Below, piece after piece: positions 1 to 35,802 of a stretch of 35,802 nt of DNA. Numbering within the stretch: the stretch's first letter is position 1; each line of letters opens with the position of its first letter. The translations under genes and the position numbers were made by a program. The notes beneath the pieces were generated by a model that did not search any database, was not told the DNA's origin, and saw only the letters and a list, made by a program, of their open reading frames with translations. Where the stretch lies: the IMG/VR virus record IMGVR_UViG_3300036399_000742, positions 1 to 35,802 of that record; one strand, written 5' to 3'. Source of the stretch: a virus.

Positions 1-384
1 CTCCGCATCACAGACCCCGGCTCTGGTTATTGCCATTTCCCGCAGGGACGAAGCGCCGAGTATTTCCGAGGTCTGACCGCAGAAAAAGCCGTGACGAAAT
101 TCGTAAAGGGATTCCCCCGGCTGGAGTGGCACAAGACCTCCGGCGCACGGAACGAACCGCTCGACTGCCGGGTTTACGCATTCGCCGCCCTCGTCCTCCG
201 CGCCCCGCAGTTTGACAAGCTCGCCCTACGGAGGCGGCAGACCATGCCCGCGCCGAAGCCCGCCGAGGTAGAGACGCCCCCTCCTACGGAACTCCCCGCA
301 GAAGACACCCCCCGTCCCGATCACAACAATGCCGCGAAACGCCAGCGCACCACGCGCAGGGCGTCCTTCGTGCATTCATGGTGA
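1..384 (+). CDS. Phage terminase large subunit (GpA type), C-terminal fragment
   Basis: This is the end of an open frame running in from the left edge. The GpA-type large terminase packages DNA into the prohead as an ATPase/nuclease motor. The visible 127 residues carry the typical end of that family: a GYCHFP segment, a YFRGLTAE segment, then WHKT and RNEPLDCRVYAFAAL, which matches the nuclease-domain C-terminus of lambda GpA relatives. A proline-rich, basic tail of about 50 residues follows and looks non-conserved. The start and ATPase domain lie outside the window. The stop overlaps the next gene (ATGGTGA), and the portal gene follows, the usual order. The tail also encodes copy 1 of a 21-bp motif repeated elsewhere in the window. 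Confidence 0.9.
   Translation, partial: LRITDPGSGYCHFPQGRSAEYFRGLTAEKAVTKFVKGFPRLEWHKTSGARNEPLDCRVYAFAALVLRAPQFDKLALRRRQTMPAPKPAEVETPPPTELPAEDTPRPDHNNAAKRQRTTRRASFVHSW
288..308 (+). promoter_or_regulatory. Dispersed 21-bp motif, copy 1 (function unknown)
   Basis: GGAACTCCCCGCAGAAGACA plus a final C, about 70 bases before the gpW-like gene. The same sequence recurs near 3611, 7000, 12389 and 16030, always on the + strand and always just before a structural module. This copy is the only one inside a coding region (the terminase tail). Seen directly in the sequence; any regulatory role is inferred. Confidence 0.6.
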
Positions 385-875
385 CAATAACGGCAGGCGA
401 GACATTTGAGGTTACGGTATCGGCAGACCCCGCCGCGACCGTCCTTGTGCAATTCGCTGGAATGCAGTCGCGCAATGTCGCAGCAACCGGAACGGAAGGA
501 ACCTTCACCGCCGCCGCGAATACGACCGGATGGATACCAGGGCATTACATCTGGGAAGCATGGGCAACGGTCGCCGCGCACCGCGCCCTTGTCGGAACCG
601 GCGACCTCCTCATCCGCGAATCCGCAGCCACCCTCGCACCCGGTGCAGAGGTGCGCACGCAGGCCCGCATCGCCGTGGCGCATATCCAAGCCATGCTCGC
701 AGGTGGGGCAACGCTTGAGGCGAAAAAATACAAAATAAATAACAGAGAGTTGGAGCGGCACAGCATCGCCGAACTCCTGCAACTCCTCTCCTTCTGGCGG
801 CGTGAGCTGTCCCGCGAATCCCGACTTTCCTCCGGCATTTCGTCCATCGGCCAATCCATTTCAGTTCGCATCTAA
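378..875 (+). CDS. gpW-like head-tail connector protein, with extra N-terminal domain
   Basis: The protein has 165 residues. The last 70 or so (about 90-150) contain AKKYKINNRELERHSIAELL, the pattern of lambda gpW-like and related small connectors that sit between terminase and portal genes. The first 85 residues are rich in Thr, Ala and Val (TITAGETFEVTVSADPAATV) and look like a beta-sandwich, which is more than gpW normally has. The gene starts inside the end of the terminase gene and ends 2 bases before the portal start, so the three genes are probably co-translated. The connector call rests on pattern and position. The N-terminal part resembles the small Ig-like protein encoded at 2404, and its role is unknown. 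Confidence 0.6.
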   Translation: MVTITAGETFEVTVSADPAATVLVQFAGMQSRNVAATGTEGTFTAAANTTGWIPGHYIWEAWATVAAHRALVGTGDLLIRESAATLAPGAEVRTQARIAVAHIQAMLAGGATLEAKKYKINNRELERHSIAELLQLLSFWRRELSRESRLSSGISSIGQSISVRI

Positions 876-877
876 CC

Positions 878-2407
878 ATGGGCCTCTTCGATCTATTTTC
901 CCGCACCGCCACCACGAAGACGCCCGCGCCAAGCCGTGCCGACCAGCCTCGCCTCTGGTCGGCGCGGTCCATTCTTTCTGACACCATCGGCAGCTTCGCC
1001 ACAGCCGGGATGCCGCAAGCCGCCGGTGCTGGCAGGTTGGAATCCACATGGGCAGGGACACCGACCACGATTGACGCATGGATTTTTCAATACTGGAGCC
1101 GCATCGTCGCCCGCTCCCGTGAGCAGGCAGAGAACAACGACCATCTCAAAAAATTCCTCCAAATGGCCCGCGACAACATCGCAGGCCCGACAGGCTTCAC
1201 CTTCAACGCCCAAATCCGCGACCCCAGCGGAACGATGGACACCGTGGCCAGCAGCGCCATTGAGGACGCCTTTGCAGACTGGTCGAAACGGGGCAACTAC
1301 GACATCACCGGCCAACTCTCCCGCGCCGATGGCGAACGCCTCGCCGTCACCACCGCCGCGATGGATGGCGAGGTCATCTGCATCAAAAAGTATGGCGAAG
1401 ACCTGAACAAGTGGGGCTTCGCTGTGCAGTTCATCGACCCCGTTTTGCTCAACCCGACGAAGTGGGAAAAGCTGAACAACGGCAATGTCATCCGCCACGG
1501 CATCGAGTTTAATCCGAACGGACGCCCGGTGGCCTACCATTTCCGAAACTACGACGAGCAAATGATGGGCTATGTGAACCACAACGGCGAGAGCTTCCAG
1601 CGAGTGCCAGCCGAGCAGGTCATCCATCGTTTCCTCCCGGAGCGAGTCGGCCAAAAGCGCGGCCTCCCGTGGGCACGCACAGCCCTCTGGCGTATGCGCA
1701 TGCTGGCAGGCTTCGAGGACGCCGCCGTGGTCAACGCCCGTGTGAGCGCAAGCAAGATGGGCTTTTTCCGCAACCTCGATGGCGACAGCGACGACATCCT
1801 CGAAATGGACGCCGAACCCGGAAAGTTTGAGGACATCGGAAACCGCGAGTTCATCCCCTACACCCCGCAATTTCCAGACCAAGCATTCGACCCCTTTTGC
1901 AAAGCCATGCTTCGCTCGATTTCATCCGGCCTCGGGGTGTCTTACAACAACCTCGCCAGCGACCTAACGAGCGTGAATTTTTCTTCGATCCGCCAAGGCG
2001 CACTCGACGAACGAGAAGTGTGGAAGGGCCTGCAAGAATGGCTCATCAGCGGCTTCGTCATGCCCATATACGAGGCATGGCTGGAGCGTTCACTCCTCGC
2101 CAACAAAATCCTCATCGCTGGTAAACCGCTCAAATTCGACCGCCTCGAAAAATACAAACAAGTCGCCTTCACCGGCAGGCGCTGGGCATGGATCGACCCA
2201 AGCGCAGAAATGGCCGCGAACGAAAAAGCCATTTCGCAAAAACTCAAATCCCGCAGCGAGATCATCCGCGAGACATCGAACCGAGACCCAGAAGATGTCT
2301 GGAGCGAGATCGAGCGTGAAGAAGTGGAGCTTAAAAAACGCGGCATCGTCCCGCTTGTCCCCGCAGGAGCAGCCGCCCCCGTGGCACAGCCCGAACCCCA
2401 GCCATGA
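878..2407 (+). CDS. Portal protein, lambda family
   Basis: At 509 residues this is the normal size for lambda gpB-type portals, the dodecameric ring through which DNA enters and leaves the head. Diagnostic stretches are AEQVIHRFLPERVGQKRGLP (residues about 245-265) and the family hallmark GVSYNNLASDLTSVNFSSIR near residue 355. The C-terminus ends in a low-complexity Pro/Ala tail. The start ATG follows the upstream stop by 2 bases, and the next gene overlaps the stop by 4 bases (ATGA). The flanking terminase and connector genes agree with the call. Confidence 0.95.
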   Translation: MGLFDLFSRTATTKTPAPSRADQPRLWSARSILSDTIGSFATAGMPQAAGAGRLESTWAGTPTTIDAWIFQYWSRIVARSREQAENNDHLKKFLQMARDNIAGPTGFTFNAQIRDPSGTMDTVASSAIEDAFADWSKRGNYDITGQLSRADGERLAVTTAAMDGEVICIKKYGEDLNKWGFAVQFIDPVLLNPTKWEKLNNGNVIRHGIEFNPNGRPVAYHFRNYDEQMMGYVNHNGESFQRVPAEQVIHRFLPERVGQKRGLPWARTALWRMRMLAGFEDAAVVNARVSASKMGFFRNLDGDSDDILEMDAEPGKFEDIGNREFIPYTPQFPDQAFDPFCKAMLRSISSGLGVSYNNLASDLTSVNFSSIRQGALDEREVWKGLQEWLISGFVMPIYEAWLERSLLANKILIAGKPLKFDRLEKYKQVAFTGRRWAWIDPSAEMAANEKAISQKLKSRSEIIRETSNRDPEDVWSEIEREEVELKKRGIVPLVPAGAAAPVAQPEPQP

Positions 2408-2751
2408 GCCAGCCTTTCGACATCACCATACCAGCCGGCGAGTCATTCTTTTTCGAGGTCACGCTGAAAGACTCCACCGCGCCAAACGCCCTGCCAGTAA
2501 ACCTCCTCGATTTCACGGCATCCGGCCAACTCCGCGAGGACTGGGACAAACCACTCCTCGCCGACTTTGCCGTCACATTCCCGCTTCCCCGCACAAGCGG
2601 CAAGGTGCGCGTCATGCTCACCGACGAGCAGACCCGCGCCCTGCCAGTGACCCGCGCCCGCTATGACATTTTCTTAACCGACCCCTACGGCAACAGCCGC
2701 AAAATCCTCGAAGGCTTCGCATACATCGAGCGAGCCATAACCCGCACCTGA
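2404..2751 (+). CDS. Small beta-sandwich structural protein, function unknown
   Basis: The protein has 115 residues and starts with an ATGA overlap with the portal gene. The sequence begins FDITIPAGESFFFEVTLKDS and reads as alternating hydrophobic strands, with a domain like the N-terminal region of phage baseplate upper proteins or fibre-attachment Ig-like domains. There is no signal peptide or membrane segment. It opens a run of appendage-type genes placed between the portal and protease/capsid genes, where lambdoid phages usually have none. A role as an attachment domain for a head or tail appendage is plausible but inferred only from composition and position. Confidence 0.5.
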   Translation: MSQPFDITIPAGESFFFEVTLKDSTAPNALPVNLLDFTASGQLREDWDKPLLADFAVTFPLPRTSGKVRVMLTDEQTRALPVTRARYDIFLTDPYGNSRKILEGFAYIERAITRT

Positions 2752-2755
2752 CACC

Positions 2756-3496
2756 ATGGCAGTCGTTGACCTTACACTCGTTCCGAATACCCAAGTTGTC
2801 GTTGCCCCCGGCATTGCCCTCCCTATCGGCAGCGGAGCGCAGGGACCGGCTGGCACGGTCGCCATTGGCACCGTCTCACAGCTCGCCACCGGCACAGCAC
2901 CCACCGTGACCAATGTCGGAAGCCCCACCAATGCGGTGCTCAATTTCGGCATCCCTCTCGGTGCGCAAGGCCCCGGCGGCACGATAGCCGTTGGCGCAGT
3001 GCAAACCGTGGCAGGGAACCAACCCGCCACCGTTTCCAATGTCGGGACCCCGCAAAATGCCGTTCTAAATTTCGCCCTCCCTCGCGGCCTCTCCTCCACC
3101 ATCTCAGTCGGCACCGTCTTCATGCTCCCAGCAGGCGCAACGCCCACGATCACCAATGTCGGCACGCAGGAAAACGCCGTTCTCAATTTCGGCATCCCGT
3201 CACCAGCCCCCGGCCCGAAAGGCGATGCAGGCGAGCGAGGCCCCGCCTTCGTTTACGGCTCGCTCTCATTCATCTCGGATGTCTCCGACGATCACCTCAC
3301 ACACTGGATCGGTCGCGCCTCCGCAGGCACTGGAACTGACTTAGCGGCGTGGACGATCACCCGCAGCATCTTCACGCCCAGCGGAGAACTCGTGAGCCGA
3401 GGCGTAGCCGCCAACGCAGTCTGGGACACCCGCGAAACAGCCACCTATGTCGCCGGGGCCGTCTCCACCAGCGAGATCGACGCAGGGTTTTTCTAA
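2756..3496 (+). CDS. Repeat-containing appendage/fibre protein with collagen-like GAQGP segments
   Basis: This 246-residue protein has three tandem copies of a roughly 40-residue unit (residues about 30-160). Each unit follows the pattern VGTV..L..GT.PTVTNVGSP and then NAVLNFGIP, and short glycine-rich links (GAQGPAG, GAQGPGG, GPKGDAG) separate them. Such repeats are common in phage fibre and virion-decorating proteins. The C-terminal 75 residues (FVYGSLSFISDVSDDHLTHW onwards) form a different, aromatic domain that could bind a ligand or trimerise. It starts 4 bases after the previous stop, so it is probably in the same transcript, and a hairpin terminator follows. Trimeric appendage is an inference. 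Confidence 0.6.
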   Translation: MAVVDLTLVPNTQVVVAPGIALPIGSGAQGPAGTVAIGTVSQLATGTAPTVTNVGSPTNAVLNFGIPLGAQGPGGTIAVGAVQTVAGNQPATVSNVGTPQNAVLNFALPRGLSSTISVGTVFMLPAGATPTITNVGTQENAVLNFGIPSPAPGPKGDAGERGPAFVYGSLSFISDVSDDHLTHWIGRASAGTGTDLAAWTITRSIFTPSGELVSRGVAANAVWDTRETATYVAGAVSTSEIDAGFF

Positions 3497-3517
3497 AATT
3501 TTCTCAGCATAACAACA

Positions 3518-3561
3518 CCCGCCACGCCTCTCCACGGAAGCGCACCAAGGCGGGTTTTTTT
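3518..3561 (+). terminator. Hairpin terminator after the first structural module
   Basis: CCCGCC (3518-3523) pairs with GGCGGG (3549-3554) and is followed at once by seven T. The 25-base loop is long for an intrinsic terminator, but the stem is all G:C and the T-run is clean. It lies 21 bases past the stop of the repeat-containing fibre gene. Confidence 0.65.
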
Positions 3562-3631
3562 GTGCCCTCCCCCTCCGTGCTCTCTGTGTCCTCTGTGGTC
3601 AATCCACCACGGAACGCCCCGCAGAAGACAC
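3562..3631 (+). repeat. Composite intergenic repeat (T/G-rich segment plus 21-bp motif), copy 2
   Basis: The segment between the T-run of the terminator and 3631 closely matches 6958-7020. Both consist of a 'CTCTGTGTCCTCTGTGGT' type stretch, a short inverted repeat (CTGTGGT near 3593 pairing with ACCACGG near 3607), and then GGAACGCCCCGCAGAAGACA (3611-3630) plus C. It precedes the fibre gene at 3709 by 77 bases. Similar T/G-rich repeats are, to my recollection, dispersed in many environmental bacterial genomes, so the first part may be host-derived. Confidence 0.65.
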
Positions 3632-3708
3632 GATTTTTTCGAGCGGCAAAATAACGCCCGTCCGACCACCGGACACCGCAACCACAACCACCACACCACA
3701 AAAAAATC

Positions 3709-4458
3709 ATGTCTGTCCCAATTCGCATTCGCCGCCGCCAATCCGGTTCTGCCGGAGCACCCGGAGTTCTCAAATCTGCCGAACTCGCATTCAACGAAGT
3801 TGATGGAATCCTCTACTACGGTAAAGGTGCCGACGCATCCGGCAACGCCACACAAATCGTTGGCATCGGCGGCAACGCCTCCAGCAGCTACGCAGACGGC
3901 ATTGTCGCCACAGAGCAAGCCGCACGCATCGCAGCGGATTCCGCAGAAGAGACCCGCGCCCTCGCCGCTGAATCGGCATTGAGCACACGGGTGACCACTG
4001 AGAAAAATCGCGTTGATGCGATCCTTTCCGCTTCATCCGCTGACAAAGACAGCTTCGCCGAGATCGTCACTTTGATCAATTCGGTGGACCTCACGAACGA
4101 CAACGCCCTCGCAGCCGCCGTGCTCTCGATCAACAACTCAGTTGACGCAGAAGTCACCCGCGCCACTGGCGAAGAGAACAGCATCAAGTCGGCAGCGACC
4201 GCGCTCACGACCCGTGTGAGCACAGCCGAGAGCAGCATCACAGCGCTTCAATCCCGCGCAACCACCATCGAAGGTGCAGCCACCTCGCTCACCAGCCGAG
4301 TCACATCAGCCGAGAACGCAGCGACCGCACTCACGAGCCGGGTTTCCGCAGCCGAGAGCGCAGCAACCAGCGAGGCCAGCACACGCCTCTCAGCCGATAA
4401 CGCCTTGAGCGCCCGCATCCTCGTTCTCGAGACCGAGATCGACGGCGGCACGTTCTAA
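3709..4458 (+). CDS. Coiled-coil fibre protein with Mtd-like N-terminal domain
   Basis: The protein has 249 residues. The first 50 (RRRQSGSAGAPGVLKSAELA, NEVDGILYYGKG, VGIGG) match the N-terminal attachment domain seen in major tropism determinant and related phage fibres. Residues about 65-245 are a long Ala/Ser/Glu heptad region with repeats such as ALTTRVSTAESSITALQSRA and TSLTSRVTSAENAATALTSR, which predict a trimeric coiled coil. No C-terminal receptor-binding domain is present, so the tip may be supplied by another protein. The leader is A-rich (caaaaaaatcatg) without a Shine-Dalgarno. It sits among appendage genes upstream of the capsid gene. Confidence 0.65.
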   Translation: MSVPIRIRRRQSGSAGAPGVLKSAELAFNEVDGILYYGKGADASGNATQIVGIGGNASSSYADGIVATEQAARIAADSAEETRALAAESALSTRVTTEKNRVDAILSASSADKDSFAEIVTLINSVDLTNDNALAAAVLSINNSVDAEVTRATGEENSIKSAATALTTRVSTAESSITALQSRATTIEGAATSLTSRVTSAENAATALTSRVSAAESAATSEASTRLSADNALSARILVLETEIDGGTF

Positions 4459-4464
4459 AGCAAA

Positions 4465-4515
4465 CGGCCCAATGGGGCCGGTCAACCTCGTGTCCATACA
4501 TGACGACCGGCCTTT
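4465..4515 (+). other. Two overlapping, mutually exclusive hairpins in the leader of the next gene
   Basis: CGGCCC (4465-4470) can pair with GGGCCG (4475-4480) around a 4-base loop. GGCCGGTC (4476-4483) can instead pair with GACCGGCC (4505-4512), which is followed by TTT. The two share bases 4476-4480 and cannot form together. The layout resembles an antiterminator/terminator switch or a plain terminator with a competing stem. The function is not shown. Confidence 0.4.
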
Positions 4516-4538
4516 CAAATTCTTCCGAGTCCATACTC

Positions 4539-4913
4539 ATGCCCATTCCGATAAAGCCTAAAAAAACCGTCGTGCCGGGTCGCATCCCCAGCACGGCGGA
4601 TCTTTCGCTCGGCGAGGTCTGCATTAACTACGCAGACATTAAAATTTATGGACGCCACCCGCAGACCGGAGCCGTCCTCCAACTCACCTCCCCTCCTCGC
4701 AACGAAATCCCCGCCATCCTCGTCCACGCCGTGGACGGAGCGAACCTCTACATCGGACGCTTGGAATGGGACGACTACCCCGCAAGCGGCCCCGCCGAGG
4801 ACTCCACTGCCTGGACCATCTACAAAATTTCGACCAACTCCGCAGGCGATGTCCTGTCGGAGCAATCCGCAGTCGGGCAGTGGTCATCCAAAGAGTCACT
4901 CCAATTTTCTTAA
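4539..4913 (+). CDS. Small fibre/appendage protein with Mtd-like N-terminal domain
   Basis: This 124-residue reading starts at ATG 4539. An in-frame ATG at 4500 would add 13 residues, but they lie across the hairpin at 4505-4512, so I prefer the inner start. The sequence MPIPIKPKKTVVPGRIP, then STADLSLGEVCINYADIKIY and GAVLQL is the common fibre N-terminal attachment domain. A second domain (HAVDGANLYIGRLEWDDYPA, AWTIYKI) resembles the C-terminal domain of the 2756 protein (SLSFISD, AAWTITRS) in its DxxLTHW/WTI pattern. It is one of several small appendage proteins placed before the capsid gene. The exact role is unknown. Confidence 0.6.
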   Translation: MPIPIKPKKTVVPGRIPSTADLSLGEVCINYADIKIYGRHPQTGAVLQLTSPPRNEIPAILVHAVDGANLYIGRLEWDDYPASGPAEDSTAWTIYKISTNSAGDVLSEQSAVGQWSSKESLQFS

Positions 4914-4933
4914 ACCCAAAAAATCCAAACACC

Positions 4934-5215
4934 ATGAACGCATCCGCACCATCCAGCATCGACTCAAAGCAATACGACCGCTACGCCCTCAACCTCATCA
5001 TTTCCGGCAGCTATGACGGAGAGGGTAAGCCAGAGGCATCGGTAGTCTGCAACCTCACCCCGCTCCGCATCGAAGACGGCATGGTCGAGACCCAGCCCGC
5101 CCACGCGAAATCCATCCGCCTCGGCTCGCTCGCTCACGCCGACGAAGCTACCCTCGCATGCGTCGGCGCGATCCAAGCCGCCCTCCAACAATTCATCATC
5201 GAGAAGGGACTCTAA
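4934..5215 (+). CDS. Conserved-looking small phage protein, function unknown
   Basis: I do not recognise this 93-residue protein. It starts at ATG 4934 after an A-rich leader (aaaaaatccaaacaccatg), and longer readings in the same frame run back into the previous gene and look spurious. The sequence is soluble and mixed alpha/beta (YALNLIISGSYDGEGKPEAS, LACVGAIQAALQQFIIEKGL) without signal or membrane segments. The gene ends 3 bases before the beta-helix gene, so the two are probably translated together. Its position among appendage genes suggests a virion or assembly role. Confidence 0.55.
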   Translation: MNASAPSSIDSKQYDRYALNLIISGSYDGEGKPEASVVCNLTPLRIEDGMVETQPAHAKSIRLGSLAHADEATLACVGAIQAALQQFIIEKGL

Positions 5216-5218
5216 GCC

Positions 5219-6907
5219 ATGGCCACAGCACGCGCTATCGCAAACGGCAACTGGTCCGCGACCAGCACATGGAACGGCGGCGTCCTCCCCGGAAACGGCG
5301 ACACCGTTTACGCCAATGGGTTCAATGTCACGATCAACCAAGACATCAACATTGGTGGAGCCAACAACCCCACCGTCAACGCTGGTTCCTTCGTCTCTGG
5401 TCAGTGGTATGAAGTCCTCTTCGTCGGCACCACCTCATGGACTGGCATCGGCGCAGCCTCTAACACCGCAGGCACGATATTCCTCGCCACAGGCGCAGGC
5501 ACCGGCACCGGCAATGCCCGCGCTCTCGCCACGCTCACCACTGCCTCCAACACGGCCGCAGGAGCCACAGGCGGCGGCGGATCGTTTGCCATGTCCTCGC
5601 CATTCGCCATCACGCCCGACCTCCGCGCAGGCACGACCACCTGCCTATCGGTGACCGGCGCGACAGCACTTACTCTGGACGGTTTGCGCGTCGTAGGGGG
5701 AGCGCCAGGAGCGCACGGATGCAATTTCAATTCAACTGGAACCGCTACTTTAGCAAATTCCACATTTACAGCAATCGGCACCGGTTCTGGCGGCACCGGA
5801 TTTAATAACGCTTCAACTGGAATAGTGACGGTTAGCGCCCCTTGTATTTTTAACGGAGGCGCTTTTACAGCGGGTTTAAACAATAACTCAACCGGAACAG
5901 TAACAGTCAACGCTTCATGCACTTTCAATGGAGGCAACTCAACCGGAGCTTGCGGTTTAAACAATAACTCAACCGGAACAGTAACAGTCAACGCTTCATG
6001 CACTTTCAATGGGGGCGTTACTACCAACACAGGCGGAGTAAACAATTCCTCAACTGGAACAATAACAGTTAATGCTCCCTGCAACTTCAATGCAGCCTCC
6101 GCTTCCGGAGGGTTTGCTTTGATTAATGCTTCAACAGGCACGCTAATCGTTGCAAACAGCACTTTTACTGCCTCTGCATTTTCCCCTGCCGTCTCTGCCG
6201 CCAACACATCTGCCGATGTCCGCCTGAGCGGCGATTTCCTCGACCACTGGAGCGGTTGGAAAGCGATCAGCGGTGGCAAGTGGCGTCTCGGCACATCGCC
6301 CACGCTCGGCCAGACACGCTACGCCCTCGCAGGCACGACCGACTCGTATTTCACGATGTATGGCGCAGACAACGAATCATTCGGCAACCCCATCGCCGCC
6401 AATGTCCGCAGCGGCGTGAGCTACGGAGGCGGCAACCTCACCGGCTCCTGCGCAGTGCCAGCCGCAGGCTCGGTGGCGCTGGGAGTCCCCGTCGATGCAG
6501 GCTTTGGCACAGCCGTGCTAACGCCCGAAGCCGTCTGGGGCCACTCATCACGCACCATCACCGAAGGCGGCATCACCGCCGCCGATGTATGGAGCGCAGC
6601 AACCCGCACGCTCACCACATCCAGCGGCCCGACTGCCGTTCAAATCCGGCAGGAAATGGACAGCAACAGCACCAAGCTCGCAAATCTCGACGCTACCGTT
6701 TCAAGTCGCCTCGCTCCATCCGGCACGCTGGCCGTTGTGACAACATTGACCAACGCACCCACCGTGCCGACGCCAAGCCAGATCGCCGCAGAGGTATGGG
6801 CCAAGCCTACAACTGAGCTAACCATCACCGGCTCCATCGGCGAACGCGCAAAAAACCAGAGCACGGTCAGCACGACCGGCGCTCAACTCGCCGCAGCCCT
6901 CTCATAG
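5219..6907 (+). CDS. Large beta-helix-type virion appendage protein
   Basis: The protein has 562 residues. Residues 1-45 (ANGNWSATSTWNGGVLPGNG, then DTVYANGFNVTINQDINIGG) are the usual start of secreted or virion beta-helices. Residues about 58-105 carry the module GQWYEVLFVGTTSWTGIGAA ... GTGTGNA found in many phage structural proteins. Residues about 165-325 are tandem units of about 27 residues built on NNSTGTVTVNASCTFNGG, with a Cys in most units, predicting a right-handed beta-helix. The C-terminal 200 residues are mixed and end in an alpha-helical stretch. The repeat part is noticeably more AT-rich than its surroundings. A strong terminator follows. Likely an adhesin or capsid-associated fibre; the exact location on the virion is unknown. 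Confidence 0.6.
   Translation: MATARAIANGNWSATSTWNGGVLPGNGDTVYANGFNVTINQDINIGGANNPTVNAGSFVSGQWYEVLFVGTTSWTGIGAASNTAGTIFLATGAGTGTGNARALATLTTASNTAAGATGGGGSFAMSSPFAITPDLRAGTTTCLSVTGATALTLDGLRVVGGAPGAHGCNFNSTGTATLANSTFTAIGTGSGGTGFNNASTGIVTVSAPCIFNGGAFTAGLNNNSTGTVTVNASCTFNGGNSTGACGLNNNSTGTVTVNASCTFNGGVTTNTGGVNNSSTGTITVNAPCNFNAASASGGFALINASTGTLIVANSTFTASAFSPAVSAANTSADVRLSGDFLDHWSGWKAISGGKWRLGTSPTLGQTRYALAGTTDSYFTMYGADNESFGNPIAANVRSGVSYGGGNLTGSCAVPAAGSVALGVPVDAGFGTAVLTPEAVWGHSSRTITEGGITAADVWSAATRTLTTSSGPTAVQIRQEMDSNSTKLANLDATVSSRLAPSGTLAVVTTLTNAPTVPTPSQIAAEVWAKPTTELTITGSIGERAKNQSTVSTTGAQLAAALS
5873..6012 (+). repeat. 59-bp exact direct repeat, period 81 bp, inside the beta-helix gene
   Basis: Bases 5873-5931 are repeated identically at 5954-6012, an offset of 81 bases or 27 codons, so unequal recombination would add or remove whole beta-helix turns in frame. 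More diverged copies of the same unit flank it (about 5800-5870 and 6030-6100). The perfect identity of two units suggests a recent duplication. Confidence 0.85.
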
Positions 6908-6923
6908 TTGGTTCATAGGTTAT

Positions 6924-6957
6924 CCCGGCGTGGGCCAAAACCCACGCCGGGTTTTTT
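6924..6957 (+). terminator. Strong intrinsic terminator before the protease-capsid gene
   Basis: CCCGGCGTGGG (6924-6934) pairs perfectly with CCCACGCCGGG (6941-6951) across a 6-base loop, and six T follow. It lies 17 bases past the stop of the beta-helix gene and should end the upstream transcript, which implies that the capsid gene has its own promoter in the 94 bases that remain. Confidence 0.92.
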
Positions 6958-7020
6958 GTGTCTCCGTGGCCTCTGTGTCCTCCGTGGTTAAACCTCCACG
7001 GAACGCCCCGCAGAAGACAG
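6958..7020 (+). repeat. Composite intergenic repeat with 21-bp motif, copy 3
   Basis: This segment repeats 3562-3631. It has the T/G-rich stretch, then the inverted repeat TCCGTGG (6981-6987) with CCACGGA (6996-7002), and then the motif GGAACGCCCCGCAGAAGACA at 7000-7019 (the last base is G here instead of C). The motif ends 32 bases before the capsid gene start, directly after a strong terminator, a position suited to a promoter or RNA-processing element. That role is inferred. Confidence 0.65.
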
Positions 7021-7051
7021 GCCGCCGCCCGCTGGCAAAATTCGCGCACAG

Positions 7052-8920
7052 ATGAAGCCCGCCGCGAAAGAATTTTTTAGCACGCCCATGCGCCGAGTCA
7101 TGACCATCGGCGCAATCGCTGCGGAGTCGCGCACCATCGAGCTGGCTTTTTCGAGCAACGCGGAAATCGAACGCTGGCCCGGCATGGTCGAAGTCCTCGA
7201 TCACTCAGCGGATGCCTGCGACCTCTCGCGGCTAAACGACCGCGCAAATCTTTTGTTCAACCATGACGCCGACGAAGTGCTCGGAGTCGTCGAGACCGCC
7301 CGCATCGATGCAGACGGGATGGGCCGTGCGCTGGTGCGCTTCGGCAAATCCGAATGCGCCGAGGAAGCGTGGCGTGATGTGCAGGACGGAATCCTGACAA
7401 AAGTCTCAGTCGGCTACCGCATCCGCGAAGTCAAGTTGACCGAAGAACGCGAGGGCGTGGATGTCTACACCGTCAGCCGGTGGGAACCCTACGAAATCTC
7501 CCTCGTCACCATCCCCGCCGACACTTCTGTCGGAGTGGGTCGCAGCCTTACCAACCCGCCAGAGGCGATCAGCCTCGGCACAATCACCCAATCCAATATG
7601 CAAGATACAACCAATCCCGCGCCACAAGCGCCCGCACCGGCGGCACCGGAGATCAACATCGTAGCCGAGCGCAACGCCGCCATCAAAAGCGAGCAAGACC
7701 GCACCCGCTCGATCCTCGAAGCAGGTGACAAATACGGCATGCCCGCCCTCGCCGCACAGATCGTGCGTGACGGCGGTAGCCTGGTGGACTTCCAGTCCGC
7801 AGCCCTTGCCGAAAAGGACAAGCGCAGCGCCCAGATCCGCGAAGGCGTCGCCCCCATCGGCCTCAACGAACGCGAAGCAGGCAGCTTCTCTTTCTTGAAA
7901 CTCATCCGCGCACTCGCTGCCGAGCCTACCGACAAGAAAGCCCGTCAAGATGCGGCTTTCGAGTTGGAAGCCTGCGAAACCGCTGCCGGAAAAGTCGCAC
8001 ACCGCAATGTCAAAGGCACCATGATTCCCGTGGATGTCCTCACATCTGGCTTCGGACAGCGCGGCTCGAACACCGTGTCGGCAAAATCCGGCGCTGGCTA
8101 CACTGGCACGGGCGGAAACACCGTTCAGACCAACCTCCTCGCCTCCTCATTCATCGATGTGCTCCGTAACAAAGCGACCATCATGAACCTCGGCACCGAG
8201 CTGGCTGGCCTCGTCGGCAATGTGGACATCCCAAAACAGACGACCTTCGGCAACGGCTACTGGCTCGGCGAAGATGAAGACGCGCCAAAATCCGACATCG
8301 ATTTCGGCCTCGTCACGCTGCGTCCTCGCACGGTTGCAAACTACGGTGAAATCACTCGCCGCATGCTCCAGCAATCATCGCTGTCGATCGAGGCACTGCT
8401 TCGTAATGACCTTGCGCAAGCCCTCGCCCTCACCATCGACTCCGCAGCCTTCTACGGAACTGGCCTCACAAATCAGCCAGTCGGCATCAAGTCCGCCGCA
8501 GGTGTGCTCTCCAAGAGCTTCGCAGCGGTCCAGCCTACATTCATTGAACTGGTTGACATGGAAACCATGGTGGCCACTCAAAACGCCGATGTAGACAGCA
8601 TGGCATTCGTTGCCAACCCATCGACTCGCGGCATGGCTAAAACCACGCTCAAATTCCCAACCGGCAACACAAGCGCCGGAACAATCTGGGAAGGTGGATC
8701 GATGAACGGCTACCGCACGGAAATCACAAACCAAGTTGCCTCTGGCGATGTGTTTTTCGCAAATTTCTCCGATTTCCTCATCGGGATTTTTGGCGGCCTC
8801 GAAATCACGGTCGACCCATACTCGAACAGCACCAAAGGCCGTCTGCGCATCGTCGCAATGCAAGATGTGGACTTCGCTGTCCGCCGCGCCCAGTCCTTCG
8901 TTTACGGCAAAAAGCCCTAA
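7052..8920 (+). CDS. Fused prohead protease and HK97-type major capsid protein
   Basis: The protein has 622 residues. Residues 1-170 form a phage prohead protease domain of the U35/S78 type, with a candidate His71 (LFNHDADEVLGVV) and Ser119 (ILTKVSVGY). Residues about 183-310 are a charged, partly helical delta/scaffold-like region. Residues about 330-620 are an HK97-fold capsid protein (LRPRTVANYGEITRRMLQQS, FYGTGLTNQPVGI, and a C-terminal VDPYSNSTKGRLRI). The protease presumably cuts itself and the scaffold during head maturation. An in-frame ATG at 7598 (residue 183) could give capsid protein without the protease. Separate protease and capsid genes are more usual. A terminator follows. Confidence 0.92.
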   Translation: MKPAAKEFFSTPMRRVMTIGAIAAESRTIELAFSSNAEIERWPGMVEVLDHSADACDLSRLNDRANLLFNHDADEVLGVVETARIDADGMGRALVRFGKSECAEEAWRDVQDGILTKVSVGYRIREVKLTEEREGVDVYTVSRWEPYEISLVTIPADTSVGVGRSLTNPPEAISLGTITQSNMQDTTNPAPQAPAPAAPEINIVAERNAAIKSEQDRTRSILEAGDKYGMPALAAQIVRDGGSLVDFQSAALAEKDKRSAQIREGVAPIGLNEREAGSFSFLKLIRALAAEPTDKKARQDAAFELEACETAAGKVAHRNVKGTMIPVDVLTSGFGQRGSNTVSAKSGAGYTGTGGNTVQTNLLASSFIDVLRNKATIMNLGTELAGLVGNVDIPKQTTFGNGYWLGEDEDAPKSDIDFGLVTLRPRTVANYGEITRRMLQQSSLSIEALLRNDLAQALALTIDSAAFYGTGLTNQPVGIKSAAGVLSKSFAAVQPTFIELVDMETMVATQNADVDSMAFVANPSTRGMAKTTLKFPTGNTSAGTIWEGGSMNGYRTEITNQVASGDVFFANFSDFLIGIFGGLEITVDPYSNSTKGRLRIVAMQDVDFAVRRAQSFVYGKKP

Positions 8921-8941
8921 GCGATAGCTGACAACTCAACC

Positions 8942-8975
8942 GCCTCCTCCGTGTGCATTCGCGGAGGAGGCTTTT
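8942..8975 (+). terminator. Intrinsic terminator after the capsid gene
   Basis: GCCTCCTCCG (8942-8951) pairs perfectly with CGGAGGAGGC (8962-8971), with a 10-base loop and TTTT directly after. It lies 21 bases past the capsid stop. Partial read-through would give far more capsid than downstream proteins, a common phage arrangement. Confidence 0.9.
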
Positions 8976-8992
8976 GTTAGGAACCGCAGATT

Positions 8993-9157
8993 ATGGAACC
9001 TCAAAAAATCACCCTTCTTCAAAGCCTCATGATTGCCGGCGAATCCTGCCCGGTCGGCAGTGATGTCGAAGTCTCGCCATCCTTCGCCCGTGAACTCATC
9101 GCCCTTGGCCTCGCCAAGCCATTCGTCGAAACAGCCGAGCCTAAGAAGAAAAAATGA
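8993..9157 (+). CDS. Small protein following the capsid gene, function unknown
   Basis: The protein has 54 residues and starts at ATG 8993, 18 bases past the terminator T-run. The sequence (TLLQSLMIAGESCPVGSDVE, ARELIALGLAKPF, then a Lys-rich end) fits a widespread class of roughly 50-residue phage proteins found just after capsid genes, in which a short beta-rich segment (G..v..G) is followed by a helix ending in 'ALGLAK'. Its biochemical role is not known to me. It overlaps the next gene by ATGA, so translation is probably coupled. Confidence 0.65.
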   Translation: MEPQKITLLQSLMIAGESCPVGSDVEVSPSFARELIALGLAKPFVETAEPKKKK

Positions 9158-9420
9158 GCCTCGACGAAAAGGACGGACGCCCTGCGATCAAAATGAGCAT
9201 GGCCGAAATCATCGCCGCAGTCGCCCTCATCGCCACGGTCTTCTCATCGCTCAACGGATGGATCGTCCTCCCGGAGCAAATGCGCCAGGTCAGAAATGAA
9301 AATGAAAAACAAGACATCCGCCTACAAGCCATCGAACGCCTCGCCAGCGAGCGCAGCGAAACACTCGCTCGCATCGATGAAAGAACCAAGCGCATCGAAG
9401 AAAGCCTCAAAGCCAAATGA
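9154..9420 (+). CDS. Membrane-anchored coiled-coil protein, candidate inner-membrane spanin (or holin)
   Basis: The protein has 88 residues. There is one hydrophobic segment (residues about 17-40, EIIAAVALIATVFSSLNGWI) and then a charged amphipathic helix (LPEQMRQVRNENEKQDIRLQ onward) likely to form a coiled coil. A single N-terminal anchor plus a periplasmic coiled coil is the layout of Rz-type i-spanins. The following gene encodes a tiny lipoprotein, as o-spanins are, and an endolysin lies 365 bases further on. It overlaps both neighbours by ATGA. A single-span holin is an alternative. The assignment is by architecture and context only. Confidence 0.5.
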   Translation: MSLDEKDGRPAIKMSMAEIIAAVALIATVFSSLNGWIVLPEQMRQVRNENEKQDIRLQAIERLASERSETLARIDERTKRIEESLKAK

Positions 9421-9596
9421 AGCGACTGCTGGCACTCCTGCCGCTCCTGCTCCTACCCGCCTGCGTAAGCGTCCCGCTGCCACCAAGCGGCGACAAGATC
9501 GGAAGCCTCGGACGAGTGGAGGTCGGCATCCGCTATTTCCCACCAGTCACAATCGACTGGTTCAACCCGCAAATCCCCAGCCTCAAAGACAAATGA
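9417..9596 (+). CDS. Small proline-rich lipoprotein, candidate outer-membrane spanin
   Basis: The protein has 59 residues. The N-terminus MKRLLALLPLLLLPAC is a lipoprotein signal with Cys16 as the likely acylated residue. The mature part is only 43 residues with several prolines (VSVPLPPSGDK, FPPVTIDWFNPQIP), which resembles Rz1-type o-spanins. It follows a single-anchor coiled-coil protein, as in Rz/Rz1 pairs, though the two genes are tandem with a 4-base overlap and not nested. It was missed by simple length cut-offs. If correct, the host has an outer membrane. The evidence is architecture and neighbourhood, not similarity. Confidence 0.55.
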   Translation: MKRLLALLPLLLLPACVSVPLPPSGDKIGSLGRVEVGIRYFPPVTIDWFNPQIPSLKDK

Positions 9597-9769
9597 AAGC
9601 ACTCGACTACATCCTCGCCCGCCTCGCCGAAGCCTCAACATGGCGCGGCCTCGTATTCGTCACCTCCGCAGCCGGAATCGTTCTTGATCCCGACAAAGCC
9701 AACGCCATCGCCGCTGCCGGAATGGCCGTGGTGGGAGCCATAAACATCTTCCGCAAAGAAAAGAAATGA
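9593..9769 (+). CDS. Small membrane protein, candidate holin
   Basis: The protein has 58 residues and starts at ATG 9593 with an ATGA overlap. There are one or two hydrophobic stretches (WRGLVFVTSAAGIVL and IAAAGMAVVGAINIF), and it ends in a basic, charged tail (RKEKK). The pattern 'D..KA.AI.AAG.AVVGAI.IFRKEKK' resembles small phage holin-like proteins encoded next to endolysins. The endolysin gene begins 15 bases downstream. A holin would form the membrane holes that release or activate the lysin. The upstream 88-residue protein is the other holin candidate. Confidence 0.55.
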   Translation: MKALDYILARLAEASTWRGLVFVTSAAGIVLDPDKANAIAAAGMAVVGAINIFRKEKK

Positions 9770-9784
9770 TCCCTTACGAATAAA

Positions 9785-10294
9785 ATGCTTCACCGACTCC
9801 TCGCCATTGCCCAAGCCGAGATCGGCATCCGCGAAGAGGGCGGCAACAATCGCGGCCAGCGAATCCGCGACTACCAACGCGCCACCGACCTACCACCCGG
9901 CCCGTGGCCTTGGTGCGCCGCTTTTGTCTCCTTTTGCGTGCAGCAATGGCTCATCGAAAACGATGTCCCCGAGTGGTTGCGCCTCACACGCTCGCCCGCC
10001 CAATGGCAACCGCGCACCGCGCTGGCGTATGGATTCGTGACATGGGCAAAGGCCCGCACCCGCACGACCAGCATCTACACCGACCACGACGCCGCCCAGC
10101 CGGGCGACATCGTGACTTTTGATTTTTCCCATGTCGGCATCGTGCTCGAGGACGATGGAAAGAACCTCGTCACGGTCGAAGGGAACACCAACTTTTCTGG
10201 AACACGCGACTCCGAGAACGGCGATGGAGTCTGGCGCAAAATCCGGCCAAAATCCCTCGCTCGAAACTTCATCCGCATCCATCCCGCAAGATGA
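9785..10294 (+). CDS. CHAP/NlpC-P60-type endolysin
   Basis: The protein has 169 residues. The catalytic pattern is clear: PWPWCAAFVSFCVQQW with Cys44, then PGDIVTFDFSHVGIVLED with His116, then VTVEGNTN with Glu132/Asn134 as the polar third residue. This is the amidase/endopeptidase fold that cuts peptide cross-links or the amide bond in peptidoglycan at lysis. There is no signal peptide, so release should depend on a holin, for which the preceding gene is a candidate. It overlaps the next gene by ATGA. Placement between capsid and head-tail connector genes is unusual for a lysis gene. Confidence 0.85.
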   Translation: MLHRLLAIAQAEIGIREEGGNNRGQRIRDYQRATDLPPGPWPWCAAFVSFCVQQWLIENDVPEWLRLTRSPAQWQPRTALAYGFVTWAKARTRTTSIYTDHDAAQPGDIVTFDFSHVGIVLEDDGKNLVTVEGNTNFSGTRDSENGDGVWRKIRPKSLARNFIRIHPAR

Positions 10295-10584
10295 CCTACG
10301 GCAACCTTGATGTCTTTTTCTCCGGTCTCGACCACACCGAGATTCTGTTTGCTTTGCCCACCGGAACCCGGATCGTGCGAGGCTATTTCGACAACGCCTT
10401 TTTCGACAGCGCCGTGGGCGAGGTAGTCCTTGACAGCACGCAGCCCCGTTTCCAGTGCAAAGAGTCGGATGTCACCGGCATCCCCCACGAAACCGCCTGC
10501 AAGGTGGAAGGCAAAAATTACACCGTGATGGAAATCCAGCCAGACGGCACCGGCCTCGCCACCGTCACGCTCGCGCATGAGTGA
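10291..10584 (+). CDS. Head-tail attachment protein, gpFII-like
   Basis: The protein has 97 residues. The sequence is beta-rich (LDVFFSGLDHTEILFALP, VEGKNYTVMEIQPDGTGLAT) and ends in 'ATVTLAHE', the shape and size of lambda gpFII-like attachment proteins, which bind the finished connector so the tail can join. The central 'F.C...DV...P' segment also fits. It overlaps the preceding endolysin gene and the following gpZ-like gene by a few bases. The head-tail joining role is a family-level inference from size, strand pattern and position. Confidence 0.6.
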   Translation: MTYGNLDVFFSGLDHTEILFALPTGTRIVRGYFDNAFFDSAVGEVVLDSTQPRFQCKESDVTGIPHETACKVEGKNYTVMEIQPDGTGLATVTLAHE

Positions 10585-11092
10585 CATGATTTTCATCAAC
10601 GCCAAGGGACTCGACCGCATCGGGCGCGACCTTGGAGCCACGCAAAAGCAGATCGAGCCAGCCATGCGCAGCGCCGTGTCTCGCGTTACACGCTGGGCAG
10701 GCAACGAAGCCGCCCGCCGCATCAGCAAGGCGACCAAAGTGACAGGCAAAGTCATCAAAGGCCGCATGCGCGTCGAAGTGATGGGCAAAGATGGCGTCCT
10801 CGGTCGCGTGTGGGCAGGTCTGCGCAACATCCCGCTCAAAGCCATGAAGCCACGCCAGACCAAGAGCGGAGTCACAGCAGGCCCCGCCAAGCGCCCCGGT
10901 GCATTCATATCCAAAAAAATGGGTGGGCATGTCTTTGAGCGTGTCGGGAAGGAACGCCTGCCCATTAAAAAATCCGAAGGTGTGAACGTCCTCGACCCTG
11001 GCATGGATGCGATGCGCAGTCTCGAAAACGAAATCGGCGAACGCCTGCAAAGCGAATTTGAATCCCAACTAAAATGGCAAATGTCCAAATAG
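10577..11092 (+). CDS. Minor tail protein gpZ-like
   Basis: The protein has 171 residues and is basic, with an N-terminal helix (GLDRIGRDLGATQKQIEPAM). It continues with AVSRVTRWAGNEAARRISKA, then VTGKVIKGRMRV, and WAGLRNIPLKAM. This follows the lambda gpZ/tail-completion pattern, in which a helical arm precedes a beta domain containing 'G..I...A..' loops. Such proteins act at the tail end facing the head. The gene lies between the attachment and tail-terminator-like genes, which supports the call. Confidence 0.7.
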   Translation: MSDMIFINAKGLDRIGRDLGATQKQIEPAMRSAVSRVTRWAGNEAARRISKATKVTGKVIKGRMRVEVMGKDGVLGRVWAGLRNIPLKAMKPRQTKSGVTAGPAKRPGAFISKKMGGHVFERVGKERLPIKKSEGVNVLDPGMDAMRSLENEIGERLQSEFESQLKWQMSK

Positions 11093-11616
11093 ACCTCGCC
11101 GTTCTCCACACGAAGATTGCCGAGAAGATCAACGCCAAGTTTGGCAGCACGGTCAAAACCATCGCCGCATACTCGCGCTTCAACGACAAGATCGAGGTGC
11201 CCGCCATCACTTTCGAGTTGGACACAATCGAGCCAAACGCCACCGCAGACATCGGAACGCAGCAACTCCAGGTGGACATCCGCTTTTCCGCATCCCTCAT
11301 CTACTCATACAAACAAGGCAACAAATTCGCCGTGCGCCTCATGTCGGCAAACTTCGCGGCCTTCCTGCAAGGTCAACGGTTCGGAATGCCCGTCACGCCC
11401 GCCCGTTTCATCGCCGCAACCCCGCAAGAGTTCGACGCCGAGAATCCCGAATACGAAACATGGCGCGTCGAATGGGAACACACCTGCCTCCTCGGAGAAA
11501 CCGCATGGCCCGAAGGGGGGGGGCTACCAACCGACATCCGCGCCTCATGGGCGCCCAAGATCGGCATCCCCCACGAGCCGGACTATGTGCCGATTCAAGA
11601 CATCCTCGCCACATGA
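11074..11616 (+). CDS. Tail terminator/completion protein, gp37-like
   Basis: The protein has 180 residues and overlaps the gpZ-like gene by 19 bases. Features are VPAITFELDTIEPN, QVDIRFSASLIYSY and a C-terminal TWRVEWEHTCLLGETAW, the 'W.H..LG..W' ending shared by Mu-type gp37 and related tail-completion proteins. A run of nine G (11515-11523) encodes three glycines in frame, a spot prone to length errors. The next gene starts within its stop (ATGA). It probably caps the tube or joins head and tail. The family is placed by pattern only. Confidence 0.6.
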   Translation: MANVQIDLAVLHTKIAEKINAKFGSTVKTIAAYSRFNDKIEVPAITFELDTIEPNATADIGTQQLQVDIRFSASLIYSYKQGNKFAVRLMSANFAAFLQGQRFGMPVTPARFIAATPQEFDAENPEYETWRVEWEHTCLLGETAWPEGGGLPTDIRASWAPKIGIPHEPDYVPIQDILAT

Positions 11617-12386
11617 GCAACGCCCGCCTCGGAGAGCTTGAGCGCCGTCTGTCGAACACCATCCGACCCGGCACCGTGCTTGAAGCGGACTACGCCAAGG
11701 CCCGCCTGCGTGTCACGATGGGAGACAACACCTCCGCATGGCTCCCGTGGCTCACCAGCCGCGCCGGGGAAGACCGCACATGGCACGCCCCCGAAGTCGG
11801 TGAGCAAGTCATCGTCATGGCCCCCGGCGGCGAACTCTCCGCTGGCTATGTCATGCCAGGAGGAGTCTACAAAAACGACTATCCTGCCAACGCCGATAAA
11901 GCCGAGATCAGCCGCACCACCTACAAAGACGGGGCCATCATCGAATACGACAGAGAAGCGCACTCACATTTGATCCAACTCCCTGAAGGATCGGCGAAGG
12001 TCAAAGTTGGAGACGACGCACAGACCGAGATCACGCCCGAAAAGATTACCGCAAAAGTCGGAGACGATGCCAAAACGGAAATCACCGCTTCAAGAATCCT
12101 CGCGCAAATCGGCAGCGATGCAAAAAGCGAGATCACTGCGAGCAAGATCACCCACACCCTCGGCAGCAGCAGCAAAATCGAAGTCACCAGTGGCAGCGTA
12201 AAAATCACGGTCGGCGGAACCACCCTCGAAATCGCCAGTGGCGGCATCACGATCACAGGCAATGTCACGCAAACCGGAAACTACGACCAGACAGGCTTGA
12301 TGAAATCCAACGGCATCACTCTCTCGACCCACACGCACGGCGGCGTCATGTCAGGACCAGCAATCACAGCTGTCCCGAACCCTTAG
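11613..12386 (+). CDS. Baseplate spike protein, P2 gpV-like
   Basis: The protein has 257 residues. An OB-fold N-terminal domain (residues about 1-100; GTVLEADYAKARLRV, EVGEQVIVMAPGGELSAGYV) is typical of baseplate assembly protein V. Residues about 125-220 are beta-helical units with the pattern VGDDAKTEITASRI, repeated four times. The tip contains THTHGGVMSGPA, with the HxH pair that holds an iron ion at the apex of P2-type spikes. The spike punctures the outer membrane, agreeing with a Gram-negative-type host. It starts with an ATGA overlap. Confidence 0.92.
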   Translation: MSNARLGELERRLSNTIRPGTVLEADYAKARLRVTMGDNTSAWLPWLTSRAGEDRTWHAPEVGEQVIVMAPGGELSAGYVMPGGVYKNDYPANADKAEISRTTYKDGAIIEYDREAHSHLIQLPEGSAKVKVGDDAQTEITPEKITAKVGDDAKTEITASRILAQIGSDAKSEITASKITHTLGSSSKIEVTSGSVKITVGGTTLEIASGGITITGNVTQTGNYDQTGLMKSNGITLSTHTHGGVMSGPAITAVPNP

Positions 12387-12388
12387 AA

Positions 12389-12409
12389 GGAAGTCCCCGC
12401 AGAAGACAC
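12389..12409 (+). promoter_or_regulatory. Dispersed 21-bp motif, copy 4
   Basis: GGAAGTCCCCGCAGAAGACA plus C, starting 2 bases after the gpV stop and ending 29 bases before the gpW start. It matches copy 1 in the T at position 6 and differs from the others at positions 5-6. It occupies the only sizeable gap between the spike and the remaining baseplate genes. Role unknown. Confidence 0.6.
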
Positions 12410-12438
12410 CCCTCAACGCCGCCATAAAATCTCGCCCC

Positions 12439-12774
12439 ATGCGAGGCATGAGCAGCGAGACCGGCAAGGCGCTTTCCGGGCTGGACCATTTGAAGCAGTC
12501 GATCAGGGACATTCTCACGACCCCTCTCGGCTCTCGCGTCATGCTCCGAGACTACGGCTCACGCCTGTTTGACCTCGTGGACGCGCCGATGAATCGCGGC
12601 ACCATCGTCGAAATCTATGTCGCCACCATCGAGGCGATCCGCAAATGGGAGCCTCGCGTTGAGATCACTCGCGTCATCGCCCAGGCCATCGAACCCGGCA
12701 AGATCACCATCGCTCTCGAAGGCGTCTATTTACCCACCGGAACCGCGCTCACACTGGACGGCATGGTCGTATGA
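12439..12774 (+). CDS. Baseplate wedge protein, P2 gpW / T4 gp25-like
   Basis: The protein has 111 residues. LDHLKQSIRDILTTPLGSRV and the following RDYGSRLFDLVDAP are the strongly conserved core of the gp25-like family, which links sheath and baseplate in contractile tails. The start could be ATG 12439 or ATG 12448 (SSETGKALSG); both are close behind the 21-bp motif. It overlaps the gpJ gene by 4 bases. Confidence 0.93.
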   Translation: MRGMSSETGKALSGLDHLKQSIRDILTTPLGSRVMLRDYGSRLFDLVDAPMNRGTIVEIYVATIEAIRKWEPRVEITRVIAQAIEPGKITIALEGVYLPTGTALTLDGMVV

Positions 12775-13670
12775 GTTACACGCCAATCGATCTTAGCAGC
12801 CTCCCCGCGCCGACGATTGTCGAAAGTCTCGACTACGCCGCCATCCTGCAAGAAATGGTGGACGACCTCAAAGCCCGCGATCCCGCTTTTACCGCCATCG
12901 TGGAGTCAGACCCCGCCTTTAAGATTCTGGAAGTCTGCGCCTACCGCGAAATGCTAATCAGGCAACGAGTCAACGATGCCGCCCGTGGTGTCATGCTGGC
13001 TTATGCAACCGGCGCTGACCTCGATCAACTGGGCGCGATCTTCGGAACGACTCGCAAAGTCCTCGTTCCCGCAGCCCCGACAGCGATCCCGCCGCGCTTG
13101 GCCGTCATGGAAACTGACACCGATTTCCGCTATCGCGTCACACTCGCCCTTGAGGGCTTGAGCACCGCAGGCCCCGAAGGAAGCTACCTCTACCACGCGC
13201 TCAAAGTCGCAGGCGTGAAACACGCCACCATCGTCGGCCCTCCTACCGTCTCCCCCGGCAATGTCCTCGTTACCGTCCTCGGACTCACAGGCAACGGCGC
13301 ACCCTCGGCAACCGTTATCAGCAATGTCACGCAAGCCCTCAACGCCGAATCCGTCCGCCCGCTCACGGATGCCGTGACCGTGCAAGGCGCATCGATCCAA
13401 AACTACACGCTCACAGCGACGATCTTCACCTTCCCCGGCCCCGACTCCTCCGTGGTGATGGCCGAAGCCCAAGCCAGCGCACAAGCTTTCGCCACGCAAA
13501 ACCACAAAGTTGGCAACGACATCAACCTTTCCGCCATCTTCGCCGCTCTCCATGTGGACGGCGTGCAAAAAGTCACGCTCGCCGCACCCACGGCCAACAT
13601 CGTCTGCGACCACACGCAAGCCCCCTTCTGCACCGCGATCAATCTGACATACGGAGGTCTGAGCCAGTAA
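12771..13670 (+). CDS. Baseplate assembly protein J
   Basis: The protein has 299 residues, the usual length for P2 gpJ. Landmarks are AILQEMVDDLKARDPAFTAI near the start, YREMLIRQRVNDAARGVMLA with YATGADLDQLGAIFG (residues about 62-90), and RYRVTLALEGLSTAGPEGSY. It forms the baseplate wedge with W and I. The gene ends 1 base before the gpI start, and W-J-I-H follow the P2 order. Confidence 0.95.
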   Translation: MSYTPIDLSSLPAPTIVESLDYAAILQEMVDDLKARDPAFTAIVESDPAFKILEVCAYREMLIRQRVNDAARGVMLAYATGADLDQLGAIFGTTRKVLVPAAPTAIPPRLAVMETDTDFRYRVTLALEGLSTAGPEGSYLYHALKVAGVKHATIVGPPTVSPGNVLVTVLGLTGNGAPSATVISNVTQALNAESVRPLTDAVTVQGASIQNYTLTATIFTFPGPDSSVVMAEAQASAQAFATQNHKVGNDINLSAIFAALHVDGVQKVTLAAPTANIVCDHTQAPFCTAINLTYGGLSQ

Positions 13671-13671
13671 A

Positions 13672-14442
13672 ATGAGCCGCTCGATTTACCAATATCTGTC
13701 AGACCAAGACGGCCTTTTCTGGTATTACGGCCAAGCGCCAGACGCCGCAACAGTCACGGATTTAATCTGGAACATCCTCCGGCAGGAATACAACTCCTCT
13801 GGCCAGCTTGTTGAAACCCGCATCGCTCTCAACACCTCGTGGGAGCAACGCACCAACGCTGATTACCAAATCCCGTCCACGGAAACGGAGGAAATCGCCC
13901 CCGACCTCTCGCTGCGCGACCTCTTGCCCTCCAATGCAACAGCGCCAGAACGATCCCTTTCTCTTGCCACCGCCCGCCTTGGCTCAATCGACACCCCCAT
14001 TCGATCACTCTGGAATCCCGATACCTGCCCGGAGGCGCTTCTGCCATGGTTAGCCTGGGCGACATCCGTCGATGAGTGGGATGCCAACTGGACGACCGCA
14101 ACAAAGCGGAATGTCATCAAGAACTCTGCCGAGATTCACCGCAAAAAAGGCACCGTCGCCGCTGTGAAAACACTCCTCGACTCATTCGGCATCGCGCTGC
14201 AACTCAGCGAGTGGTGGCAGACTGCGCCAAAAGGCACTCCCCACACTTTCGCAATCGCCCTCGGCTGGCTCCAAACCCCTGCCTCCGTGCAGGACTCGAT
14301 CAGCAAAGGCGTCTCTGCCGTCAAGCCCGTCCGCAGTTCGTTCACCCTCTCGGCCCTCGAATCCTTCGTCGGCAGCGTGAACATCGTCGGCATCTGCCGC
14401 CCCGCCACATTTAACCGGATCGACTGCGCAGCCACTTACTAA
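13672..14442 (+). CDS. Tail protein I (baseplate wedge), P2 gpI-like
   Basis: The protein has 256 residues. The central block CPEALLPWLAWATSVDEWDA, then KRNVIKNSAEIHRKKGTVAA and VKTLLDSFG is the signature of P2 gpI. The first 60 residues (YLSDQDGLFWYYGQ...) are an extra N-terminal segment compared with P2, and the 'ATAPERSLSLATARL' stretch marks the usual family start. Its partner J lies directly upstream and the fibre gene H directly downstream. Confidence 0.92.
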   Translation: MSRSIYQYLSDQDGLFWYYGQAPDAATVTDLIWNILRQEYNSSGQLVETRIALNTSWEQRTNADYQIPSTETEEIAPDLSLRDLLPSNATAPERSLSLATARLGSIDTPIRSLWNPDTCPEALLPWLAWATSVDEWDANWTTATKRNVIKNSAEIHRKKGTVAAVKTLLDSFGIALQLSEWWQTAPKGTPHTFAIALGWLQTPASVQDSISKGVSAVKPVRSSFTLSALESFVGSVNIVGICRPATFNRIDCAATY

Positions 14443-14451
14443 CCAAATCTC

Positions 14452-16029
14452 ATGGCCCTTCAATTCATTATCACCGACGCCGGACGCGCCGCCATCGCCC
14501 AAGTTGGCGGAGCCATCGGCCCTGTCACATTAACAAAAATCGCTCTCGGCAGTGCAGGCTACACGCCGCTTGCTACCCGCACGGCACTGCAAACCGAAAT
14601 CAAACGGCTCGATCCAACCGGGAGCAGCGTGCCAGTGCCGGGAACGATCCACATGACGGCGCAGGACGATTCCGCAGACAGCTACTCAGTCAAAGAAATC
14701 GGACTCTACACCAACAACAATGTCCTGTTCGCCGTGTATTCGCAGACAGGCGTCATCCTCACCAAAGGCAGCACGGCCAGCGCACTCTTCGCGCTCGATT
14801 TCGTGATGACCAATGTGCCGCCCGGATCAGTCACGGTCGGAGACGCAGGATTTTCCTACGCGCAGGCCAACGAAACTCGCCTCGGCGTGCTCGCCATCGC
14901 CACAACCGCCGAAGCGCAGGCTGGAACGGTTGATACCAAAATCATCACGCCGCTCAAACTGGCGCAGGTCACAGCCACAGAATCCCGCCGAGGCGTCATC
15001 GCGCTGGCAACAACAGCGGAGGCGCAAGCTCTCGCGCCGGATGCAACCAAGGCGCTCACCGTTGCCCGGCTTGTGGACCGCACAGCCACGACAGGGCGTG
15101 CTGGGGTGGTCGTATTGGCAAGCAGCACCGAGACGCAGACAGGGACAGACGCAAACAAAGCGGTCACGCCTGCATCATTGGCCAGTCGCACGGCCACAGA
15201 CGCACGAGCGGGCATCGTGGAGCTGGCAGACAATACCGAGACGCAAACCGGGACGGACGCAACACGCGCAGTAACGCCAGCGGGCCTCGCCAGCCGCACA
15301 GCTACACAGACCCGTGCTGGCATTGTTGAGCTGGCAGACAATACCGAAACGCAGACCGGCACGGACACAGCCCGCGCCGTCACGCCTGCAAGCCTTGCCA
15401 GTCGCACAGCTACACAGACCCGTGCTGGCATTGTTGAGCTGGCGGACAATACCGAAACGCAAACCGGGACGGACGCAACACGCGCCGTCACACCCGCAGC
15501 GCTTGCAAGCGTAAGCGCTCTTCTTGTGCCGCCCGGCGCAGTCATGCCGTTTGCGACCGCCACTCCTCCAAACGGATGGTTGCCCTGCGATGGGGGAGTA
15601 GTCAGCCGAACAACCTATTCGCTGTTGTTTTTTTGCATCGGCACAACTTTCGGCGCTGGCGATGGCAGCACAACCTTCAATCTCCCCGACCTGCGCGGCT
15701 ACTTCGTGCGCGGCAGTGGCACAAATGCGGACGGCACGGCAGCGGGAACTTTTGGGGCGAAGCAGGCGGATGCTTTTCAAGGGCATATACACACGACATC
15801 AGGCGAACTTCCGACAAACAATTCTTCTGCGGGGTATAAATTGCCAAGCAGCACAGTAAATGTGGCCACAGGAAACCAAACGGTGTTCAAAGGGACTCTC
15901 GATGGGGCTGTTATTTATCATAGTCATACAATCTCAGGGCCATCAACCGACGGAACAAACGGAGCCCCTCGCACCGCATCCGAAACCCGCCCGCGCAACA
16001 TCGCCATGCTTTACTGCATTAAATTCTAA
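14452..16029 (+). CDS. Tail fibre protein, gpH-like, with tail-collar domain
   Basis: The protein has 525 residues. Residues 1-140 are the P2/Mu fibre N-terminal domain that docks on the baseplate (FIITDAGRAAIAQVGGAIGP, VKEIGLYTNNNVLFAVYSQT). Residues about 140-355 are tandem units of the phage fibre repeat, 36 residues long and built on RAGIVELADNTETQTGTD and AVTPA. Residues about 360-430 are a tail-collar domain (PPNGWLPCDGG, NLPDLRGYFVRGSG). The C-terminus (HIHTTSGE ... RPRNIAMLYCIKF) is a short tip. No fibre assembly chaperone gene follows, so the tip may fold without one. It sets host range. Confidence 0.93.
   Translation: MALQFIITDAGRAAIAQVGGAIGPVTLTKIALGSAGYTPLATRTALQTEIKRLDPTGSSVPVPGTIHMTAQDDSADSYSVKEIGLYTNNNVLFAVYSQTGVILTKGSTASALFALDFVMTNVPPGSVTVGDAGFSYAQANETRLGVLAIATTAEAQAGTVDTKIITPLKLAQVTATESRRGVIALATTAEAQALAPDATKALTVARLVDRTATTGRAGVVVLASSTETQTGTDANKAVTPASLASRTATDARAGIVELADNTETQTGTDATRAVTPAGLASRTATQTRAGIVELADNTETQTGTDTARAVTPASLASRTATQTRAGIVELADNTETQTGTDATRAVTPAALASVSALLVPPGAVMPFATATPPNGWLPCDGGVVSRTTYSLLFFCIGTTFGAGDGSTTFNLPDLRGYFVRGSGTNADGTAAGTFGAKQADAFQGHIHTTSGELPTNNSSAGYKLPSSTVNVATGNQTVFKGTLDGAVIYHSHTISGPSTDGTNGAPRTASETRPRNIAMLYCIKF
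15193..15510 (+). repeat. Tandem 108-bp repeats in the tail fibre gene
   Basis: Three to four near-identical 108-bp units (36 codons) lie here. For example, the stretch starting at 15301 recurs at 15409 with very few differences, and an older copy begins near 15193. The units encode the RAGIVELADNTETQTGTD repeat. Copy-number change by recombination would lengthen or shorten the fibre shaft in frame. Confidence 0.85.
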
Positions 16030-16050
16030 GGAACGCCCCGCAGAAGACAC
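16030..16050 (+). promoter_or_regulatory. Dispersed 21-bp motif, copy 5
   Basis: GGAACGCCCCGCAGAAGACA plus C begins directly after the TAA of the fibre gene and ends 53 bases before the sheath gene. It is identical to copy 2. This copy lacks the T/G-rich segment that precedes copies 2 and 3, so the 21-bp part can occur on its own. Role unknown. Confidence 0.6.
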
Positions 16051-16103
16051 CGACGATCCATCCCCGCACACTCTCACCCGCAACCGCAAACCATTAAATC
16101 ACC

Positions 16104-17213
16104 ATGCCAGACACTTTTCTCCACGGCGTCGAAGTCCAAGAAATCACAGGCGGACCACGCCCGATCAAAACTGTTTCCTCATCCGTCATCGGCCTTGTCG
16201 GAACAGGCACAGCGCACGCGGATTTCCCGCTGAACACGCCCGTCCTTGTAACATCGCCCACAGGAGTCTCGACCAAACTCGGCGCGAGCACCTTCCTCGG
16301 CAAAGCCATCGAAGCGATTTATGCACAGACCGGCGCGGTTGTCGTGGTCGTGCGCGTCAGCGCCATGGCTGATGTCGCCGGAAGCTCCAGCCTGCTCACT
16401 GGCGTGCACGCCCTCCGCAAAGCTCAGGCCGAACTCAATGTCACGCCTCGCCTCATCGTCGCCGAAGGCGCTTATGAGACGACCACGATTGACGATGTGA
16501 AAATCGTCGCCTCTGCTCTCCGTGCGGTTGCCATCGCTGGCCTCGTCTCCAGCGTTGCCGCAATCGACACCGCGACCGAAGCCTCGGCATGGGTCACAGC
16601 AAACGGCAACGACCGCATTTACGGCATCTGGCCAGCAGTAAACGGCGGCGAAGACCCAGCTCCTTATGTGGCTGGCGTCATGGCTCGCATAGATAACGAG
16701 CGCGGGTTCTGGTGGTCGCCATCAAACAACGAAGTTTTCGGCATCGAGAAGATCGATAAGTCGGTTGATTTCACGCTGGGCGATACATCCTCGCTGGCCA
16801 ATGTGCTCAACCTCGGCAATGTCGCCACCTTCATCCGCTCAGGTGGCTTCCGCCTTTGGGGCAACCAGACCGGTAGCACGGACATCAAATACCAATTCGT
16901 GAATGTCCGCCGCACAGCGGATTTGATTTTCGACAGCCTCCAACGCGCTCACCTCTGGGCAGTGGATCGCCTCATCAGCAAGACCTACCTCGAAGATGTC
17001 ACGGAGTCCGTCAACGCCTACCTCGCCAGCCTCAAGAACCAAGGCGCGATCCTTGGCGGCAAATGCTGGGCAGACCCAGATTTGAACACCCCGGCAAACA
17101 TCCAACTCGGCAAGGTCTATTTTAACTTCACGTTTACGCCGCCTTACCCAGCCGAACACATCACATTCCGTGGTGAGCTGACCAACGAATACCTGTCCGA
17201 AATCCTCAACTAA
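16104..17213 (+). CDS. Contractile tail sheath protein, P2 gpFI-like
   Basis: The protein has 369 residues. The start TFLHGVEVQEITGGPRPIKT and the VSSSVIGLVGTGT that follows are typical of P2/Mu-type sheath N-termini. GFWWSPSNNEVFGIEKIDKS, then RLWGNQTGSTDIKYQFVNVR and ADLIFDSLQRAHLWAVDR belong to the conserved C-terminal core. The sheath contracts to drive the tube through the cell envelope. The gene has its own 21-bp motif upstream, and the tube gene follows after 8 bases. Confidence 0.96.
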   Translation: MPDTFLHGVEVQEITGGPRPIKTVSSSVIGLVGTGTAHADFPLNTPVLVTSPTGVSTKLGASTFLGKAIEAIYAQTGAVVVVVRVSAMADVAGSSSLLTGVHALRKAQAELNVTPRLIVAEGAYETTTIDDVKIVASALRAVAIAGLVSSVAAIDTATEASAWVTANGNDRIYGIWPAVNGGEDPAPYVAGVMARIDNERGFWWSPSNNEVFGIEKIDKSVDFTLGDTSSLANVLNLGNVATFIRSGGFRLWGNQTGSTDIKYQFVNVRRTADLIFDSLQRAHLWAVDRLISKTYLEDVTESVNAYLASLKNQGAILGGKCWADPDLNTPANIQLGKVYFNFTFTPPYPAEHITFRGELTNEYLSEILN

Positions 17214-17221
17214 AAAAAATT

Positions 17222-17731
17222 ATGGCAACCGCATCGAACATCTTAAAAAACTTCAACTTATTTGTCGACGGGCGCGGCTTCGCAGGCGTCTGCGACGAAC
17301 TGCAACTCCCGACCCTCGGCCTTGTGGTCGAAGATTTCCGCGCTGGTGGCATGGACGCCTCCGTAGCCGTCGAGATGGGCCAGGAGAAACTTGAAGCCTC
17401 TTTCGTGCTCAGTGGCTACGAGGAAAATGTCCTCAACCTCTGGGGCATCGGCCAAGGCACGACCGTCCCGCTTGTTGCCCGTGGCGCTCTCGAAAGCCTC
17501 GATGGCTCAGTGACGCCCGTGGTCGTTTACATGTCCGGCACGATCCGCTCGATGGAACCCGGCGCGTGGACAGCAGGCGAGAAATCGACCATCAGCTTCA
17601 CCATGGATTTACGCAGCTACAAATACACCCAAGCCGGCCGGACCATCAACGACATCGACATTCCTAACATGGTTCGCATCGTAAACGGAACCGACCGCCT
17701 CGCAGCCCAGCGCAACGCAATCGGCATCTAA
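17222..17731 (+). CDS. Tail tube protein, P2 gpFII-like
   Basis: The protein has 169 residues, the normal length. ASNILKNFNLFVDGRGFAGV and CDELQLPTLGL at the start, and RSMEPGAWTAGEKSTISFTM near residue 100, are the standard tube pattern. Hexamers stack to form the tube inside the sheath. The leader aaaaaaaattatg has no Shine-Dalgarno. Confidence 0.95.
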   Translation: MATASNILKNFNLFVDGRGFAGVCDELQLPTLGLVVEDFRAGGMDASVAVEMGQEKLEASFVLSGYEENVLNLWGIGQGTTVPLVARGALESLDGSVTPVVVYMSGTIRSMEPGAWTAGEKSTISFTMDLRSYKYTQAGRTINDIDIPNMVRIVNGTDRLAAQRNAIGI

Positions 17732-17738
17732 TCCGGCG

Positions 17739-18002
17739 ATGGCGAGCAAGAAATCCACCGTCGAAATCGAACTCGATTTCCCGATCAAAATCGAAGGCGT
17801 CGAATGCCGGCGTCTCACCCTCCGCAGGCCAAAGGTTGGCGACATCCTCGCAGCCGAGGAGGGGAACAAAGGCGGCGGCGACAAAGAGACGGAAATCCTG
17901 ACCTTTGCCAACTTGTGCATGGTGACGCCCGTGGAAATCCGCGACCTCGATCTGGGCGACTACAAGAAGCTCCAGAAAGCGTTCTCCGGTTTTTTAGGCT
18001 GA
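17739..18002 (+). CDS. Tail assembly chaperone, P2 gpE-like (zero-frame product)
   Basis: The protein has 87 residues. VEIELDFPIKIEGVECRRLT and TLRRPKVGDILAAEE, then the helical DLGDYKKLQKAFSGFLG, match the gpE family, which helps the tape measure and tube assemble. It stops at TGA 18000-18002. A slippery heptamer T-TTT-TTA (17990-17996) lies just before the stop, so part of the ribosomes should continue in the -1 frame. Confidence 0.9.
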   Translation: MASKKSTVEIELDFPIKIEGVECRRLTLRRPKVGDILAAEEGNKGGGDKETEILTFANLCMVTPVEIRDLDLGDYKKLQKAFSGFLG

Positions 18003-18124
18003 CGCGGGAGGACGCCATGCGCGGCACTCTCGCACTGGCCAGCCACACAGGATGGAGCCTTGCAGAGATCAGCGCAATGACCGCCGAGGAGCTTGTGGAC
18101 TGGTGCGGGAAACTTCCTAAATAA
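17739..18124 (+). CDS. gpE+E' fusion made by programmed -1 frameshift
   Basis: The zero frame reads GGT TTT TTA GGC TGA. Slipping back one base on T-TTT-TTA (17990-17996) continues with AGG CTG ACG from 17996 and adds 42 residues to give a 128-residue protein. The extension (RLTREDAMRGTLALASHTGW, SLAEISAMTAEELVDWCGKL) looks like the P2 E' domain, and P2 itself frameshifts at an equivalent T-rich heptamer. The -1 frame has no good start of its own at this point. It ends 2 bases before the tape-measure gene. Frameshifting is predicted, not shown. Confidence 0.85.
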
Positions 18125-18126
18125 TC

Positions 18127-20001
18127 ATGGCGACCGAGAAAAAATACAAAGCAACAATCGAAATCGGCGGGGCCGTGGCAGGCTCGCTGAAATCGTCGTT
18201 TGCAGCGGTAACGGGAAACACTAAGATTCTCGGCGCTTCGATGTCGAAGCTCAGAACCCGCATGAAAGAAGTCGGTGCGGCGATGAAAGAATCCGGCGCG
18301 GATACCGTCACGCTCGGCAAAGAGCTTGCCGCCCTCCAACGCAAAGCCGACGCCACCCGAAAGGTGATGGACTCATGGGGCAAGATCAAACCCATCGGCG
18401 ACAATTTTCAGACCGTTCTCAAGCGCACCGCTGGCGGATTCGTCGCCATAGGTGCAGCAGCCGCCGCAGCAAGTGCGGGCGTGTGGAAGCTCGGAACAGC
18501 CTTCGGCAACTTCGCCGACTCCGCAGCCGAAGGCGCGGCGACCCTCGGAACGGATGCAAATTTTCTCCTCTCCGTGCGCTACGCCGCAAGCCAAGTCGGA
18601 GCCTCCGCCGAAATGGCCGACAAGGCGCTTTCAGAAATGAATATCCGCATGGTCGAGGCGGGCGAAGACGGCAACAAGACCGGCGAAGCACTCAGCGAAC
18701 TTGGTCTAAACATCGGCAAGCTCCAAAAAATGGACACGGCTTCGCAGTTTGCCACGATCTCACAGGCGTTTTCCAAATACACCGGCAGCGTCAACAAAGC
18801 TAAGATCGCCACAGACATCTTTGGCAAAGCCGGGCGAAAAATCCCGAACCTGCTAAACCTCGGCAAGGAAGGTCTGCAAGGCTACGCCCAAGCCGCGCAA
18901 GATGCGGGCTATCTTCTCAGCGATTCCGACATGCTCATGGGCGATGCGTTCGACGAGGCCATGGGACAATTCAACCTCGCCCTGCAAGGCTCACAAAACA
19001 TCATCGGGCGCGAACTTCTGCCCGTGCTCACCGAGCTGATGACCTCGCTTGGTTCATTCATCCGCGAAAACGCCCCCAACATCAAAGCGATGGCGCAAGA
19101 GTTTGGCGGCTGGCTCAAAACCAACGGCCCGATCATTGGCACACAGATCCGCGACATGGCAAAAAGCCTGGTCGAAATGGGCAAGGCCGCATGGCCGTTC
19201 ATCGAATCTGTCGGAGGCGTCAAAGCCGTGCTGGTCGGCATCGCCGCTGTGGCTTTTGCGCCAGCAATCGCGTCTGTGGTTTCACTTGGAGCATCTATCG
19301 TCATGGCGCTGCCAGCAGTGGTCTCCCTCACAACAGGACTCTGGGGCATGGCCGCAGCCGCAGCAGGCGGAAGCGCAGCACTCCTGCCAATCGTCGGCAC
19401 GGTTGCCGTTGTTGCCGCTGGCGTGGTCGCCCTCGGCTTTGCGGTCAAGCATGTGGCCGACAACTGGGACACCTACGCATGGGCGCTCAACGAGGCATGG
19501 ACGGCAACAACCGGATTCATTTCAAACATGGGGAGCGCAATCGGCGAATGGGTCAACAACACCACCATGGCCATCGCAGACATGGGAACGAGCATCTACG
19601 ACAGCATCGCTGGAGCCTTCGACCGCCTCACAGGAAAGATCGGCGCGTGGTTCTCATGGGTGCGCGATAAATTCGCGAGCCTCGGAAGCTCAATCAAAGG
19701 CGTCTTCACAGGAGGCGACTCACCCGCACCGATTAACGGCGCACGCGCATCCGGTGGACCCGTCTCCGCTGGCAAAAACTACCTCGTCGGAGAGCGTGGC
19801 CCCGAAATCTTCTCGCCCTCCTCATCCGGGTCGATCATCCCCAATCACCGCGCAGGCGGCAGCGTGAGCAACGACAACCGCACGATCAACATCACCATCA
19901 ACGCCTCCCCCGGCATGAATGAACGAACGCTTGCCGACCTCGTTCTCGCCCGCCTCGATGGACGCCAAGCCGCCCTCGCCGGTGGCGCACTCTACGACTA
20001 A
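18127..20001 (+). CDS. Tape measure protein, P2 gpT-like
   Basis: The protein has 624 residues. The N-terminal half is largely helical and charged (residues about 20-85 KSSFAAVTGNTKILGASMSK with ELAALQRKADATRKVMDSWG). Residues about 361-441 are strongly hydrophobic (AVLVGIAAVAFAPAIASVVS onward), the segment proposed to enter the host membrane. The C-terminus has the hallmark YLVGERGPEIFSPSSSG near residue 551. Its length sets the tail length; at 624 residues the tail should be somewhat shorter than that of P2, whose gpT is longer. It lies directly after E/E'. Confidence 0.95.
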   Translation: MATEKKYKATIEIGGAVAGSLKSSFAAVTGNTKILGASMSKLRTRMKEVGAAMKESGADTVTLGKELAALQRKADATRKVMDSWGKIKPIGDNFQTVLKRTAGGFVAIGAAAAAASAGVWKLGTAFGNFADSAAEGAATLGTDANFLLSVRYAASQVGASAEMADKALSEMNIRMVEAGEDGNKTGEALSELGLNIGKLQKMDTASQFATISQAFSKYTGSVNKAKIATDIFGKAGRKIPNLLNLGKEGLQGYAQAAQDAGYLLSDSDMLMGDAFDEAMGQFNLALQGSQNIIGRELLPVLTELMTSLGSFIRENAPNIKAMAQEFGGWLKTNGPIIGTQIRDMAKSLVEMGKAAWPFIESVGGVKAVLVGIAAVAFAPAIASVVSLGASIVMALPAVVSLTTGLWGMAAAAAGGSAALLPIVGTVAVVAAGVVALGFAVKHVADNWDTYAWALNEAWTATTGFISNMGSAIGEWVNNTTMAIADMGTSIYDSIAGAFDRLTGKIGAWFSWVRDKFASLGSSIKGVFTGGDSPAPINGARASGGPVSAGKNYLVGERGPEIFSPSSSGSIIPNHRAGGSVSNDNRTINITINASPGMNERTLADLVLARLDGRQAALAGGALYD

Positions 20002-20003
20002 CC

Positions 20004-20453
20004 ATGGCCAATGACACCATGCTCGCCCTTGGCGCTTTCCGGTTCTCGATTTCGACTGCCGCATATCAGCAGTTGGAACGGCAAAGCTCCTACAAATGGG
20101 AAGAAGTCGAACGATTCGGGCAAGCCCCGCTCATGCAGTATTGCGGATACGACTCGGAAACCATCAGCCTCCAAGGAACGATCCTCCCCGAATACAAAGG
20201 CGGGCTTGGCCAGATGTCGCAAATGCGGGTTCAAGCCTCCCTCGGAATAGCCCTGCCGCTCGTCACAGGAACGGGCAACTATTACGGCCTTTGGGTGGTC
20301 GAATCGATCAACGAGGCGCAGGAGGTTTTCTGGAGCAACGGCCAACCCCGCAAAATCGACTTCCAGATCAACCTCAAAAAATACGCCGAGGTCACGCTGA
20401 AGATCGGGCCTTTCAATGTCAGCGCCTCCGGGCTTCTGGGATCACTGCAATGA
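20004..20453 (+). CDS. Tail protein U, P2 gpU-like
   Basis: The protein has 149 residues. MLALGAFRFSISTAAYQQLE, then YKWEEVERFGQAPLMQYCGY and QGTILPEYKGG are the conserved start of gpU, a tail completion/hub protein. It begins 2 bases after the tape-measure stop and overlaps the gpX gene by 4 bases, the P2 order T-U-X-D. Confidence 0.94.
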   Translation: MANDTMLALGAFRFSISTAAYQQLERQSSYKWEEVERFGQAPLMQYCGYDSETISLQGTILPEYKGGLGQMSQMRVQASLGIALPLVTGTGNYYGLWVVESINEAQEVFWSNGQPRKIDFQINLKKYAEVTLKIGPFNVSASGLLGSLQ

Positions 20454-20665
20454 ATGTCTACAAAACAAAGCAGGGCGACATGCTCGATGAGATTTGCCAC
20501 CGGCATTACGGGAGCACATACGGCCAGCAGGTCGAAACCGTGCTTGAGGTCAACCGCTCGCTTCGCCTCGCAGAGCAAGGCCCCTACCTCCCCGCCGGCA
20601 TCCACATCGTCCTGCCCATCATCGAAGCGCCAAAAGCAAAAGAAACGGTCTCGCTCTTTTCGTAG
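20450..20665 (+). CDS. Tail protein X, LysM-like, P2 gpX
   Basis: The protein has 71 residues and starts at ATG 20450, overlapping the gpU stop. YKTKQGDMLDEICHRHYG followed by VLEVNRSLRLAEQGPYLPAG and IHIVLP is a complete LysM-type fold of the gpX family, a small baseplate/hub protein. The longer frame upstream is an accident of overlap with gpU. Confidence 0.92.
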   Translation: MNVYKTKQGDMLDEICHRHYGSTYGQQVETVLEVNRSLRLAEQGPYLPAGIHIVLPIIEAPKAKETVSLFS

Positions 20666-20668
20666 GCT

Positions 20669-21778
20669 ATGAAGCCAGATTTTAGAATCACCGGCAGAGG
20701 CGGCGACCTCACCAAAACCTACGCCCAGCGCCTCGCCAGCCTCACCATAACAGACAACTCGACCGAGCAGGCCGACACCGTCTCCATCGAACTCTCGAAC
20801 CACGACGGCAAACTCCCAATCCCCTCCGAGGGCGAAATCCTGAGTATCGCCATAGGCTACGAAGGCAACACCGTGGACAAAGGGCAATTTGTCATCGACC
20901 AAATTTCGCTTTCCGGTTTCCCGGAGCGCATGAGCCTCTCAGGCAAAGCCGCCCCCTTCGCGGCAGCGGGCGGATTCTCACCCTTCCAAAGCCGAAAGAC
21001 TCGCTCGTTCGATGACATCACACTCGGTGCGCTCGTCACGAACATCGCAGCCGAATGTGGCCTCATCCCCGGCATCGCCCCTCAATACTACGCGGTCACG
21101 ATTCCGCACCTCGACCAGACCAACGAGAGCAACATGAACCTCCTCACGCGCCTCGCCCGCGATTACGAGGCACTCATGAAACCAACTTTCGGGCGCTTGC
21201 TCTTTCTGCCCCGCTCCACCGGCGCGAGCATCACCGGCGCAGCCCTCCCCGGCCCAACAATCACCAAGAGCGAGGTCGCCAGCTACAGCGCCCAATTCAG
21301 CCAGCGCACCAAATACGGCAGCGCAACCACCCGCTGGCACGATCCAGAGACAGGCGAAACAAATTCCTTTAAGCTCGACGGAGAAGGTAGCGGAGCCGAC
21401 TACGAAGCCCCCAACCTATACCCCGACGAGACCGCCGCCAAAAACGCCGCCAAATCCTTCCTCAAATCCAGCGAGCGCGGCAGCGAATCAATAACGCTCT
21501 CCATGTCCGGTAGACCCGACATCATCGCCGAGGGCCTCATCACGCTCTCAGGATTCCCCGACGCGATGAACAAAAGCTGGACGATAAAGACCGTAACTCA
21601 CTCTCTAAGCCCCAGCGGTTTCACGACCTCCGTGCAGGCCGAAATCAAAGACCTCTCGACCGCAAGCAGCGCCGAGGCCACCCCGAACACGACCAGCGCA
21701 GCGAACAATCCATCGACCCCCGCAGGCCGAAACATCGAGGCCGTAACATGGAATCCTGAGACAAATTCTTTCGAGTAA
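20669..21778 (+). CDS. Late control protein D / baseplate hub, P2 gpD-like
   Basis: The protein has 369 residues. FRITGRGGDLTKTYAQRLAS at the start, then DSTEQ-like ITDNSTEQADTVSIELSNHD and FVIDQISLSGFPERMSLSGK are the gpD pattern. The VASYSAQFSQRTKYGSATTR stretch and SWTIKTVTHSLSPSGFTTSV complete the hub domains. It forms the trimeric hub that carries the gpV spike. The Thr/Ala/Pro-rich last 40 residues are a disordered tail. It is the last gene of the late block. Confidence 0.93.
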   Translation: MKPDFRITGRGGDLTKTYAQRLASLTITDNSTEQADTVSIELSNHDGKLPIPSEGEILSIAIGYEGNTVDKGQFVIDQISLSGFPERMSLSGKAAPFAAAGGFSPFQSRKTRSFDDITLGALVTNIAAECGLIPGIAPQYYAVTIPHLDQTNESNMNLLTRLARDYEALMKPTFGRLLFLPRSTGASITGAALPGPTITKSEVASYSAQFSQRTKYGSATTRWHDPETGETNSFKLDGEGSGADYEAPNLYPDETAAKNAAKSFLKSSERGSESITLSMSGRPDIIAEGLITLSGFPDAMNKSWTIKTVTHSLSPSGFTTSVQAEIKDLSTASSAEATPNTTSAANNPSTPAGRNIEAVTWNPETNSFE

Positions 21779-21792
21779 AAAACTCACTCCCT

Positions 21793-21821
21793 CGCAGAGC
21801 CGCATTAAATCTACCTCTGCG
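21793..21821 (+). terminator. Weak hairpin after the late operon, possible terminator
   Basis: CGCAGAG (21793-21799) pairs perfectly with CTCTGCG (21815-21821) over a 15-base loop. The T-rich tract begins only at 21836, so this is a poor intrinsic terminator by sequence. Its position 14 bases past the gpD stop is suitable. Confidence 0.4.
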
Positions 21822-21859
21822 GGCCTCCAAAATTATTTTCATTTTTTTGAAAAAAGTTG

Positions 21860-21888
21860 TTGACGAGAAATCAAGTTTGTGAGATTGT
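21860..21888 (+). promoter_or_regulatory. Candidate promoter for the small early genes
   Basis: TTGACG (21860-21865), a 17-base spacer, then GATTGT (21883-21888), in an AT-rich stretch 55 bases before the gene at 21943. The -35 match is good and the -10 match is poor. It is the first plausible sigma-70-type promoter after the late block. Confidence 0.4.
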
Positions 21889-21942
21889 ATCTCCAGATCG
21901 AAGGCACCACGCCAACGACGAAAACAAAAACCAAAACGAAAA

Positions 21943-22146
21943 ATGAAACTCACAGAAATCTTTGCAAAGCTAAACATGGAACAACTGATTGAATCCTTTG
22001 AACTCACAGACACGCGCAACGACAAGGAAGTGCCAACCGTTCGCGGCTGGATGATGGACGAAATGGAGCGCCGCAACCCCGAAGCGTTTGAAGCCTGGCT
22101 AAATGGCGATGCAAAAATCCCAGCAAGAAAATACTTTCTTGCCTAA
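21943..22146 (+). CDS. Small soluble protein, function unknown
   Basis: I do not recognise this 67-residue protein. It is mostly helical (MEQLIESFELTDTRNDKEVP, RGWMMDEMERRNPEAFEAWL) with an acidic middle and a short basic end. The segment TVRGWMMDEMERRNPEAFEA resembles small phage proteins with a helix-hairpin, but nothing marks a function. It is first of three small genes with A-rich leaders (gaaaaatg) transcribed toward attP. Codon use is normal for the window. Confidence 0.55.
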   Translation: MKLTEIFAKLNMEQLIESFELTDTRNDKEVPTVRGWMMDEMERRNPEAFEAWLNGDAKIPARKYFLA

Positions 22147-22174
22147 CAACCACAAACCTCAACCACCACGAAAA

Positions 22175-22444
22175 ATGAACTCTAGAAAAACCACAAAGAC
22201 CGAACTTCAAAACGCCGTTGATTCATTCCGCTACCGCATGAGCTGGGTGACAGGCGGAACTAAAGACGAGATTTTGCGCCAAGCTCCAGTCGCTGTCATT
22301 GAACTTGAAGAAATGGCAAAAAAAGTTGCTGAGCTTCTTTGCAACTTGTCCAAGCCAGCGCTTCGAAATGAGCACCTCTGCGACTACGCCTCCCGCATTC
22401 CTTCAATGCTTGCAGAATATCGCCGCCGATTCCTCGCCGCCTAA
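22175..22444 (+). CDS. Small helical protein, function unknown
   Basis: The 89-residue reading starts at ATG 22175 (cgaaaaatg, the same leader as its neighbours); an earlier in-frame ATG at 22103 lies inside the previous gene. The sequence is helical throughout (TKTELQNAVDSFRYRMSWVT, VIELEEMAKKVAELLCNLSK) with no membrane segment. No family recognised. It lies in a block of short genes between the late operon and attP. Confidence 0.5.
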   Translation: MNSRKTTKTELQNAVDSFRYRMSWVTGGTKDEILRQAPVAVIELEEMAKKVAELLCNLSKPALRNEHLCDYASRIPSMLAEYRRRFLAA

Positions 22445-22454
22445 CAACCCACCC

Positions 22455-22477
22455 GGCGCGGGTTCGATCCCCGCGCC
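22455..22477 (+). other. Perfect hairpin resembling a tRNA T-arm
   Basis: GGCGCGGG (22455-22462), loop TTCGATC, CCCGCGCC (22470-22477). The 7-base loop matches the T-loop consensus TTCRANN and the stem-loop reads like a tRNA 3' end (followed by AGCC). No D-arm, anticodon arm or matching 5' acceptor strand lies upstream, so it is not a tRNA gene. It could be a fragment of an old attachment site, a tRNA-like RNA element or chance. Confidence 0.45.
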
Positions 22478-22509
22478 AGCCTTGACCAACCAAACCAAAA
22501 AAACGAAAA

Positions 22510-22713
22510 ATGAAAACAAAATCACTGATGACAGGATGGACAAAAATCGCAAAAAGCCACTACCGCCACGAAACAAAAGTGGAAGTTCTTAAAGACAACC
22601 AAGGATGGCATGTAATCGGTGGCTCTAACTGCGGCTATGCTTACTCAACAATGTGGGTGGCTATGTATGAAGCCGCCAAAACAAAAGCGGAATTTGTAAA
22701 ATTAGCTCAATGA
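22510..22713 (+). CDS. Small protein, function unknown
   Basis: I do not recognise this 67-residue protein. The leader is aaaacgaaaaatg. The sequence (KIAKSHYRHETKVEVLKDNQ, GWHVIGGSNCGYAYSTMWVA) suggests a small beta-sheet plus a C-terminal helix. The stop overlaps the next start by 4 bases (ATGA). No catalytic or binding motif is visible. Confidence 0.5.
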   Translation: MKTKSLMTGWTKIAKSHYRHETKVEVLKDNQGWHVIGGSNCGYAYSTMWVAMYEAAKTKAEFVKLAQ

Positions 22714-22967
22714 AAAAAACCACCACCCACGGCGGCCCGCGCAAAGGCGCTGGCCGCCCTCAAGGCAAGAAGTCAGCCAACGCCAAAGGCCGCACAGCCG
22801 TCACCAGATCCGTCTCCATGCTGCCCGAATCGTGGGCCAAGCTCGACCGGCTGCGCGGCACGATGAGCCGAGGGAAGTTTATCGAGTCGATGCTTCCAGC
22901 CGGGGGGGGGGCGGTAAACAATACGAGGTCGTTTGCGATCTCCAAAAGAGCGAAGTCCATTTATTAG
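22710..22967 (+). CDS. Ribbon-helix-helix-like DNA-binding protein with a poly-G tract
   Basis: The protein has 85 residues as read. The N-terminus HGGPRKGAGRPQGKKSANAK is the GPRKGAGRP arm found in many phage and plasmid DNA-binding proteins, and TRSVSMLPESWAKLDRLRGT, then MSRGKFIESML fits a ribbon-helix-helix. Ten G in a row (22902-22911) encode a glycine run, after which the frame becomes unconvincing (NNTRSFAISKRAKSIY). With one more G the frame would continue as GGGGGKQYEVVCDLQKSE and VHLLELKSGNSG, which looks far more natural. So the tract is either a sequencing error or a length switch. It ends just before attP. Confidence 0.6.
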   Translation: MKKTTTHGGPRKGAGRPQGKKSANAKGRTAVTRSVSMLPESWAKLDRLRGTMSRGKFIESMLPAGGGAVNNTRSFAISKRAKSIY

Positions 22968-22976
22968 AGCTGAAAT

Positions 22977-23224
22977 CGGGTAACAGCGGGTAACAGCCAC
23001 GCAAGCCGTTGATTTACAAACACCGAAAACAGACTTAAAATCCCTTTTCGTGAAAACGGAGTGCGGGTTCGAGTCCCGCCGCCGGCACTGGGTGGGAGGG
23101 CTTCTTTGCCGCTCTGGGTGCGGGTTGGCGGGGTTTTGTTGTCGCTACATCACACGACTTCACATCACTCTTAAAAGCGTTTTTACTTGGTTTTTCGGGT
23201 AACACGGGTAACAGTTGGGTAAAA
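22977..23224 (+). other. attP: Phage attachment site attP with arm repeats
   Basis: The left arm holds two tandem copies of CGGGTAACAG (22977-22986 and 22987-22996). The right arm holds CGGGTAACA at 23196-23204, CGGGTAACAG at 23205-23214 and a degenerate TGGGTAAAA ending at the next gene. Between them lies the tRNA-derived core. This is the classical plan of a tyrosine-integrase attP, with arm-type sites on both sides of a tRNA 3' core, and the integrase gene is 200 bases away. The arm repeats could bind the integrase or the small HTH protein. The intergenic stretch holds no other gene. Confidence 0.8.
23034..23087 (+). repeat. attP core: 3' half of a tRNA-Leu(UAA) gene
   Basis: From the anticodon loop on, the sequence follows a class II tRNA. 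Loop cTTAAAA has anticodon TAA at 23036-23038. The 3' anticodon stem TCCCT is next, then a long variable arm (TTTTCGTGAAAACGG), then T-arm GCGGG-TTCGAGT-CCCGC (23065-23079), the 3' acceptor strand CGCCGGC and discriminator A (23087). The encoded CCA is absent (CTG follows). No 5' half is present, so it is not a gene of its own. It should restore the host tRNA on integration. Confidence 0.85.
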
Positions 23225-23427
23225 TGAAAGGAACGATCACCATTAAGGAGGCCTGCGAGCTAACCGGGGCATGCCCTTGGACGATCAAGATGCACATTTA
23301 CAAAGGCTCGTTCTCGGCCTGCAAGCCACTCGGGAATCGTGGCGGGTGGCGGATTTTTACTGAGTCTTTCAACCAATGGTGGGCGGGCCGGATCGGCGAA
23401 ACCTCGAACAAAAGGCCCGCGAAATGA
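23224..23427 (+). CDS. Small helix-turn-helix protein, candidate excisionase/directionality factor
   Basis: The 67-residue reading starts at ATG 23224; a TTG at 23215 is possible, but the paralogue at 27473 starts at the same Met. TITIKEACELTGACPWTIKM is a MerR/excisionase-type helix-turn-helix, followed by the conserved beta-wing GSFSACKPLGNRGGWRIF. It lies between attP and the integrase and overlaps the latter by ATGA, the place where an excisionase would be expected. It is identical at 43 of 67 positions to the protein at 27473. Confidence 0.65.
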   Translation: MKGTITIKEACELTGACPWTIKMHIYKGSFSACKPLGNRGGWRIFTESFNQWWAGRIGETSNKRPAK

Positions 23428-24449
23428 AAACTCGATATTTTGTTACTCCCCACAAGTCACGACCCGGCACTTGGAAACTGGAGATTCCGGCATCGGTTTC
23501 GGGCAACCGGATCAAGCGATTCTTTAAATCGGAGGCGGAGGCATGGGCGGCGGGGCCGGCGCTTTTTGAGGCTTTGCAGAAAACAGGGACGGAGGGACTG
23601 AAAGACAAGGAACAGGCGGGGCTGTCGATGCGTTCGGCGATTCGGGATTATGTTGCGACCAAATCTAAATCGTCACAGGCGCACAAGGACAAGATCGAGC
23701 GGGTTTGCGGGCGCTTGTTGGAAGAGTTCGAGGGGCCGGTGGCGAATGTAACGCCGTTGAAGGCGGGGAAGTGGTTTGACTCGGTGGAGGGATCACCGAC
23801 CACACGAGCGGGCTGGCATCGCTACGCGAGCGGTTTTTTTGCGTGGTGCGTGGATATGGAGCTTATTGACCGGAATCCGCTGCGGAGGATCAAGGCTCCG
23901 AAAGCGGAGGCGAAGCGGTCACTCATCACGGCATCGCAAATGGTGACGATTCTGGCCGAGGACATGAGCGACGAATTGCGGGCGTGGTTCCTCCTCGGTG
24001 GATTTGCGGGCCTTCGGTCCATCGAGGTGCGGCGGATGCGGTGGGAGGATATTGACGCCGCGAGGGGAGAGATCGAGATCAGGCGGGAGGTTTCCAAGCA
24101 ATCCAGCGGACTGCCAGAGCGCATCGTTGATTTCACAGAGCCGCTGACGCGAAGGGCGGCGTTCTTTGTGGGCGATAAAAAGAAGGGGTTGATCCTGCCA
24201 CCGGCATCGTTGCGGATTTACGCAGAGCGGCAGGCGCTCATTGTGAGGCTACACGAGGCGGACAAGGTGCCGTGGTCGCAGTTTCCTGAAAACGCTCTGA
24301 GGCACTCCTACGCGACCTATCACCTCGGGCGCGGGCAGGACGCTGGCAAGACTGCGCACCAGCTTGGGCATTCGACGACAGCAATGGTCAAGCGAGTCTA
24401 TGCCGTGCCTTCGCGCCGTGCGGATTGGCGGGCATGGTGGGCGGTTTGA
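23424..24449 (+). CDS. int: Tyrosine recombinase (phage integrase)
   Basis: The protein has 341 residues from ATG 23424 (ATGA overlap with the HTH gene); a start at 23376 would lie inside that gene. Residues about 70-150 are a SAM-like core-binding domain (AIRDYVATKSKSSQAHKDKI). The catalytic domain shows Arg198 (FAGLRSIEVRRMRW), a likely Lys225, Arg293 (ALRHSYATYHLG), His316 (HQLGHSTTAMVKRVY) and nucleophile Tyr326. The usual His three residues before Arg293 is Asn290 here. It should join attP to the host tRNA-Leu gene. Its codon use is more G-rich than that of the tail genes. Confidence 0.95.
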   Translation: MKTRYFVTPHKSRPGTWKLEIPASVSGNRIKRFFKSEAEAWAAGPALFEALQKTGTEGLKDKEQAGLSMRSAIRDYVATKSKSSQAHKDKIERVCGRLLEEFEGPVANVTPLKAGKWFDSVEGSPTTRAGWHRYASGFFAWCVDMELIDRNPLRRIKAPKAEAKRSLITASQMVTILAEDMSDELRAWFLLGGFAGLRSIEVRRMRWEDIDAARGEIEIRREVSKQSSGLPERIVDFTEPLTRRAAFFVGDKKKGLILPPASLRIYAERQALIVRLHEADKVPWSQFPENALRHSYATYHLGRGQDAGKTAHQLGHSTTAMVKRVYAVPSRRADWRAWWAV

Positions 24450-24491
24450 AAAATTCTTGGCGGATCGTTGTCAGACATTCATTCTCTCAAT

Positions 24492-25583
24492 ATGCCTGTA
24501 AAGAATGCTTCAAACGATGATTGGCGTAATGATCCTATTACAGACCGTCAACGCGATTTGATCGAGGAAAAGGGCTTCGACGCTCCAAATACAAAAGGAG
24601 AAGCGAGCGACCTAATCAGCGAAATTTTAAGCCGAGAAGACAAAGCGACAGAAAGCCAGATAAGGCGTCTTGAGTTCTATGGAATCTATGGAGATTTCAG
24701 TAAAAAAGAGGCGATGGAGTTAATTGAAAAAAACAAGCCTCTCCACGATGAAGATGAATACCAGGAGTGGAAGAAAATTGTTTGTAAGATAGACCCCCCG
24801 ATCAAACCAATTCAACAACCCTCGGAAACAGGAGCGCCCTCTTCAACCGTAAAAAAAGATTCGCCTTGGATAATGGGGGCTTTGCGTGGGTTAGTTTACG
24901 CCTTCCGCATTGCAACAGGGATTTTTATCACAATTCTGGCGCTTGCAGCGTTCTCAGAATCTTTTTTTGCATTTGGCATGTTTCTTGTCTCCGCATTTTT
25001 GGCTTTTCCGTTTTTATCTAAGAAACTTAGATGGGGATTTGTTGCAAAATGGTTGATTTTTGCGGGCTGCTTTTTTGCTGCGACCATTCTGTTTGCTAAT
25101 TCCTCAAACAAAAAAATTGCAAAGGTTGAGATACGGCATGATCCCGCAGGCCCAGTCAAGGATCAGGGAACGATTCAGACAACGCCAGCCGCTGCATCCT
25201 CTATTCAGGTGGATTGGAACAAGTATGCCGAGGAATTCAAAAAAAAACTGCGTGAAGATGGTGGACTGGTTTCCAAGGTGAACAAAATCGATGTTTCTAT
25301 GGACAATGAAAAATCGTCTGTGAAAGCGGTTTTAAGTCCGGAAGAGTTAAATAATTTTTCAAAAATTGGACCGCTCAAAAAAACAATCGATGTGCTTCTT
25401 GAAGGGCTTGTGGTTTTACAAGTGCAATTTGCGAAAGAAAAAAATCTTTCGATCAAAGGCCGTTTTTTTGCCGCGTATTTGCATATCGCAGAAGATGGGA
25501 TTCTAAACCCCGTGCGTTTCAAAAAACTTGGTATGGCTTCTTACAATCCAAATACAGATTCCGTAGATATTAACTATAAATAA
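24492..25583 (+). CDS. Three-helix membrane protein of unknown function, AT-rich cargo gene
   Basis: The 363-residue reading starts at ATG 24492 (a TTG at 24468 is possible). Residues about 15-82 contain two related helical units, PITDRQRDLIEEKGF ... EASDLISEILS and KATESQIRRLEFYGI ... KKEAMELIEK, a 'T..Q...L...G....kkeA..LI' repeat. A Pro-rich linker leads to three hydrophobic segments (about 127-153, 157-175, 183-202), then a soluble C-terminal domain of about 155 residues. The gene is clearly more AT-rich than its surroundings and lies next to the integrase, so it was probably acquired. It sits 3 bases before the ClpP-like gene, implying co-translation and a joint role. I do not recognise a family. 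Confidence 0.65.
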   Translation: MPVKNASNDDWRNDPITDRQRDLIEEKGFDAPNTKGEASDLISEILSREDKATESQIRRLEFYGIYGDFSKKEAMELIEKNKPLHDEDEYQEWKKIVCKIDPPIKPIQQPSETGAPSSTVKKDSPWIMGALRGLVYAFRIATGIFITILALAAFSESFFAFGMFLVSAFLAFPFLSKKLRWGFVAKWLIFAGCFFAATILFANSSNKKIAKVEIRHDPAGPVKDQGTIQTTPAAASSIQVDWNKYAEEFKKKLREDGGLVSKVNKIDVSMDNEKSSVKAVLSPEELNNFSKIGPLKKTIDVLLEGLVVLQVQFAKEKNLSIKGRFFAAYLHIAEDGILNPVRFKKLGMASYNPNTDSVDINYK

Positions 25584-25586
25584 AAA

Positions 25587-26255
25587 ATGGAAATATTCAT
25601 TCGCTTCATGGCTCCGGTAAATGGCACATCAGCAACAACATTGATGAAATGCATCGATGAGGCGCTTTCAAAAAATGTGGATCATATTCATTTGATGCTT
25701 TCATCTCCGGGAGGAAGTGTCTTTCACGGACTATCAATCCACAATTTTTTAAAAGGATCGCCTGTTCAAATAACAACATACAATTTTGGAACTGTAGACT
25801 CTATAGCCACAGTTATTTTTTGTGCAGGGTCAACAAGGCGATGTGTTCCTCACGCTCGATTTTTAATTCATGGGGTGAGTTTAACTTTTGAAGGGCCAAC
25901 TCGCATGGATGAAATTGGACTTGAGGAGCACCTAAAACTATTGAAGATTGACTATGAAAATATCGCCCGTGTGATTGCTGACACCACAGGGAAATCAACC
26001 AAAAAAATTGTCAAAGCTATGAATGACAGAACAACTCTTTCACCTACACAAGCCAAAGATTATGGGCTGGTTCATGAAATTTCTTCGGACTTGTTCCCAA
26101 AAAATTCCGAGTTGATGGTAATCATGGAAGACAATACCGCTCGGCAGGTCCTTCCAGGTTGCTACCAACTTCCCTTGATCACCCAGCACCAAAGCTCACA
26201 ACTTCCAAAAATCGAATCGAACTCCACGGCGCTATCGACCGGTTCGTATTGGTAG
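25587..26255 (+). CDS. ClpP-like serine protease
   Basis: The protein has 222 residues with a complete ClpP-type active site. The oxyanion loop is SSPGGSV (39-45), the nucleophile is Ser72 in FGTVDSIATVI, His95 is in ARFLIHGVS, and Asp147 is in NDRTTLSPTQAKDYGLV, which aligns with the E. coli catalytic Asp stretch. The fold ends near residue 170; a polar tail of 50 residues follows. There is no signal peptide. Such proteases usually work with an ATPase or membrane partner; here the only linked partner is the membrane protein directly upstream. It is not a prohead protease, which is encoded at 7052, and the AT-rich location beside int suggests a lysogenic cargo gene. Confidence 0.85.
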   Translation: MEIFIRFMAPVNGTSATTLMKCIDEALSKNVDHIHLMLSSPGGSVFHGLSIHNFLKGSPVQITTYNFGTVDSIATVIFCAGSTRRCVPHARFLIHGVSLTFEGPTRMDEIGLEEHLKLLKIDYENIARVIADTTGKSTKKIVKAMNDRTTLSPTQAKDYGLVHEISSDLFPKNSELMVIMEDNTARQVLPGCYQLPLITQHQSSQLPKIESNSTALSTGSYW

Positions 26256-26258
26256 GCT

Positions 26259-26583
26259 TTATTCCTCCGTCAGGTCGATGACTTGCGCCGTCCACCCTTC
26301 TGGTAGCGGGCCGTCCCAGCTTTCGAGGACCCACCAACGGAACGCTTGTATGGTTTCATGATCTCGGCACTGACATCCGGGGAGATGTTTGACGGTTTGC
26401 TTGAAGTTTTTTGCGCAAAAATTTCAGATTCACTATTACGAAGCTCGATCAGCGCATGTTCCACGATGCTTGAAAATGTGACCTTGGCCCACGGAGTTGA
26501 AGCCTTTGTTTCCTCCATTTTTTTGTGACCCATTCATGAAGTTCAACAGGTATCGAAACATTCTGCGTCTTGATGGTTTTCAT
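26259..26583 (-). pseudogene. Ribbon-helix-helix regulator gene with two apparent frameshifts
   Basis: On the minus strand ATG 26583 begins KTIKTQNVSIPVELHEWV, a typical RHH beta-strand and first helix, but the frame breaks at seven A (plus 26518-26524). One extra A would continue it as TKKMEETKASTPWAKVTFSS then IVEHALIELRNSE, the second helix. A second break at six A (near plus 26414-26419) would, with one extra A, lead into NFKQTVKHLPGCQCRDH and AFRWWVLESWDGPLPEGW, ending at 26259. The uncorrected 26270-26533 frame ends in an unconvincing basic tail. Both breaks are single missing bases in A-runs, so sequencing error, slippage or decay are possible. It converges on the ClpP-like gene and diverges from the RHH pair. 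Confidence 0.55.
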
Positions 26584-26729
26584 GAAAAAAATTTAGCGCG
26601 GATGTCAATGTTAGCAAAAATGTAAAAAAAATTATTTTCGCCCGCAGCGCTTGTGTCCATGCGGGTGTCAAGTGTTTTATTTGGGTAGGTGATCACCTTA
26701 TTGAAAAAAATTTCAGATTTGCTGTTGAC

Positions 26730-26744
26730 GGGTGGTTATACACC
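26730..26744 (+). promoter_or_regulatory. Candidate operator, left half of a 15-bp inverted repeat
   Basis: GGGTGGTTATACACC, whose exact reverse complement occurs at 27032-27046. It lies 16 bases before the first RHH gene, in the space between divergent regulators, and is itself an imperfect palindrome (GGTG...CACC). TTATAC inside it could serve as a -10 element. A binding site for one of the RHH proteins is the simplest reading, but inferred. Confidence 0.55.
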
Positions 26745-26759
26745 TGCAAGGCTGTGGGT

Positions 26760-26915
26760 GTGCCAAGCAAAAGAGCAAAAGGTAAGAAGCAAATCGCCGT
26801 CTGGTTGACACCAGAAGAGAAAGCGACATTGCAACAATTGGCCAAAGAGCGTGGCCTTTCAATGACAGAAGTTCTCAAAGAAAAAATTTATGAGCATAAC
26901 AAAAAGCAAAAGTAG
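26760..26915 (+). CDS. Short ribbon-helix-helix-like DNA-binding protein
   Basis: The protein has 51 residues and starts at GTG 26760 (GTG 26754 is also possible); it has no ATG and was too short for simple screens. The sequence is SKRAKGKKQIAVWLTPEEKA, then TLQQLAKERGLSMTEVLKEK, a basic arm, one beta-strand (QIAVWL) and two helices, the full plan of an Arc/MetJ-type subunit. It overlaps the next RHH gene by 26 bases. The candidate operator lies just upstream, which suggests autoregulation. The coding call rests on this pattern. Confidence 0.6.
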   Translation: MPSKRAKGKKQIAVWLTPEEKATLQQLAKERGLSMTEVLKEKIYEHNKKQK

Positions 26916-27093
26916 TTTGGTCTCCGTTGGTCTTTATCTTGAAGCTAACGAGGTCGAAGTTCTCAAGAAAGCGGCGAAGGAAGAAGGCAGGTCATTGTCA
27001 TCGTATGTTCGCCGCCTTTTTTTTGCCGATGGGTGTATAACCACCCCTTATCAAAATAAGGCGAAACCCGCAACCAAAAGGAGGGCGGCGTGA
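26890..27093 (+). CDS. Ribbon-helix-helix DNA-binding protein
   Basis: The protein has 67 residues. KSSLVSVGLYLEANEVEVLK then KAAKEEGRSLSSYVRRLFFA is a clear RHH domain (strand VSVGLYL, helices about 18-30 and 34-45). A basic tail follows. The second copy of the 15-bp inverted repeat lies within its 3' end. It overlaps both the shorter RHH gene and the replication-type gene downstream. The two RHH proteins could form a heteromer or oppose each other at the same operators. Function in lysogeny control is inferred from location; no CI-like repressor is present in the window. Confidence 0.7.
   Translation: MSITKSKSSLVSVGLYLEANEVEVLKKAAKEEGRSLSSYVRRLFFADGCITTPYQNKAKPATKRRAA
27032..27046 (-). promoter_or_regulatory. 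Candidate operator, right half of the 15-bp inverted repeat
   Basis: GGTGTATAACCACCC on the + strand, the exact reverse complement of 26730-26744, lies in the 3' part of the second RHH gene and 47 bases before the replication-type gene at 27093. With its partner it brackets the RHH pair, so looping between the two sites could control both directions. Inferred. Confidence 0.55.
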
Positions 27094-27476
27094 TGAGCTG
27101 GATAAAATTAGAGTCCGGCACTCCCGACAAACCCGAGGTGATGGAAATCGCCAGCCACCTCAAAATCGACACCGATGCAGTGCTCGGGAAGTTGATGCGG
27201 GTGTGGGCGTGGTTCGACGCCCATTCGGTAAAAGGCGCAGCACCTGAGAGCGCGGAGGCATTTCTGGACCGCCTGACGGCTTGCACCGGATTTGCCGAGG
27301 CGCTGGTAAAGGTGGGCTGGATGACTCGCCGCAATGGCAAGTCGAGCCTGGTGAATTTTGAGAAACACAACGGCAAGGAGGCGAAGACACGCAGCCTCTC
27401 TGCCAAGCGCACATCCGCGCACCGGATGATGAAGGCGCTCATCGCGGAACTGGAAAAAGAGGAGGGCGGGAAATGA
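27093..27476 (+). CDS. Replication-protein N-terminal domain paralogue
   Basis: The 127-residue reading starts at ATG 27093, preferred over GTG 27090 because AAGGAGG lies 8 bases upstream. SWIKLESGTPDKPEVMEIAS then VLGKLMRVWAWFDAH and AEALVKVGWMTRRNG matches the N-terminal domain of the protein at 32595 (WIKVELHLHEKPEVFQIATE, VVGKLLKIWGWAS), which resembles phage replisome-organiser N-termini. This copy lacks the C-terminal half, so it may compete with or regulate the full-length version. A Shine-Dalgarno (ggagggcggg) for the next gene lies in its end. Confidence 0.65.
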   Translation: MSWIKLESGTPDKPEVMEIASHLKIDTDAVLGKLMRVWAWFDAHSVKGAAPESAEAFLDRLTACTGFAEALVKVGWMTRRNGKSSLVNFEKHNGKEAKTRSLSAKRTSAHRMMKALIAELEKEEGGK

Positions 27477-27676
27477 AAGGCACGCTCACAGTGAAGCAAG
27501 CCGCCGAGGAAACCGGCGCTCACACAGAGACAATCCTTCGCCATATTCGGCGCGGAAGTTTCTCAGCCTGCAAACCGCTCGCAAATAAAGGCGGGTGGCG
27601 GATTTTTAAAGCTTCGTTCCAGAACTGGATGAGCGACCAGATCGGCGCGACCTCAAACAGGAGGCCCGCGAAATGA
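27473..27676 (+). CDS. Small helix-turn-helix protein, paralogue of the attP-adjacent one
   Basis: The protein has 67 residues. TLTVKQAAEETGAHTETILR is the helix-turn-helix and GSFSACKPLANKGGWRIF the wing. It is the same length as the protein at 23224, shares 43 identical residues with it and ends in the same TSN-RPAK. The differences concentrate in the recognition helix (residues 17-27), so the two probably bind different sites. It overlaps both neighbours by ATGA in the early operon. Confidence 0.65.
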   Translation: MKGTLTVKQAAEETGAHTETILRHIRRGSFSACKPLANKGGWRIFKASFQNWMSDQIGATSNRRPAK

Positions 27677-27798
27677 ACCACCAAGAAACTCTGTGGATTT
27701 TGCAGTCGGTATGGGAGGCAATCCGTGCGCTCGGACCCGTGGCGATTCTGGCCGGCGTCACGCTGTGGCTAACAACCTGGGGGGAGCGGACACGATGA
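27673..27798 (+). CDS. Very small single-span membrane protein, function unknown
   Basis: The protein has 41 residues and starts at ATG 27673 (ATGA overlap with the HTH gene). An N-terminal amphipathic stretch (HQETLWILQSVWEAIRALG) precedes a hydrophobic segment (PVAILAGVTLWLTTW) and a basic end (GERTR), giving a likely N-out or in-plane small membrane protein. The start fits the coupled-operon pattern. Nothing marks its role. The next 155 bases up to the antisense SieB-like gene hold no convincing gene. Confidence 0.45.
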   Translation: MNHQETLWILQSVWEAIRALGPVAILAGVTLWLTTWGERTR

Positions 27799-27953
27799 GC
27801 GCCACCATCAATCGTCCTTCGGCCATGTTGTTAGCGACACAGAGAGGCCATTCCGAACGGCTCTGTCGGCATGAAGTGCAAGTAGTGGCTTCTCGGGAGG
27901 AAGCGGAAGCTCTATCTGACCGCTTTCGCCCCAGATTACAGGGGAAAGACAAA

Positions 27954-28478
27954 TTACCATTTGTCGGTTCGGATCAGGAAGTTGCTTCCTTTGAGAATGT
28001 GATGGTGTTTGTGGAGGTAATCCCACGCGATTGCATGAATGAGGTGAGGGAAGCCATCTACCATGCTTCCGAGCGAGTCCACGCGGTAAATGATGCCGTC
28101 GGTTACGAGAGCCTGAACGACGCCATCATCGATGCGGAGGGTATTGGATCGCGTATTCTCGACTATGTAGAAGCGGAGAATTTGTTTTTCGCTTTCGGTG
28201 AGTCTGTGGAGGCGTTGCGTGATGCGTTGAGAAATTTTCCTCTTCCGCAAAGCGTGTTGAATGCAGGACATGACAGATGCGCCTATGCCGGCGAGGAGCA
28301 GCGCAAGGGAGGAAATGAAAAGAATCCCGAGAACAGGGCGATAGTCTTGTGCAAATTGCGCAAGGCCGAGGGTATCGCGGAATTTTTCATCGCCAAAAAG
28401 AAGGAGTCCGGCGACAAGGCCGATCGCTACGAGGTATCGTGGGGCGAGCTTCAAAAATTGAAAGATGAAATCAAGCAT
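27954..28478 (-). CDS. Superinfection exclusion protein, SieB-like
   Basis: The protein has 174 residues on the minus strand. There are two hydrophobic segments (about 14-29 YLVAIGLVAGLLLFG and 48-73 PVLGILFISSLALLLAGIGA), then a cytoplasmic domain. That domain has LTESEKQILRFYIVENTRSN, then DDGVVQALVTDGIIYRVD and PHLIHAIAWDYLHKH, the pattern of the SieB family. SieB of lambda and P22 blocks growth of related phages in a lysogen. It lies antisense to the early operon, so it is probably expressed from its own lysogenic promoter. A long + strand frame (27795-28535) covers it and is judged a shadow, although its ends coincide with ATGA junctions. Confidence 0.8.
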   Translation of the reverse strand: MLDFIFQFLKLAPRYLVAIGLVAGLLLFGDEKFRDTLGLAQFAQDYRPVLGILFISSLALLLAGIGASVMSCIQHALRKRKISQRITQRLHRLTESEKQILRFYIVENTRSNTLRIDDGVVQALVTDGIIYRVDSLGSMVDGFPHLIHAIAWDYLHKHHHILKGSNFLIRTDKW

Positions 28479-28531
28479 CGCTGTGATGCTGAATTGATTG
28501 AAGATTTTTGCAAGACGGAAGGGAGGGCGAA

Positions 28532-28768
28532 ATGACCTCGACCATCGAATGGGTAGCGTCCACCGACGAGCTACCGGACGCCGACGAGACGGTCATCCTC
28601 GCCCTCGAGGACGGGGAAGTAACGACCGGGTTTTTGGACGGGGAGACATGGCGGGACATTTCCGCCGACCGCCTGCCGGATGCGCCTGTTTACTGGGCGC
28701 GTTTTCCTGAGCCTCCGCAGCCTCATTTGCTGCTCAAAGTGGCCTTCAAAAAGCGGAGGGCGAAATGA
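28532..28768 (+). CDS. DUF551-like phage protein
   Basis: The protein has 78 residues from ATG 28532, preceded by the Shine-Dalgarno ggaagggaggg. EWVASTDELPDADETVILAL, then GEVTTGFLDGETWRD and VYWARFPEPP follow the DUF551 pattern 'W....ELPd....V.......gy..g..W.....V..W...PePP', common in phage early operons and of unknown function. It overlaps the next gene by ATGA with the same ggagggcgaaATGA junction, which seems to be a repeated operon joint here. Confidence 0.75.
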   Translation: MTSTIEWVASTDELPDADETVILALEDGEVTTGFLDGETWRDISADRLPDAPVYWARFPEPPQPHLLLKVAFKKRRAK

Positions 28769-29115
28769 AATACACCAGACTTGCAACATGGATCGTCTTG
28801 AATTCGGCCATTTTGTGGCTTGCGTGGGAGGCGGTCGGAGGAAACAAAGGCGCTGGGAACTTACTCGTTTTTATCGCGTGGTTTTTTGCGGTGCTGACGG
28901 TGACGGGCGCAATTCTCATCAAAGAGATGAAACCGAAAAAAACGGATTTCCAAAGGTCTGTGCCGTCACATGTTGGCGCTCTTTTTGAATTCTTTTTTAC
29001 ATGTTTCCTGGCCTGGCACGGATGGTTTTTTACCGCCGTGGCGGTGATTCTGGCATGGGCGGCGCAAGAATCGATCTGCCGATTCATGGAAGAAAACAGC
29101 AAGGAGGCCAAATGA
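28765..29115 (+). CDS. Polytopic membrane protein, function unknown
   Basis: The protein has 116 residues. Hydrophobic segments are visible at about 8-24 (TWIVLNSAILWLAWEAV), 33-52 (LLVFIAWFFAVLTVTGAILI) and 72-98 (ALFEFFFTCFLAWHGWFFTA), giving three or four helices, with a polar end (ENSKEAK). It is read with its neighbours through ATGA overlaps and an upstream ggaggg. No family recognised. Its position beside a SieB-like gene makes a role at the host membrane plausible, but nothing in the sequence shows it. Confidence 0.6.
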   Translation: MKYTRLATWIVLNSAILWLAWEAVGGNKGAGNLLVFIAWFFAVLTVTGAILIKEMKPKKTDFQRSVPSHVGALFEFFFTCFLAWHGWFFTAVAVILAWAAQESICRFMEENSKEAK

Positions 29116-29276
29116 GCGCGACCCTCGCCATTTCCATCGCCGTGCTGACCCTCGGCTCGTGCCTCGCCTCCTACTGGTGCGGGCAGCAAAACATCCTTTT
29201 CCGCATGCGCCAACATGACGAGCGCCGCCGCCGCGAACGTGAGAACCGCTGGCGTGAGTTTGACGATCAGGACTGA
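29112..29276 (+). CDS. Small single-span membrane protein, function unknown
   Basis: The protein has 54 residues and starts at ATG 29112 after aaggaggcca. One hydrophobic segment (LAISIAVLTLGSCLASYWCG) is followed by a strongly basic/acidic tail (RQHDERRRRERENRWREFDD). The layout suggests a membrane anchor with a cytoplasmic charged helix. No family recognised. The 88 bases after it hold a hairpin (CCTCGTC...GACGAAGG near 29312-29335) but no gene. Confidence 0.55.
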   Translation: MSATLAISIAVLTLGSCLASYWCGQQNILFRMRQHDERRRRERENRWREFDDQD

Positions 29277-29364
29277 ACAATTTTCCACCCCGGAACAAAG
29301 AAACGCCCTCGTCAGGCGGCAACCCGACGAAGGCAAGAGTAACCCAACAATTGAGTAACAAAAA

Positions 29365-30258
29365 ATGAGTAATCAAATAATCGTTGCACCGCAACAAAAA
29401 CCTTCTGCGCTGGCTGTGATGGCCTCGCGCTGCAATGTCGATCCGGCCAAGCTCCACTCGACCCTTAAAAACACCGTCTTCAAAGGCGCGACCGATGACG
29501 AGCTTTTGGCGCTTGTCGTGACGGCGAACACCTACGACCTCAACCCGATCCTCAAGGAACTCTACGCCTTCCCGAAAAAAGGCGGGGGAATCACTCCTAT
29601 GGTGGGCGTTGATGGCTGGATCAAAATCATGAACCGGCAAGCCAATCTGGACGGATGGGAGTGCGACATTTTCCCGAAAGAGACAAACGCCAAACCAACG
29701 CACGCAACTTGCACGATCTGGATTAAAGACCGCAGCCACCCGGTAAGGGTCACTGAGTATTTCGAGGAGTGCAAACGCAACACCGACCCGTGGAACGGAT
29801 CGCCTCGCCGGATGCTTCGACACAAGGCGATGATTCAAGCGATTCGCTTGGCATTCGGGGTGAGCGGCATTCACGATGAGGATGAGGCGCGGGACATTTC
29901 CGGGCATGTTCAAATCATTTCGGGTGCAAAGCCCGTTTTTCGCCCTCGTGCGGTGGAGGTGGAAGACATCGAGGACGAAATCCCGATGGGGGAGCCGGTG
30001 CAAACGGAATCAAAATCCGCCGCTCTGGCCAGTGACGAGCTGCCAGTTTTCGAGGCGGACACACCGCAAAAGACGCTTCAAGTTGCACTGGCGGACGCGA
30101 GCGTTTCTGAGGCGGATTTTCTGAAGGTATTGAAAGCAACCGCGCCTCAATTGGTGGGAAAATGCAAATTGATTTCCGAACTCTCGGACGATGCCGCAAA
30201 CGCCGCACTCTCTGACATTAACGAAATCCTCAACGCAATTGAAGGAGGTGCGAAGTAA
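29365..30258 (+). CDS. bet: Phage recombination protein Bet (RecT/Red-beta type annealase)
   Basis: The protein has 297 residues. KLHSTLKNTVFKGATDDELL then TYDLNPILKELYAFPKKGGG and TPMVGVDGWIKIMNRQ is the diagnostic core of Bet/RecT annealases, which bind single strands and anneal them in recombination and replication. KRNTDPWNGSPRRMLRHKAM followed by IQAIRLAFGVSGIHDEDEA closes the domain at about residue 180. The last 110 residues are an acidic variable tail. The exonuclease partner follows with a 1-base overlap and a good Shine-Dalgarno (ggaggtg). The leader here is caacaaaaaATG. Confidence 0.95.
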   Translation: MSNQIIVAPQQKPSALAVMASRCNVDPAKLHSTLKNTVFKGATDDELLALVVTANTYDLNPILKELYAFPKKGGGITPMVGVDGWIKIMNRQANLDGWECDIFPKETNAKPTHATCTIWIKDRSHPVRVTEYFEECKRNTDPWNGSPRRMLRHKAMIQAIRLAFGVSGIHDEDEARDISGHVQIISGAKPVFRPRAVEVEDIEDEIPMGEPVQTESKSAALASDELPVFEADTPQKTLQVALADASVSEADFLKVLKATAPQLVGKCKLISELSDDAANAALSDINEILNAIEGGAK

Positions 30259-31067
30259 TGAGCGCCTTTCAAGACGGAGCGGAGGGAGTTTATTTCGACC
30301 TCGCGGAGGATACTTACCGCGCAGCGACCGGCGAGAACATTTCGCGCCTCAAGGCGATGGGCAAAAGCCCTGCGCATTACCTCGCGCAACTCACGCAGCC
30401 AAAGAGCGAACCGACTCCCGCCATGGTATTCGGAACGCTCCTGCACCGTGCGGCCTTGGAGCCGCACAGGTTGGAGGGGTCTTTTGCGGTGCGCCCGGAT
30501 GGAATGAACTTCACGACCAAAGAGGGCAAAGCATGGAGGGACGCGCAAACGCTTCCGATTATCACGGCAGAGCAAAACGAGGCGCTGAAAGGCGCGGCTG
30601 TGTCGGTGGCATCCCACCCCGCAGCGGCGGCGATCCTCGACGGCGCAAAGCGGGAGGTGTCCGTTTTCCGGCGCATCGTTCGCAATAACCCGGAAGGGAT
30701 TTTGCTCAAGGGGAGGCTGGACATCGTAGCCATGGACTCCCAAGGGGCGACCACAATCGCGGACATCAAAACCACCGAGGACGCATCGCCGGAAGGCTTT
30801 GCAAAATCCATCGCCTCGTTTGGCTACGCTCAACAAGCGGCGTATTACATGGACCTTCTGGAAGCGAGTTTCTTCCTGTTCATCGCGGTCGAAAAAACAG
30901 CGCCTTATGCGGTCGGGGTTTACTGCCTCGATGCGGAGAGCATCGCCCTCGGACGGCAAAAGAACGCCCGTCATCTCGACTTCTTGGAGAAATGCCAAGA
31001 GACGGGAATCTGGCCCGCTTACTCGCAGGAGATCGAAACCATCACCCTGCCCCGCTGGGCTAAGTAA
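30258..31067 (+). CDS. RecE-like PD-(D/E)XK exonuclease
   Basis: The protein has 269 residues. The nuclease motifs are visible. FGTLLHRAALEP is at 58-69, and a conserved Glu133 comes before GRLDIVA with Asp155. ADIKTTED carries Asp169 and Lys171, and GYAQQAAYYMD has Gln192/Tyr196. It would resect 5' strands to make single strands for the Bet annealase encoded directly upstream. The pair form a Red-like recombination system. Translation is coupled through a TAATG junction. Confidence 0.92.
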   Translation: MSAFQDGAEGVYFDLAEDTYRAATGENISRLKAMGKSPAHYLAQLTQPKSEPTPAMVFGTLLHRAALEPHRLEGSFAVRPDGMNFTTKEGKAWRDAQTLPIITAEQNEALKGAAVSVASHPAAAAILDGAKREVSVFRRIVRNNPEGILLKGRLDIVAMDSQGATTIADIKTTEDASPEGFAKSIASFGYAQQAAYYMDLLEASFFLFIAVEKTAPYAVGVYCLDAESIALGRQKNARHLDFLEKCQETGIWPAYSQEIETITLPRWAK

Positions 31068-31068
31068 T

Positions 31069-31323
31069 ATGGAAGACTACAACGACATCGAGCTTGAGGA
31101 GGCCAAGGCGCTCGTCGGCGACATCCTCGAAACGCACTGGATCGGCATCCTCCGGGCGGTCTCGGACAGCGAAGACCAGAACGGCAGCGTGAGCATCGCG
31201 GTGAAGCTCGACCACAGCGGGCCGACTCGGAATCTCAAAGTCCGCCTCTCGTATGCGGTCAAGACCACGGACGAGACCGAGAAGAATGTGAGCAACCCCG
31301 CACAGCAGGAGCTTGCGATATGA
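31069..31323 (+). CDS. Small acidic protein, function unknown
   Basis: The protein has 84 residues and starts at ATG 31069, 1 base after the exonuclease stop; the longer frame upstream overlaps that gene. The first half is an acidic helix (YNDIELEEAKALVGDILETH), the second half a beta-rich domain (VSIAVKLDHSGPTRNLKVRL). It lies in the recombination gene set with ATGA overlap to the next gene. No family recognised. Confidence 0.6.
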   Translation: MEDYNDIELEEAKALVGDILETHWIGILRAVSDSEDQNGSVSIAVKLDHSGPTRNLKVRLSYAVKTTDETEKNVSNPAQQELAI

Positions 31324-31652
31324 CGATGCAACTTGAGCTTTTCCGCCCAAAGAAGGGCGCCCCGAAGATCACGCCAGAGCGTGTAGAGGTTTTTGTGGAG
31401 CGGCTGGCTCGCGCCGGGACATGGGTCTCGGCGCGGGCCTTGGAGGAACCGGACTGCAACGACCGAACGATCCGGGCATTGGCCAACGCCAGCGGGGGCA
31501 GGGTCATTAGCGGACAACGAGGCTACAAGGCGGCATCGTGCGCAGACTGCGACGAAATCGCCCACGCCGCGAACTGGCTGGAACACCAAGCGCGAGAGAT
31601 GACGCAACGGGCGGCTGAGATCCGCCGTGCAGCGATTTACTGCCGAGCATGA
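31320..31652 (+). CDS. Winged-helix-like phage protein, function unknown
   Basis: The protein has 110 residues. RVEVFVERLARAGTWVSARA then NDRTIRALANASGGRVISGQ and RGYKAASCADCDEI reads like a small winged helix: helix, strand, recognition helix (DRTIRALA), wing (GRVISGQRGY). Residues 85-110 form a basic helix. It may bind DNA. It overlaps the RusA gene by ATGA. The fold assignment is mine, by pattern. Confidence 0.5.
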   Translation: MTMQLELFRPKKGAPKITPERVEVFVERLARAGTWVSARALEEPDCNDRTIRALANASGGRVISGQRGYKAASCADCDEIAHAANWLEHQAREMTQRAAEIRRAAIYCRA

Positions 31653-32098
31653 AGGCCATCACATTTCAAGTCTTTGCCGAGCCGAAAGGCCAACCACGGC
31701 CCAAAGCCTTCGCCCGCAACATGGGGGGAGGAAAATTCGCCGCTCGCGTTTACGATCCCGGCACGGCAGAGGCATGGAAAAGTGCCATCGCGGAGGCGGC
31801 GACAAAGGCCGGCGCTCAGAACCTCATGGCGGATGTCCCGCTTCGGGTCGTTCTATGGTGTCACTTTGCGCGGCCAAAATCCCACCTCACGAGCAAGGGC
31901 GCTCTCAAACCAACCGCGCCAGAGTGGAAAACCAGCAAACCGGACGCCGACAACATTTTCAAAGCGGCAACGGACGCCCTGACGCAAATCGGAGTCTGGC
32001 GCGACGATGCGCAAATCGTCTCGGCGCTCATACACAAAAAATACGCACACGAGCGGTCTGCATCGTGGGCAGAAATCACAATCTCAGAAATGAAATGA
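31649..32098 (+). CDS. rusA: RusA-type Holliday junction resolvase
   Basis: The protein has 149 residues. GQPRPKAFAR near the start and TSKPDADNIFKAATDALTQI, then VWRDDAQIVSALIHKKYA, is the RusA signature, with catalytic Asp99, Asp101 and Asp119/120 and a conserved Lys. RusA cuts four-way junctions made during phage recombination and packaging. It belongs with the Bet and exonuclease genes. The next gene overlaps the stop by 4 bases. Confidence 0.95.
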   Translation: MKAITFQVFAEPKGQPRPKAFARNMGGGKFAARVYDPGTAEAWKSAIAEAATKAGAQNLMADVPLRVVLWCHFARPKSHLTSKGALKPTAPEWKTSKPDADNIFKAATDALTQIGVWRDDAQIVSALIHKKYAHERSASWAEITISEMK

Positions 32099-32298
32099 AC
32101 GAAATCCTACAAGAAAACAAACGACTTCAAGCACAGGTCGAAAAACTCCTGACCGAAAACATGGAGCTAACCGCAGTCATTCGGGCGCTACGCAAGAACG
32201 CCCGCGAGGATGCGGCGACCATTGAGACAGCAAAGCGGGAGCTATGGCTCTGGAAGAACGGGAAATACGAAAAGAGCACGGAGGCAGCAAATGATTAA
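32095..32298 (+). CDS. Short coiled-coil protein, function unknown
   Basis: The protein has 67 residues from ATG 32095. It is almost entirely a heptad-rich helix (EILQENKRLQAQVEKLLTEN, MELTAVIRALRKNAREDAAT) followed by a short polar end. A longer frame upstream is an accident of overlap with rusA. It could be a dimeric adaptor, but nothing more can be said. It overlaps the SSB-like gene by 8 bases. Confidence 0.5.
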   Translation: MNEILQENKRLQAQVEKLLTENMELTAVIRALRKNAREDAATIETAKRELWLWKNGKYEKSTEAAND

Positions 32299-32593
32299 AG
32301 CCAGCATCAATGTCACCAAGATCGAGAAGGGCGAAATCTATGTCGGCAAGAACGGGAAATATGTCGGGCTCGTGTGCTTTGCCAACAAGGGCGGGCCTGA
32401 CCAGTTTGGAAACGATGGCTTCGTGACTCAGGAGATTTCCAAGGAGCGGCGGGACAATGGCGAGCGCGGCCCGATCATTGGCAACTGGAAATATTTAAAA
32501 AAAGCCAGCGTGCCAGCGGGGAAACCGCAGGGACCGGCTGACCGATACCAAGGGCGGACACACGACGACACGGGGGAGGAAATACCGTTTTAA
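32291..32593 (+). CDS. Small protein with SSB-like acidic C-terminal tip
   Basis: The protein has 100 residues from ATG 32291. The body SINVTKIEKGEIYVGKNGKY, then VGLVCFANKGG and ISKERRDNGERGPIIGNWK is beta-rich with a disordered Gly/Pro/Gln linker (about 75-90). The end DDTGEEIPF matches the acidic '..D..IPF' tip with which single-stranded DNA-binding proteins recruit repair and replication enzymes. It is shorter than classical SSB (about 160-180 residues) and the OB-fold is not obvious by eye. Placement between recombination and replication genes fits a single-strand binding role. Inferred. Confidence 0.6.
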   Translation: MIKASINVTKIEKGEIYVGKNGKYVGLVCFANKGGPDQFGNDGFVTQEISKERRDNGERGPIIGNWKYLKKASVPAGKPQGPADRYQGRTHDDTGEEIPF

Positions 32594-32594
32594 T

Positions 32595-33239
32595 ATGGCC
32601 GAATGGATCAAAGTAGAGTTGCACCTACACGAAAAGCCAGAGGTTTTTCAGATAGCAACCGAGACAGGAATGGAACCCGATAATGTGGTCGGAAAACTCC
32701 TCAAAATATGGGGATGGGCGTCACGAAATTGTCACGCTGACGGCGTGACACACATCGCGGCACTGGCGCATTTGAATCGACTTGCCGGAAACGAACGCTT
32801 CGCGGAGAGCATGGAAAAAGCCGGGTGGCTTGAGTTAAAAAACTCGAAAATCGTGTTCCCGAACTTCGACCGCCATTGCTCGCAAAGTGCTAAGGAAAGA
32901 GGGCTTGCCTCCATGCGGAAAGCTAAGGAAAGAGTCACGAAAATGTCACGCTCGGAGAGTGACAAAACTGTGACCAGAGTAGAAGTAGAGAAGAGAAGAG
33001 ATATTACTACAGACCTACCAACGCGCGAGGAGCCAGTCGGCGACCTTGAATCAGAAAACGCGGAGTGGCTGGAAAACCTGCGGCGGAATTTTCCTGACCG
33101 CGATGTCGATGGCGAGCTGAAGACCTTTCAGCGTTACTGCGCCAGCAAGGGAACCGCAGCAAACCAACGGGGATTTTTCGGATGGCTCAAAAAATCCAGC
33201 CCGGCAATCCCCGCCCAAAAATCACAATGGAGCTATTGA
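32595..33239 (+). CDS. Phage replisome organiser / replication initiation protein
   Basis: The protein has 214 residues. The N-terminal domain AEWIKVELHLHEKPEVFQIA, then VVGKLLKIWGWASRNCHADG and LAHLNRLAGNERFAESMEKA resembles the winged-helix N-terminus of phage replisome organisers. A basic linker (residues about 100-140) follows, and then a small C-terminal region (WLENLRRNFPDRDVDGELKT, RYCASKGTAANQRGFFGWLK), as in DnaT-like replisome loaders. The helicase loader is next. The first 90 residues are paralogous to the protein at 27093. Origin repeats were not seen in the gene. Confidence 0.75.
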   Translation: MAEWIKVELHLHEKPEVFQIATETGMEPDNVVGKLLKIWGWASRNCHADGVTHIAALAHLNRLAGNERFAESMEKAGWLELKNSKIVFPNFDRHCSQSAKERGLASMRKAKERVTKMSRSESDKTVTRVEVEKRRDITTDLPTREEPVGDLESENAEWLENLRRNFPDRDVDGELKTFQRYCASKGTAANQRGFFGWLKKSSPAIPAQKSQWSY

Positions 33240-33244
33240 CCGAC

Positions 33245-33964
33245 ATGCAAACGATGACAACACGAGACTGCGCGGACTGCGCAACGGGGTTTGCTCCGCA
33301 CGATGTGGAGTTTGGCGGAAGGACGATCTTCACGCAGACACGGTGCGAGGCTTGCCAAGAACGGGCCTGCAAGGCGTCGGAGGACGCCGAGAGGGTCAGG
33401 GTAGCGGAGGCTAAGAAAAAAGCGCGGGAAGACGCCTTTCTGGCGATTTGCCCGCCTCTCTACCGCGACACCGACCCCGAACGAATCCATGCACGCTTCC
33501 GCGAGGCGGCTTTTTCGTGGACGTGGAACCCGGTGGGAGTCGGCTTCGTGGGAATGGCTGGCAAGGGGAAAACACGGGCGGCTTATTTGCTCATGAACCG
33601 GATGGTGCAAGCAGGCCACCGATGCGCGGCGATGACCTCGACCACATTCGGGAAAATATGCGTCGATCAATTCGCCGATGACAAGGCACGCAAGGCGCAA
33701 GCGGAAAAAGACCTTCGCGCATGCTACACGGCAAGCGTTTGGTTTTTGGACGACCTCGGCAAGCAACGCATGACCGAGCGGGGAGAGATGGAACTTTACG
33801 CCGTCCTCGAACACCGCACGGCCAACATGCTGCCAACGCTCTGGACCGCTAACGCCAAGAGCGATGTTCTTTGCAAAATGTTCAGCGAAGACCGAGGCGA
33901 GCCGATAATGAGGCGGCTCATCGAGTTTTCGCGGATTACAGCGGTATGGAGGGACGGGCAATGA
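33245..33964 (+). CDS. DnaC-like helicase loader with N-terminal zinc ribbon
   Basis: The 239-residue reading starts at ATG 33245; ATG 33227 would overlap the previous gene by 13 bases and is the alternative. Residues 9-37 carry CADC and CEAC pairs, a candidate zinc ribbon. The AAA+ core has Walker A GMAGKGKT (103-110), Walker B VWFLDD (165-170), a TANAK sensor-1-like stretch (about 201) and a final MRRLIEFSR. It should load the host replicative helicase on the phage origin with the organiser encoded upstream. Confidence 0.9.
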   Translation: MQTMTTRDCADCATGFAPHDVEFGGRTIFTQTRCEACQERACKASEDAERVRVAEAKKKAREDAFLAICPPLYRDTDPERIHARFREAAFSWTWNPVGVGFVGMAGKGKTRAAYLLMNRMVQAGHRCAAMTSTTFGKICVDQFADDKARKAQAEKDLRACYTASVWFLDDLGKQRMTERGEMELYAVLEHRTANMLPTLWTANAKSDVLCKMFSEDRGEPIMRRLIEFSRITAVWRDGQ

Positions 33965-34323
33965 GCGCAACACCCGAGACGGACGCGCTGTATGCGCAAA
34001 TGCTGGCCGAGAACCCCGGCAATTTCATTCACCTCGAGGAGTTTCTGGAACTGGCTTGCCGATTGGAGCGCGAGCGGGATGAATGGTATTTCAAAGCGCA
34101 CGAGAATTTTAAATTTACCCTCGACGCAAGAGCAGAGCGCGACGAAGCAAGAACAACCATCGAAGACGCAAAACGAGCATTAAATGCAACCGATTATGAG
34201 GGGGTTTTATTAGCCGCATTACGAGTAAAGGCAGAGCGCGACGAGGCGAGGGAGAGATGCGCCAAGCTACAAAACATTGCAGAAAGAGCGGTAAATCTTG
34301 GCCTTGGAGGAAAAACGAAATGA
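33961..34323 (+). CDS. Helical/coiled-coil phage protein, function unknown
   Basis: The protein has 120 residues. Long charged helices (FLELACRLERERDEWYFKAH, LDARAERDEARTTIEDAKRA, AERDEARERCAKLQNIAERA) predict coiled coils. The phrase 'ETDAL....L.ECP....' at the start (PETDALYAQMLAENPGNFIH) resembles small helical proteins common in phage early operons. It is linked by ATGA overlaps to the helicase loader and the sigma factor. Function not known. Confidence 0.55.
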   Translation: MSATPETDALYAQMLAENPGNFIHLEEFLELACRLERERDEWYFKAHENFKFTLDARAERDEARTTIEDAKRALNATDYEGVLLAALRVKAERDEARERCAKLQNIAERAVNLGLGGKTK

Positions 34324-34847
34324 ACGAGGACGCAATGACCTCGTGCATTGAGCGCATCGCCACCGGAGACGAGCAAGCCATGGCCGACCTGTTCGCCCTC
34401 ACGCAGGGAGACATCACGCGCATCATTGCCTCAATCGTCCCGCCGGATGATGCCGGCGACATCTACCAGACCGCGATGCTGCGAGTCTGGCGCAATGCGG
34501 GAACATTCCGCACCGGGTTGCCCGTCATGCCGTGGCTGATCGGTATCGCCCGCCTTGCGGCCTTCGACCTTTTACGAACTCGGAGGCGCAGAAGTGCCTT
34601 ATTTGAAAAAAATACCGACGCAACCCCCGATCTCGTGGCGTCATTAAAACAGGAAAGGCAGGAGGTTGGCCATCACTTGGAACACCTGCCCGACCTGCAA
34701 AAACAAATCATTCATCTGAGCTTCTTTAAAAAACTCCCGCTCAAAGACATCGCATCGCAATTAGGCATCCCCCACAGCCAAGCACGCACTCTTCGCCGGA
34801 AGGCGCTCAACGCCCTGAAAGAAAGCCTAAAACTTGAAAACCTGTAA
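34320..34847 (+). CDS. ECF-type sigma factor (sigma-70 family), phage-encoded
   Basis: The protein has 175 residues from ATG 34320. Region 2 covers residues about 20-90 (ADLFALTQGDITRIIASIVP, DDAGDIYQTAMLRVWRNAGT, PWLIGIARLAAFDLLRTRRR) and region 4 about 118-170 (LEHLPDLQKQIIHLSFFKKL, PLKDIASQLGIPHSQARTLR). Region 3 is missing, which defines the ECF class. It would direct host RNA polymerase to special promoters; at the end of the early operon it is placed to switch on late genes. A 64-residue gene follows that could encode a regulator of it. The five-copy GGAA motif is a candidate target. Confidence 0.9.
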   Translation: MNEDAMTSCIERIATGDEQAMADLFALTQGDITRIIASIVPPDDAGDIYQTAMLRVWRNAGTFRTGLPVMPWLIGIARLAAFDLLRTRRRRSALFEKNTDATPDLVASLKQERQEVGHHLEHLPDLQKQIIHLSFFKKLPLKDIASQLGIPHSQARTLRRKALNALKESLKLENL

Positions 34848-35028
34848 ACAAGAAAAGGACGGAACACCACACCACGCAGCCCGTGGATATGTCGTGCTAT
34901 GGGCCACGCTCATGGCTCACGCCAAGCCAAACACCAAAGGATCAATCGCCGAGATAGCCCGCGAAATGATGGAAGCCATAAACCTCGATGAGCAACGACT
35001 GAGTAAGGGAGAAACTCATGTCCTCTGA
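34834..35028 (+). CDS. Small protein after the sigma factor, function unknown
   Basis: The protein has 64 residues, with a TTG start at 34834 overlapping the sigma gene by 14 bases (no ATG in the first 26 codons). The sequence TPHHAARGYVVLWATLMAHA, then GSIAEIAREMMEAINLDEQR is helical, with an early HH pair but no zinc-binding Cys/His set like anti-sigma ZAS domains. Its position suggests it may act with the sigma factor, but no similarity supports this. The exact start is uncertain. Confidence 0.45.
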   Translation: MKTCKQEKDGTPHHAARGYVVLWATLMAHAKPNTKGSIAEIAREMMEAINLDEQRLSKGETHVL

Positions 35029-35311
35029 AATCCCACTACCACCAACGGCGCAAGACATCGCCGAAATCATCGGGAAAGAATCGGCCTTGGCCATTGCATT
35101 CACGACACGGCATCGGTGCGTTTATGTGCCACTCGGTCGGCTCCCGTCTCACAGCTATCTCGTGAGAACAATCGGGGCAGAAAAAGCCAAACTTCTGCAA
35201 AGACATTTTGGCGGGATGCTCCTGCCCATGGCGACCTGCCACCAAACCAAGCAAGCCCTCATCAGGGCAAAAATCCAACAACTCAAAACACAACAACATG
35301 CAAACGCCTAA
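35018..35311 (+). CDS. Mor-like transcription regulator candidate
   Basis: The protein has 97 residues. PPTAQDIAEIIGKESALAIA, then RHRCVYVPLGRLPSHSYLVR and TIGAEKAKLLQRHFGGMLLP resemble the dimerisation domain of Mor/C-type phage activators ('IA..IG..AAL.LA..fGG..lYVP'). A basic C-terminal helix (KQALIRAKIQQLKTQQH) follows. The full HTH of Mor is not clearly visible, so this could also be a related domain of unknown role. Its place beside a sigma factor and just before the late genes fits a late activator. Confidence 0.5.
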   Translation: MSSEIPLPPTAQDIAEIIGKESALAIAFTTRHRCVYVPLGRLPSHSYLVRTIGAEKAKLLQRHFGGMLLPMATCHQTKQALIRAKIQQLKTQQHANA

Positions 35312-35744
35312 CCTTATACTCGTCAAAGACTCGATCAACACGATCAGCCAACTCCAATTCTGGGAAATACCGGAAGACACTACCAAAGAAAAATGGGCTG
35401 ATGGACACAAGCAACTCCTGCTCATGCAGCAGGTAGTCAGAAAGCTATTGCCGAAATCCCAATCATTCGGCGTCAAACAATTCGGGCTGGATTATCTGGT
35501 GGAGACAGAAGCCCAATTCCAACTGGAATTTGAAATCCCTCTACCGGCTGAAACACCAAAGCGCGAGGAGGAAAGCGATGTCATGGATTACCTCGTCAAA
35601 GGATTCCAACGATGGGCTGAGAAGGCTGGCGACATCGAAGCATGGGAGAAGGACCGCTTGGAACGGGCGCTTGAAATACTGAAACCTCTAACCTCAACAG
35701 CAGAACGCATTAAAAAAACTCTGCACAGCAAAACCCTCCAATGA
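35298..35744 (+). CDS. Phage protein of unknown function before the terminase region
   Basis: The protein has 148 residues from ATG 35298. The first part (LILVKDSINTISQLQFWEIP) is beta/loop, the middle (KQLLLMQQVVRKLLPKSQSF, GLDYLVETEAQFQLEF) and the C-terminal third (DYLVKGFQRWAEKAGDIEAW, KDRLERALEILKPLTSTAER) are helical. It does not look like a known small terminase, though its place, with one partial gene and presumably the terminase genes next in the circular order, would suit one. It overlaps the following start by ATGA. Confidence 0.5.
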   Translation: MQTPNLILVKDSINTISQLQFWEIPEDTTKEKWADGHKQLLLMQQVVRKLLPKSQSFGVKQFGLDYLVETEAQFQLEFEIPLPAETPKREEESDVMDYLVKGFQRWAEKAGDIEAWEKDRLERALEILKPLTSTAERIKKTLHSKTLQ

Positions 35745-35802
35745 TCCAAGCCAAGACACAGCCACCAGCCGGGGGGGTAGTAGGTTCTTCCACGGGGGGA
35801 CG
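35741..35802 (+). CDS. Start of a gene cut by the window end (possibly terminase-related)
   Basis: ATG 35741 overlaps the previous stop (ATGA) and opens a frame of 20 codons (IQAKTQPPAGGVVGSSTGG) to the edge. The segment has runs of seven and six G, so the end may be unreliable. Since the window starts inside the terminase gene, this frame could be the small or large terminase start, but too little is visible to say. Confidence 0.4.
   Translation, partial: MIQAKTQPPAGGVVGSSTGG

Follow-up and report, generated by a model that had tools for sequence, protein, structure and literature searches.

An orphan ClpP-like protease of an unnamed clade, carried as single-gene cargo beside the integrase of a temperate phage

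The integrase-proximal region of the window phage

The window analysed here is the whole of the linear IMG/VR contig IMGVR_UViG_3300036399_000742 (35,802 bases). It comes from a temperate phage that encodes, besides the integrase, baseplate, tape-measure and portal proteins and RecT/exonuclease. Adjoining the integrase gene (int) are two open reading frames, separated by 3 bases and encoding a membrane protein and an orphan ClpP-like protease (Table 1). Their GC content of 38-44%, compared with about 57-60% for most of the window, bears out the first-pass annotation, which had described them as AT-rich cargo next to int. Its further statements, that a SieB-like gene lies 1.7 kb away and that no Clp ATPase is encoded, proved equally sound, as the SieB gene matched its Pfam model and a search for the Clp-type ATPase domain AAA_2 (PF07724) found none in the whole record and gave matches in 14/14 control genomes. 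A nucleotide search of the region against phages returned no match, and a promoter scan revealed no excess over shuffled sequences.

Table 1. Positions of the genes and sequence features discussed in the text, numbered along the window.
Feature	Position	Strand	Remark
Major capsid protein fused to its own head-maturation protease	7052..8920	+	
tRNA T-arm/3'-end-like sequence, probable attP core	23055..23090	+	GCGGGTTCGAGTCCCGCCGCCGGCA
Tyrosine integrase	23376..24449	+	
Membrane protein gene, 363 aa	24492..25583	+	Chimeric; alternative TTG start at 24468
Duplicated helical unit, residues 16-83	24537..24740	+	Conservation in L003-L007 about 80% or higher
Three predicted transmembrane helices, residues 125-205	24864..25106	+	
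Soluble C-terminal domain, residues 207-363	25110..25580	+	Relatives: none found
Orphan ClpP-like protease gene, 222 aa	25587..26255	+	
Ribbon-helix-helix (RHH)-like regulator, split between frames at 26449-26583 and 26270-26533	26270..26583	-	Identified by eye
SieB superinfection exclusion protein	27954..28478	-	PF14163, E=1.1e-27

The sequence resembling a tRNA end sits just upstream of xis/int and is also present in a related phage contig (L006, at about 4575); in a further relative with another integrase (L005), the tRNA-end sequence differs from that of the window. The probable attP core has been swapped jointly with the integrase. Two excisionase-like paralogues (23215-23427 and 27473-27676), which are similar over their whole length, flank the region of int, cargo and RHH-like regulator on both sides and could provide homology for cargo exchange. 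The RHH-like regulator itself is spread over two frames, apparently frameshifted near a T run, and the fragment had no Pfam match.

Two features that had been read from the membrane protein at first pass, a duplicated N-terminal helical unit and three hydrophobic segments, were recovered, with the duplication giving an alignment score above all 2000 shuffles and the three helices falling at about residues 125-205 (Table 1). The protein is chimeric, with a conserved N-domain followed by variable membrane and C-terminal parts. The N-domain follows int in five relatives (L003-L007), where it is succeeded by a similar or a single hydrophobic part and where the protease adjoins it in none. The unit, which we write as TxxQxxLI..KG..TKGEAS.LI, is found duplicated on a membrane anchor in the window (24492-24780) and in L003-L007, and genes with the duplicated unit stand directly after int in several related phages whose integrases differ. 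The unit had no Pfam match, the membrane protein as a whole had no useful match in phage records, Pfam, PHROGs, PADLOC or the PDB, and its C-terminal domain had no relative among viral contigs; its structure model (pLDDT 61) was of too low quality for a structure search. Because the membrane-protein homology ends at different points among relatives (at 25077 for L003 and near 24781 for L004-L007), and because similarity to L006 resumes at 26242, the stretch from int to the RHH-like regulator is a variable cargo site, of which the regulator is the downstream border.

The protease and its clade

The protease matched Pfam family PF00574 (E=1.8e-25) and, as had been proposed, is ClpP-like, with a ClpP fold at residues 1-168 and a predicted disordered tail at residues 184-222; its AlphaFold2 model has an overall pLDDT of 84 and is confident at residues 1-180 and disordered after 184. 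The triad Ser72-His95-Asp147, described at first pass as intact, stood only in part. The SSPGGS motif is present and Ser72 and His95 are invariant in the family, but the column of the canonical Asp171 holds Arg148, and therefore neither Asp nor Asn. Arg occupies this column in 28/28 of the members with a residue there within clade A, the clade of the window protease, and the column is variable in the sister clade B. Asp147 lies one position off the canonical column and is Asp in 8/28 members; the acids that are invariant in clade A are Asp71 (directly before the serine), Glu114 and Asp122. The window protease opens directly with the first core strand and therefore has neither the axial loop nor the helix that canonical ClpP carries at its N-terminus, and the docking aromatic columns Tyr62 and Phe82 are occupied by Met37 and Gly57. 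Judged on sequence, the clade keeps the fold and the Ser-His pair and has lost the axial gate at the N-terminus, the aromatic residues that usually dock an unfoldase and the Asp of the canonical catalytic site. It has three hallmarks that can be tested: the missing axial gate, an Arg where the catalytic Asp would stand and an invariant Asp preceding the serine.

Near the end of a low-complexity C-terminal tail of variable length, members L086, L087, L089, L091-L093, L096, L098, L100, L101 and L131 carry the motif [FY]T[RQKE]Sx[DS]L[DHN], possibly a short binding motif, which in the window protease is at best partly recognisable (TALSTGSYW).

Phylogenetic placement separated clades A and B from canonical and head-maturation ClpPs (support 100/99), with clade A alone being weakly supported (75/58). 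The window protease is accordingly placed by its sequence in an unnamed clade A that is sister to clade B and distinct from the canonical and head-maturation proteins. Clade B holds enterobacterial prophage copies, Pseudomonas chromosomal copies and ClpP1 of Pseudomonas plecoglossicida (PpClpP1), the last on a long branch. None of the NCBIfam models came near its cut-off for the window protease, which scored 52 bits against 309 for TIGR00493 and 72 bits against 120 for NF045542.

PHROGs head-maturation families do match the window protease (best phrog_94, E=1.1e-29), as would be expected of a ClpP-type head-maturation protease, yet we give this reading next to no chance and rejected it. The gene is found next to int and not within the head genes between portal and capsid, the NF045542 score falls short, and the tree puts the protein in a different, well-supported clade. 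Moreover, the phage has a head protease fused to its capsid protein, and so the ClpP-like gene is not needed for heads, in keeping with the first-pass view that its product did not look like a virion protein.

The mixed alignment A1 was too diverse for scanning, and bacterial and archaeal genomes were scanned with the protease core as query, which revealed 39 loci. Most of these (29/39, L086-L114) form a close clade A group, with about 46-63% identity to the window protease over residues 1-175, and the other ten, more distant, are in Pseudomonas. The close group spans Desulfobacterota, Omnitrophota, Planctomycetota, Patescibacteria, Chloroflexota, Spirochaetota, Bacteroidota, Proteobacteria, WOR-3 and others, and is rare in the phyla sampled (1/296, 4/297 and 3/247 genomes, with the query genome counted each time). 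A family HMM scored members at 200-362 bits and the other, canonical-type ClpPs of the same genomes at 58-75 bits; such a second, lower-scoring ClpP was present in most of 24 host genomes, so that a partner for mixed rings exists there. In many cases clade A copies are chromosomal, with ordinary surroundings or housekeeping neighbours rather than a prophage around them, which counts against the reading as phage cargo given below; one (L102, from Variovorax) is near a tape-measure gene and is probably in a prophage. What is new here is the clade and its spread, not a proven mechanism, and the result tells a mobile ClpP-like clade apart from housekeeping ClpP and from the head-maturation protease, both of which databases merge with it.

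Mobility of the protease gene and its relation to the membrane protein

A search of viral contigs gave a single close relative of the window protease, in L002, which carries another integrase, has an unrelated 177-aa gene just upstream of the protease (no copy of which was found beyond L002's own contig) and lacks the membrane protein. DNA homology to L002 around the protease covers 25584-26254 only, that is, the open reading frame, and the flanks differ. Across it the two genes share 86% nucleotide and 96% protein identity, with a dN of 0.027 and a dS of 0.94 (dN/dS about 0.03), and the gene is under strong purifying selection. The protease gene, which is near int in both clade A phages, thus moves alone while selection keeps the protein.

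The first-pass annotation had instead joined the two genes into a membrane-sensing proteolysis module, in which the C-terminal domain of the membrane protein would be a substrate or regulator of the protease. Their spacing of 3 bases and shared AT-richness fit such a pairing, as does the fact that, compared with L003, both the C-terminal domain and the protease are additional here. However, the pair was seen once: by tblastn the membrane protein was absent at every other protease locus examined, no other genome examined contained the two together, and homologues occur apart, with the protease alone in L002 and the membrane N-domain in L003-L007 without an adjoining protease. The C-terminal domain, moreover, is without a detected relative and belongs to a poorly modelled protein. 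As homologues that do not co-occur had been named beforehand as the refuting outcome, the two-gene module is unsupported, and we regard it as very unlikely. A comparison of 324 neighbouring ORFs across phyla likewise revealed no recurring protease neighbour, only within-phylum synteny and a few common genes. The int-proximal cargo is a single mobile gene for a ClpP-like protease with no fixed partner; the membrane protein, which is unrelated to the protease, represents another accessory gene in the lineage of the window phage. The ClpP-like gene therefore looks to be a moron that is passed on and exchanged alone.

Possible roles and comparison with known systems

Clade B copies behave as morons in enterobacterial prophages: they are found at many different sites, are antisense to both flanking genes in 36/49 distinct contexts and are sometimes preceded by an Arc/Mnt-type RHH gene. 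In the P22-like prophages L009, L017 and L036 the gene order is 9-ant-arc / mnt-ClpP / 16-20 (ant was not detected in L036). The order in P22 is 9-ant-arc / mnt-sieA / 16-20, where the sieA slot serves exclusion and SieA is an exclusion protein expressed by the prophage (PMC10883804). The clade B gene thus takes exactly the place of sieA, between mnt and gene 16, which suggests a role in protecting the lysogen. The ClpP-like genes at this position (L009, 4741-5525; L017; L036) are annotated as head maturation protease or ATP-dependent Clp protease, both of which are probably misleading names. The sieA-replacing copy in P22-like coliphages offers a tractable laboratory model.

Given that members of its sister clade stand in place of sieA, superinfection exclusion is possible for the window protease as well: made by the prophage and acting alone, it might cleave or destabilise a component of an incoming phage, such as an ejection protein or a lysis-decision regulator. 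The proximity of SieB, the int-proximal placement in both clade A phages and the restriction or RloAB-type genes that adjoin some clade A copies (L086, L087, L100 and L110) are consistent with this. Yet the same genomic position need not imply the same function, many clade A copies have housekeeping neighbours, and when 103 neighbours were set against 103 same-genome controls in PADLOC, with output given by family rather than by protein and control regions drawn largely from the first 9 kb of arbitrary contigs, there was no clear enrichment (3 versus 2 members in the top family). A literature search for phage-encoded or orphan ClpP as an exclusion factor found none among the papers covered. 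On balance we consider exclusion by the protease alone possible but rather doubtful. The Treponema copies L110 and L111 share a neighbourhood with an AAA ATPase and RloB pair upstream on the opposite strand.

A broader version of the exclusion idea, in which clade A would consist of phage-mobilised subunits that cross phyla and corrupt host ClpP rings against competitor phages or for lysogeny, as one-gene exclusion, strikes us as unlikely. Also unlikely is a role in lysogeny control, with the phage's own repressor or RHH regulator as the target of degradation: the protease does lie between int and the RHH-like gene, and clade B genes are at times preceded by an RHH gene, but the RHH-like gene of the window is apparently frameshifted and clade A elsewhere has no recurring neighbour.

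The reading that we favour, with moderate confidence, is that the protease is stand-alone lysogenic-conversion cargo that benefits the lysogen, either by mixing into host ClpP rings or as a slow peptidase. It would assemble into ClpP-type rings that cannot themselves recruit ClpX. Mixed rings with host ClpP could then alter the choice of targets, or the rate of their degradation, by host ClpXP or ClpAP; a ClpP is assumed in the host of the window phage. Alternatively, the protein may be a slow, ATP-independent peptidase. Expression would presumably occur during lysogeny, to the gain of the prophage. We think it probable that the protease acts without an ATPase of its own and through host ClpP, and if it does enter host rings, it would represent a simple phage route to altered host protein turnover.

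The nearest precedent is PpClpP1, which was the best PDB match in Foldseek (9uxt, E=2.5e-17, target TM 0.91, above all canonical ClpPs) and also the best match by sequence (E=8e-21). PpClpP1 forms a tetradecamer with a wide pore, has weak activity and does not bind ClpX; mixed with the canonical PpClpP2 it yields heterotetradecamers, which do bind ClpX and break down model substrates slightly faster (PMC12900304). Like the window protease, it is encoded by a stand-alone gene, has no N-terminal axial domain, keeps Ser and His and has the canonical Asp replaced. As the same parts are lost in both, behaviour like that of PpClpP1 is the most economical guess, extended by homology at about 26% identity. 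The precedent is limited, in that PpClpP1 lies on its long branch within sister clade B, has Pro as third residue where clade A has an invariant Arg, and is known from a chromosome and not from a phage of the window type.

Canonical ClpP shares with the window protease the fold, the Gly-Gly oxyanion loop, Ser and His, but the latter is without an axial loop and has Arg at the canonical Asp position, and clade A has Met/Leu at the Tyr62 position and no ATPase partner. The ClpP-related head-maturation protease (NF045542, phrog_94) is likewise a ClpP-type fold in a phage, but of another clade and gene position, and its role is already filled in the window phage. P22 SieA has only its genomic slot in common with the clade B gene and is a distinct protein that blocks DNA delivery. 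The clade B morons (e.g., L008, L017 and L036) resemble the window protease in being orphan ClpP-like single genes of temperate phages, but at about 30% identity, without the long C-terminal tail, and with a position in the late genes or immI region rather than beside int.
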